The translations under genes and the position numbers were made by a program. A stretch of DNA of 64,000 bases. Source: Apostichopus japonicus (lineage: Eukaryota > Echinodermata > Holothuroidea > Aspidochirotida > Stichopodidae). This document shows, piece after piece, positions 1 to 64,000 of this stretch (its first letter is position 1; the number at the start of each line of letters is the position of its first letter). The DNA lies in NCBI RefSeq assembly GCF_037975245.1, contig NC_092563.1:5519501-5583500 (forward strand), in the 5' to 3' direction. The notes below the pieces were generated by a model, which worked only from the letters and a program-made list of their open reading frames with translations, did no database searches and had not been told where the DNA came from.

Positions 1-1934
1 ACAAGCACAAAACAAGGGAATCTTCATGTGGGGGAGGGGGGGGGGGGATTGTTTAAAATCAGTATTTAAATGAGATTGGTTGCTTTTAGAGTTGTAGATT
101 GGGTTGACTCTGCAGAGTTGTTCCATAATACCATCACAGTGTTGCTCTCTCACTTTTATTGGTTTCTCCTTCATTTCCAAAACAGTAATAACAAAACTGC
201 TTCTTCTGCAACATAGTGTTAAATTTATGTTTCCATGTGATCAATATCACTCCAACAAGGTTATTTAAAAAAGAAAAAAAAAGAAATTGGAAATAATATT
301 TAATCGATCACTTATTAATCGTCATAAAGAAACAAACAGGCCTTGATCAGCAAGTGTGTTTTAAAGTGATCCATTTGTACATCAGATTTGGCCAAATTTG
401 CAATCAAAACTTACAAAATACAAAAGTCTCAGCTGATTGATGGAAGTTGGTATTTTCTCCTTGAACTGTAGATCGGTAAATTTGGGAAGGGGGTAGTAGG
501 GTTCGGGGGATTGGAGTGAACATTTCTTTTAACATTGACCTCACTCCTCTCCTACCTGTCCCATCTATGAAAACAGTCATGACTGGAAACCTTTATAACA
601 TTCCCCCCGCCTTCCGCTACATCTTGCTTCCTGGACATCGCCCAAACCTTCTCCACCTTTCAAATCTACCATTCCAAAATTGTTCACTTCGTTTTGGCTA
701 AACAGTCATTTTCATTGAACCACTGTTCTCCTCATTCCTAATTAAGAGACCCTTAGGGGAGTTGATTTTTCCAGACAGCATACGAAGAGGGGAGGGGGAG
801 GGGGAGGGGATCCATCAGGAGGCCACAGGGGGCCATATTGAAAGTTTTCATTCTTTGGTTAATCCAGCCGTGGTGTATTTTGTATACGAGTGTGAATAAG
901 TGATATTAAACAGGATTTATTCTGTTTGATCATTTCAGTGCATTCATTTTGAGACAATTTCTGCCGAAAGCCGTCATATCTCCGAGAATTAGCCGAGTGA
1001 GGTAGAACATTGTTACTGGTTGAGACCTTCCTTTCTTGAAAGGTTTTGACAACTAGCTACATGCTGACCGTCATCCATGCCAAACTCTCCTCCCACCTTT
1101 GTTTATTTGTTATCTGACTCTTGTTTGTTCTTTAGGTTTCTGTGAAGAGTTATTCCCCCTTCCCTAGGCCTCATGTTTACTTTTAAAAATGATTTCAAGC
1201 TGCTCCTTTTGTGGTAAATTGTTTTTGTTTAGGGGACAGACTAGCCATTGCTGATAGCAATCTTTGTTGTCTTAAAATCCACAGGGTGGAAAAAAAGGAA
1301 TAAATGTTTTATCAGTGTTTGACATCATCACTTAGCCATTTCACATCTTCCAGGATCCCCCCCCCCCCTCAAAAAATAAAAAAACATGGGGAGAAAAATT
1401 GGAAAGGAAAAACAAAAACAAAATATAGAAATTTTACTATTCTAAATAGATCAGCGATGATTATCAAGAAGTTCTAGTTTTTGCAGAGATTACATTTGTG
1501 AGTTGATAATTTAGTGAAATTAATGAAAATTTAACAAATTCGGACGGAAAAAAAAGAAGGTAGTACAGAAGTGCTGAAACAAACACGAAGATGACAAGAC
1601 TGGAGTGGCCATCAAATATCAGAGAGTCTTATCAGAGCCGTCCATCTTTAGAGAACGGCACAGTAATAATGAATTGAAGTCTTTCACTTCACTTGAAGTA
1701 TAAATTTTTCCCCCGAGTTTTTTCTGGACCACTCTCTGTCTATATGATTTGGCATGTGCTCAATTCTCACTCAACCCACCTTTGCCCTTTCTTTTTTCTT
1801 ATAAATTTGGCATTTAAACATGTCTCAGTCCAAAATGGTAATCAGTTCTCGAGTGGTAATCAAGCTAAAAGTCACTTCCAGGGAATAGTTTATCCAGTAT
1901 CGCATCTTAAAAAAAACCAGCTGCTTTTTGGTTC
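1..1934. other. Non-coding stretch, no gene recognised
   Basis: I see no exon with convincing coding character on either strand. The stretch is AT-rich and broken by G or C homopolymers (near 30-48, 785-810 and 1355-1368). It lies upstream of the recognised CMIP exons, so it may be CMIP intron. That is inferred from position only. Confidence 0.5.
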
Positions 1935-2642
1935 AACTTCATTCAACTTAATTCACAGGGGTAGTGGGTATTTGAATCAGTATATATGCTACAGAAGTAT
2001 TTTTATCTCAGTATGATACAGTGTTCTGTCAGCCAGGTTGAATCGATTCTATACAACTTCATTCAACTTAATTCACAGGGGTAGTGGGTATTTGAATCAG
2101 TATATATGCTACAGAAGTATTTTTATCAGTATGATGCAGTGTTCTGTCAGCCAGGTAGAATCGAACCTATACAACTTCATTCAACTTAATTCACAGGGGT
2201 AGTGGGTATTTGAATCAGTATATATGCTACAGAAGTATTTTTATCAGTATGATTCAGTGTTCTGTCAGCCGGGTAGAATCGAACCTATATAACATTCATT
2301 CAACTTAATTCACAGGGGTAGTAGGTATTTGAATCAGTATATATGCTACAAAAGTATTGTTCAGTATGATACAGTGTTCTGTCATCCAGGTAGAATCGAA
2401 CCTATATAACATTCATTCAACTTAATTCACAGGGGTAGTAGGTATTTGAATCAGTATATATGCTACAGAAGTATTGTTCAGTATGATGCAGAGTTCTGTC
2501 AGCCAGGTATAATCAAACCTATAAAACATTCATTCAATTTAATTCACAGGGGTAGTGGGTATTTGAATCAGTATATATGCTACAGAAGAATTGTTCAGTA
2601 TGGTGCAGTGTTCTATCAGCCAGGTAGAATCAAACCTATAAA
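1935..2642. repeat. Tandem repeat, about 119-bp unit, six copies
   Basis: Six head-to-tail copies share the landmark ATTCAACTTAATTCACAGG, which starts near 1941, 2061, 2179, 2298, 2415 and 2532, so the period is 117-120 bp. Copies differ by a few substitutions and a small TATTTTTATC/TATTGTTC indel, which divides the array into an early and a late subtype. Short open frames through the array follow from the repeat and show no sign of being genes. Confidence 0.9.
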
Positions 2643-5600
2643 TCAAAACTGCAATTGGATTGGGATTCAATTAAGTGAAATTCTTATCATATGTGATTGC
2701 AGCGAAAGATAAGATGATGCAGCAGTTTTGTTGTTGTTGCAAACACTATAAAACACTGCACGGTACTAAACTTCAGTTTCTCGCTAAAACGATTGACGTA
2801 AATGTTCATACTGGGACTGTTTCAGTGGTAAATTATGTTTCTTAGCATCTCAAGAGAGATTTTTGTCATCAGGTTCTTGATTTACGAGTTAAAACTAATT
2901 AAGGAAAGTTCCTCTTTGGCATTCGTAGGTTGCTGCTTTAGCACGATCAGTTTGCGTTGAACTCTCTCCTTCCACGTATATGACCTGCTTGTGCCCCCGA
3001 GGAAGAATGAACTAATGAATATGCAAAGAAAAATAATTGGAAATCCAATGAATATGTAGATGGAAAGCTTGAGAATATATATGGGTTTTATCAGTAGTCT
3101 GTCGGATAGGCTTGTACTCACAGAAAGTGTTATTAAATAAATAACTATTAAATCATTCTATTGAATGTAATGATTCTGGACATGTATGAATTATTCAAGA
3201 GAATATTTAATCATTGGAGCTATGAATAAGATGCAAATTAGAAAAATAAAAGTGCGTATGAGTGCATGGTAGGTTTGCAGGAAGGAGAAGAGGAGATGAT
3301 ATCAAAGTGGGGTGGGGGGGCTGGGGGGAGGGGCTGTGATTGGCGTATGGTACAAAGCATGTGTAAGTTGTTAGTTATAGGTTGATTGTTTTCAGAGAGG
3401 GAAGGTTTTCTGACCATATAAAGTAGACATTTTTATATGATATATATACTGTAGTTTATTTGCCCTTCAGACGTGTCAGTATCATCTAGCCCCTTACAAA
3501 TAAATAAATAAAAAGTGTGGCAAGCTTATCCTGTGATCACACAAGATCATAAGTGAAACCCAAAAGAATTAATACATATCAACATATATGTGGAATACCT
3601 GTGTTATATTGGAGCCCTTTTTTCCAGGTAAAAATCACATGTTCTCATTTGTTCCTAAAACATGTAAAACTGTGTGGAAACCTGTGAATTTAAAACAAGT
3701 GACGTAGTGTGAAAATATGTGTTTCTAAGTGTGGCAAACCTGAGTCAATCTAATCCTATAGTTAATACAATACATAGACAGCTTGAAATATTCTGTGTCA
3801 CAGAAAGTCCCATTAGTTCCCACAATTTCACATACTGAATTTCCTTTGCCGCAGGTTATCACAGATTCTCGGATCAACCTGTTTTGTATGGTTTCCACAC
3901 TTTTTCTCTCAAGGGGGTCGTTCTGTCCTCTATATCTAAACTGTAGCCAGCTGTCTTGCACTGAGTTGCCAATTTCTATCAGTGCCAACAAATCCAACAC
4001 GAATTATAACTCGAGGCAAGATTGCAGTTGAGCCAAAAACCCACTTTTGACTTTATACAAAAAAAATAATGTTTAGTTCTGTTGAAATGAAACTTGTCTA
4101 GGGAAGCATATTATTAACTGAACTGCATTCAGAATGTTTAAGTATTGAAGCACATCAATTCCTAATATAAGCAAAAATCAAACCCAACATCACACTGCAT
4201 TAGATATTAAGAGAGGTTTGTCGTATATATATAGATATTGGCTGTCTTTGTACCTGCTGACCTTTGGCCACACCAGACCATTTCCATCCCGACGAACAAT
4301 AATCGGAATAACAAACTCAGCAGCTCCGGAAAAAAATCGATGCCGATTTCACGGAAAACAAGCAGCCCGTGTAGCAACGAGATGCAGCAGCTGACCTGAG
4401 CAAGCGAATCCTTTATTCTCTGTCCTGGAAAAGTAGATTTGCTGATCAAATATCTGCTGAGGAGGCATGAATAATTTGTTTGCTTGTAAAAAACCTTGCA
4501 TTTAGCACTGTGCTGGATGTGGCATCGTGCCCACGACAGCTTTGGACTTCTTTCAGTTTTTCTTGTTTTGTTTTTTTGTCTTGCCGAGAACGTTTTCTCG
4601 ATGCAGTAAGCCGAGATAATACTCATTAACGGCTTTATTAGGATTGCACGTATCGCTTGCAAGCATGATACTACTTGAACTTTGTCCAAAAAAAATTGAT
4701 CTGTTTCTCAGATTAACCAAGTCTCATTCAGGCTTTTTTTTTCTTTCTCGTTAAGGAAAACCGATTTTGTGGAATCCAGGGAAAGTTGTTTATATTGCAC
4801 ATCTTTTATGCTCATTTTTTTTAAATCGTATTTTTTATTGAGTTATTGAGATGAATCTATCCTCCTTATTGTAAAGCAGCGATACTTCCAGTAAATCTAG
4901 TACATGCTTATTCTGAATGGGCTTTTAAATTCACAATCCGGTTCTTGGGTTCAAATTCTAGGTAGGCGTACATAGTTTATAGTCGGTATTCCCACGTTAA
5001 GAGGAAAAGGTTTTTGTTTTAGGTACAAGTCTTGATCAGATAATGCAGGAAACCTATAAACCTTTAAACTGTTACAACTTTTGAAGTGTTTAAGGATCAC
5101 TTTAGTAAGCAGATTTTAAGTCATGATATGTCATATAGCCCAAAGAAAGAAAGAAAAAAAAAAATGATAACAAATGAGTTTCTACAAAAATGAAACCAAA
5201 GAAGAAAACCAATGGATCAACAAAACCAACAAAAAAATGACAAAAAATTTAGTTACATATCATATCTGACAAAAAAATGCATGAAAATTTGCAATTTCAT
5301 CAGAATATTGGAAATCCAACCAAATTATATTCCTTCTTAAAGGTACACATTAAAGGGAAAACAATTTAGACTAAAATTTATTACACACAGCAAATGGAAA
5401 AGTTCTAACACTTTGATGCAACTCCCATCTTGATAGTTTGTCCACTTGCTGAGATTTAAAAAAAATTAATTCCCCCCCCCTTTTTTTTGTCAGATAAGTG
5501 CAGTACTCAATTATTTGCAGATTCATACCCCGGACAGCGCCATTAACAAATTGTTTTCCATTAGTTTGAACTAATTGTGCACATGAGGATACCCCTAATT

Positions 5601-7734
5601 AATTGAAAATACTCTCCATTTGTGATGAAATCACTTGAACACACATTACCAATATTAAATAATGTGAGTATTTTTCCAAGATGATATAATTATATCAAAT
5701 TTTTCATGGAAATCAAAGACAGTTGACTGGGTGGTCCATGTTATGATATATTCACAAATAACTATTGTGCAATAAAATTAATCAATTGCAAGAATTTATA
5801 TCTCAGCAACGAGCTGTAGTAAATGTGAGTTAATTTAGTGATGTGCTCTGTTTCACAAACTCTGTGTTTGTTTTCTTAATTCTCATCCTTAATTATCCCT
5901 TGAAGCCTGCAAACACAAAGGTAGAAAATAAACAAGAGCAATGCTGGCCCTTTGCCACCATGGAGAGAATCCCCAGTAGAACGTTACCAGGAAAAGAAAA
6001 AAAAATTGTTAAATAATCATTAAATATATACTTCTAGGAAATTTACAGACTACCCCCAAAATACATTATTAGACCACTGGTTTTAAGTGCAAGTGTCACA
6101 CATACAATGTTTGGTTTGGTTTTCTCAACAACAAAAATGCAATGTCATACAAAGGTTATTGAAAGAAAGACTTGCGTTCAAGTCCGAGATTTCTAAGTTT
6201 AAAGACTTTGTAAGAGTGCAAGCGAGATATTTGTCTGTTGAGGTAGAAGATTTCGACCTTGGGATCTAACCACTGGTATGACGGTGTAACTTAATTCCAC
6301 ATTGCCCTATTAAACTAGCACCAGCTATTGGGATTTTTTTCAGTTACTCATCTCACTGCACGTACGTCATCGGTACCAGCAGAACGTACTGTTTTGGTGT
6401 TTTGCCTACAAGCGTTCGTATTCGACTCTCGGCAGAAATTAGAAAGAAAAGAGAAAAGAAAAGGAAAGCAAAGACTCCATGAGGAGCGAGATGCTTTTAA
6501 CAAAATGACGTTATTGTGTATCGAACCATTTGCACTTTCCAATTCGTCAAAGATTTTTTAATTTTTTTTTTCTTAAATTGTTGTTTTGAAATAGGACTGA
6601 TTTATACAACCCTCTTATGTAAAGTACACTCTTAAGTTTATAATGACCTGTGAAATGATCTCGAATGTGACTGTTAAAAACCATCCACGGGAAAAGTGCA
6701 TCGTACCTTGGGCTCAGTGCGATGACGTGATCAATTGTTCGATTGTGATTGGCCTTGCTGGATTGTCAGTGCAAACTCCTGGTTTCAGAAATGAATCTTA
6801 ATCATTAATAGACCGTCTTTAAATACATTATACGTTTTTTTTTCATAACTTTCACCTTTCAATCAACATAAATTCAACTTAATTCTGTTGCTGCAAAACA
6901 AAAATTATAAATTTGGAAATAGGCAACAACAAACAAACAAAATTAGTAAGGAGAGAATAAAAGTACAAAAATGAATAAAATAACTTTAATTTGCACACTA
7001 TTTCTCTTCATTTTCAGTTTTTCATTTACTTTAGCTGAGATGTCATCTCAGAGCTCATACCTTATCTCCCCCCCCCCAATCACCCCATGCCCCTTCCCAT
7101 TCTTCCATATATATATATAACAGATATAGCCTAGAGAGAGAAAATAAAAACCAAACAGTACCATTTATACATGTGGTACACTAGCTGCTAGGCATTTTAT
7201 CTAACTACCTTTTAAACCAACAATCTCCTTTGCAATAAATTTTTAAAAATCCTCTATTATCTTGTCACACGTGTATTATTCTCTTGCGATGTAAATATTT
7301 TTGATTAAGAGCAGGAAAGGGATTGTGATCTCTGTTATAGCTGTTTCCTGCTTATTTTATCTTCTATTATCTTCATCCTCTTAAAGCTGTGGTATAGCTT
7401 CCTGGTATTATTATCATGGCAGGTAATTTAATTGTCAGCTGGAGAATAACATCTATGTTAATATTATCCTTTGTCTTGGCTGATTGTGCTACTCGAAAAA
7501 ACACCATGTACAACCAGGACCGAAGCCAAAGGATTTCTGAGTTGGAGTGGCACCAAACATTTAAGGAGGTGCACAGTACTTGTGTTGTACGCATGATGGT
7601 GACACAGATTGGGGGTACTGTAGTCATGATGGGGTGGGGGTTGGGGGCTGGTAGGGGGATGTTACAAGAAGTGATAGGTTTTGTAACATTACTTCATGGC
7701 TTTACCATTGCTTGTGCATGTTAGTTTGATATAA
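2643..7734. other. Long non-coding stretch, no supported gene
   Basis: Both strands were read without finding an exon I could support. Open frames here (for example on the minus strand at 4207-4689) lack splice-site context, family resemblance and codon regularity. The stretch holds A/T homopolymers and a short TA run near 7110. It may be upstream CMIP intron. Confidence 0.45.
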
Positions 7735-9068
7735 GAGTATAACAAATGGTGGTTTCTAATGAATGCAAAATATACTCTTAATTGACAGACTTTGCATTCT
7801 GGTGTAAGGGTATTACAAACCATGGTTACTATTGAACGCAAAATATACTCTTAATTGACAGACTGCATTCTGGTATAAGAGTATAACTAACCGTGGTTTA
7901 TAATGAACGCAAAATAAACTCTTCATTGACAGACTGCATTCTGGTATAAGAGTAAAACAAACCGTGGTTTATAATGAACACAAAATATACTCTTCATTGA
8001 CAGACTTTGCATTCTGGTATAAGGGTATAACAAACCATGGTTTCTAATGAACGCAAAATATACTCTTTATTGACAGACTTTGCATTCTGTTATAGGGTAT
8101 AACAAACCATGGTTTATAATGAACACAAAATATACTCTTTATTGACAGACTTTGCATTCTGGTATAAGGGTATAACAAACCATGGTTTCTAATGAACACA
8201 AAATATACTCTTTATTGACAGACTTGCATTCTGGTATAAGGGTATAACAAACCATGGTTTATAATGAACACAAAATAAACTCTTCATTGACAGACTTTGC
8301 ATTCTGGTATAAGGGTATAACAAACCATGGTTTATAATGAACACAAAATATACTCTTCATTGACAGACTTTGCATTCTGGTATAAGGGTATAACAAACCA
8401 TGGTTTCTAATGAACGCAAAATATACTCTTTATTGACAGACTTTGCATTCTGGTATAAGGGTATAACAAACCATGGTTTATAATGAACGCAAAATATACT
8501 CTTTATTGACAGACTTTGCATTCTGGTATGAGGGTATAACAAACCATGGTTTCTAATGAACGCAAAATATACTCTTTATTGACAGACTTGCATTCTGGTA
8601 TAAAGGTATAACAAACCATGGTTTATAATGAACACAAAATATACTCTTTATTGACATACTTTGCATTCTGGTATAAAGGTATAACAAACCATGGTTTCTA
8701 ATGAATGCAAAATAAACTCTTTATTGACAGACTTTGCATTCTGGTGTAAGGGTATAACAAACCATGGTTTATAATGAACACAAAATATACTCTTTATTGA
8801 CAGACTTTGCATTCTGGTATAAGGGTATAACAAACCATGGTTTCTAATGAATGCAAAATATACTCTTAATTGACAGACTTTGCATTCTGGTATAAGGGTA
8901 TAAACAAACCATGGTTTATAATGAACACAAAATATACTCTTCATTGCCAGATTTTGCATTCTTGTATAAGAGTATAACTAACCATGGTTTATAATGAACA
9001 CAAAATATACTCTTCATTGACAACCTTTGCATTCTGGTATAAGGGTATAACAAACCATGGTTTCTAAT
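7735..9068. repeat. Tandem repeat, 71-75-bp unit, about 18 copies
   Basis: The unit carries AACAAACCATGGTTT, then TAATGAACGCAAAATATAC, then TTGACAGACTTTGCATTCTGG. The CATGG landmark recurs at 7821, 8036, 8108, 8181, 8253 and 8326, giving 71-75 bp. Two unit types (TTCTAATGAACGC and TTATAATGAACAC) alternate through much of the array, so a two-unit block of about 145 bp was probably amplified. Many units are close to 72 bp, which keeps some frames open on the minus strand; these are not genes. Confidence 0.93.
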
Positions 9069-9675
9069 TTCTTAATTTCATTGTCCTATTTTGGACAGGA
9101 GGACTGTCACTCATCTGTCCCTTAACATTAGAAGAGAGACAACAAAATAATAGCTGAAGTGAAGTTTAGACATAAATAAGATCGAGAAATACTTATTCAT
9201 CATCAGCACCCTCTCGCCCCTCCCTCATTTCTATTTTTTTTTTCATTTTAAAGAGATTAAACACCTCTGTCCTCCTTAACAGTCCTGTTTCCAACCTCTT
9301 CCCTTACGACTACAAAGTTTGCTTATCTCCCTGATGGTGGTAACTTTATCCTTGTACTATCATTTTGTAATTTGCTAAAGTCTGATTGTAATATTCATAG
9401 TGGAATTCTCAGTAAATACTTTTTATCTGGTTTTTTCTCACTTTTTGAGTCTCCTCAGTATATGTATATTTATTACTCCAGAATTGTATTAGCTAGTTTA
9501 GCCTGAAGCCTTTATATACAAACCTATTAGCATTTTGAGTGCAAGGAGACAGAAATGATATGATCTGTGTATGGTGTTGTTCACCTGAGAAAGCAAAGAG
9601 CAATATTATCGATAGAGTGTGCGACGATGCCAGGTTTGATAATGTCAATTCTTTCGTCGTTTCCGTCAGTTTCAG

Positions 9676-9780
9676 AGTACGGGCTGATATAAACAACGAA
9701 GAGAGCGACAGTTCTACGGACGAGTCTGTCCTGCACGATGAAGACGTGATGATGACATTTCTAAGAATGTTACAACTGAC
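9676..9780 (+). CDS. CMIP: CMIP exon: acidic linker and start of middle domain
   Basis: This is the first recognisable exon of a C-Maf-inducing protein orthologue, an adaptor of T-cell and neuronal signalling in vertebrates. It encodes an acidic Ser/Glu/Asp stretch (NNEESDSSTDESVLHDED) followed by VMMTFLRMLQLT, which aligns with the human segment containing YVEILKLLSDYDDW. The donor is a consensus gtaagt at 9781, and the last codon is split as AC|T. The 5' boundary is ambiguous because AG dinucleotides end at 9669 and 9675, both in the same phase. The linker is poorly conserved, so the acidic part is weaker evidence than the end of the exon. Earlier exons, including the PH domain, are not visible in the window. 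Confidence 0.75.
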
Positions 9781-10209
9781 GTAAGTAGAAATAAATTTGA
9801 GGTCGTTTTATTTGCTTTTCCATGTTTGCTTTGTCATTCTTTGTCCATGAATAGAACACGTGTTCAGATTCGTTAAAATTTTGTCTTTTAATTGGGAAAA
9901 ATTAAGAAAGAAAAATAAAAGTGAAGAAAAGAATGAATAACTAATGATGGGCAAAGATACTCATGTCTAGTGATCATGTCAATTATGGAAATATATAGCT
10001 AGTAAAAATATACAATATAAACAAAAATGAACAAAATAAGAACCTTTTTTAAACCCTGGAGTGTAGATAACGTCCAACATTTGTCGATAACATTTCCCTA
10101 TCTGACTACCGTCCAGTGTTTCCAGATGAATGCAACCATTGCTGATCTAACAATTTAGTGTCAGAGGAAATGATTTCTTCAACTCATTTTTGTCCTCTTT
10201 CCACTCTAG

Positions 10210-10275
10210 TGCTGACTTTGATGACTGGCTGCCAGCACTCTCTGGGATGTTACTCCCTATTCCTTTTCCTAAAGT
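10210..10275 (+). CDS. CMIP: CMIP exon: DFDDWLPAL...PIPFPK segment
   Basis: This 66-bp exon follows the acceptor ccactctag. It completes the Thr codon left by the previous exon, then reads ADFDDWLPALSGMLLPIPFPK, matching human [20 protein letters not shown] closely. The donor gtaagt is at 10276, leaving GT of a valine codon. If the first donor is skipped, the next in-frame codon is a stop (TAA at 10277). The last bases of this exon and its donor are the start of a five-copy tandem array, so near-identical decoy donors follow at 10389, 10499, 10606 and 10711. Confidence 0.92.
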
Positions 10276-10800
10276 GTAAGTATATGCACCCATATGGTCT
10301 CTTAAATGGGGGGTGGGGGAGGGGGGGTGCTCAAGAGGTAAAGCACTCTCTCTTCTTAAGGGTGAATGCCAATTCCTTTTCCTAAAGTGTAAGTATGTTC
10401 ACCCATATGGTCTCCTAAAAGGGGGTGAGGGGGATGGATTTCAAGGAGTAAAGCACTTTCTCTTCTTAATGGTAAGTGCCGATTCCTTTTCCTAAAGTGT
10501 AAGTACATTCACACATATGGTCTCCTGATGGGGGGATGGGGGGGGGCTCAAGGGGTAAAGCACTTTCTCATCTTAAGGATGAATGCCAATTCCTTTTCCT
10601 AAAGTGTAAGTACATTCACACATATGGTCTCCTAAAAAGGGGGGTGGGGGGGCTCAAGGGGTAAAGCACTTTCTCTTCTTAAGGATGAATGCCGATTCCT
10701 TTCCTAAAGTGTAAGTATATTTCACCCATATGGTCTCCTAAAAAGAGGGGGTGGGGGGGTTCAAGGGGTAAGGCAGTTTCTCTTCTTAAGGGTGAATGAG
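10258..10800 (+). repeat. Tandem array that copies the CMIP exon end and 5' splice site
   Basis: There are five copies of a 105-113-bp unit. Each begins with ATTCCTTTTCCTAAAGTGTAAGTA (or a form lacking one T in the last copy), continues with CACCCATATGGTCTCCT, a G-rich tract and AGCACTTTCTCTTCTTAAGG, then restarts. The donor GTAAGT falls at 10276, 10389, 10499, 10606 and 10711. The first copy is the genuine exon end; the others lie in the intron. The G-rich tract of 7-12 G varies most between copies. Confidence 0.92.
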
Positions 10801-13800
10801 AAATTGTCTTGACTATTCATGGAAATGGCAGTATCTCATAGTAATTTTTCAACTTTCAAATCATTGGCATCAAGCCAATTTTCAACAATTTGAAAGATCA
10901 CAATGCTACATGTTGCACAGTGGATAGTAAACAAGTAATATAGAGACAGAAGGAGAAAAGAAAAAAAAGAAACGTATCATTTTCTGCTTCCACTTATTTG
11001 TCACTTAGCAAATATTATCATATTACTTAATAGCTGCTGTCTTCCTGCAATTTGCCGTTCGTGCAATCAGTTAAAGAGTGAACCGTGGTCTCCCATAAAC
11101 ATAGCGCTTCCACATTTGACATTCTCAATCCCAGTCCTGACATTTTGAGCTGTTATTTTGCTCACGTCCGTGATGATAATATTTTACGGTATTTATTTTG
11201 CGATCACAGTTTCTTGGTGCTTCCTAATGAAACCATGTAGGAAATCATGCATACTATCTCGAGGCTATATAGTCAAATCGTTTCTATGCGAGGTCTCACA
11301 TGCCGTGCGAATCATTTAATCACCGTTTCTAAGTGGAGAGCTATAAAGGGGAGAATCGGGAGAATCGAGTCTGACTAAACTTTACTTCATCGTAGTGGTG
11401 TGAAAAAGAGAACCCTTCCTTTCCAAGTTGGTGTTGTGTAATGTAGTGACATTAAAACTGTTTTTCGACTGTTTAAGTACTTTCCTTGTTTCTAGTATCA
11501 TATTCACCGTGTTTCATATATCCCTTTAAGTTTCCATCAGACAATAAGCCAATGGAGAAAAACACACACCTCTCAAGATATAGATAAAATTCCATAGACT
11601 CATATAGACTTCCTTAATACTCTATAAAACAAGGTAAAATATCATATATGGCCAATCGGGATCCGGCATATGAAAAAAAAAGAGAGAGGTCTTAAAAAAA
11701 CCAAAGCTCAAGACCTACAAAGAGCAGAAACTCTGCGAAAAACATATCGCCTTGCTTTGGTACGAGCTAAAGAGACTGTGTATAGAATAAACAAAGAAAC
11801 CTTGATGATTCGGTAATTAAATCATAATAACGAGCTGCTTCTGATCATGACATAGATTTCTCTTCATCTGCATCTATAGTCAAAGTTAGAAATCCTCTGA
11901 CACTATTACGGTGTGTGTGTGCCGCTAACTGCATTGCAAGTAGAATTCTAGAATTGAGTTAAGGGCTAAAATGTGGAAATAGGATACATGTATATCGTAA
12001 GTGGTTCAGATATCTTGCATGGATTAATGTAGCTATTTGCCCATCGTCATTAGCGCAAGTATTGACTTATCTTATCTCTCTGAATTGTGAAATGTTGGAA
12101 CAAATGATTTGAAAGTCACTTAGTATTTTAGTGACAGTAAGTGATACGAGATCTACGTGAAATGGGTTTGAAGTGAGTCTGGAAAGACTACTTTCTTTTT
12201 CTCTTTTTTTTTTTTCAATTTCATTGATGTATGAGATAAAGTTTATTTCTAATTGACCTTTGACACCATATGACAATCTTATTGCCTTTATTTCTTGCAA
12301 TGGGTTTTTGAGAAAAACGAATAAAGAAAAGTGCAACCAATTTTCGTAATGGATATGAAACGTGCGAGAGAAATGTGATACAAAGTATATTAGTACTGTG
12401 ACCTTATGTGTGTACAGAGGTATCTGCCCTTTATCCAATTAAACATTGATTTATTTTGAAACCTGTTCCCCCCCCCCCCCTCCCTCCCCATGACTTGTGG
12501 CTTTCTGGTTCAGTGATTTCAAAAGGATTGTCTTTAGAGGAAGTTAAGGTCATACGTTCTCGATCAAATCTGCTCACGCCCTTGAAATCAGTGCATGAAT
12601 ATTTTCCAGGAGGGGCAGGTGTACTTTGCTTTGCATAAACACTTTGAGACTATTTTTGTGGCCTACTTTTGTCCGAGATTGGGGCCAGTAGGTATCACAT
12701 CCTCTTTCGGCACAAAAATGTTTTGGGGCCAAGGAGGAGGAGGAGGATCGGTGAGACATGATGTTGAGAAGCACCTTTTGGCAAGACTGTGAAGTTAACA
12801 GTACAAGAATGGCTGAAACGTTTATATAGATGGACAGGTTTTTCCGTAGCCAACCCTGATTGGTTGATGCCTTAGAAAAGAAGACACTGGGTCTTCCATC
12901 TTCTCAGAATAGGAAACAATTTGATCTTTAAAGTCATCTTTCAAACTATTAATGTTTGGGTGTCATGTTGACACTTAGCCAGAACAAAATCATCTGAAGC
13001 TTTCGTAGTCATGGAGGTTTGGTAAATACTTTGTGAGCTGGCATAAATTTTTCTCTAAAAAAAAAGGGTCTCATCGTTTTTACCCATAATTAAAGTATCA
13101 ATTAAATTTGGCCGTAAAAATGTCACATTGCTTAGCCGTACATTGGTATTCGAGATTTATTTAGCTGTACACACTGAAAAGTAAAAGATATAATTCTGGT
13201 CAAACTGTGTTCAATAATTTTGTAATCCACCATCAATTGTGGCTTATCTTATTTATCAATCCACCAAGTGACACTGTGCACTCTGTAACACCCAACAATG
13301 ACCTGTATTCAGTACTATACACTGTCAGCAGTTTCCAAAATAATGTGGCAACTCTTAACCTTAGTAAATAGTTGTAGACATTTAATCATTACAACTCTGC
13401 ATACATCATACAATATTCATTTTACTGATTTAATTATTACAACACTGAATGCATATAACAACACAGTATAGGCCTACATGTTACAATGCTGCACTGATGT
13501 GCCAATTAAGTTGCATGATACATGCATGTTAGAACACGGTATACATGTTATAGACTGTGTACATTGTACAACACCATGCTTAATTGTTACAACTGTGTAT
13601 GCATTTTACAACACTTTATACATGTTACAACACTGTATGTGTCAAGCAGCACTTCATGTCACAACACTGTGTGTATGTTGCAACACGTTATATTTGATAG
13701 TGTTGATTTGATCAGTAGCACAATATGTATGTTACAAGTAGCAACACTGTATACATGTTACAACACTGTATGTGTCAAGCAGCACTACACATGTCCCAAA

Positions 13801-14198
13801 CCTGTGTATGTTGCAACACGTTATATTTGATACTGTAGATTTCATACATAGCACTATATGTATGTTACAATTACCAACAATGTTTACATGTTACAACACT
13901 GTAAAAATGTGACAAGTAGCAGTGTCTAGAAGGGCTGTAGTTAACAATGGTTGCAAATGTTAGCCGTGGTCTATTAACAGCTACATATGTTACAAATTAT
14001 GCAGTTTTTTCAACAAATGATGCAAGTTAAACAGTAGCGGTTTGCTCTCAAGTTGTTGATATTTAGCCTTTCAGGTTTTTTGCATTTAAGACTCTCCTAC
14101 TATGTATCCAATGACTTCCTGTCATCCCAGCTATGTGGGATGTTATCATGACATTATATTAGACTGTTAACAAGAACATCTCTTTTTATATCCTACAG
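10801..14198. other. CMIP intron interior, including a degenerate TTACAACACTGTA repeat
   Basis: No coding sequence was recognised between the splice-site array and the microexon. From about 13260 to 13920 the sequence is a degenerate repeat built on GTTACAACACTGTATACATG and TGTGTCAAGCAGCACT, with a higher-order period near 130 bp (compare 13614-13740 with 13745-13870). Poly-C runs occur near 12469. Confidence 0.55.
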
Positions 14199-14225
14199 TG
14201 CGCTCTACCACAGGAAACTAACAAC
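14199..14225 (+). CDS. CMIP: CMIP 27-bp microexon
   Basis: This microexon lies between the acceptor tatatcctacag and the donor gtaagt. Joined to GT from the preceding exon it reads V-A-L-Y-H-R-K-L-T, with AC left for the next exon. It aligns with human EALAHEKFTKE, where the protein continues without a gap between PIPFPK and LKYVIQRF. Phase fits on both sides, and 27 is a multiple of three, so skipping would remove nine residues without a frameshift. Its small size means most gene finders would miss it. Support comes from homology continuity, phase and two strong splice sites. Confidence 0.85.
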
Positions 14226-15272
14226 GTAAGTCTTCGTGTTTGCTTTCTTGGTTCTCCTACGTGTGCCTTTTCTGTATGCTTTGACCTTTGTATTTGTGGT
14301 TTCGTGTAGACCGGGTTCTTAGAAGTCCCATTTAAGGCAGTAAAATCTCCTGAAGAAAAGGTTTTTAAGCTACAACTTTGTACTTTCAAACCAATCCTCT
14401 TCTTAATTCATGGCTCCCAGGACCTTGTAAGTTGATGAGAAGGAATCCTTTTGATGCAATGTGATATCTATGGACAGATAAAAAATATATAAAGAAAACA
14501 ATGTTTGTTTATCCTTGTGAAACATTTAAGTTTGCCCCATGCAATAGTGTCTCTGTTAGCTTGCAGTGTTATCATAAACTTTAATTCTTTGAACAGATTC
14601 TGTGAAACTAGTCGTTGAGCACTCTGTGCTGAACGTAATGTTTTGCGAAAACTTAAACACTTAAGTTCCTCATCTCTGTTGATATATCCTTTGGCCTCTG
14701 GGAAGGGCAAATTCCTGAAACCAGAGATTGATATTGCCGAGAGAGGCGTCTATTGGTTGTCTTGTCTTTTACCGTTGCTTGAATATAAATAATGTCAGTT
14801 TCCTTTTTCTTTCGCGATAGTTTTGTAACCAAAAATTAAAGGAAAAAGAAAATGTGCTGTAGCTTTTGTTAACATATCATTGACATTTTCACATACTCTT
14901 CGGAGCCAGGGTGCCAGGAATAAGCAATCACCCACAGTTTATATCGACAGAATATTTTGACAGTTTGGCCTTGCAAGTAAATGTTTTACTTTGATGTGTA
15001 GCTGTGGTACAGTAGGTCTTGCATATCAAAAAGTTGCAAAATTCTTGTGAATTGGCTAAAATATTTTGAAAACTTTAAATTTACATCTGTCTGGATACAA
15101 TATTGTCGTGGCCATCATTGGACCCCCCCCCCCAACCACCCTCCTGCTCCCAGGTCACTGCACCATTCCTTCAATGAAATTGACAAAGAAGCAATTTTAT
15201 GATTCAGTAATAAATGAATGTGTTTGTTATTACTTCAGACTTGATCTAACCATTTCTATTTCTATTTCACAG

Positions 15273-15321
15273 GAGTCTGAAATATATCATTCGAAAATTT
15301 GCCGACGACCCGAGATGTGAG
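15273..15321 (+). CDS. CMIP: CMIP exon: SLKYIIRKFADDPRCE
   Basis: This 49-bp exon follows tttctatttcacag and precedes gtgagaat. The first G completes a Thr codon from the microexon, then it reads SLKYIIRKFADDPRCE, close to human ELKYVIQRFAEDPRQE. It ends in phase 0, and the next exon begins in phase 0. It belongs to the conserved middle domain of CMIP. Confidence 0.92.
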
Positions 15322-17452
15322 GTGAGAATACCGCCTGGGGTAATCTTGATACTAATCAGTGTAAAGAATATCTAAAAATACAACCATCATCAATAGGACA
15401 CTATTTAAAAATAGCAAAATGCCCCTGGAATTTATCATCATTAAACAAACATGTGTTGTTTTTTAATGGATTTACTCCAACATTTCATTTGCTGAAGGAC
15501 CTGTTCTATAAACCGCATCATAACTTTTAACTGTACTTACATTCTCAAAATGGAGTTGAACTAAGCTAATGACTGCCAGGATTCTGGACCTGATCTGAGG
15601 CGGTAAGCGGTTTCAACTCTCTCTCCAGAGAGAGTAAGTTCAAAGTTCACGTCTGTCCATATTTATCGTGATAACAAAGGATTTATGTTCCCCCCCATAC
15701 GATCCACTCTTAGGGTGCACAGCAAAGAACGACCAATTAAACAAACACGAAAAACAATCTTAAAAATTGAGAAATCTGATGAAACATCTCAGCCATTAAA
15801 TAAGATTTTCGTTATTCCTTAAAAAGTACGGCTACTTGGGGCCAGCCTAATTTAAGGAGGTAGTGGACCCGCGACAAGAAAGATCTCGACGCCCAACCCA
15901 CAGTCAATATCGAGACAATTGTTGTATGACCTTTCCACAAAGTAACCTACATTTCTGTCTCGTAATTCATCCCGTCAAATTCTAATCGAATCAAGTTTAC
16001 ATTTCTTTCGTAAAGATTATGTAAGACATGAGTAACGATGAAAAATGAAAAATACTGCCCAATGTAACTACCATAAATAATCATATTCAGGGGGGGGGAG
16101 AGGGGGGTGTAGGTGGGATTTCACTTCTCCTCTCGATTTCTAAATTAATCTTGATCTGCTGTCACGTCGCATTTGCGAATGTTTTGAGGACGATGGGCAT
16201 GCTAGCGCGTTAAAATAATCCCCCGCAGGCTTTGCTCGACGGTTGGATGTTGGATGCATTATTTAAATACTGCAATTTGGCGTGGATGAAAATGTCAAAA
16301 ACATCAATGATGTTTATCCTGCTGTAAGGAATAAAGGAATAACCTTATAGATAGCTGCCATCAGAAACTGAGAGGGAAAGATGATGTTAATCCTAAAGTG
16401 GTTTATAATAATATCAGTGAGATGTCGTTCATCAATATGACGTGTGATCAATTAAGAAGAAATCTACAGAACGTCCTAAGTAGCATTTAAAATCATCTTT
16501 TTGACAGTTTGCAGTAAGTTTTACCAAGAAACAGAGGAATGACGTAAACCATGACTACAATTTTTGGGATGGATTTAATATGATCCCGAGCTGTTTTTCT
16601 GTCGAAAGATCATTTACAAATCTGTTATCAATCAACAGTTGCCGTTAAGTTCAATACATATTTTTGTCCCCTACCTCTCCAAAGTTCAAATTACTGACAC
16701 AGACCAAAGCCTAACGGAAGCATTAATTATCATAACAATAAGGTGTCTACCAGTTTTTTAATCTTTCAAAAAAGGAATCTTGCCATTCAGTGAAATGTCC
16801 GCGTAAGATGTTTTTAGGAGTCAAACCGGGGGATGGAAAGCAGTGTTGGTTTATACTGCTTGTTCATGTGTGTGAGTTGCTTTTGACATCTGCTGCATTC
16901 ATCAAACAGTAACTCTTATAATACTCATGACAAATTATGAGTTTAGCATTTCTTCTTCTTCTTCTTCTCCTCCATCTGTCCAAGTCGAGTTTTGCTATCA
17001 GAAGTCAAAATAAGTGACATGTGTATGCCCAAGTAGAATTTCTTTGATACACACAGTTTATATTTGTTGTGTTGAACAAACTGCGTCATGTTGAAATGAA
17101 TACAAAATCATGAAAATTATGTTAAAGTATGTTTGGTCATCTGCATATGAATTGGTTTTTCGGTGTACCTCCACATTCAGGAATGTGTGTGTGTGGGTGC
17201 ACGTGTGCGTACACACGCCTGTGTAGTATGGCAAACATTAACATCTCATTAACTTAATTCTGCTGCCTGCCTAATAGAAAATCGCCTCTGGGTATAGCGA
17301 CATTGGAAGCATTTCTATTTCGAAGATTAAACTCTATGACGCGATACAGTACATAATAAAAGGCAAGCTTAATTACTCCGAGCTACATGAGAATCACATA
17401 TTAACATATTGAATATGAACCTATTTAGATACATGTATATATGTACACACAC
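15322..17452. other. CMIP intron, first part, no gene
   Basis: I see no exon here. Contents are ordinary intronic sequence with a G-run near 16090 and a TTC microsatellite near 16955. The short interval from here to the SINE at 17453 holds no supported feature. Confidence 0.5.
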
Positions 17453-17950
17453 ACTAGCATTGTTCGATACAGGTGGCAAAAGCCTACAGTGGAATGACAA
17501 ACTTCCGTACAGGTTTTGAACCTCTGCAGGCGCGTAGCCATGGGGGGGCGAAGGGGGCAGCTGCCCCCCCCCTTGAGCATATTTTTTTTAAATGTTTTCA
17601 TGATATTGCTAGTAATTTCAAAAGAGAAAATGCTAAGATGCAACTTACAAGGCCTGGGAAGTGCCATTTCCAGCGATCTGGGAGGCATTTTCAGCCAAAA
17701 TTTTCTTGTACGCTTCACGCCAACCGTGGTGGTGCTACGCTTAGATAGTTTGAAAAGCCGAATCTGAGGCTCTGATAGTTTGCCTTCATTTTTGCCCCCC
17801 TTGGCAAATTCCTGGCTACGCGCCTGAACCTCTGGACACACAATCAGCATCCATAGGCTGTAGTTGGTTAGGGTGTCTGCATATTAAGCAGGAGGCCCTG
17901 TTTTGAATCTCTGTTTTGGATTTTCCAGCTCATCACAAATTCAATTATAT
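17453..17950 (+). mobile_element. tRNA-related SINE, split by a hAT-like MITE
   Basis: The two flanks, 17453-17526 and 17827-about 17950, together match the inverted copy at 45644-45850. Shared segments, in order, are ACTAGxATT-x-TTCGATACAGGTG, GCCTACAGTGGAAT, GAACCTCTGGACA, CAATCAGC-TCCATAG, GGTTAGGG and GATTTTCC. The second half contains a decayed tRNA-like region. The element lies in a CMIP intron and is interrupted by the MITE at 17527-17826. Confidence 0.85.
17527..17826. mobile_element. hAT-like MITE with 8-bp target duplication
   Basis: This 300-bp non-autonomous element has perfect 14-bp terminal inverted repeats, CAGGCGCGTAGCCA and TGGCTACGCGCCTG. It is flanked by the perfect 8-bp direct repeat AACCTCTG (17519-17526 and 17827-17834). 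An 8-bp duplication and CAGG-type ends are typical of the hAT superfamily. Subterminal G- and C-runs extend the inverted repeat. It has no transposase. A second copy is at 56906-57222 and a fragment near 56240-56310. Confidence 0.92.
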
Positions 17951-18973
17951 TGACAACATATTAAAGTGGTGTAACAATAATCAATTAAAACCTTATTCAC
18001 TAAACAGAGAAATTGATGGTTTTTACTTTCTTTTTAAGGATGGTTAAAGTCAGCAAGATGTTTGTATACAAATTTTGCTTCATACATTGTAATTTTTTGG
18101 TGTCACTGTTATAGACAAACGCGGTGAAGGTTGTATCTGACAACTGTATCAAGAATTTTATTTTTTTATAAGTTTCCAATGTACTCTGGTATATTTGCTT
18201 GGCCTTGGTACTATTAAATATAATATATATACTTCATGCCTTAAACAGTGTGATGGGGACCTTAAATATTGATGTGCCCCTAATTGTGGCATTGACGTAT
18301 ATATGTATATATCTATATAGAAATAGATATATTTATGTATTTAGACATATAAATATATATATACATATATATATTTGCATACATTCATTAATATTTGAGA
18401 TTTCCACAAGTTATAACAAATGAACCTGTCTGTTAAATAAATGTACAGTTGTAAAGACAAAAGATATTAAGCATTTTTCCTTCACCTGATTTTTCCAAGA
18501 CTTAATTTGATCTAGGTGAGACAAGATCACTTTTTTATTCAATTTCCCCATTTCCTTTGGATTTCTTTATTCTAGCTTTTGAAAAGTTTTAATGTTTTGT
18601 AATAATTTTCCCTTTCCAATGTCAAGGAAAATGTCTGTCACCCCTCTCCCCCCCCCGCCCCTGTTTTTTTTTAGGGGGGGGATTTTGTCAAGTGATCAGG
18701 AGTAATATCTTTAACATATGACATACTCCTTATATACTTTATTATTTTGTGTTCTACCTGCTTATCTGTTTTCAATTTTGATGCTTTACAGAGAAATACA
18801 TTCCATCATCATTGATCTGTCTGCTAGATTTGTTGTATGATTAAAGTGATTGGCTGAGTTCATGTTCCTATTTATGAACAAACATTTCCATCTGTACTTT
18901 ATTAATATTATTATTGTTGTTGTTGTTGTGGTTATTATTATTATTACTATTATTTTTTGTATTATGTCATCAG
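17951..18973. other. CMIP intron with TA-rich microsatellite
   Basis: This is non-coding intron. ATATAT-rich sequence lies at about 18215-18375, an imperfect G/C palindrome near 18648-18682 and a GTT/ATT repeat at about 18905-18960, just before the next CMIP acceptor. Confidence 0.55.
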
Positions 18974-19081
18974 GTACATACGGCAGTGTGTGGTGTCAGA
19001 GATGGAAAGGCTGGTTGGCTGGATATATTCTGCCCGGTGGGTCCTGCTTGCGACGATGATGGAGAACTCTTCTCAACGATG
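18974..19081 (+). CDS. CMIP: CMIP exon: VHTAVCGVRDGKAGW...ACDDDGELFSTM
   Basis: This 108-bp exon in phase 0-0 lies between tatgtcatcag and gtaatatc. It reads VHTAVCGVRDGKAGWLDIF then CPVGPACDDDGELFSTM, the counterpart of human VHSCLLSVRAGKDGWFQLY and GGVACDDDGELFASM. The DGKxGW and ACDDDGELF blocks are essentially intact. It is one of the most conserved parts of the protein and firmly identifies the gene. Confidence 0.95.
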
Positions 19082-19521
19082 GTAATATCATTAGAATCTT
19101 TTATACTCAAAACACATGATTGTCGAAGTGACGTCAGCAAATCGACTACAGTCGATTACATTTGCACGCATTCAGTTTGTTTATTCTTCTATGGAATGTA
19201 TCCTGCTGGAACCTTGGAGTGACTCTTTCTGCAGTCAACTCATTTAGGCAGCATTAGGCAGCAACCTGACATTACTTCATCCCTATCTTTGCAGACATTA
19301 CAAGTTCAACCTGGTTCGCCCCACGCTTGGTTTATACCCGGAGAGAACGGTTATTTGTCGGGTATCACACGATCTAAGAAGTAACCGAAGCTGTCTCCCT
19401 CATCTCAGCTAAATCAAGCAGCTGGAGCAGGAAATAAACTTTCAAAAAAGAGCAAGGGCTAACCAGGTTTTCACTCAATAATGGCATATCTTGAATGGAT
19501 TTTTTCTTCTTTTTTCTCCAG

Positions 19522-19638
19522 CTACAAAAGCTGATCAGCTGTTGTTGCAGAAGAAGACGCTTCTTGCTGTCTGTTACTCCTCGGCTTTTTGAACCCGTGG
19601 TACAGCTGGCCAAGATTGGCAACAAGACCTGTCTCGAG
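19522..19638 (+). CDS. CMIP: CMIP exon: LQKLISCCCRRRRFLLSVTP...NKTCLE
   Basis: This 117-bp phase 0-0 exon lies between ttttctccag and gtacggta. The encoded LQKLISCCCRRRRFLLSVTP, then a hydrophobic stretch to IGNKTCLE, aligns with human [20 protein letters not shown] through RGNQTMVE. The cysteine cluster followed by four arginines is more basic than the human SCYKTKK. A truncated SINE begins about 60 bp downstream in the following intron. Confidence 0.9.
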
Positions 19639-19664
19639 GTACGGTAGTGTTCGCAATGTGAAAT

Positions 19665-19840
19665 TGTATGTATGTATATGTATGTATGTATTTTAGATCC
19701 TCCTGCAAGCAGGAACTCTCCAAGAAGCCTCATTGGCTTATCAAAGCCGCAAGCTGACCGAAGTCAGTCTCTTACATTCATATTTAACGTCCATGATTAT
19801 GAATTGTAAATTGTCAACAACTCTGTAACTGGACGACATA
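19665..19840 (-). mobile_element. Truncated SINE fragment of the GCAAGCAGGAAC family
   Basis: It starts with a short TATG repeat and shares GCAAGCAGGAACT, AAGAAGCC, GCAAGCTGACCG and TATTTAACGTCC with the copies at 50190-50417 and 62100-62355. Here the tRNA-like head is missing and the sequence runs into an A/T-rich tract (about 19845-19915). By comparison with the full copies it is inserted in the minus orientation, head truncated. Confidence 0.8.
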
Positions 19841-21464
19841 TATTAAAAAATTTAAATTTTAAAATTTTAAAAATTAAAAATTAATAAAAAAATTAATAAA
19901 AATTTTAAAAAAAAACCTTGTGAAAGGAATATGCAAAACTTTTAAAATCCGGTGCAGTTTTTATCTAATATTGTTGTAGGTTTTAAGTTGGGAGTACCTT
20001 AGCTGTAACCATGTGAGGAGGTCAAAGGTTGTTTTGCGTGTCAACATGAACAATGTAACTACACTTGTAGTTGGGGTCTGATAGGTCTGTCTGTGTGTCT
20101 ACTTGCTTGCTTCATTTTCATCTGTCTATTTGTTTGTTTGTTTGTTGTCTATTTGTTTGTTTGTTTGTTCTATAGATACAAATATGTACAGGTAAGATTT
20201 GCAGCACAGATTGTGTATAAGCAAGGAAACTGTCGATTTCATTCAATTTTTCAATACCGTTCAATTCTGAAAACCCATAACAACGTCTGTCTCAATGCGA
20301 GTATCACGTGTGAATTATACAGACCATCTTCGAATAGAGTGATCGATCCAAACGTAATCCTGTTTTAAAGATAATAGTTCTCTGGTTTTATCAAACTTGT
20401 TGACCTCACATAGCAAGCTGCTTTACTTCCCCACCTGGTATATGATCCTGCACTGACAAATGGTCTCGACCCTGGGCAGTAGCAATGACAGAACCGAGGT
20501 GGGGTTTGCACTCTGGTTTCAAACTAACTCTTGCCCTATGCTGCCAACGGAAAACATGCCATCGTTCTTCCTCCCCTTCCGTGAACAAGAGAACATCCAG
20601 CATATATCAGGACTCTGACCCCTGGTACCGACTTTCACAGAATCATATGCTAGACATTTGGTCGAACAGTCTCCAAGAAAATTTCTCCGGCCGACGGGGG
20701 AAGAGAAATGTAAAAACCGTTTGTAGGTTTGGTTTAATACGAGAGTTGAATTCTTGTGTCTTTTGGTCAGGAAATAATCGACATCTTCGACTTAGTGAAC
20801 CAAACTTTATTATGGCTTCACTGGATATGACATGTATCGTTTAAAGGATGATAAATTCCTTGGATTCATTACAAGGTTGAACATACTTCACAGAGTGTGA
20901 TTGCATCAACCAACAAATCCATCGTGATCAGCATCTTGCGTTCGTTCGGCAACTTAAGCAAACCTTGAGAGAATAACTCAAACTGAGATTTGCAAATTGA
21001 GAGGAAACTAGAGCATGTTAACCAGACATGGTGTCACCTTGGAGTGCATAGGATTGGTTGATTTGAGGTCGGGGTGGTGTGGGGGGGGGGGCAGGGTGGG
21101 AGAAGGAAGCCAAAGAAAAAATGAAATTGTCAGGTCATATGGTGATTTTTGAAGCATATTTAGACTTTAAATGCAATGTTGCGCTAATAACTACTATAGT
21201 AACTGTTATAACTAATTTTTGCGGTAGGTTGAAAAGGGGACGAGGGCAGGGAGGTGTGTACCCTGGATCGCACCTCAGGGCGTCCTGGCGCCAGAGGGGT
21301 AGTCTACTTTTTCTCTGGCTGACATTTTCTTTTGCTCCTGACTGACATAGGAGGATGCCAAACAAAAGTAAAAATCATGCACCTATTACTAACCAAGTAT
21401 GCTGTGAACAAAATGTTTCAACTTTAACGGTTAACGTTCACTTTTTGAATCTTTCGTGTCACAG
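19840..21464. other. CMIP intron, no gene
   Basis: No exon is recognised. An A/T low-complexity tract (19845-19915), a TTTG repeat (about 20130-20170) and a G-run (21078-21091) are present. The open frame at 20485-20844 has no family resemblance or splice-site support and is not reported as a gene. Confidence 0.5.
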
Positions 21465-21605
21465 GTTGTGTGTTCTATGCTGGAGCTTGATATCCTCTTG
21501 AAACCAGAACAGGAAGTAGAGGTCATTCAAGTCTTAAAGAGTACGGAGGAAGGTCGCATCATGTACGACGCTCTCTGCGAAAGACAACTGGTCTTGCAAC
21601 AGCTG
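21465..21605 (+). CDS. CMIP: CMIP exon: VVCSMLELDILLKPEQ...LCERQLVLQQL
   Basis: This 141-bp phase 0-0 exon lies between ttcgtgtcacag and gtgagtct. It reads VVCSMLELDILLKPEQEVEV, IQVLKSTEEGRIMYDALCER and QLVLQQL. Human CMIP has [33 protein letters not shown] and RELKELQ in the same order. It is a helical segment leading into the leucine-rich repeats. Confidence 0.94.
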
Positions 21606-23740
<2,135 letters not shown>

Positions 23741-24071
23741 TAGAGCTGCTATTAAACTGGAATTCAAACAAACTTGGATTTGTTTGAGCAATTAGTAGGT
23801 CTCCCTGCAAAAATCTGCATTGGTTTTTTAAGCTGTCACCAATTGACATGCGACATACTTCACCATTAAAGGAACGGTCGGAAGAAGCGATCGTTGTTAA
23901 CTTTCGAAACCATTATTCAAAATTTAAGGGAAATATCCATGTGATAAGGGGAAGGGCAGGCTCACTAAAACTCATTCTGTACTCTCTACAAATACAGAAG
24001 CTATGTAGTGAGTGATTCATGCTTCGTTGCCAGCAAAACGTTGTCAAGGTAAATGTCAGCGGTTTAGCTAA

Positions 24072-24368
<297 letters not shown>

Positions 24369-24498
24369 TAAGCAATGTCAAAAGAGTAACTTCATTAAAC
24401 CAATCCCCTGAATTTGAAAACATTGAATATTTCTTTTCTTTCACGTATATATATATATATATAATATAACGAAAATCAACGTTTACTCCAAAAGAAAA

Positions 24499-24633
24499 TA
24501 TTATTATAGAAAACCAGAGAAATAAGATATGACTCATAATTGACAAATAAGGAGTATTATTATTTTCTAAAACTTTACTCCTTATTTGTCAATTATGAGT
24601 CATATCTTATTTCTCTGGTTTTCTATAATAATA
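24499..24633. repeat. Perfect 58-bp inverted repeat with a 19-bp spacer
   Basis: The left arm (24499-24556) and right arm (24576-24633) are perfect reverse complements by direct reading. The core includes GACTCATAATTGACAAATAAGGAGTA. The spacer is TTATTATTTTCTAAAACTT. The spacer end plus part of the right arm recurs at about 48608-48655, so it belongs to a dispersed family. It lies in the last CMIP intron, and TA dinucleotide runs flank it. Confidence 0.95.
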
Positions 24634-25158
24634 TATATATATATATATTTAATAATCAAATTGTTCTGTTAAATTTTTTAATTTTGTAGGTCTATTTGGC
24701 ACTTCTGTCACAAGGATTGGGGTCGTGTGTCTTTATCTAGATGAATTTAAACATTATGTCAGAAGTGAGACGCTTGCTTGCAATCTGTGATCTGTAATAT
24801 TTTAACCTTCAAAACTTTACGATATGACTGATCTGGTTCTAATTTGTTGGTTTTTTATGTTAAAAACATGAATGTGGTCATGTTGTGATATTTCTCAGTG
24901 ATACGCTCATTTTCCCAAGAGAAATGAATATTCAACACTCTTTTCAATTATTGCAATTAGTCACATGGGTGTTTGTATCATTATTATTATGATTATTTAA
25001 ATACCACCCATAATAATAATAATAAAGAAAGCGACATCAAAATAATTGAAACTACATTAAGAAATAATTCAACGATCTTTGATTTATGAAAGAAGCCATG
25101 AAGCCTTCCTCTTCAGCTCTCATTAGCATCTGCAATTTTCTTTTTTTTACTGCGACAG

Positions 25159-25239
25159 AAAACACTACCGAACCTTGTTTCCATGGATACCAGATACACA
25201 GAAGTCCTTGATATGGGAGAGGAAGCCAGTTTCTGCTGA
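25159..25239 (+). CDS. CMIP: CMIP terminal coding exon and stop
   Basis: The exon follows tactgcgacag and reads KTLPNLVSMDTRYTEVLDMG then EEASFC and TGA (25237-25239). Human CMIP ends KLPNLKEVDVRYTEAW, so LPNL and RYTE are kept and the protein here runs about ten residues longer. The ten joined exons give one open frame of about 354 residues. Confidence 0.92.
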   Translation, partial: KTLPNLVSMDTRYTEVLDMGEEASFC

Positions 25240-28200
25240 TTAGCTGTCACCTTGACCAGATACGGTCTATTGTTCAAAGTGAAATTTTTTCATTCTCCTT
25301 TTTTTTCTTCTTTTTTTTTTTTTTAATTATTATATATTTTTTTGTACACACAGGCAGATTCATATACGTACCACCACATAGAAATTTGGCACACCGTTGT
25401 TATATTTTATATTTGCATAGGTTGGTCGATCGTCAGGAACAACATCGCAAGCAAGTTCATGCTCATCACTCTTGGTAAGGGTGACGGTTTTGACTTATGG
25501 AAGTAAAGAGGATTTGAAACATACAGTGAATGCATAATGACAAGTATATTTTTTCACTTGTCGTATACATGTTATGCTCTCGTATGGTTCAAGGTGCTGC
25601 TTATAATGGTAGTTATTATAATACATTCTGGAAATGATATTAAGAAGAGAATTAAAGAAAAAAAAACATCTCAAAGATTGCTCAACCAAAGCCAAATGTT
25701 GAGAACTTACAGCATTGTAATGAATCTTACAAATGTAGAGGAAATGTAAGGAAATGGAAAAAAAAAAAATGACCATAGTTTGCCATCAGAGTAGAAAATG
25801 AGAATTGATGTGTAAATTATTAGCTTCTAATATTTATCAAACTTACCAGCGAGAAAACTAACAAAAGTTACAAGATATCGGATAACGGTAGAGTCATACA
25901 GTCAACACTGGAAAGAAATGCAATGTTTTTGCTCAACTTTAAAAGCCAGTGTTGACTTCTAAAGGGGGTATGAGCTCAAAATACTGAGTTATCACCCCAC
26001 CTCTCTATTCATATGTCTATGACACATGCCAATGGATGGAGCGTCGTAGATACTTTACGAGAATAATTGAATTTTCCCAAAGTTATGACAAAGTTGACGG
26101 TGATGCAACAATGACAGCATTGGAATGAAATTTTTCGTGTATGGATAAGAGATAAAGCTGTAACTGTCAGTTTCATAGGAAAGTAGATCTTTGTAGCTTC
26201 CTGAAAAGATGAGGAATTCCGCTCTTGTGATAGACCTTGTTGTATTGACCAAATTTTTGAAGAAGAAAGTGGATTAATATTATGTATTTTGGTGCTTAGA
26301 TGATATATTGCCTGTAGGGCCGAAGACAATGCAACATGCTGACGAGAAACCGAAACAACAAAGTTGTGAAAAATCGCGCTGGGTAAAGATATTTCCATAG
26401 TTGCATTTGAAACTAGATATCAACCTCACAGTAATTTTTCACCAGTGCTCAAATCAACACTCACAAAAATTCTCTCTTTTCCGTTGAGTGAAGTTGGGAG
26501 AAAATGTTGAACAATTTTATAAAACGTTTTCCCAAGGATTTCAAAGAATAAGGCTCCCATAAAGCTGGAAAAATTATCAAACTCTCAATTTTTGTCTTCT
26601 TCTTCTTCTTCTACTCTCTTGTAAATGCTGTTTTGACTTGGATAATCTAATCAATTTCACTTTTCATGTACTAACTGTTTTACAGGCACATAGTAACCAA
26701 TGAATATTACTGTACATAAGAAATTAGGCACGTAAACTACATTATAACTGGTTAAAATGTCGTACAAATTATTAAATGTAAATATATTAGTGACATTAAA
26801 ATCAAAGACTTTTTTTTTTTCTTACTGCAAATAGGATTAAAAGTGGTGTGCAGTCCACCATCATTGGCTTTACTATAGTTTGGTCTCACCGACATCTGGA
26901 AATATTTGGTGCTCAAACTTTAAGAAGCTTTAGAAATTAGACGAAAACACAGACACGGTTAAGATGCTCTCATTTCAAATGATGAAAATGACCTCTGTGA
27001 TAACAATTGTCATATATGAAAATGACAGTATATATAAATTTATATATATATTAATTAAAAAAAAAATTAAAAATCTGTTATTGTAAAATAAGTGAAATTC
27101 TATCTTCAATTTGTTTCTTTCTGTACATGATATAATTTTGTTTGGCATGATATACTATGTGTGACTGTGATTAGATAGCAGTTAGTCATTAGTAAAGCAC
27201 CTTTGGAATAAAAGTCAGCAAATCTTTTTTCCTCTTTATTTTAATTTCCATAATAGATATAATGTTGCTGCTTGATATGTGGTATGAATTTTTTTAACGG
27301 AATTTACAACATAGATACCAGTGGATAACAGACGGAAAATGTTTGTAAAAGGCAAAATTTTCATTTGTATAATTCCTATTGCAAACAAAAAACTACAAAG
27401 GTTACATCGGTCTGTGAACTTGTAAAGGTTAAAAATACTGAAAATTGTCATGCCAAATATTCTTTTCGAGAAATTCCTTGAAATGAGGACTAAATCAAAC
27501 TTGTATAGCTAACAAAAGAAATCAAAAGATAAAAAAAAATTAAAAAATTATATTATAGAATTATTTTCTAACTTCAGTTTATCAAAATTTATCTTTAAAA
27601 AAAAAGTTAAAAGTTCTGAAAATGTTAGTGGACTAAAGAAGATTTTGGAAGTGATTTTCACGAGTTGAAAAGGTTCTCCAAAATGTGAAATAGCATGAGA
27701 GATTATTGATGAAAGGTTTAAATTTTTATGACTTTCTTTCCCAAAGAATATTTTGGAGTAACTTCCTTGACGTTAAGAAGCCATTGCAGGTTTTTGTCTT
27801 CTTTATAATTTAGAGTTTTCAGGAAATGTCTGTTTCCTTTTTCAATCCCAGTGCCACTTCCAAAAGTTATGATCCACAAAAAGAGGGGCACATACCATTG
27901 AATAAGCTGACTGTTAGGAGAATAAAAGTCATTGTGATTGAGAACATTATGAGAAAAGTTACAGCATTATGGCATGATAAGATATTATATTGCCTACCAC
28001 AGTAAATGTATGTGTGATTGAATCCTATGCTTATGTATGTAAATGTGTATGCATTGGCAGTGATCACGAATGAACATGCAATGCAGGAAATCAAGTATTG
28101 AATATTCAAGAGACCGGCAAATACACTTGAAGAAAGTTATTTTACAAGTTGGTTGGTATGTCCATTGAACTGTCTGTCAGTTAGTGTATGATTGATAGAA

Positions 28201-28980
28201 TAGGAACATACATTACTTCTCAAGGGATGCAGTCCTCAGTGTGGCACTGGAATTGAATAATTAGGCTTCTATTTAAACTACAAAATGTCGTCCAAGCTTG
28301 CTTGCCAAGAAGTCTTTTGTATATATAATTAACATATATACTCAACTTTGTAAAAAAATAAAGTGAGCTTAAACTTTGGTGTATGCTACATTTTGTGTAG
28401 TAAAAAAAAGGTATTTGTGTGCTGAATGTGACCATTTTCACAGTGTTACTGAATTTTTTTGTTTTCAATCTTTACTCACTTTCATCAGATTAAAAGAAAG
28501 CCTTTATATATCACCTATGGTATCTTTTCCTTCTTTCATATGTCAAAGTGAAAATGTGTGAGTTGTACATAAGTTAAAAAAGGGAGAATTGTTTGAAGCT
28601 AGCCTAACAGAGGCTGTTCTTTAGAGCATTTTCATGTCTGTCAAATTTTCTCTTTGCATTATTTTCATTTGAGTTGTTTCTGTATGTTTATCGTAGTTAC
28701 TATACTATTTCCCTTTTATAACACATCTTAATTTTTTTTTTTTTGCTCTCGGTTATTTTCATAATAAGGATTTCAGTGGTGTCAAGAATTTTGTGCAAAG
28801 TCGTCGTTGGGGATTTCACCCAGCCAGAAAAGTAGGCTCGGTCATATATGTTTACAATTGTGTTTTTTTTTTTCTCTTTGTAAATATGTGTTTTCATACT
28901 CTCTGTCTGCACCCAACAAAATTTGGCTTTAATTGTAGCATTCTTTTCAAGGCTTCTAATAAAGTTTTGTTCTGACCTAC
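25240..28980 (+). other. Region after the CMIP stop, possible long 3' UTR
   Basis: No further coding exon is seen. Candidate AATAAA signals lie at 27207-27212, near 28353 and at 28958-28963. The last is followed by TGTT-containing sequence and would give a 3' UTR of about 3.7 kb. The true cleavage site cannot be decided from sequence. The rest is A/T-rich without recognisable repeats. Confidence 0.35.
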
Positions 28981-30690
28981 CTGAAGAAAATATGAATTAT
29001 GTATTTTGTAATATAAATTTTCTTTCCTGGGTAGCTGCTTTGAAGATATGAAAAGGTCTCAGTGCAGAGGTGGAAATTTTTTTTGAGACAGCTGGAGGTG
29101 TCAGCTGTCGTGGTATCGGACGAAACGTTAGCGTTATGAGATCTCGCATAATTTGTGAAGTTTACGTGTTTGTTCTTTTGTATCTGCTTGTGCCTAGCTT
29201 TTAATGACATTCAGAAACACATTACATCTCATTACAAATGTTGCAGGTGAAGTGTAGGGAGTGGAGCTGCTCTTTGTTACATTCTATGTTTGCATGTCCT
29301 CCTGCCATTACTGATCCAGGTCAGATACAGACTGCATCTCCTGGTAATGGTGTAGGTAAGATGCAGGGGTGTAGCTGCTCTTTCATACAATTTATGGTTT
29401 GCTTGTGAATCTTGACCTTTCATTGCTGGTCCAGGTCAGAGGTATTGCTGTAGAAACACTCAACTCCCAAGACCATCTCAATAAAATAGGTTGCTAAAAA
29501 AATATATTTATTGGATCATTGCAAATGTCACATAAGAAACAAGGGATTATGAAAACTTGTAACATAATATGGTAATTATATTTTAATGTTTGGTGCTGGT
29601 ATTTAAACATTGCTAATTAATCTCTTATGGCAACCAAGAAATAGACATGAAAAATTCCATTCAGAGTAATAAATTATCTGAAATTGTTCTGTCTTTACAA
29701 AATCAGAGAGAGTATATAGAAATAATATAACACATATAAATTGATAAATTGAGGTGTTTGGGGGGGGGGGGGGGGGGATTTTACTTTTGGCCTGGATTAG
29801 CAACCTACCTTAGGGCAATCCAAAAGCATTCTAGGTTTAACTGAATTGATGACATGTGGGCTTGTTAAGAAGGATTTTTTTTTGTTACGGGTTCATTCAG
29901 CAATAGGTACTTCCATATCTTTGCCTCTTTTAACTCTTTTAGTATTACACGCATTTACATGTACAGACGTCCACTTGGCACGTTTCGTTTAATAAAAATT
30001 ATCATCGTCGTTATCACCATCCAGGGAATCCCTACAACTTGATTTGATACCTCAATAAAAAAGAAATACATTTTAGGGCACAACTTGAGAAGGTGTACGA
30101 TTCTATTTCCTCACCTTTGATCCATGAACTGTAAGTGAAACTTGCATTAGCATCTGTGCTGTACCTCTTCTCTATGTGGAAGGAGCCTTAATGGTCATCA
30201 GTTTTGCCCCCAAAATTAAAAAAAGCAAAAGTAAAAAAGTGTCTCAAGTTTCAAAAGTATTTTCCTGGAGGTCGAGACCCCATCAGACGCTTTGCAGAGC
30301 GCCAAATTAGAGGATAAGGGTTAAGAGTGGCTGAAATATGTCTGTTAAAAATATGTTGGATCGTGTGTAATGATCATTTGGATTTCTAAGGAACTTTGGG
30401 AGGGGATTGACCGAAGGGAGGGGGGGGGGGCTGTATTGATGACCTTTGACATTATACAAAACTAAAGGCATTCCTTTCTGTTATTAAAGGATGGTTCCAT
30501 GGTAAACAGCTATTTCCAAAGTTACTGTTTCAAAATTTCGTTTTTAGGTTTCACAAACTACCTCTAGAAAATCTGAGATTTGAGTAGGATGTCACATACA
30601 AACCACGAGAAGCTTGGTTCACGGCAGTCATCATTTCACATGGTTTTGACAAATTTACAAGAAAATCCTGAGAATAGTGCAGACTTAGAA
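28981..30690. other. Intergenic stretch, small internal duplication
   Basis: No gene is seen. Two imperfect copies of about 105 bp lie at about 29242-29340 and 29350-29445, sharing GTAGCTGCTCTTT-type and GGTCCAGGTCAGA-type blocks. A 17-G run sits at 29761-29777. Confidence 0.45.
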
Positions 30691-31220
30691 CATAGAACAT
30701 AGGTGCATTAGCTCTTAAAGGTAACACAGAATGTTGGTGAATGAACTCTAAAGGTAAAGTACTGTAATACATAGGTGGAAGAACTCTAAAGGTAAAGTAA
30801 TACATAGGTGAAAGAACTCTAAAGGTAACACAGAACATAAGTGCATTAACTCTTCAGGTAACTCAGAATGTAGGTGAATGAACTCTAAAGGTAACATAAT
30901 ACATAGGTGAATGAACTCTAAAGGTAACATAGTACATAGGTGAATGAACTCTAAAGGTAGCGTAATACAAAGGTGAATGAACTCTAAAGGTAGCGTTATA
31001 CATAGGTAAATGGTTTCTAAAGGTAACACAGAACATAAGTGCATTAACTATTCAGGCAACTCAGAATGTAGGTGAACGAACTCTATAGGTAACATAATAC
31101 ATAGGTGAATGAACTCTAAAGGTAACATAATACATAGGTGAATGAACTCTAAAGGTAAGGTAATACATTGGTGAATGAACTCTAAAGGTAACATAATACA
31201 TAGGTGAATGAACTCTACAG
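30691..31220. repeat. 33-bp minisatellite
   Basis: The unit is AACTCTAAAGGTAACATAAT followed by ACATAGGTGAATG, 33 bp. Adjacent landmarks are 33 bp apart (31101 and 31134). About 15 copies are present with indels. Because 33 is a multiple of three, minus-strand frames stay open and give an 11-residue repeat; this is not evidence of a gene. The same minisatellite and its right flank recur at 35736-36570. Confidence 0.92.
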
Positions 31221-33690
31221 TTATAATTAATCAAACGTTGATAGAAATTGTTCCAGTTTGAATTATACTGTGCAGGCTTGATTTGAAGGCATTTACTCCA
31301 GAATTATCAAACTGTATTTTTTTTCGGTCATCATGGTAGCCATTGGCTGCTAGTCATACACATACAGTATAATGTATATTGTTACTATTATGATAATTAT
31401 TGTCTAAAATTTAAGTTCTAGTTTAATCTGAAATTGTTGCCCATTTCTGCAATAGCCCTTTTCGCATGTTATTTTCTTGCTTTCCTCTCTCTTTTTTTTT
31501 TTCCTTTTTTTATTATTATTAATATATTTTGGGGGGTATAAGAATTTCTTAAATTTCTGTTTGGAAAAATATTATTCACATTTCCCATATTAATGCTTTA
31601 AATTCTATTTGGTACGTGTGTTTAAGATAAATTGTTATAAATACAAGATTTTACTGAGATGTTATTCGATTGAAGAAGGGGAAGATGGCTTTGGGAGGGG
31701 GTGTTTTGAAAAGGTGAAAGCCATCTCCATGGAGAGATGAAGAAATTAAGCTATTAGTCTCGTATGTTTCGAGGAAGTTTTTTCATTTAATAGCTGTAAG
31801 AAAATTATACTTTTGATGGTAAGGTGACGTTACATCTTGCCTAATTGTCTATCATTATTAATATTATCAATATTATTTTTTTCCCCCGGTTCAAACGTTC
31901 TTCACGGTTGTTAGTAAAGTTGCAGCTGGTGAAAGATAATAAAATTGCCAAATTACCAGTTATCATCTCACCACTGATTTGACTGATGACCACCAAGTGA
32001 CCACATTTGCCAGTATATGTTTAAACAATTCTTAATGCATTTGCAACATTGTCCTCTCCCAACAGTCCCCATTCCCATCCCTGCCTCCATTGCACACTCA
32101 CCAAATTCATCATGGACATATTTATCGTTAGTTTGATGCGTGGAATGGTAAAACTAATGACTTTTTCCTCAAATTCTGGTTGATCCTTGCAGGAATTCTC
32201 AGATATTCGGTTATTAAACAAAGATATCAGTCGAATGTCTGTATAGATTGAACGTGTGTGTCTCTGATGAAATATTCCTGAAGAAATATTATATGATACA
32301 TAAATATAATATATTCATAGATATTGACAAAAGTAAATCGCTGATTAATATTTGTAATACAGATTTCTCCTTGCTGACCTGTCTCCCCACATCTGTAACA
32401 CTCCCGTCACGGGTGTACCGTGATTAGCTAAATTAGGTTGCAACCTGCTACTGTACACACTCATATTTTTGCCTGACTACTGTTCTCTTTATCAAAGTTT
32501 TTTTAGATTAACATTTCAAGTTCTAAAAGGGAATTTCATTGATTTCTAACGGATAGCCCCTCAAATTCTAGAAAGGAAACAATAAATAAAGAAATGTTTT
32601 CTTGGGATTTTTTCTCTTTTTTTATCTTGCTCATCAGGATTGCAGATTTAAAATAGCCGTAGAACAAAGAAGCTTTGTTTTTAAGATTGGTTAAACGAGG
32701 ATGGACAGTTATAAAGCGCATCACAAGGTTTTCTGATACTTGAATGTAATTGGAAGGGTGGAGGGGGTGGTGTTAAGGGACAGTCGTATAATCAAGTACA
32801 CTTGCATGAGGGAACTTGGTTATCCAAAATATGTATTTACTTTTTCCCTGTTTGTGAGCTTTAATCTGGTTTAGGTATGAAACCCTGACTTGACACAACC
32901 AGTGGAAAGCCATTGATAAGAGAGAAAATTGTGAGGTGCTTCACAATTTAATTTGCACTACAGACAAGTTACCCAACCACCCTCAATCATCGCCCCCCCC
33001 CTCCTCCCCATTCTACCCATCCTGTGATGTCACCACTGAATTCCAAGTTTTTTCCGGCAAATAGCGAGGCGATGTGAGGTTTTGTTTAGCTTGCGTTGTA
33101 TGTAATGTAAATTGTGTCAAAAATCGAATTTTCTGCTTTCCCACATAATAGCCACTAATTATCTGTGACATCTCCAGTGTTTAGTTTGTCCTGGTGAGTT
33201 GGCTTGCCCACAAGTCTAGCTGCAGTGCTGTCTGGGTAATTTTGTGGGGAGGGAGTTGGAGTGATGGTCTATATGTTAGTCAAGTTGTGGTGCATATCGT
33301 TTCAGAGAAATTTCATTATTTTTTCATGTTTTATTGATTTTAATTAAGCTCATTGGAAATTGTCAATCTGTGTTCCTATTTATTAATAAAGAAAACAACT
33401 AGGATCTTCTTTTTTCTTCTTTTTCTTTATGTGAAATCAAAATACATGGACGTTTAAGAATAGTGTTAACACCAGCGTCTTGTCATCTTTTGGTGTCTGT
33501 GCAGTAGGAGTCAACCTTATTAAAGAAATTGAACCTTTCTAACGGTGTGGCTGTATGCCTCAATGCATTTGATATTAAGCCTTGTTGAACTTCCGATTTC
33601 TTGGCGAGAGTAAAAGTGAGATGTGCAAATGGTGTGGATGCAAATGTGCAAATGGTATACGCGTATATGTGTGTTAGTACGTGATACACC
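31221..33690. other. Intergenic, no gene
   Basis: The first 80 bp duplicate sequence at about 36495-36570 (AATTAATCAAAC, GTTCCAGTT, CTGTGCAGG, TTTGATTTGAAGGC). The rest is AT-rich with T-runs near 31490 and C-runs near 32993, and nothing codes. Confidence 0.45.
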
Positions 33691-33692
33691 AA

Positions 33693-33823
33693 GAAAACCA
33701 AACGACTGATCCGCTCCCAACCCCAGTCCCCTTGCATCGGGACTGTGACGGGTGTGCATCACCATTCCCCTCGAAAGGGAACAGATACTACACATGATCT
33801 TAGCCAAAAGGCCGAGAAGCGAC
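33693..33823 (-). ncRNA. U2 snRNA-derived copy (5' domain only), likely pseudogene or SINE
   Basis: Read on the minus strand from 33823, the first 45 nt match the 5' domain of U2 snRNA: GTCGCTTCTCGGCCTTTTGG, CTAAGATCATGTGTAGTATC, TGTTC. The GTAGTA branch-site recognition core is intact, and one difference (CATG for CAAG) precedes it. After about nt 45 the sequence leaves U2: a CCCTTTCGAGGGG hairpin, then GATGCACACCCGTC and CGATGCAAGGGGACTGGGG, with no Sm site or 3' stem-loops. It is therefore a truncated derivative. A shortened relative lies beside it at 33852-33933. Confidence 0.6.
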
Positions 33824-33851
33824 TTTTTTTTTAAGGAAAAGTCGCTCAGGA

Positions 33852-33933
33852 AAGAACCTGGGCACGAAAACCAAACTACCAACGACTGATCCGCTCTCAG
33901 CCCCAGTCCCCTTGCATCGGGCCGAGAAGCGAT
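33852..33933 (-). pseudogene. Shortened second U2-derived copy
   Basis: On the minus strand from 33933 it begins ATCGCTTCTCGGCCC, matching the first 14 nt of U2, then jumps directly to CGATGCAAGGGGACTGGGG and GCGGATCAGTCGTTGG as in the neighbouring copy. It looks like an internal deletion of about 55-60 nt relative to that copy. Both copies end in GGTTTTC. Confidence 0.6.
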
Positions 33934-33939
33934 GTATCG

Positions 33940-34130
33940 GTGTCTTTGGAGGTCATGGGTCAGAGAGGTCAAAGTCTGAAAAAATGATAACTCCAAAAGT
34001 AAAGATGAGATGAACTTCATTACATGCTGTGTAGATTCAACCTAGGAAGTTCGTCTCTTTCTTGTTATTTGTGGAGGTCAAAGGTTATTGAGGTCAGAAT
34101 GTTTTACTGTATGCGGTGTAAATGATCTCA
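33940..34130. repeat. Dispersed AGGTCA-rich repeat segment
   Basis: It contains GGAGGTCATGGGTCAGAGAGG, AATGATAACTCCAAAAGTAA and GGAGGTCAAAGGTTATTGAGG. Similar wording (GTCACTAGAGGTCAAATTGTG, ACGATAACTCAAGAAGG, GAGGTTAAAGGTC) occurs at 46945-47120, so a low-copy interspersed repeat is likely. No terminal structure is visible. Confidence 0.45.
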
Positions 34131-34667
34131 GTCAAACGTGCGGGATTACAGAATCCGATTCGATTCTAAACGTTTCGTTTCCCATGCGGGCAATTTGCAT
34201 CTAAGTATTATAAATCGCACGCAAATATCAAATCGAAAAGAAAAATGACATTATGGCATGATATATTGCAACAAATTTAGGTCAATGAAGCTGATCATTT
34301 TGGGAGTTTAGTTACTTCGCCACCCTTCCCTGCCACTCGTCGAACCAGAAACTCTTTGGACTGCAGCCAAATGAACTGATAATCACCGTTCAGTTCTTGG
34401 AAATTGACGACAGACCGATACCGGAAAGCAAACAATGGCTACCGTGATCTCACCGGATGTTGGTATTTTCGTACTCGACTAACATCATGGTAGCAATGTT
34501 CGTGTCGCAACACAATTGTGTGTTGTTGTTTTTTGGGGTGGGAGGGGTGGGGGTGGGGATAGGGTTAAATTAATTTAAGCGCGATGTGGTACCTGCGATA
34601 CATCACTTGTCACACTATAAAAATTTTTGAAGGATCACCTTCTCTCATAGGCTAACGCTTGCCAGGT

Positions 34668-35076
34668 ATTTTCCACCGCTTATTGTGATGTAACAATGAT
34701 GATGCCCGGGTTTATACCGATGATGTGTATCTATGGACGTCATAGTTATGTAAGTACCTCGCTAATACCACGTAAAGTCTTTAGCTGTTAGGTTAATATC
34801 ATCCTTTCTGGGTATTTTGTGTTTAGGGGGGGATGTTGAATATGAAAGAATAACATCGCAAGTAGTACATATTGCCACCGCTTATTGTGATATTACAATG
34901 ATGATGCCCGGGTTTATACCGATGATGTGTACCTATGGAGGTCATAGTTATGTAAGTACCTCGCTAATACCACGTAAAGTCTTATCTGTAAGGTTAATAC
35001 CATCCTTTCTTGTTTTTTTGTGTTTTGGAGGGGGATGTTGAATATGAAAGTATAACATCGAACGTAGTACATATTG
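34668..35076 (+). repeat. Direct tandem duplication, about 205-bp unit, two copies
   Basis: Copy 1 (about 34668-34873) and copy 2 (about 34874-35076) share CCACCGCTTATTGTGAT, ATGATGATGCCCGGG, TTATACCGATGATGTGT, CATAGTTATGTAAGTACC and GGATGTTGAATATGAAAG. They differ by scattered substitutions. Each copy carries a strong donor-like GTAAGTACC after an open segment, but no family is recognised. Confidence 0.88.
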
Positions 35077-35280
35077 CTTTGACAGGGCTTCAATGTAAAT
35101 AACATGGGATTGAAAATAAATATACATAATTTCACATGTGTTTGAGTAACTTTAGGTATAAAGTTAGTTTACATATAGGCTCGATTAGAAAGACGTCACC
35201 GCGTACAACTTATAGTGTGCAATGGTCAATTTTTATTTTCTTCTAGAAGCATGCATAGCCCCTTTGATTAAATAATATTT

Positions 35281-35405
35281 AAATTAATGAATAAATAATT
35301 GATAAACATAAATATATATATATACGCATAATGAATAATTACATGCATAATTCCATACTGACATGCATGGATACACAAACATACACACACATACATATAA
35401 CATAC

Positions 35406-35448
<43 letters not shown>

Positions 35449-35735
35449 CACACGCACACACACATACACACAATTGAACCAAATATAATTTAAAAAGTAG
35501 TCATTTTCAATTTTCTCTAGTTTCAAAACGATTTCTCATCAATTTGCCAGTAAATATCTGATTTATACAATGAGACGGGTTCATAAAATCTAACAAATAT
35601 GTATCGTGATATTTCTGGTAAATTACATGCACATTTTTAGTTCAAATTAATGAATAAATAATTGATAAACATAAATGTAATAAATACATACATACGCATA
35701 ATGAATAATTACATCCATAGTTACATACTGACGCA
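35281..35735. repeat. Duplicated block with AT microsatellite
   Basis: The block AATTAATGAATAAATAATTG at 35283 recurs at 35645, both followed by ACATACTGAC-like sequence. Between them lies a TA microsatellite (35408-35444) and a segment starting CAATTGAACCAAATAT (35470-35645), whose second copy is at 36585-36775. Confidence 0.85.
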
Positions 35736-35859
35736 AAACATAAGTGCATTAACTATTCAGGTAACACAGAATGTAGGTGAATGAACTCTAGAGGTAGCAT
35801 AAATACATAGATGAATGAAATCTAAAGGTAACATAATACATAGGTGAATGAACTCTTAA
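35736..35859. repeat. 33-bp minisatellite, second locus, left part
   Basis: These are units of the same minisatellite as at 30.7-31.2 kb (AGGTGAATGAACTCTA, AGGTAACATAATACATAGG). The array is interrupted at 35860 by the MITE and resumes at about 36435-36490. Confidence 0.9.
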
Positions 35860-36434
35860 AGGATTGGTTCAGGTGTCACAAATGTTTATCTTATATGAAA
35901 GAGGACAATAAAAGAAACCCAATAGTGAAGAAATTATTCCAATATCTTTTTCCGTTTAGGAGATATTCAAGTTTAAAGTTCTATCTGATTGTGTAGAAAC
36001 TGCTGAAACCAGACTAGCTGTGACGTCATATCCTCACATTCCTGAAAAGTCTTTGTTATTTTATTAAAATATTTTGTAAGATTTTATGACTTACAACCAA
36101 AAGATACGTCAGGAGATCTCATATATGTGTCAAGGGAAGTATTTGAGATTTAACATCTGAAGAATGTTTGATTATATTTTTTTAGATTTGTGAAGAAAAA
36201 AATGTAATTATTTTTTAATGAAATATATTGACACATGTTAAGGAAGTGAGGATGTGACATCACACCCTTACAGTTAGTCTTTCTACACCAGTCATTTGCA
36301 AAGAAATTTTGAAATCTTCAAAGTGTGATATCTCCTTAACAGAGAATGCTATCATGGTAGTTTCTTCACTATTCTATTTGTCTTTTTAAGCTCTTTCATA
36401 CAAGCTAGACATGTCAGACACCTGAACCAATCCT
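35860..36434. mobile_element. 575-bp MITE with long imperfect inverted arms, TTAA ends
   Basis: Ends are AGGATTGGTTCAGGTGTC and its perfect complement GACACCTGAACCAATCCT, each bordered by TTAA (35856-35859, 36435-36438). Inverted similarity continues inward for roughly 200-240 bp: ATGAAAGAG...AATAGTGAAGAAA pairs with TTTCTTCACTATT...CTCTTTCAT, and TGACGTCATATCCTCAC pairs with GTGAGGATGTGACATCA. TTAA borders suit a piggyBac-type element, but a TA duplication (Tc1/mariner-type) reads equally well. It has no transposase. Confidence 0.88.
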
Positions 36435-36780
36435 TTAAGGTAACGTAATACATAAGTGAATGCAATCTAAAGGTAACGTAATACATAGGTGAATGAGGTC
36501 TATAATTAATCAAACATTGATAGGACCTGTTCCAGTTGGAATTAAACTGTGCAGGTTTGATTTGAAGGCTTGACACATTCATCCAATTGAACCAAATATC
36601 ATTTACAAAGTATAGTCACATCTGTATACTTTTTCAATTTTCTCTAGTTTCAAAACGATTCCTCATCAATTTGCCAGTAAATTTCTGATTATACGATGAG
36701 ACGGATCAAGAAAATCTAACAAATCTGTTTTGTGATATTTCTGGTAAATTGCATGCAAATTTTTAGTTCAATTTTCGAAA
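36435..36780. repeat. Minisatellite remainder and duplicated flanks
   Basis: Minisatellite units resume (to about 36490), followed by the C block shared with 31221-31300 and the B block shared with 35470-35645 (CAATTGAACCAAATAT, TTTTCTCTAGTTTCAAAACG, CATCAATTTGCCAGTAAAT). This records local segmental duplication older than the MITE insertion. Confidence 0.85.
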
Positions 36781-38076
36781 TATCATGTATGCTAGTTTAT
36801 CAATTGATATAGATATTACAAACAAAAAAAACACTCATACCGATACACTTACATGGTAAAATCGCAAAATCACTACTAGTACTTGAGAACAAACTGTCAG
36901 CCATTTCTTTCAGGCGACAAGAAGGCGAATCAAACGTATATTTGTATTCGGAATTGCGTTATCACGATCGGTCAACCGAACAGGTTCGACAAAACCCGGA
37001 ACTGGAATTGTGTTTTTTTATGAAGGTTTCAACAGGTCTTCCTTTTATTCACCGTAAAAACTCCCGGTCGGAAGTGTGAACGTGACTATGACTATCGTTT
37101 GCATTTTGAGTGACCAAGGATTTTGAAGAATTAATCGTATCGTAAAAGACCTTGTATCTGACTGAACGGATGAGTAATTAAAGGTCAAGTGTCTTTTCAC
37201 CCAATGAAAAAGGAAACCACCGAACGATTATAACAAATATTTCATTGTCTCTTATGATTGCAAGAGTCAATATTGGTGCAACACGTTGCAAATGTGGTCA
37301 TTGATTAAACTCACCACCCACATTTATGCAGACCAAGATTGTTAGAAGTTCTTAAAAGTACTTTACTGTGGTTTCTCTGATCCTCCGCATAATTTCCAAG
37401 ATAATTGACAGCTTTTAAATTAGAAAAATTAAATGCCCACCGACCGGAAGGGGGAAAAACTGTCTTGATTGTGAGACTGTTAAATGAAATTTTGGAATTT
37501 GGATCATATAAGTGACTAGTTTGCTTTCTAGCATATTTTTGGAGGCAAAGCTGATGACCTTGCTTGTAAGTTATTTAAAAGCTTCAAAATATGCCCGTGA
37601 TGTATAGAGACCCATAGATATTGCGTATAGCTTGAATAGCCTATGTGTAGGTCGTGTGTCTATGACGGCATAGGTCACGTGGGTTATATGTCAGCTGTGC
37701 CATGTACCTCAGATTGGCCACACTGACGGACTCATGGTCCGTTAATACATTTGAAAAGGATACGTGAGAGTGGCTAAGCAGACCAGAGTGGGGGGGGGGG
37801 GCGGGATAGCGGAAGGGACTCTCCGTGGATTCGGCGTTTTTCATGTCATTTACAGATAACAACAAAGATTCAGGCCTTATATTAATGTTTGTGATTAGGC
37901 CATTTCCTTCTGAAACATTACGAGAAATCCGCATCCCGTGTCGATATACTGCAAGTATAGTTGTTCAAACCAGGAAATCCGTTACTCTTTATATGGTTCA
38001 TATGTTCTGTATTCACCAGTAAGTATTATCTATAGACGATAGGAACATTTCTTGGGGTGTTACAGCGATTTCGATT
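36781..38076. other. Intergenic, downstream of the P450 gene
   Basis: No gene is seen. A G-run lies at 37791-37801. The motif ATAGGTCACGTGGGTTAT at 37670-37687 is repeated in inverse orientation near 44484-44519, on the other side of the P450. A polyadenylation signal for the minus-strand P450 could not be fixed. Confidence 0.45.
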
Positions 38077-38258
38077 TTATCTTTCCGTTACGCGGACTCT
38101 GAACGGTAAAGGTGATCGCGCTACACCGGTAGTACCAGTAGTGACTGAGGGCGTTTCATGACCATCGGGTGTTTTCAAGGTAAATTTCTGCAAGACACTG
38201 CACGTTATCACAAAAAGCTCCCTCCACGCTAATTGTTCACCAATACAGGAACGCATAC
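38077..38258 (-). CDS. Cytochrome P450 exon 3: heme-binding loop and C-terminus
   Basis: On the minus strand the exon follows the acceptor gtccacag, and two bases complete a Gly codon. It reads GMRSCIGEQLAWRELFVITC and ends ...SPLPFRVRVTER before TAA at 38077-38079. With exon 2 it forms the heme loop LGMGMRSCIG, where Cys439 should be the axial thiolate. The usual first Phe of FxxGxRxCxG is Leu432. The exon is 182 bp and encodes 59 complete residues plus the stop. Confidence 0.93.
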
Positions 38259-38618
38259 CTGTGGACAGGACAAAGAAAGATAATATTTACATATAGGGCT
38301 GTTGATGAGATCAAACTGCATGAGACAATGATAGAATATAAAATACGAATAGATGAATCCATGGCAAAGTATACGTATGAATTTGCAGAGTCGGTCCAGG
38401 GTAGAATGCGGGGCTCGTGAAAGGGTGACTTATTGATCTGCACATGGTCGAGGAGTACTAAGTTAGTTCGAACTGGCTTCCGGTTCATGGGTTTCGACGT
38501 ACCACCTCCCCCCCCCCCCCACTTCAGTCTCCACCCCTCCCCCAGCCGTCTGAATTGGAGCTTATGCGCGGAAAAGCCGTGTACAGACATGGTTCACAAG
38601 AAGGATAACATTTCTTAC

Positions 38619-39560
38619 CCATTCCAAGCGGAATCAATTCTTTTGGTCTGTGATATTTTCCCTCGGCGTCTAAGAACCTCTCTGGTTTCAGTTTTTCTGG
38701 TTCCGGGAATATTTGTGGATCCATCATGATACTGTTAAGATTTGACATAAAGGTAGTTCCAGTAGGAAATCGGTAGCCTTGGAAGGAGACGTCTTTAGTA
38801 GCGACTCTCGGAACGCCCAATGGCGTGACATTCGCTAGCCTCGCACATTCCGCGACCGTTGCTTGCAAGTAAGGTAAGCGATTTCGGTCTTCATATGTCG
38901 GAGAGGATTTCCCAAGAACGCTGTCGATTTCAGTTTGACATTTAACCTGAACTTTCGGGTTATTTATAAGATAAACCAAAACCGATGAAAGTAAGTTTTT
39001 TGGTACATTAGTGCCACCTAGGAACATTTCAAAGGCTGCCATGACTAGGTTATCATCAGTGAAGTGATGATGTCCCAGGGACTCACTGTTATTTTGTTGC
39101 ATAAGCAAATAGCCATCGATATAACAAGATGGCGTCGCGGACTCATTAGCCAAGTAATGTTTGCGTTCTTTGATCAACTTGTTGATCAAAACCTTGAACC
39201 CTGAAAGTTTTCTCTTGATTTCCGCCGGTGATCCAAACGGTAAGTTGAGTGAGTAGTATAACGTAGCTGGACCGTGTTGTGTGAAGACAGTATCCATGGC
39301 TTCAACTAAAACCTTAAAATCTTCGCTAGAGTAATCGAGCCTCTTTCCGAAAGTTATCTTAGTAAGGATGTTGTACAAAGCTGGTCGGTAGAGGTCCCGT
39401 TGAATATCTATCGAGTCCTGTGATTGGTCAGTTAACCTTTGCACGATTATCTTTGTTTCATCCGCGACAGCTTGGTCTAAATATTCTGACGCCTTTTTGA
39501 AAAAACCTATTGCGTAATGCCTTTGGCAAGACCAAGATTTTCCTGATGCGGAGGCGGGAC
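38619..39560 (-). CDS. Cytochrome P450 exon 2: most of the catalytic domain
   Basis: This large 942-bp exon lies between ccctaccctgcag and gtaagaaa on the minus strand. In the 494-aa numbering it carries the C-helix WSCQR (130-134), an I-helix region FLGGTNVPKN (300-309), the K-helix ExxR as ECAR (358-361) and PERF (413-416). The order and spacing are those of a class II microsomal P450 of the CYP2 clan, closest by eye to CYP1/CYP2-like enzymes. The I-helix is unusual: A/G-G-x-E/D-T is replaced by G-G-T-N-V. Substrate cannot be inferred. The reading frame is intact, so a recent pseudogene is unlikely. Confidence 0.95.
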
Positions 39561-41853
39561 CTGCAGGGTAGGGGGAAAATAGAGAATCACTATGGTTACT
39601 TCTGACTGAAATACAGACTATTTCATTAATGTCTTTATAAAAATAAAACAAGCAGTTACCCCTCCAAAGACAGGTTCCCTTTTTTAAGTTTACCATTCCT
39701 CTTACTCGACTCGCCTCTTAATCTCACACCAACAAGCACACCCATGCACGCACGCACGCACGCACGCACCCAGGCACGCATCCAGGCACGCATCCAGCCA
39801 CACAGAAAGGGACGCACCCAGGCACGCACCCAGATACAGAGGGACTCTTAAATTGCAGTGGACCTATTCAATCGCGTCAGAAAATCATTTCCGTAAGTAG
39901 AAACGCGTCTTATACCGCTCTTTAACCCCTCCTGTCCCGTCCTCTTACCCCATCCCAACCCGTGGTACATAAACTTAAATACGAAGTGGAGCTAAGTCAA
40001 TTCTACATGACTTCGTACCAAATCGTGAATATAGTCATTCTTGTCACTTTTTGATTTGCAGGCTATGCATGTTAGTCCGAGCAGGCATTGCATACCCCTC
40101 AAACAGTCAAGGAAGTATTTTAACATTGCACGCAGCATGTGTATCTCGCATTTAATGCCAAAAAAAAGATGATAGGAATCGACCACATATCCTGCTACAT
40201 GTAATCAGGAAACTGCATTCACTATAATTAGAATAAGGAAAACACACAAATTTCTTTCCTAACGCAATCCAGGTCAGTTCAAACCTGGTCAACTACGTCG
40301 TTGCCTTACTTAATTTGTCCGACAAATTAGTTGACATATATAGTCTCACGTTTGAATTAATATTGTATGGCGTCGTCATAACATAACTTTAAAATAATTG
40401 TTCATGATGGACAAGTAACGATGTTCTGTCCCTCGTAAATGTGCTTCTTATGGCAAGTATAAGCCTCCATCGACTGAAGGGCACACAGTATACTTCAGAA
40501 GACTGAAAATGATACACAAACCCAACCATTAGCTTTCGCTTATAACGACGTCAGTTTCTTGTGAAGAACAAGTCGCCCAAATAGGATAAAACTGTTAGCA
40601 GTGAAATTGACACTGAAACCAATACTATATCATTGTAGGTCATTTTAAAAGCTTCAAAATTGTTTTACTTCAGCATCTGCAAAAACTCCAAAATCTCCAT
40701 AGCAGAAACTAAACATTGTAATCAATAAAGAACAAACAATAGATCAAAATACTGAACATGCGGCTCGATGATGTCATATTTAGACTTCGTCAAGTCTTTC
40801 GATCTTGTGCAGAAACATCAACTTTGTTTGCTCAGCTATTTGGGGACTTTGTGAATAACAGTTACCTCTACCACATAGGCCTAGACTAATAATGATGGCT
40901 GGGATTTACTATGTCTGCTTGAAGTATTTGCGCGTAAATCAGCGAAGTCCGTTAGATATCGCAGCATGCATAATGTAACACTTATAGCAGTTCGGAGAGA
41001 AATTGTATAACATCATAACTATAGTCTTAGAAATGAAGGCGAACTTTCAGGATGATTTGAAAGAAATAAGTGAACCATCGAATGAGCTTTATCAGTAGAA
41101 TTGATCAAACTATTATATCCAAAACTCCTGGTTGATGGAAAAGTCGATAATATGTAGGAATTCTTTTAGTATAGTGGCGTACGTGTACTAATCCTATAAG
41201 TCAGTTTTGAGGATTTTTATAAGATCGATAGTGATAACACCCATGGAGTGAAAATCGACTTAAAATGGCCTTCCGTTTTGACATTGAACTGACCCTTCAA
41301 AAAGAAACTTCCGCTGCAATATAGACTTCCTCAGATTGTCTTCTGTTAGTCAGAACTCGACGGAAAACCATCGTTTTCATTAGTTAGAATGAAAAAAACT
41401 TCAAAAGACGAAAGCTTCCAATTCGACACAAATATAGTTACTGGTCAGCGAGATTACAGGTATGAAACAGCTAGGGTACTAATGCGCAAGTCCGTGATCA
41501 GACCAGAAGTTATACTTCGGTCCATATTTGTCAGAGTAATGACATTGGCGATTTACATATGTCATTTAATGTATAGAGCCGGTATGAACTGGCCACTCTT
41601 TAAAGTTGCAAAAACCAAGATGGGATATCTTTTAGATATGTGTTACCAAATGAGGATAACTTTGTGTGGGTGTGTGTTTGTGTGATTTATGCATATGCGA
41701 CATTAATGGGAATTCCTATGAAACTTTGTCAAATTGGTTGAATTAATTTTTGTTCTTTAAGGCCACCTTTTTTATGATCTTTGAGAGCAACATAGAAAGT
41801 CACTCCGTTGTCCTGAATGAGTAACCATTTATAGAATATATGACAACACGTAC
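39561..41853 (-). other. P450 intron 1
   Basis: The 2,293-bp intron contains a CACG/CAGG-type simple repeat (about 39733-39835). The open frame at 41389-41685 on the plus strand has no recognisable product. No other gene is seen. Intron 2 (38259-38618) is 360 bp and contains a poly-C run. Confidence 0.8.
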
Positions 41854-42214
41854 CTTTTCCTTCACCAAGAGCTGCCGCAAATGTGTGCGATTGGCTGCGC
41901 CCGTCGACGTCCGGGTGATTGAAAACCTCATCGATGCAATCATAACCGTTCAAGATATACATGGTTTTTGGTCCAAATTTCAGGGGATATATTTTGCCGT
42001 AGTCTTTCGCCCAGTCGTTTATCATTTGAAAAACATTCGGGACAGCTCGTCCCCTGAAGAGATGCAAGTGACCGAGTAAGGGGTATCCAGGGGGCCCCTC
42101 TGGTAACGGCTTCGCGTTTTCATCTTCTGGACCAGTTAAACGCTTCCTCCGCCGAGATGTTATAACTGCAATCGAGCAAACCACAACAACAATTGAAAAT
42201 AATAGAACAAACAT
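41854..42214 (-). CDS. Cytochrome P450 exon 1: membrane anchor and N-terminal region
   Basis: I place the start at the ATG at 42214-42212 because the upstream in-frame codons include a GTG (42241) but no ATG before an in-frame TGA. The protein begins MFVLLFSIVVVVCSIAVITS followed by RRRKR, a typical ER signal-anchor (about residues 2-18) with basic stop-transfer. A proline-rich hinge follows, with PEGPPGYPLLGHL at 38-50. The exon ends ...ALGEGK plus the first base of a Gly codon before gtacgtgt. The CDS over three exons is 1,485 bp, 494 aa, normal for the family. An upstream coding exon cannot be fully excluded. Confidence 0.92.
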
Positions 42215-45200
42215 GGCTGCCAAGAATTTACAATGATCCACCGATCATGAAAGCTATAGCAATTTCAATGCCTCGATCAACGGTGTGGTAAGTATCAAAA
42301 AGAACAGCTCTGTGTATTTGTGACATGTGTAGAATGTCGTCTCTATAGTACTCTCACTTACAATAGGAAGGGCGACCTTCTTCTACACAGAATATACATA
42401 ATAAGGATCAACTAGCCTAAGGTACGTGTTTTCATTAGCCAGTTTCGTGGCTTTTGTAACCAGGAATTCGAATTACAGACGGTTAAAGTTGAGATTTCTG
42501 TTCACCGGAGCCGTACCTTTTGTGGTGTGACAAAGGCCATTTTTTATCCTTCACGGATTGTTCACGCGCGTTTATAGACCTTAATCTTACATATGCCTGT
42601 AGCCTATATGGTGTTTATATCGTACTATACTAAAGATCAGTCATGCAGGCAGTCAATCAACGTATGGTTTATATTCAGTAAATACTGTATAAACTGTACA
42701 TATTCTTCGAAGCATAATTAATATACTATAGATTATCAAAAACAAATCAAAGGAATTTCCCGTACCCCCCTCCCCTCCCCACCTCCCCCTCCTTCCGTCC
42801 ACTTTTACTTGAAATAGAATCACGTAGATACAATCTTTATTGACGAGCCTTGTATAGCGTAACAATGTCTAAAAACAATTCTTAATTAACTTACAACTGC
42901 CCATCACTTTAATTTAGATCCGATCAGACAAACAGTAAGTTTGAATCATCTAATGTTTCATACATGTTCGATTCCTAACTATATAAGCGTACGTAAATAG
43001 TCTATTGTTTGTAACCATGGGAAGTACTTTGTTGTACACCGTGCGACACTAAACTCTGAGATCAACAAGTTTATTTGTCTATCAAATAAAAAGAACGCAT
43101 TTTGTTTCGTTCGACTATAGCTGGGTACAGCATGCACAGGTCGACAATAACGGTCAATTGTCCCTTAATTCTTGTCTTACTACTAAACCTTAAAAAGCTT
43201 CAGGTTATGCCCGGATTGCGATATTAGCAAAATGTGGTTTACTATTGTCGACATTCGTGGTATATGAGATCGCCTGCATACGATAGGCTGAGGCGTATAG
43301 TATATATGCCAACTGAACATAAAGAACATCTCAAGAAATGTATTTAATTCCTTAATATATAAGGTAAAGGTAGGACCTAACCTATTTATGTTAGATACAT
43401 ATAGATACGGTACGTTCCGCAAGCCTCACACCTGTCCCCCTCCCCCCCCCCATCTCCCCAAAAATGACAATATCAGAAACAAATCAAAGAATAACTTACC
43501 GCCCATCATGGTTGCAATGTTGTGTTCTCTAACTCTCTCTCTATCTGTCTGTCTGTCTGTCCCTCTTTCTGTCTGTCTGTCTTTTTATTTTCAATTCTCT
43601 CAGATTGTAGATTCTCTAACCTCTACTTTTTGGTTACAGGTGATAAATTGTGTTTTAATCAGCTCCGTGCTGATCAATATATACCATAGGAAGCCAACCC
43701 TCATAACATCCGTTAAGTTTTATTCACGCAAGCTCACTATCAATATTGTCTAGAGATATGTTGACAAATCGATGGATACGGTGAGTATCAGGAAGCATTC
43801 GTGTATGACAAAGACTGGTTCATACACAAAAAGGCTGTTTTTCGACGAAAAGGCATTTGTCAATAATAATGCTTGCGCCTAGACCTATTCATTGGAAAGA
43901 GAGCGAACCACACACCGTTTTCAATGTTCCGGTCTTCTGTATGTATATACTAAAGTCACGTGCAAACTTCCTTTGTTTTTTGTTTGCCTTTATTTTGACC
44001 TATTTTTTTTTTCGTTTCGCGATAAAATGATACGTTAGATATAAATATCCCATGTCGTCACTCATAGCCTATGGTAGATAACGTTTGCAACCATAAATTT
44101 GGTCATTTTACTCCAAAAGGTTTTTCTCTAAATTTTCCATAAATATCTTATTACGGTAATGAAAGACAGGGTTTCACTAATACACGTGACTGAGATAAAA
44201 TTACTAAAAAAAAAAAAAAAAAAAAAAATACCTCCTTTATGTAAAGGTATTGCAAATTGCCAAAAAGTTATCGACAGTTACTTTCTTGGATTTTGTCACT
44301 TTTCAAATTAATTCTCGTACATTGGGGAGTGTTTCAGAATGCCCTCAAACAAGTCAAATGTTTTGAGCATTGTGGCATTGCAGTAATTAACATGCTTGAT
44401 GAAGTTTGAACAATATAGTGACCAATTACATTTGGCAAAACTACTGACGACTTTCACTCTTCTTCAAAGAGCTTAGGACACATTACCCACGTGACCTACG
44501 CCATAACCCACGTGACCTATACTCCGGCATAGACGTTGAAAATATGAAATACTTTAAACGGTCATCAGTTTGGAATTAAATATGCCTTGTAAGGGCAAAG
44601 AAATAATGGCCAGTCGTGTTACCATTCCAAAATAAAATTATAGCCATAAACTAGATTTTTTTTCCACCCCGCGGACACATTCCTCTCTATTTCGGTATTT
44701 GTGAATGTCTTCGAATAATGGAAAGGGTCAGAAAACCTCCAGGAAATTACTCTTGATAACTTTAGCAAGTTTATTCTAGAATTAGGGACCAAGATTGATA
44801 TGACCTTTAATATTTTGATCAAATTTTGCATTCATAATGACCTTTAAGAATTTTGAAATTTCGATTTCGTCATACCATAGAGTCTTAATTGGTTAAAATA
44901 TATGTAAACAAAATTAGTTTTGTGAGAAAGAGCTTTGAAATGTAAATTTAACTAAACACATTGCAGTGATTGTTTGTTATTTTGGTATTAATAGAATGGC
45001 CATATTGGACAACTGCCAATAGTTGTAGCCTCGTAGATACATTTGTGTTGTATATACGGTAAATCAAGATATCACAATGTGTTAACAACTTTGCACTGTG
45101 TGGTTTGATTTGTGTGTACTGTGTGCACTAAAATAGTAATATATAATAATTTGAATAATCAAATAATGAAGTAAACTATCATATATATATTTGTGTATGT

Positions 45201-45643
45201 ATATATATATATATATATATGATATATATATATATATATATGTATATAAATATATGTGTTTGTGTGTGTATGTTAAAACACTAAGTACGGTAATAAAGAT
45301 GTCAGGTACATCAACGACAGGCTCTAAGCATTTTGCTGAGCATTACAAATAGAGCATATTCCAGACTAGCAATTCATTGCTTCGCTACTCAAGAGTTTCG
45401 TGAATATATCCACTCATCAGGCGATACAATACAAGACTGCATACACTTAGATACAGTGCAGCTCAGTGAACTCACATAGAACGAAAACACGATATGGACC
45501 GATACCCCTGAAAGAAACCTACTCGTTGAATCTGGACAGAGAACATTTGTTTACATGCTTGCAGGTGGTCATAAACTATATATTTATATGTATATATATG
45601 TGTATATATATATAGATATAGATATATATATATATATATATAT

Positions 45644-45850
45644 AAATGAAAATCGTAATGAGTTGGAAAATCAAGAACAGTGAATAACTTCCAGCCTCCA
45701 CCGGGATTCGAACCCGGGCCTTCCGCTCTGTACGCGGACGCCCTAACCACTAGGCTATGGACGCTGATTGTATGTCCAGAGGTTCGAAACCGGTAAGGAA
45801 GGTCGTAATTCCACTGTAGGCGTTTGTCACCTGTATCGAATAATACTAGT
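45644..45850 (-). mobile_element. tRNA-related SINE, intact (empty) copy
   Basis: Read on the minus strand it starts ACTAGTATTATTCGATACAG and runs through GTTTCGAACCTCTGGACATA into a tRNA-like domain and GATTTTCCAACTCATTACG. It is homologous to the interrupted copy at 17453-17950 and preserves that copy's MITE target AACCTCTG as a single, uninterrupted site. TA microsatellites lie beyond both ends (45600-45642 and 45920-45950). Confidence 0.88.
45694..45764 (-). tRNA. tRNA-like cloverleaf in the SINE (probably not a functional tRNA)
   Basis: The 71-nt minus-strand sequence folds as a cloverleaf. The acceptor stem GCGTCCA/TGGAGGC has one mismatch, the D arm is GCCTAGTGGTTAGGGC, the anticodon stem TCCGC/GCGGA has loop GTACAGA, and the T arm CCGGG/CCCGG has loop TTCGAAT. 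A-box (TAGCCTAGTGG) and B-box (GGTTCGAATCC) promoters are intact. The loop places ACA at the anticodon, which is unusual. It is embedded in a dispersed SINE, so it most likely serves as the SINE's Pol III promoter. Confidence 0.4.
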
Positions 45851-45914
45851 TCTGTTTTTGGTGACATATTTTGCCTTACTCAAGAGATCAAACATGATGC
45901 TAACCAACTCGAAA

Positions 45915-45951
<37 letters not shown>

Positions 45952-47440
45952 ATATCTATATATGTGTATATTAAATTGATTTGAACTAATAAAGATCATC
46001 ACACAAGACAAATTCCACTTCACGATCGGTTTCGTCCTTTTTGGGAAAATGTATAATTATATTAAATTGTAAAGAAGAATCCATTTTTAGAACAGTTTTT
46101 AGAATGAGGTAATGAGGATTTGCTGACCAATCAGAGGCAATAGATACTCATAGTACAGAGAGACAGCGTTGCAAGATATACAATGTACTGTTTAAACACT
46201 GATGCTAACAGTGACTTAGACAGTTACGAAGGTCGAACCATAGAGCTATATTTTACGAAATAGCTCCTTGGTAAAAAAAAACACACAAGAAACCACAGGT
46301 TCCTGCTTACAGTAACCCCCGTAATTAACACGTAGAAATATTCCATTTCTGATTCGTCTTTGGACAAGACAACATTTTTAGGTAAATGTACTTTGCCTTA
46401 TTTGTTATTTATTTTTACCTCGAATATCGTGTGGTGAATATGTTTTTACTACCCCTACTGAATTGCGTTGCGGGTAACCATTAAACTCACCCAGCCGTGA
46501 AGAAAGTGAAGTAAATTCAGAACCATGTTTAGAAAATGGCTTCCTGTCTATGGAACGCGAAAATGGAAACATATTTCGTTGTCTAAACTAAGTTTGTTGT
46601 TGTCTAAACTTAAGTTGTGAGCTGCTGTTTTACCACGTTGTTGCTCAAACTTACGTTGATGTCTAAACTTCTGTTGTCTAAATTTACGTCGTTGTCTAAA
46701 CTTACGTTGTTGACATCTGCGCTGTTCAAAATTGCTCAATCGGGTAATGTAAACCAGAATGCAAAATGCATTGAGGTTTCGATGACTTCAGTGCACTAGA
46801 TTTCTGCTTGTTGTAATATAAGCAGAACTAGCTGTTACAATATAAATAGCCCGAACCACCATTTTGATACAGTAACACTAAGGTATTATAAACACAGGTC
46901 AGTCTACTGTACGTGGCTATACACACCTCCATCAAAAATAATAGGGGTCCAAGTCCATTTGGGTCACTAGAGGTCAAATTGTGAAAACCTTGTAAACACG
47001 ATAACTCAAGAAGGGAAGGTTGGACGAATCTCATATTTAGTATGTAATTGTAACACGTTCATTAAAAGATTTTATTGAGGTTAAAGGTCCTTTGGAGTCA
47101 CCAGACGCCAAATTGTGGAAACCTTGTTTTATAAGCTACCGTATCTCCCACCGCCAGCCTATCAGATAACATCATTACGCCTCATACCAATAGGAGGCTG
47201 CACGGTAAACAACTTTAAAATGTTATAGGCTATGCATATACGCTGTGAATGTCGGGAATCAAGTAAAACGAGTGCCCAGACAAAATGCCAGCATAAAATA
47301 CATGCACTTAAAACTTATTTATTTGAACCATTAAATGATGTCTGGATATGTTGTTAATGTCGGCAATCAAGTGAAACGAGTGACAGTAATAATTATTACT
47401 AGAGACAAAAGTTTTCGTCCCTCGATCCCAAAAATTCTAA

Positions 47441-47612
47441 CCAATATGGAAGGGTTATAACACGGCAAATGATTGTATGTAATTGGCATGCGATGTAATA
47501 ACCGATGCATACCTATATGATATGTACATTAACATGAAAAATTTGGTTATATTTTTCGGGCAAGTCGTTACAGCCCCCCCCCCCCCATCAAATTGCGCAC
47601 TTACGCCTATGT
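47441..47612. repeat. Dispersed repeat, copy A (related to 55387-55580)
   Basis: It shares GGAAGGGTTATAACACGGCA, AATGATTGTATGT, TTGGCATGCGATGTA, GCCTATATGATATG-like sequence, TTTTTCGGGCAAGTCGTTAC and AGCCCCCCCCCC with the second locus. Ends are not defined by clear inverted repeats. Confidence 0.85.
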
Positions 47613-48070
47613 GTATGAATACAGTAGTTTATACACACGAATGTTGCGCCAGAATCATGAATTGAAGCAAGTGGTCAACGGGACCGCGAAAATTTACGCA
47701 AGTTTGAAACGAAGAAGTTACTGTGGTATGAATGCACATTTTACATTATCAACTCTCAATACGGAGAGAACAAAACATACTGTGAGATGAAAAGTCCTTT
47801 TCAGTATCATGATATGTTGTGGTAGCTTCCCGCAAAATTCATAGATTGTCTCAACTCATAACTTTCTGTGATAAAAAAAAATTATTCAAATATTACGTTA
47901 ACAATATCGTTACCAACGTCCTCGGGGTTGTAGTAACTATCAAATAAATATCGTTAATAACGTGATTTTGTTCGACAAATCAGGTTGTTAACGACATTTA
48001 CACGGTTGTTGCTATACAAATCAGGACGTTAACGATTTTTCCCCTTTTCGCGTTCCATAGTTAAACCATC

Positions 48071-48647
48071 GGGGTACACCCCTCAGTCCGACAAGTTTTC
48101 AGTCCGACAAGTTTTCAGTCCGACAAGTTTTCAGTCCGAAAATAAAATACACGTTTTCAGTCCGAAAATGAAATACACGTTTTCAGTCCGAAAATGAAAT
48201 ACACGTTTTCAGTCCGAAAATGAAATACACGTTTTCAGTCCGAAAATGAGATTCACGTTTTCAGTTGGGGAATGAAGGCATGCAGTTTTAATGCCATAAT
48301 ATCACCAATAAACAGTGACAGCCCGAACTGGTAGTAAAGAAATCGATTGAATCTTTTTATTAAGTCTCACATCACCGGCCTCAACAAAGACTTGGGACAC
48401 CTAAACAACTATCAGTTCTACAAAATATGTAATCCGTTCTTTGCTCCTTAATCCGCTTCCTGTATAGTCATGGTTTATTTGGTTCTAATTCCATCAATGC
48501 AATTTACACTTACCTAGCGTCTAACTTTCATTGTGTTACATTTTGTACTTTTCATTCGACTGCCAAGTATTGCTGACGAAGGTCCCTGGAGGACCGAAAA
48601 TTCCAATATATTTTCTAAAACTTTACTCCTTATTTGTCAATTATGAG

Positions 48648-48695
<48 letters not shown>

Positions 48696-48950
48696 ATAAT
48701 GAACAGTATATATTTAAGCTCCGACTGAAAACGTGTCGGACTGAAAACGTGTATTTTATTTTCGGACTGAAAACGTGTATTTTATTTTCGGACTGAAAAA
48801 GTGTCGGACTGAAAACTCGTTTTTTCGGACTGAGAACGTGGATTTTATTTTCGGACTGAAAACGTGTCGGACTGAAAACTCGTTTTTTCGGACTAAAAAC
48901 GTGGATTTTATTTTCGGACTGAAAACGTGTCGGACTGACAACGTGTACCC
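48071..48950. mobile_element. Nested foldback element with 8-bp target duplication (inner)
   Basis: It begins GGGGTACAC and ends GTGTACCC, flanked by the perfect direct repeat AAACCATC (48063-48070, 48951-48958). The left arm (to about 48265) is made of TTTTCAGTCCGAAAATGAAA-type units of about 26-28 bp. The right arm (about 48720-48945) has the same units in inverse orientation, in several length variants. The unique centre contains the TTTTCTAAAACTTTACTCCT sequence shared with the palindrome at 24.5 kb, and a TA microsatellite. It lies inside the outer foldback element. Confidence 0.9.
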
Positions 48951-49453
48951 AAACCATCATACTTTGCGTTCATTGAGCACTGAAGGTGCAAGCATGTTTG
49001 TGGACAATGGGTACGGGACTATAAACCAAACAAATCGCGGGAAATTTGAGAAAACATCATTGGCTGTATTTAGCATGAAAATCACTGTAATAGATATGTT
49101 GTTAGCTCTGCATGGAAGCAACTTGCGGTTGATTGTTATAATTTGTTGAAAAGAAAGAATGATGTTCGTTCACAATGTTTTACAACAACGGAACTTTAGA
49201 TAGCAACGAAAGTGTAGACATCAACGTGAGTTTAGACATCAACGTGAGTTTAGGCATCAACCGTAAGTTTAGAAATCAACGTGACTTTTAGACATTAACG
49301 CGCGTTTAGTCATCAACGTGACTTTAGACATCAACGTAAGTTTAGACATCTTCGAAAAACAGCAACATGGTAAAATAGCAGCAACAACTGTAGTTTAGAC
49401 AGCAACAAACTTAGTTTAAACAACAAAATATTGTTGCCCTGTTCGCGTTCCAT

Positions 49454-49965
49454 ACCTGTGTTATTCAAGTTTCAAGTTTATTCAATCTCTGTGCACCTCA
49501 CTCTTGTGAGGTATGTAGAGTACAGATATGCTTACAAAGTTCATATGACAAGAACGTTGACAAAAATAGAAGACTATTGTGTTAAAGTTGATTACGTCAC
49601 TGCAACTGCCCTTTTCAATAGTGCGTTTCCTGTATAGTTCTAATCAACCGGCCACAAATATAGCGCCTTTGTATTCGATCACAAATCATCGACATCGAAC
49701 ACACCGGGGTGTTACGTACATAGTTATGTCACCTATAAATAGATCTAAATGAATGCATGCCAGTGTGTATTGCCCGATTTTAACGGAAGTGCCTAAAAGT
49801 GCGTTACCCATTGCGTATAATATAGGGTGTCCCGTCGTATGACATGAGCGTTCGGTATGGTAGTAGGTGGACCTGTTGGTAATTCCAGCATTAAATCATC
49901 AGATAATGGCCTATCAAGTTCGGTTTGCGGTCCAAACCAGAAAGTTATACCATTTCGACTATCTA
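49454..49965. other. Non-coding, nothing recognised
   Basis: This is unique-looking sequence between the outer foldback element and the TGTA microsatellite. No exon is supported. Confidence 0.5.
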
Positions 49966-50189
49966 TTGTATGTATGTATGTATGTATGTATGTATGTATG
50001 TATGTATGTATGTATGTATGTATGCATGTATGTATGTATGTATGTATGTATGTATGTATGTATGTATGTATGTATGTATGTATGTATGTATGTATGTATG
50101 CGTGTATGTATGTATGTATGTCTTGTATGTATGTATGTATGTATGTATGTATGTATGTATGTATGTATGTATGTATGTATGTATGTATA
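49966..50189. repeat. (TGTA)n microsatellite, about 55 units
   Basis: A near-continuous TATG/TGTA tract with a few interruptions (TGCA, CGTG, a TCTTG break at 50122) adjoins the SINE at 50190. A TATG tract also adjoins the related SINE copies, so this is probably the expanded CATA tail of a minus-oriented SINE. Overlapping open frames on both strands are pure repeat. Confidence 0.95.
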
Positions 50190-50417
50190 GTGATCTTCCC
50201 GCAAGCAGGAACTCGCGAAAGAAGCCATGGAGGCTTATAGGCTCGCAAGCTGACCGTAGCCAATCTCTCGGCACACATCCATTTAACGTCCATGTCGGGA
50301 AGTTGTTATTGAACAACACCCTTGCCAGACGACACACATTGCTGTCGGCGGGGGATCGAACCGGGGATCTCATGACTGGGAGACGCCGGCGTTAACCACT
50401 AGGCTATACACTCCGCG
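50190..50417 (-). mobile_element. tRNA-derived SINE, full-length copy with head
   Basis: On the minus strand the head reads GGAGTGTATAGCCTAGTGGT, TAACGCCGGCGTCTCCCAGT and CATGAGATCCCCGGTTCGAT, with A-box and B-box elements. The body shares CGGTCAGCTTGC and GTTCCTGCTTGC with the copies near 19.7 and 62.1 kb. It ends in the CATA microsatellite. It is more diverged from the other two than they are from each other. Confidence 0.85.
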
Positions 50418-52764
50418 TTGTTATTGTTATTTCCGCTGATCTGTGTGTTTGAATACATGCGTCATACCAGGATTGTGTCAATGAGATGTGATCTTTGGTG
50501 ATACCATACCCACTATAAGAGTACTTTATCGTAGAGAACGTGCCACCTGTTTCAACTGTAGATACCAAGCCACAAGTAGAGTAGTGGCAGTTAGTCAGTA
50601 AAAAGGGTCCATAATTTTGATCTAGTGGAGCAACTTTCGGGACTGGTTTGTCATTTTTCTTCATGATGGTTTGTTTTGTTTGGCTTGGGTATTGAAGGGT
50701 ATACTATATGTAGTAAACTATATACTAACAGCGTAAATATCAAGAAGATTGAAAACGTTGTAAAGCATTTCATTTAGAAATTCGTTGTTCACGGGGGAAC
50801 TGGAAGATTAAGAGAGCGAACACTTCGGGTTGGAATGTATACTATGCTAAAGTGACAACTCTTCCTAAAACGGTCATGATGGGTAAATGTATCAATGCAT
50901 ATATGATCGCCTATGATACCATCAGCTGGGTGTATGTGACACGTCAGTTGAAAATTTTTATACATATATGATATAGTGGCCTTGCAAAGTGACGAAGTTA
51001 GTGTGTAAATGGAGCAATTAACTGTGATATAACGTCTGTATATGGGAACAGTTAACAGCCATCTGTTAGACATCTGTTGTAACGTCGGTGGTCTGGGTTG
51101 GTATACCGCGTCTCACCATACTGCGGCGGTCACTTTGAGAGTAGCGATACAGATGTCACAAAACCGACAGTTTCTTTTCTCGAGAACACCATTTGAATTC
51201 TCAGTACTATAAGTTGCACTATTCAAAAAAAAAATATATGACTATGGTACTACTTGGAGGAGGATTTAGAGGGCGCTAGAGGGATTATAATGCTTTTAAG
51301 TGTTGGGATCATTCAGAATTCTCGATAGCATTTTATAGAATAAAAATGAATAAATCAGTTGTCACACACAAATTTTCGAGCTTGATCTTAACAACTGAAA
51401 GGCATCGGTGTATAGGAGTAGGGGTGTGTATGCGAGGGGCGGGGACGGGGGGGGGGCGGTCGGGCTGTAATTGAGTTCTCACATTTCCGCACAAGTATAC
51501 TTCACGAACTTCAAACTTACACTTCTAGCCGACTGCAGCCTACAAGCAAAACATAATGTAATAAAACAAACGTAAATGGCGTTTTTAATCTTAATTACTT
51601 GCGGATAAGTTATATAACCATATGGTTGAATAGGGATGATAAAATTTCAATTAATTTGAATCATTATTGTACATTATTAAGGTAGTATATGTCAACTAAT
51701 GCGCCGATCATGATATATCGTCTTATCTTATCAGTATGTCAGTGATTGATTGCTGATATCTGGCGCAGGTTTTTATTTTTTTGCAAGCTGCTGTGCGGCG
51801 ATACGATGGATTGCTTTCATTTTATCGTTTTTTTTTTCGTTTTTTTTCTTTTCCAAGGCTATTTTGATCACACCATTGTGCTATAAAATAAAAGCATGAT
51901 AATAAACGATGTGATATCCGAAAATGATAAGCTTAGTTAGTTTAATATCGAATTTCCCTTGGTTATGATCTCTTCAACCGGAATGTTGATTTTGTTTTTG
52001 TTTTACCTTATTTCTGATTCTTTCTATATATGCTATCGCAGACGTTTTGGTAATGCCAAAGAAGAGAAGATATGTATAACACAGCTGTGTTGGTAATTAA
52101 TTCGTCTCTCAAATCAGGGAGCTGCTACTTAGGTATAATTACTTGAGGTGGCTACTTGAACGTATACTTACGAAATCTAAGTTAAAACATGGTTAGTCTA
52201 ATCCAAATATACAGGTTAAACCTGCACCTTATTATAACATTAACACAACACTGACGTTGGCGTTGATAATATTGATCTAATAGGTCAGAGACAAACTCAT
52301 TAATGAAAAATGACGTCATGATTTCACACGTTATCCCTTGCTGGCTATAGAGAGTGTTCTTAACTTGCATTGGTCTTTTTTTGGGTGGGGGGGGGGGGGG
52401 GTTGGGGGTCAAACAAAACGATTGTCGCGAAGGTAAACATAACAGGTTTATTATTGTAATTATGACTCAAATGTCAGAATATCACAGTGACACCATGAAA
52501 GTAATTAAGAAGAAAGAGGGGAATTTTCCGCACTGAACCTTTTACATATGTAGGGAAAACAGACGAGGAATCAAATTCTATGAAAGGAGTTCATAGATAA
52601 GTTCCTGATTTGATATCACTGTACGTAAATACGCATTGGCGTTGGTAGCTACAAAAATTTTCATTCTTTGTGAGTTCCTTTTGTGTTTTGGATATTATTG
52701 CCTTTAACGCAATTAATATTATTTAGTACACTGAACAGTCATGCATGACGCATCATATACTTCG

Positions 52765-52853
<89 letters not shown>

Positions 52854-54988
52854 CTGATCTGGGAGCTTTCAAGTTTACGTAAGCATATCAATTATAAAGG
52901 AAGCAAAAAGTAAATAAAACCTTGTAACTGTAGAGTAGCCTACGTCCAAAATGTCTGGCTGCATGATTCTGTTTTTGCTGCTAATCGGGTGCTATATCGC
53001 AATACAACGAAACAGTTGATGTAAAAGAATATGTTAAGCAGTACCAACTATAAATAAGATGTAAAGGAATATATATGTGTTTGGGTATGAAGAGACTCAA
53101 TATTCCAACATGTGCGGAATGTGTAGTTAGCAAGCCGACATTTATATTAGGTATAGGCTTAGCATATACTCATTATTATATACACGCCCCTTTTACTTGC
53201 CTTTCCTGAGGAAGAATGGGCGGATCGACACTATATGGAGTAAACCCACCATTAGGAACATTGACATCAGTGAATAGCAATGAGTAGCGCAATAATTATA
53301 TACCGTCAAGAATATGCCACTCCACTTGTTTCTATTTAAGGGTGATTCAATAGAAAGAGCGGGATATACTTACCCCCCCCCCCACCCCCCCCCCCACACA
53401 TCTCTGTTTCACCTAAACCCTCGACCAATGACGACCTTCAACAAGGCTGACAATTCTCTTCATCATAAATTTGGGCCTATATAATTCGCCTGACTTCTCT
53501 AACGCCTCCGTAATAAGTCTCATATTTCGAGACTTCGTATTGAATTATATCTTTCGCTGTCGCGGCTCCACTAATTTGGAACAAATTAAACTCTTGAAAT
53601 CAGACTGGCTCCATGTAGCCGAATTTTTAATAAGAATTTTTTTTTTTTATTTCAAATGGCTAAGGCTTTTGATGACATTTCTTAAATTCTATGATTGTTT
53701 TTGTGTCTGAATATTTCTCGTTCTGTTCTTTGCGTCTTGAGCGGTCTGCAGAGTGGCTATGTGCGCATTATAAATCCTCTTTTTATTGTTATTGTTATTA
53801 CTATTAGTATGCAATGTGAAAAGGTGCCAACTTGAGGTGTATCCGTTAGTTTTTTAGCATTCGAGTCAGCAAGATAAGAAATCATTTTTGGAAAGTAGTT
53901 TATTTCTTGTTCCTTTGAAGAAACTTGTTTTTCTTTTACAATAAACGTATTTTTCATTGAAACCATTCAAAACGCTTTTGTATTTTTTAGTCAGTTTCAT
54001 GCATAAACAACTTTGAAAACAGTTTTTTTTTATGCTGCATACAATAGATCCAACAGCCTGGAGGCATTGATACTTTATTCCTATTGATTTGTGTGAGCCT
54101 AAATACTGTGATGAATAACGTACCATCATGTGTATTTCCTGTTCCTTACGTGTTTTTGTATTTGTAAGACAAGAAATTATTTCCATTGTTAGCTCTTATT
54201 TCATCTCCATGTGCAGATTAAAATGACAGTAACGCAGTGTTCCTTAGACCTATCCCCCTTCCCCACCCCGCCCTAGCTGCATTTGGCAATCTTTTCACTG
54301 ACCTACATTATGGTAGCATACGCCCATTAAAAGCCCCATTGACTTACACACTAAATCACAAAAGTAATGTGGTCTCTAAGTCTAGATAGAAGTTTTCACT
54401 AGCTTAACGCTACCCATCACCGGATAGCTGACTAGTTGTCCTTTCATGGCACCATCAATTTTCCGTACCATGACCGTGAAAATTTTTTGCTTCCGAGCCG
54501 GAAGTTTTCGTCACTTGTAAACAAACCTCTTCACTCAGTGGTAAACAAATTTCCTACGCTGCTCCCGGGAGGCCTAAATGGGTCTAAAATTTCCTCAATT
54601 GACCCAATTTTTTCACCACATGTACTTCCATTCATGCTCTTCAACATGCAAGCCACAAAAAATTACATTATGATTGATAACAGGTCACAAAAGATGTTCT
54701 CCCGCTGCTTTTTGGCACTTTTCCTGAGATAGGAGAACAATCGAGCGGATTGATATAGACTCTAATAGGAGTATGCCACCTTATGAATAATGTGTGCCAG
54801 AAGTGAGGGCGTGCTTACATTTTAAATATAGACTCAAAGAATCAGTACCTAATAATATAATGCTTTGCCGTTCTTACAGTTAGCTGGTCATTACAGGTTA
54901 TTGTACATCCTAACAGAAATAACCTGTTTAATTGATGGATGGATGGCAGGGCGTAGCCAGTATGTAGCACTGTAGGCTCGGGCCTACC
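50418..54988. other. Long intergenic stretch with AT microsatellite, no gene
   Basis: No exon is supported on either strand. Landmarks are G-runs at 51449-51456 and 52388-52400, a TA microsatellite at about 52764-52838, C-runs near 53373-53395 and a T-run at 53638-53649. The open frame at 54436-54732 has no family resemblance. Confidence 0.5.
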
Positions 54989-55747
54989 CAAGGGCGGCAA
55001 AAGCACTTTTAATCTGGGGGGGGGGGGGCACCAACGTCGAAGGGCACTTTGCAGAAATTCGATTGGACTGATGCAGCCTGATATGTAGTACCCTTTATAA
55101 CTCTTATTGTATTATCTTATTTGCGTATACACATCACTCCATGAACGCCCCCACCCCCTCAAGTAAACAATGCATACTAGCACTGCAATATCTAATGTGC
55201 AAATTGGGAAATTGGAAAATCATTACAAAGTCCAAGTCCCTGCACACGCGATCGATACATGCATGAAAGCAAATGAAATATGTCAAAATACTGAAAGAAA
55301 AATACTTTTCTATGTGTTTTTTAATGGTTAAACTGATATTATTATGATAATTATTATTGTAACGACTATCCCAATAATTATAACCCATTTGGAAGGGTTA
55401 TAACACGGCAAATGATTGTATGTTATTGGCATGCGATGTAAAAACCAACGCATGCCTATATGATATGCAAGTTAACATGTTGAACGCGCGCGTAGCGCGC
55501 GAAAAACTTTGGTAATGTTTTTCGGGCAAGTCGTTACAGCCCCCCCCCCCAAAAAAAAATCAAATTGGGCTCCTATACTCCTGTGGTAGTAAACATTTAA
55601 AACTTCCCGAAATATTTCATTCGACGTGGGTTTCGCTTTGTAAACTCTATTTATTTAGAAATTTTTATGTAGAAAAAGGGCACATTTTTAACCTGAGGAA
55701 AAGTGGGGGGGCACGTGCCCCCTGTGCCCCCGGTTACGCCGCCCTTG
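54989..55747. mobile_element. hAT-like non-autonomous element with GGCCTACC duplication
   Basis: The ends CAAGGGCGGC and GCCGCCCTTG are perfect 10-bp inverted repeats. The flanks are the perfect 8-bp direct repeat GGCCTACC (54981-54988, 55748-55755). Subterminal G/C-rich segments (GGGGGGCACC, GTGGGGGGGCACGTGCCCCC) extend the palindromic ends. The immediate left flank (CAGGGCGTAGCCAG at 54952) resembles the end of another CAGG/GTAGCC element, so this copy probably inserted into an older transposon. No transposase is seen. Confidence 0.88.
55387..55580. repeat. Dispersed repeat, copy B, inside the hAT-like element
   Basis: It is homologous to 47441-47612, with an extra GAACGCGCGCGTAGCGCGCG palindrome-like insertion near 55481-55500. 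It lies within the 54989-55747 element, so it either inserted there or was captured. Confidence 0.82.
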
Positions 55748-55755
55748 GGCCTACC

Positions 55756-56905
55756 GTTCGGCCAAGTTATCTTTTTTTTAAAACACCCATAATTCAAAGC
55801 CATAAGCTTTCTGGACGAGTTTTAGAGTCTAGACAGGAAAAAACTATTGAAATGAACGTAGCAAGAATATGGCTAAATTAGGTGACCTAGTCTTCTGTCA
55901 TATGGGCTGTCATTTCTATCGCATGCCGTTTCATTCAACACTCTACCCGCCGAAAAAGACTAGGATCCGATCTTGTCAGTTTTTTTAACATCTAGTTAAG
56001 AACCCCTTTACGCAGATAATATTTCAGTTGAGAAACATTCCACAGTCAAATAATCCTATCGTTGGTTAACAGACTTTATAGAGCTGCAGCACTGTTACTC
56101 ATTTTAAATACATTATGTAGTATTGAATTACGTACTATTTTAAGTCGTTTGTTTTGGGGGTTTAAAAGTGATATTGAATGAGGTGTCTCAAGTTAGCAAG
56201 AGGCCAGGGAACCAGAATGAACACTCGGGAAGGCCATCTGGGGGGTTTGTAAAACCAAAAATTTTCTTGTACGCTCCGCGCCAACTGATGGTGGCGATCC
56301 ACTTAGATAGTCGTGCCTACTACTTTGAAAAACCTGGATCATGGTACGTACATTTTGTAATAGTCACTTTTAATGACTTGTATTTACTTTGCTGTGATTT
56401 GGTATAATAGCTACTACTTTAACTTTTGAAAAGTGACACTGCGGCACATTATTAACAGTTTGGCATCGACATGGCCCTAGTATCTGCTGGAGTATTGTTC
56501 CATTATGTCTCAGAGAATCTCAAAGTAAAGATATGATGAATATAGGGGCATGCAGCGCAAGGGCTCACACTCAGACAATAACGGATTAGTGGAGGATTAG
56601 TACATCTATGATAGTACATCTGATGATAGAATCAGGAACTATTCAACTATTCACACAGACAGCTTTACCAACTTCTCTAGTTGAGGCATAAGGCCAAAGA
56701 TACCAAAAAACAATGAGCCAAGTCACTCTAGGGGTCTCACTCTTATAACTGATCTTATTGGTGTTTACAAATGCTTATATTGACATTAATGATTGACTTG
56801 AATGATTTCCAAGTAGGCTACTGGGAAAGCAACTCTCTCGGAATGTCACACTGATGTTTAACTTCCAAAACACAAGTCGCTTCCCTATATGGTCACTATT
56901 AATCC
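55756..56905. other. Non-coding, with a diverged MITE fragment
   Basis: The segment at about 56215-56310 contains AAAATTTTCTTGTACGCTCC, GCGCCAACTGATGGTGG and CCACTTAGATAG. It matches the internal part of the MITEs at 17.5 and 56.9 kb but lacks their ends. The open frame across it is not a gene. Confidence 0.6.
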
Positions 56906-57222
56906 CAGGCGTGTAGCCAAGGGGGGGGGGCGAAGGGGGCAGCCGCCCCCCCCCCTTGAGCATATTTTTTATATATTTTTTTTTAATGTTTTTAAGATAT
57001 CGCTAGTAATTTCAAAAGAGAAAAACGCTAAGATGCAACTTACAAGACCTGGGAAGTGCCATTTCCTGCGATCTGGGAGGCATTTTCAGCCAAAATTTTC
57101 TTGTACGCTTGCGCCAATCATGGTGGAGCTACGCTTAGATAGTTTGCCATGCCGAATCTACGGCTCTGATAGTTTGCCTACATTTTCACCCCTCCCTTGG
57201 CAAATTCCTGGCTACGCGCCTG
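56906..57222. mobile_element. hAT-like MITE, second copy
   Basis: Ends are CAGGCGTGTAGCCA and TGGCTACGCGCCTG. The internal sequence matches 17527-17826 (AATTTCAAAAGAGAAAA, CGCTAAGATGCAACTTACAA, GGCATTTTCAGCCAAAATTT). The flanks TTAATCCC and CTAATCCC differ at one base and overlap the left end by one C, so an 8-bp duplication is likely but slightly eroded. Confidence 0.88.
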
Positions 57223-58052
57223 CTAATCCCCAATGCGGGTAGCCCACTTAGAGATCCCTCCTGGAAATGACAACCAGAAAAGAATGTTGTACCTCTGTCT
57301 CACCCAAAGAAAAGCTGTAAAAATGGAATAAAATTTGTTACTCAGATTTCAGATACAAAATTTATTCGCTTTTTTTAAACAGTTGAACACATCGTAACCT
57401 GTGATATCACTGTACATCTGGCCAACAAATAAACCTCTTGAAAGAGATTGAAACTGATTAAAAAACAAACCACTCTCCAATGATTTGAGCTGATCCTTAA
57501 AACATTTCATGCTCCATTATTTTGCCACATGTAGTAGCATTAAGCAAAATAAAAGGAATAAAAAATACTATGACTAAAATACTATAAATGAAAAATAAGA
57601 AAGTTGAAAAGGAATCAAAATTATAAATAAATTAAAAATTTTTACAGAAATTTCTGTTACATTATTAGCTTTGCCAATAAGTAGAAAGCTATTAATGGTA
57701 ATGTAATTTTCAATTGCCATCATCTCAAAAAAAACTTCTTTCTACTAAATAATTTTCTTTAGAACTCCCGAGCCTTGTGTTCACTCAAATTCCAACTTCT
57801 GACGTTATGCAAATCAAAGGGGTCAGTAGACATGCTTGAGGGCAGGGGATTGGTTGACATCGAGTAAGACCATAAGAGTTCATATGTGTCTAAAAATAGC
57901 ATCACAAATATTGTCCACACTGAGTATCAATAGAATATGTCAACTTTGTCTCTACCATATGTTATAGAATGTTGTTACTATTTATTGTGTGTTCAGTCCC
58001 CTCTTGTAGATGTTTTGGTACTTCACTGTACCTCCTGACTACACCACGAACT
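57223..58052. other. Non-coding, nothing recognised
   Basis: AT-rich sequence between the MITE and the 59-bp satellite. No exon, RNA or mobile-element structure was found. Confidence 0.5.
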
Positions 58053-59252
58053 GCAAGAATGCCTGTGTCACTAGTACATCCCACCTACACATACACTATG
58101 GGCCCAGCTGTACATGCATGCCTGTGTCACTAGTACATCCCATGGACCTACACATACAATATGGGCCCAGCTGTACAAGCATGCCTGTGTCACTAGTACA
58201 TCCCACCTACACATACAATATGGGCCCAGCTGTACATGCATGCCTGTGTCACTAGAACATCCCATGGACCTACACATACACTATGGTCCCAGCTGTACAT
58301 GCATGCCTGTGTCACTAGTACATCCCACCTACACATACAATATGGGCCCAGCTGTACATGCATGCCTGTGTCACTAGAACATCCCATGGACCTACACATA
58401 CACTATGGGCCCAGCTGTACATGCATGCCTGTGTCACTAGTACATCCCACCTACACATACACTATGGGCCCAGCTGTACATGCATGCCTGTGTCACTAGT
58501 ACATCCCACCTACACAAACAATATGGGCCTAGCTGTACATGCATGCCTGTGTCACTAGTACATCCCACCTACACATACAATATGGGCCCAGATGTACATG
58601 CATGCCTGTGTCACTAGTACATCCCACCTACACATACAATATGGGCCCAGCTGTACATGCATGCCTATGTCACTAGTACATCCCACCTACACATACAATA
58701 TGGGCCCAGCTGTACATGCATGCCTGTGTCACTAGTACATCCCACCTACACATACAATATGGGCCCAGCTGTACAAGCATGCCTGTGTCACTAGTACATC
58801 CCACCTACACATACAATATGGGCCCAGTTGTACATGCATGCCTGTGTCACTAGTACATCCCACCTACACATACAATATGGGCCCAGCTGTACATGCATGC
58901 CTGTGTCACTAGTACATCCCACCTACACATACACTATGGGCCCAGATGTACATGCATGCCTGTGTCACTAGTACATCCCACCTACACAAACAATATGGGC
59001 CCAGCTGTACATGCATGCCTGTGTCACTAGTACATCCCTCCTACACATACAATATGGGCCCAGATGTACATGCATGCCTGTGTCACTAGTACATCCCACC
59101 TACACATACACTATGGGCCCAGCTGTACATGCATGCCTGTGTCACTAGTACATCCCACCTCCACATACAATATGGGCCCAGCTGTACATGCATGCCTGTG
59201 TCACTAGTACAAGCCCTCCTACACATACACTATGGGCCCAGCTGTACATGCG
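58053..59252. repeat. Satellite-like tandem array, 59/63-bp unit, about 20 copies
   Basis: The unit contains ACATCCCACCTACACATACA, ATATGGGCCCAGCTGTACAT and GCATGCCTGTGTCACTAGT. The GCATGCC landmark falls at 58116, 58179 and 58238, so early units alternate 63 and 59 bp, the longer carrying CATGGAC; later units are all about 59 bp. Units are highly homogeneous, implying recent amplification. Each has several palindromic hexamers (GGGCCC, GCATGC, ACTAGT, TGTACA). Confidence 0.95.
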
Positions 59253-60320
59253 TGTATAATGATTGGGTCGCTTGATGAAACATCATATAATTGATTACTT
59301 CATGTAACCACAAGCATTCTTTGATAAATACCTCTAAGAATATTCAATAAAGTGTTCATACACATGAATCTTTGAATATACTGTAGTAATGAAATAACAT
59401 AATTACCATGTTTTTGTTATCGCCATATAAGTAACATGGGGGGGGGGTGGGGAACACATACAATGGCTGCGCTACATGATATGTTTGGTATCATCAAAAG
59501 TCATCTGAAACTGTTTCTTAGATATCTGTCTGACATGAAATGTCAGTGACAAATATTTCAATGACTTTCAATCCTCTCATACTGTAGGTATGCATACGTA
59601 TGTATTCATACATATGTATGTATGCATATGGATATGTATGCATACGTATGTATGCATACATTACATGGATGTCCTCTTTCCTGGTGCAGCGCAACTTCTC
59701 GACCAAGTATCATCATTTATCCTTTCACACACTGAATATGCGGCTTTCGCGGATGTTAATGTCTGAAGTTTAGACCCAATTCACCACTTTAAAATACACC
59801 ACCTAGAATTTATGCCACCAAACCACAGACATTAACAAATTAACACCTTGCATGAATTTGAATTATATCTTATGCCGGTCGATACTGTTGCACTATTCCT
59901 TGAGACCTTCCATGCGTGGGTGTTTTACGACACTCAAGGTAGTGTAACACCTTAGCTGGCAGCTTTTTGGTTGACTTCACAATAACGGTGAAACGGAGGT
60001 AAGGGCAGTTAGTAACTTGGATGAGACTTTGACAAAAGCACCTTGGCCTGTGTAGGAAGAGAGAATAGGGGATGAGAAGAAATACTAGGCTGCTGAATCT
60101 TAACTTGACACAAAAATTATTATTAGTTATTATAACCTGTATTCGTTGGAGAAACAATAATAGAATATCAATGCAGTCATGTTGTAAGTGGCCAAAATAG
60201 ACCCCAAATTTAACTTCATATAATATAGAATAAAAGCAAAATTACAATTTTACTTTTTACAAAAGCTGAGTACATTGTATGCGACAAAGGGGTTCTCAAT
60301 GCAAGGGGAAACCCAGCCCA
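59253..60320. other. Non-coding stretch, TATGTATGCATACG-rich segment
   Basis: About 59585-59660 is a degenerate run of TATGTATGCATACG palindromic units. The candidate minus-strand terminal exon at 59977-60047 is discussed as a finding and is not called as a gene. Confidence 0.45.
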
Positions 60321-60324
60321 GTGT

Positions 60325-60900
60325 TTTACTATACAGTGTAGTGCCCACTACACTATATGCAATACACTGCACTGTCAATTTATTCACTAGTGTTTAACTA
60401 CATTACACTGTATAATAATACACGGCACTGTAAAGTTACACACTACACAGTATAGTACTACACTACACTGTATAGTAATACACTGCACCCTGTAATATAA
60501 AACACTTCACAGTATAGTACTGCATTACATTGTATAATAATACACTGCACTGTAAAATAATACACTACACAGTATAGTACTACACTACACTGTATAGTAA
60601 TAGCCTACACTGCACTGTAAAATAATACACTACACAGTATAGTACTACACTACACCCGTATAGTAATAGCCTACACCGCACTGTAAAATAATACACTGCA
60701 CAGTATAGTACTACACTACACTGTATAGTAATAGCCTACACCGCACTGTAAAATAATACACTTCACAGTATAGTACTACACTGCATCATATAGTATTACA
60801 CTGTAAAGTATTGCACCACAGAGTAGGCTACTACACTACAATGTATAGTACAACATTCACTTCAAGTAGTACACAACGCAGCATCGTACTATGTACACTA
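60325..60900. repeat. Tandem repeat of TACACTGCACTGTA/TAGTACTACACTACA units
   Basis: This array is built from roughly 31-bp subunits arranged as blocks of about 62-64 bp (TACACTACACTGTATAGTAA, TAGCCTACACTGCACTGTAA, AATAATACACTACACAGTAT). Edges decay on both sides. Confidence 0.88.
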
Positions 60901-60996
60901 CACCTACTGCACTGACTTCTGATATAAATTTTTAAAGAAACTAGCTTTAGCATCAACAAAATAATTTTTTTCACTTTCATTTATTTTATATTAAAG

Positions 60997-61104
60997 CCTC
61001 GCCATGCCTTTCTGTCTGAAACAGAGGGCGAGCAGAAAGGCCAATTGAACCACCAGGTTTCCACAGCTTGCAACCTCGACACCTTCACCTTTAATAACTA
61101 CCTT
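60997..61104 (+). CDS. Candidate internal exon, unknown protein
   Basis: A 108-bp segment lies between a good acceptor (T-rich tract then atattaaag) and a consensus donor gtaagt, and is open in phase 0-0. It reads PRHAFLSETEGEQKGQLNHQ then VSTACNLDTFTFNNYL. It is GC-richer than its surroundings, as real exons here are. I do not recognise a family, and no partner exons were found in the window. Confidence 0.35.
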
Positions 61105-62099
61105 GTAAGTTAATATAGCTGTACAAACTTACTTCTGTAAAAGGAATTATTGTCTAAGGCTTCCTTGCATTCGAGAACATCATCCATAGTTTTGTAGTTC
61201 CATAATTGGTAAACTGCATCGAGAATGAGTGAGACCATGCAAAATGGTAAATATCACCATGGCAATGGCACAAGCCTTCATTGAAACAAAATTGCTTTAT
61301 TATATAGCTGAATGAAAAAAAAAATAGAAAAAAAAAACAGCAGCAGCATACAGCAAATTTTACAAATGATTGTTTACTCGTGAGATTAAGTTTCAAATCT
61401 TTGGTTGATTGACCAGAACTAATTATGCCCATCGGCTGACTGAAGAAGAATCAAATTAAAAGTGGAGATTCTCTACATGCAGAAAATAAGTCCCATTCCA
61501 TAATATATGATTCAGATGTAAAATGTCTCTGGATTTACTGCAAGAGTAAAATTTCAGTCACTGAACAAAATATCATAATCTCAAGACTGATATAGATGTT
61601 TTCCTGTTTTGATTTGTGTTTATGTTTAATATTTTTTGTCTTTTTGCTTTTTTTGACAAATACAACAGTCAAATATACTTTACTATGCACACTCTTTTGC
61701 ATTTTATTCACAGCTTTGTAAAGTAAGTGCTGTGTGTTGTGTTGTGGTCGTACTTTGAGTTCACAATATGCTAAAGCCATATAAGCAATATTCACACACC
61801 ATTGCTATATATTGCTCTGCATTATATATATGTTTGCAGCATTTTAAGTTAAGAGCTGTATATTGCGTTGTGTTCACCACGTGGTAAAGCCATATAAGTA
61901 TCATATTCATATAAAATTAGGTATTACTCAATCTGATTATCTATGTAACTAAAACAATTTGCTATATCTATCATGTCAAAAGAAGGATACTGAGGGGTCT
62001 GCAGCATCTCGCAGCCAGGCTTCATAGAACATAATATCTTTTGTGCTTTGCAGTTTCACACGAAATATACTTCAGGTCTGCTGAGATAGCTCCTAAGTG
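61105..62099. other. Non-coding, nothing recognised
   Basis: AT-rich sequence with A-runs near 61316 and 61330. An imperfect local duplication around 61740-61890 repeats GTTGTGTT-x-CATATAAG-like wording. No gene is supported. Confidence 0.45.
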
Positions 62100-62355
62100 T
62101 TTGATATGTATGCGTGTATGTATGTATGTATTTTAGATACTCCTGCAAGCAGGAACTTGCGAAGAAGCCTCATGGGCTTATCAAAGCCGCAAGCTGACCG
62201 AAGTCAGTCTCTTACATTCATATTTAACGTCCGTGACTATGAATTGTCAATTGTTAACCACTCTGTAACTGGACAACATACATTAATCTGGCAGTGACTT
62301 GAACCGGGGACCTTATAATTGAAAGGCACCAGCGTTAACCACTGAGCTAATACTC
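62100..62355 (-). mobile_element. tRNA-derived SINE, third copy
   Basis: In minus orientation the head spans about 62290-62355 (GGAGTATTAGCTCAGTGGTT, CCCCGGTTCAAG on the minus strand) and the body contains GCAAGCAGGAACTTGC and GCAAGCTGACCGAAGTCAGT on plus. A short TATG tail lies at 62106-62131. The body is very close to the truncated copy at 19.7 kb. Confidence 0.87.
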
Positions 62356-63747
62356 CTAAGTATTTGATATTGATTCGTCCTAGCTGAGCAGGATTTAGCA
62401 GCTGCTGCAGCCCCCAGACAGATACTTAAAGGGTGTGAAGACTCGCACACAAAGGAACGTCTCATGCCGGTAATCGTACCTAGTTTCCAATGAGGTGTAA
62501 CAGAAGTGTTAGACACCACCATCGATCCCAGAAAATACACACACAGCTTGCTACCGTCCGGTAATTAGACACTAGTGTACAGTCAATACATACAGCTATG
62601 GTCAATACCCACTACACAGTGTACATATAGCAGCAATGGACATCTTAGGTCTAGGTAAAAGATAACAAGGTATCACGTTTCATTACTGTCTGCATTTTGT
62701 AGGACAAGAAGAAAACTTCAATTGCAAGCAATGGAAAGTTATCTTTTTCAGAGGGCGGCACACGGTTTGGGGCGAGTCTTCAATGCCTTTAAAGGATTAT
62801 TCTGGTGACTAAAGTTAAAGTCTTTAGTGACAAAAAAAAACTGGAAAGTTTCTGCATCTTGTCAAAACCACTTCCTGATAGCATTTTGTATGGTTGAAGA
62901 TACAGTTTTTTTTCTCACTTTGGTGGTATTTTGTGAAAACATCTTGCAACAGCAGAGTGAATAATGTCATCTCAGCAATTCAGCGGAAAATGTTTTGTTT
63001 TGTTTTGCTTTTTATACCACTTTAATTCATACCACACTGGAGAATAATATTTGTGCAGAAAAAGTTGTATTTTGATGATTATTGACGGCCAAGTAAACAT
63101 TCAAGATAAACCATATTTCAAGGATAAATAAACACAAAGATTATCATAACAAAGTATAGCGTGTGGAGAACATTTAGTGCAATGACATTAATCAGGAACC
63201 TTTACTAGTGATCCAATCCCTGGAAGATATCAAGGGTTTAGCCAGTCAAAATAGGTTACATTCAATCGTACAATCAAAGATTAGCAATTAACGATCTAAC
63301 TGAGATGGGCTTTTCAACTAACAACTCATGTGGAAAATTTCTCTTTTTCCATATATAACTGTTTAAATTATCTGGAATATTCCTTAAAAAATTGGTAGAA
63401 GTTGAAGTTGGAGTTTTTTCATGTCCCATTATTCTTTCATTAGTTCAAAACAATTGGACTTAATATTCAGAATTAGACTTCCTGTAAAGTATTTTTTGTA
63501 TCACCATAGCTTTAATGTATTTTTCTATCCTTTTATAAGTTTTATGGTATATACCTTTTAGGCGATATTTTTGTACTATTTGCTTTTGACTGTTTCCTGT
63601 ATTTTAAATGTTTCCTGTATATTAATTGTTTCAATTCCTGTAAAGCGCTTCGAGCAGCGTTGCTGATGAACGCGCTATATAAGTACTATTATCAATCAAA
63701 GGTTTCTGTTGCTTCATGATGAGTACAATTAGCCCGCTTGTACAAAC
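62356..63747. other. Non-coding stretch
   Basis: A CTTTAAAGGATTATTCTGGT sequence at 62788-62807 resembles the end of the MITE at 35860, but no partner inverted end was found. No exon is supported. Confidence 0.4.
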
Positions 63748-63909
63748 CTGTATCACAGTCACCAATCTGTGTAGTAAAGACACCCATCAGTTTGCCTGTC
63801 TTCTTCTCTGAAAGAAGTCGTTCTTGGATAGAGGTTATCTGCGAGAATTTATCAATGTCCATGTTCGCCGCATCGGATCTCACTTGGAGAGCACAAAGTT
63901 GATAAATTC
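63748..63909 (-). CDS. Candidate internal exon, unknown protein
   Basis: On the minus strand, 162 bp lie between tgttcttacag and gtttgtac. Two bases complete a codon, then it reads IYQLCALQVRSDAANMDIDK, FSQITSIQERLLSEKKTGKL and MGVFTTQIGDCDT, leaving one base, so it is phase-symmetric (1-1). Amino-acid composition and splice sites look real, and it is GC-richer than its flanks. I do not recognise the family. It probably belongs to a gene whose 5' part lies beyond the right edge. Confidence 0.5.
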
Positions 63910-64000
63910 CTGTAAGAACAACTATCATTGGTTGATTCAAACATAAGAATTGTCGACAGCATATTTAAATATATCTCTGCCAGCCTAGTTGTGAAGTTAG

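Follow-up and report, generated by a model that had tools for sequence, protein, structure and literature searches.

A full-length CYP2-clan P450 of the sea cucumber Apostichopus japonicus with Asn-Val in place of the I-helix acid-alcohol pair

The window, a stretch of 64,000 nucleotides (G000:C3:5519501-5583500) from an assembly of 671.6 Mb in 35 contigs, carries a P450 gene, hereafter the target, on its minus strand (38077-42214). The gene has three exons of 361, 942 and 182 bases (the last including the stop codon), separated by introns of 2293 and 360 bases with canonical GT/AG junctions. Its product has 494 aa, with no internal stops. Exon 1 (41854..42214, minus strand) encodes the start Met and an N-terminal hydrophobic anchor, then a basic stretch, SRRRKR, and a proline-rich hinge (PLPEGPPGYPLLG), the anchor and hinge resembling those of microsomal P450s; its donor GTACGT lies at 41853-41848 on the same strand. 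Exon 2 (38619..39560, minus strand), with the acceptor CTGCAG and the donor GTAAGA, contains the C-helix WxxxR, the I-helix, the K-helix ECAR and KPERF. Exon 3 (38077..38258, minus strand) holds the remainder of the heme loop (GMRSCIG, with the Cys ligand) up to the stop codon. Thirteen paralogues (L011-L022 and L032) each gave a single match, spanning roughly residues 121-435, with the same limits as exon 2 of the target. The match limits suggest that the intron positions are common to the target and these paralogues.

The Pfam p450 profile matched residues 38-489 of the protein with 310 bits. WxxxR, ExxR (ECAR), PERF and the heme Cys loop were all found, in agreement with the original prediction, which held that all core motifs other than the I-helix are intact. 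That statement has to be narrowed by two Phe to Leu changes in the heme region. One is the first residue of the heme loop, LGMGMRSCIG (IPLGMGMRSCIG), and is its sole departure from FxxGxRxCxG; the other affects the Phe preceding PERF.

Of the 27 ORFs (at least 110 aa) in the window, 10 were scanned against Pfam: nine had no match and one, a 123-aa open frame at 23372-23743 (plus strand), gave weak leucine-rich-repeat matches, the best with an E value of 0.00019, below the Pfam cut-off. The scan for bacterial-type promoters and terminators stayed at chance level. Dense tandem arrays, with units of 63, 26, 16 and 18/36 bases plus about 55 copies of TGTA, occupied positions 48083-50188.

Among 293 PDB matches, the target was closest to human CYP2R1 and CYP2C8. 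A 40-row tree computed without the I-helix columns nested the target among CYP2-like paralogues, in a 15-row clade with 93/87 support. By its sequence, the target is a member of the CYP2 clan of P450s. It resembles CYP2R1, CYP2C8 and the three-exon paralogues in its anchor, WxxxR, ExxR, PERF and Cys loop, and differs from CYP2-clan P450s in having Asn-Val-Pro for acid-Thr, the heme-loop Phe to Leu change and fewer proximal basic residues. Prostacyclin synthase (CYP8A1), of clan 7, reads N-M-G-P and shares with the target an Asn followed by a hydrophobic residue with a Pro close behind, but its Pro sits one residue further on. Membership in CYP8 or clan 7 was rejected, as no CYP7 or CYP8 chain occurred among the best 60 of the 293 PDB matches. 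Membership in CYP74 was also rejected, with no CYP74 among the same 60 and GGTNVPKN set against the groove motif FNTWGG. Scoring of 87 of the 169 candidates revealed no close second copy of the gene, and the best other genomic match was ~34% identical. A literature search, whose coverage excludes most subscription journals, found no paper on the target gene and none joining sea cucumber, CYP2 P450 and I-helix.

The I-helix of the target reads F300-L-G-G-T304-N305-V306-P307-K308-N309 (codons TTC CTA GGT GGC ACT AAT GTA CCA AAA AAC). With its GGTNV, it departs from the motif [A/G]GX[D/E]T. This motif is usual and not obligatory among P450s (PMC4229089), and the departure is therefore no bar to membership in the CYP2 clan. 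The alignment of the target with CYP2R1, CYP2C8 and eight paralogues from its own genome is gap-free around the motif. Because of this, the conserved acid and Thr positions, whose residues serve in oxygen activation in most P450s, correspond to Asn305 and Val306 (AAT GTA, 39004..39009, minus strand), exactly the replacement originally predicted.

The motif comes from one assembly only, and could in principle be an artefact of sequencing, assembly or the gene model. We consider this very improbable. To turn AAT GTA into any codon pair for an acid plus Ser/Thr takes at least three base changes (1 + 2), and a single sequencing error at this codon pair, a possibility raised in the original prediction, is thus ruled out as the explanation of Asn305-Val306. 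The motif lies in the middle of exon 2, where the frame aligns without gaps before and after it. A frame or splice error behind the odd motif was rejected on the same ground, frame and alignment being intact on both sides.

A Pfam search of the same genome recovered at least 96 P450 stretches (92 of 384 candidates scored). The fetched loci gave 73 I-helix rows, or 60 distinct ones after removal of 13 rows from overlapping loci. Acid and alcohol were both kept in 53 of the 60, one alone was kept in two, and neither in five. Two of these five were doubtful, L044 lying, in our judgement, at an exon edge and L053 being a stretch with an in-frame stop. The clear pair-less genes in this genome were three: the target (N-V-P), L035 (N-A-S) and L072 (N-P-T).

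In the tree, whose bootstrap was unsettled and in which several rows were long, the target fell in a five-row clade (95/86) with C23a, C23m, C5a and C5b, each of which has E-T; C17a, which reads D-S, adjoined this clade (91/76). As the aligned rows derive from open frames, a small number of their residues at exon edges are read-through. Since the nearest paralogues keep the acid-alcohol pair, the loss is placed on the target's own branch. The target, L035 and L072 sat in different clades of the tree, pointing to separate losses. It is near certain that the target is a full-length, membrane-anchored CYP2-clan P450 and that both residues of the acid-alcohol pair were lost along its own branch.

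The other two clear pair-less genes differ in structure. L035 (655-2136; G000:C19:1.57M) is an intronless P450 with a 494-aa open frame, CYP1-like by PDB match. Acid and Thr are absent from its I-helix, GVANAS, with a one-residue alignment gap behind N-A-S; it has WxxxH in place of WxxxR, and CxA in place of CxG in the heme loop. L072 (G000:C3:20.63M) is a five-exon CYP2-like P450 with the I-helix SSSNPT and Gln for the C-helix Trp. A heme-loop exon similar to that of L072 was found at L038 (C20:27.3M), and no I-helix or upstream exon was recognised there within the stretch fetched. Another locus, L077:3779-6535 (G000:C17:15.17M), had a 919-aa open frame, with the P450 K-helix/meander only within its last 79 residues.

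Conserved columns were defined as those kept in at least 90% of the paralogues, and 33 could be scored for the target. It kept 29 and changed four. The human references changed four of 33 (CYP2C8, a working enzyme) and none of 33 (CYP2R1). Across 35 genes, two had seven changes each and two others had four, which puts the target towards the upper end. Its end branch was also longer than usual, 1.12 per column vs a median of 0.61. Neutral drift over this branch would have produced ~37 stops, when the branch length measured in the exon-2 region is applied to the full protein; none was seen. Sequence comparison thus rules out an old decay of the gene; missense changes may have abolished its function recently. 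Since the heme Cys loop and the remaining core are preserved, purifying selection acted for most of the target's branch.

The original prediction had favoured a changed chemistry over decay. The zero stops and the 29 of 33 kept columns bear this out for old decay, which is unlikely, and leave recent decay by missense changes as a possibility. The target may be losing, or may have lost, catalysis, either as a recently decaying gene or as a heme protein retained to bind or transport a ligand. The long end branch and the two Phe to Leu changes agree with such a loss, as does the divergence of the other pair-less genes, L035 having altered 9 of its 32 conserved columns and L072 6 of its 26 (7 of 32 on a wider column set). 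Arguing the other way, the target has no stop, frameshift or splice defect, changed no more conserved columns than CYP2C8, and lacks every one of the stops expected under drift. Lost catalysis is on balance an unlikely explanation, if one to be taken seriously.

Asn is found at the acid position in the solved structures of prostacyclin synthase (QGNMGP) and allene oxide synthase (CFNTWG). It is also found there in CYP7A1 (QANTIP) and CYP8B1 (QGNTGP), named in the PDB as a mono-oxygenase and a hydroxylase, respectively. Occurring in both isomerases and mono-oxygenases, Asn alone does not discriminate between them. CYP5A1 presumably retains its Glu. The bacterial, soluble CYP107A1 (P450eryF) has, in its solved chain, the I-helix AGFEAS, with the acid kept, unlike in the target, and Ala for Thr, the Thr being absent from the target too. 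It hydroxylates all the same, and Ser or Thr at this position lowers its activity (PMC10741444). The original claim that loss of the pair marks isomerase- or dehydratase-type P450s was therefore too strong, given these enzymes and the I-helix losses in other invertebrate CYPomes.

Of four motifs compared in Capitella, the I-helix was conserved least well, and all but thirteen P450s kept at least three of six I-helix residues; CYP39B1 has ASLANA, and EST support exists for the two oddest P450s (PMC4229089). Cnidarian CYP20 genes are degenerate at the I-helix, whose variation the authors regard as not uncommon (PMC8110760). As in the target, the I-helix departs while K-helix and Cys are kept in CYP39B1, CYP3067A1 and the cnidarian CYP20s (PMC4229089, PMC8110760), and the Asn-Ala of CYP39B1 compares with the target's Asn-Val. 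These P450s belong to other families than the target and are likened to it by description. With such precedents, animal P450s with a degenerate I-helix are already known and the target is another, new case.

The residues that would contact the P450 reductase were also compared. CYP2 enzymes dock the reductase through basic residues on their proximal face, and for CYP2B4 we take the contacts to include R122, R126, R133, K433 and R443. At the equivalents the target reads S, H, K, M and W, thus one basic residue in five, with an Arg directly beside the R443 equivalent that was lost (AWRE). For 28 of the 38 genes assembled from this genome, a subset of its P450s, every one of the five positions could be read. 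The target and L072 scored 1/5 and L035 2/5, vs a mean of 3.84/5 in the 25 pair-bearing genes. The combined score of the target, L035 and L072 is 4/15, and 3 of 3276 gene triples, counting this one itself, came out that low, for five positions that were selected after the target sequence had been seen. After near-identical copies were collapsed, 3 of 2024 triples were at or below the pair-less sum. Two pair-bearing genes, C23a and C2i1, also scored just 2/5.

The depleted patch may mean that the target depends less on the reductase, and it fits a reductase-independent, hydroperoxide-type chemistry. L035 and L072 are more divergent, and loosened constraint or general divergence in the pair-less genes could therefore yield part or all of the same correlation. 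Yet C23m, which by its branch length has diverged further and which changes 7 of its 26 conserved columns, has four basic residues.

With both residues lost and the basic patch depleted, our best single guess from the sequence, held tentatively, is that the target performs peroxide chemistry; lost catalysis and an unusual mono-oxygenation follow closely behind. The protein would still bind heme and would act although the usual proton relay is gone, depending little on P450 reductase. The likeliest route would start from a substrate already bearing a peroxide, e.g., a lipid hydroperoxide or endoperoxide, to be rearranged at the ferric heme as by prostacyclin synthase and the CYP74 enzymes. Asn305 would face the peroxide, and Val306 and Pro307 would make the groove hydrophobic. 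The similar N-M-G-P of prostacyclin synthase speaks for this route, and the shifted position of its Pro speaks against it. PMC10813956 describes CYP74 enzymes as needing neither O2 nor donors, with prostacyclin and thromboxane synthases as analogues.

The target could instead still be an O2/NADPH mono-oxygenase that takes its protons from the substrate or from ordered water, as in CYP107A1, perhaps at a low rate or on one easy substrate. The microsomal-type anchor and core motifs suit this, as do the activity of CYP107A1 with Ala for Thr and the Asn of CYP7A1 and CYP8B1. However, CYP107A1 keeps its acid and CYP7A1 and CYP8B1 keep their Thr, whereas the target has neither acid nor alcohol, and its proximal basic positions are depleted. 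We rate such a mono-oxygenase as rather doubtful, a shade below lost catalysis.

The peroxide reading could be extended to a wider, improbable proposal. A CYP2-clan P450 would have become a reductase-free enzyme rearranging lipid peroxides, independently of CYP5, CYP8 and CYP74; the CYP1-like L035 and the CYP2-like L072 would have gone the same way separately, each with Asn at the acid position, the loss of the relay being coupled to that of the docking patch. If peroxide chemistry is the true reading, the drug-metabolising P450 clan can yield isomerase-type enzymes, and loss of the relay together with loss of the proximal basic patch would be a signature for finding others. If it is false, the target is one more divergent invertebrate P450.

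Elsewhere in the assembly, contig C35 (L080) had a cox1 frame that stayed open over 517 codons when read with mitochondrial table 9, 5 or 24; with the vertebrate table 2 it did not. It had 11 AAA codons, which among those tables just table 9 reads as Asn. The AAA sites include positions that we take to be invariant Asn, in STNHKDIG, GFGNWL and RNINTTFFD. The C35 sequence fits the mitochondrial code of echinoderms and flatworms and so supports the echinoderm origin assumed in the original prediction. On C29 (14745-31219), cox1 was fragmented and may represent a mitochondrial copy that was rearranged or misassembled.
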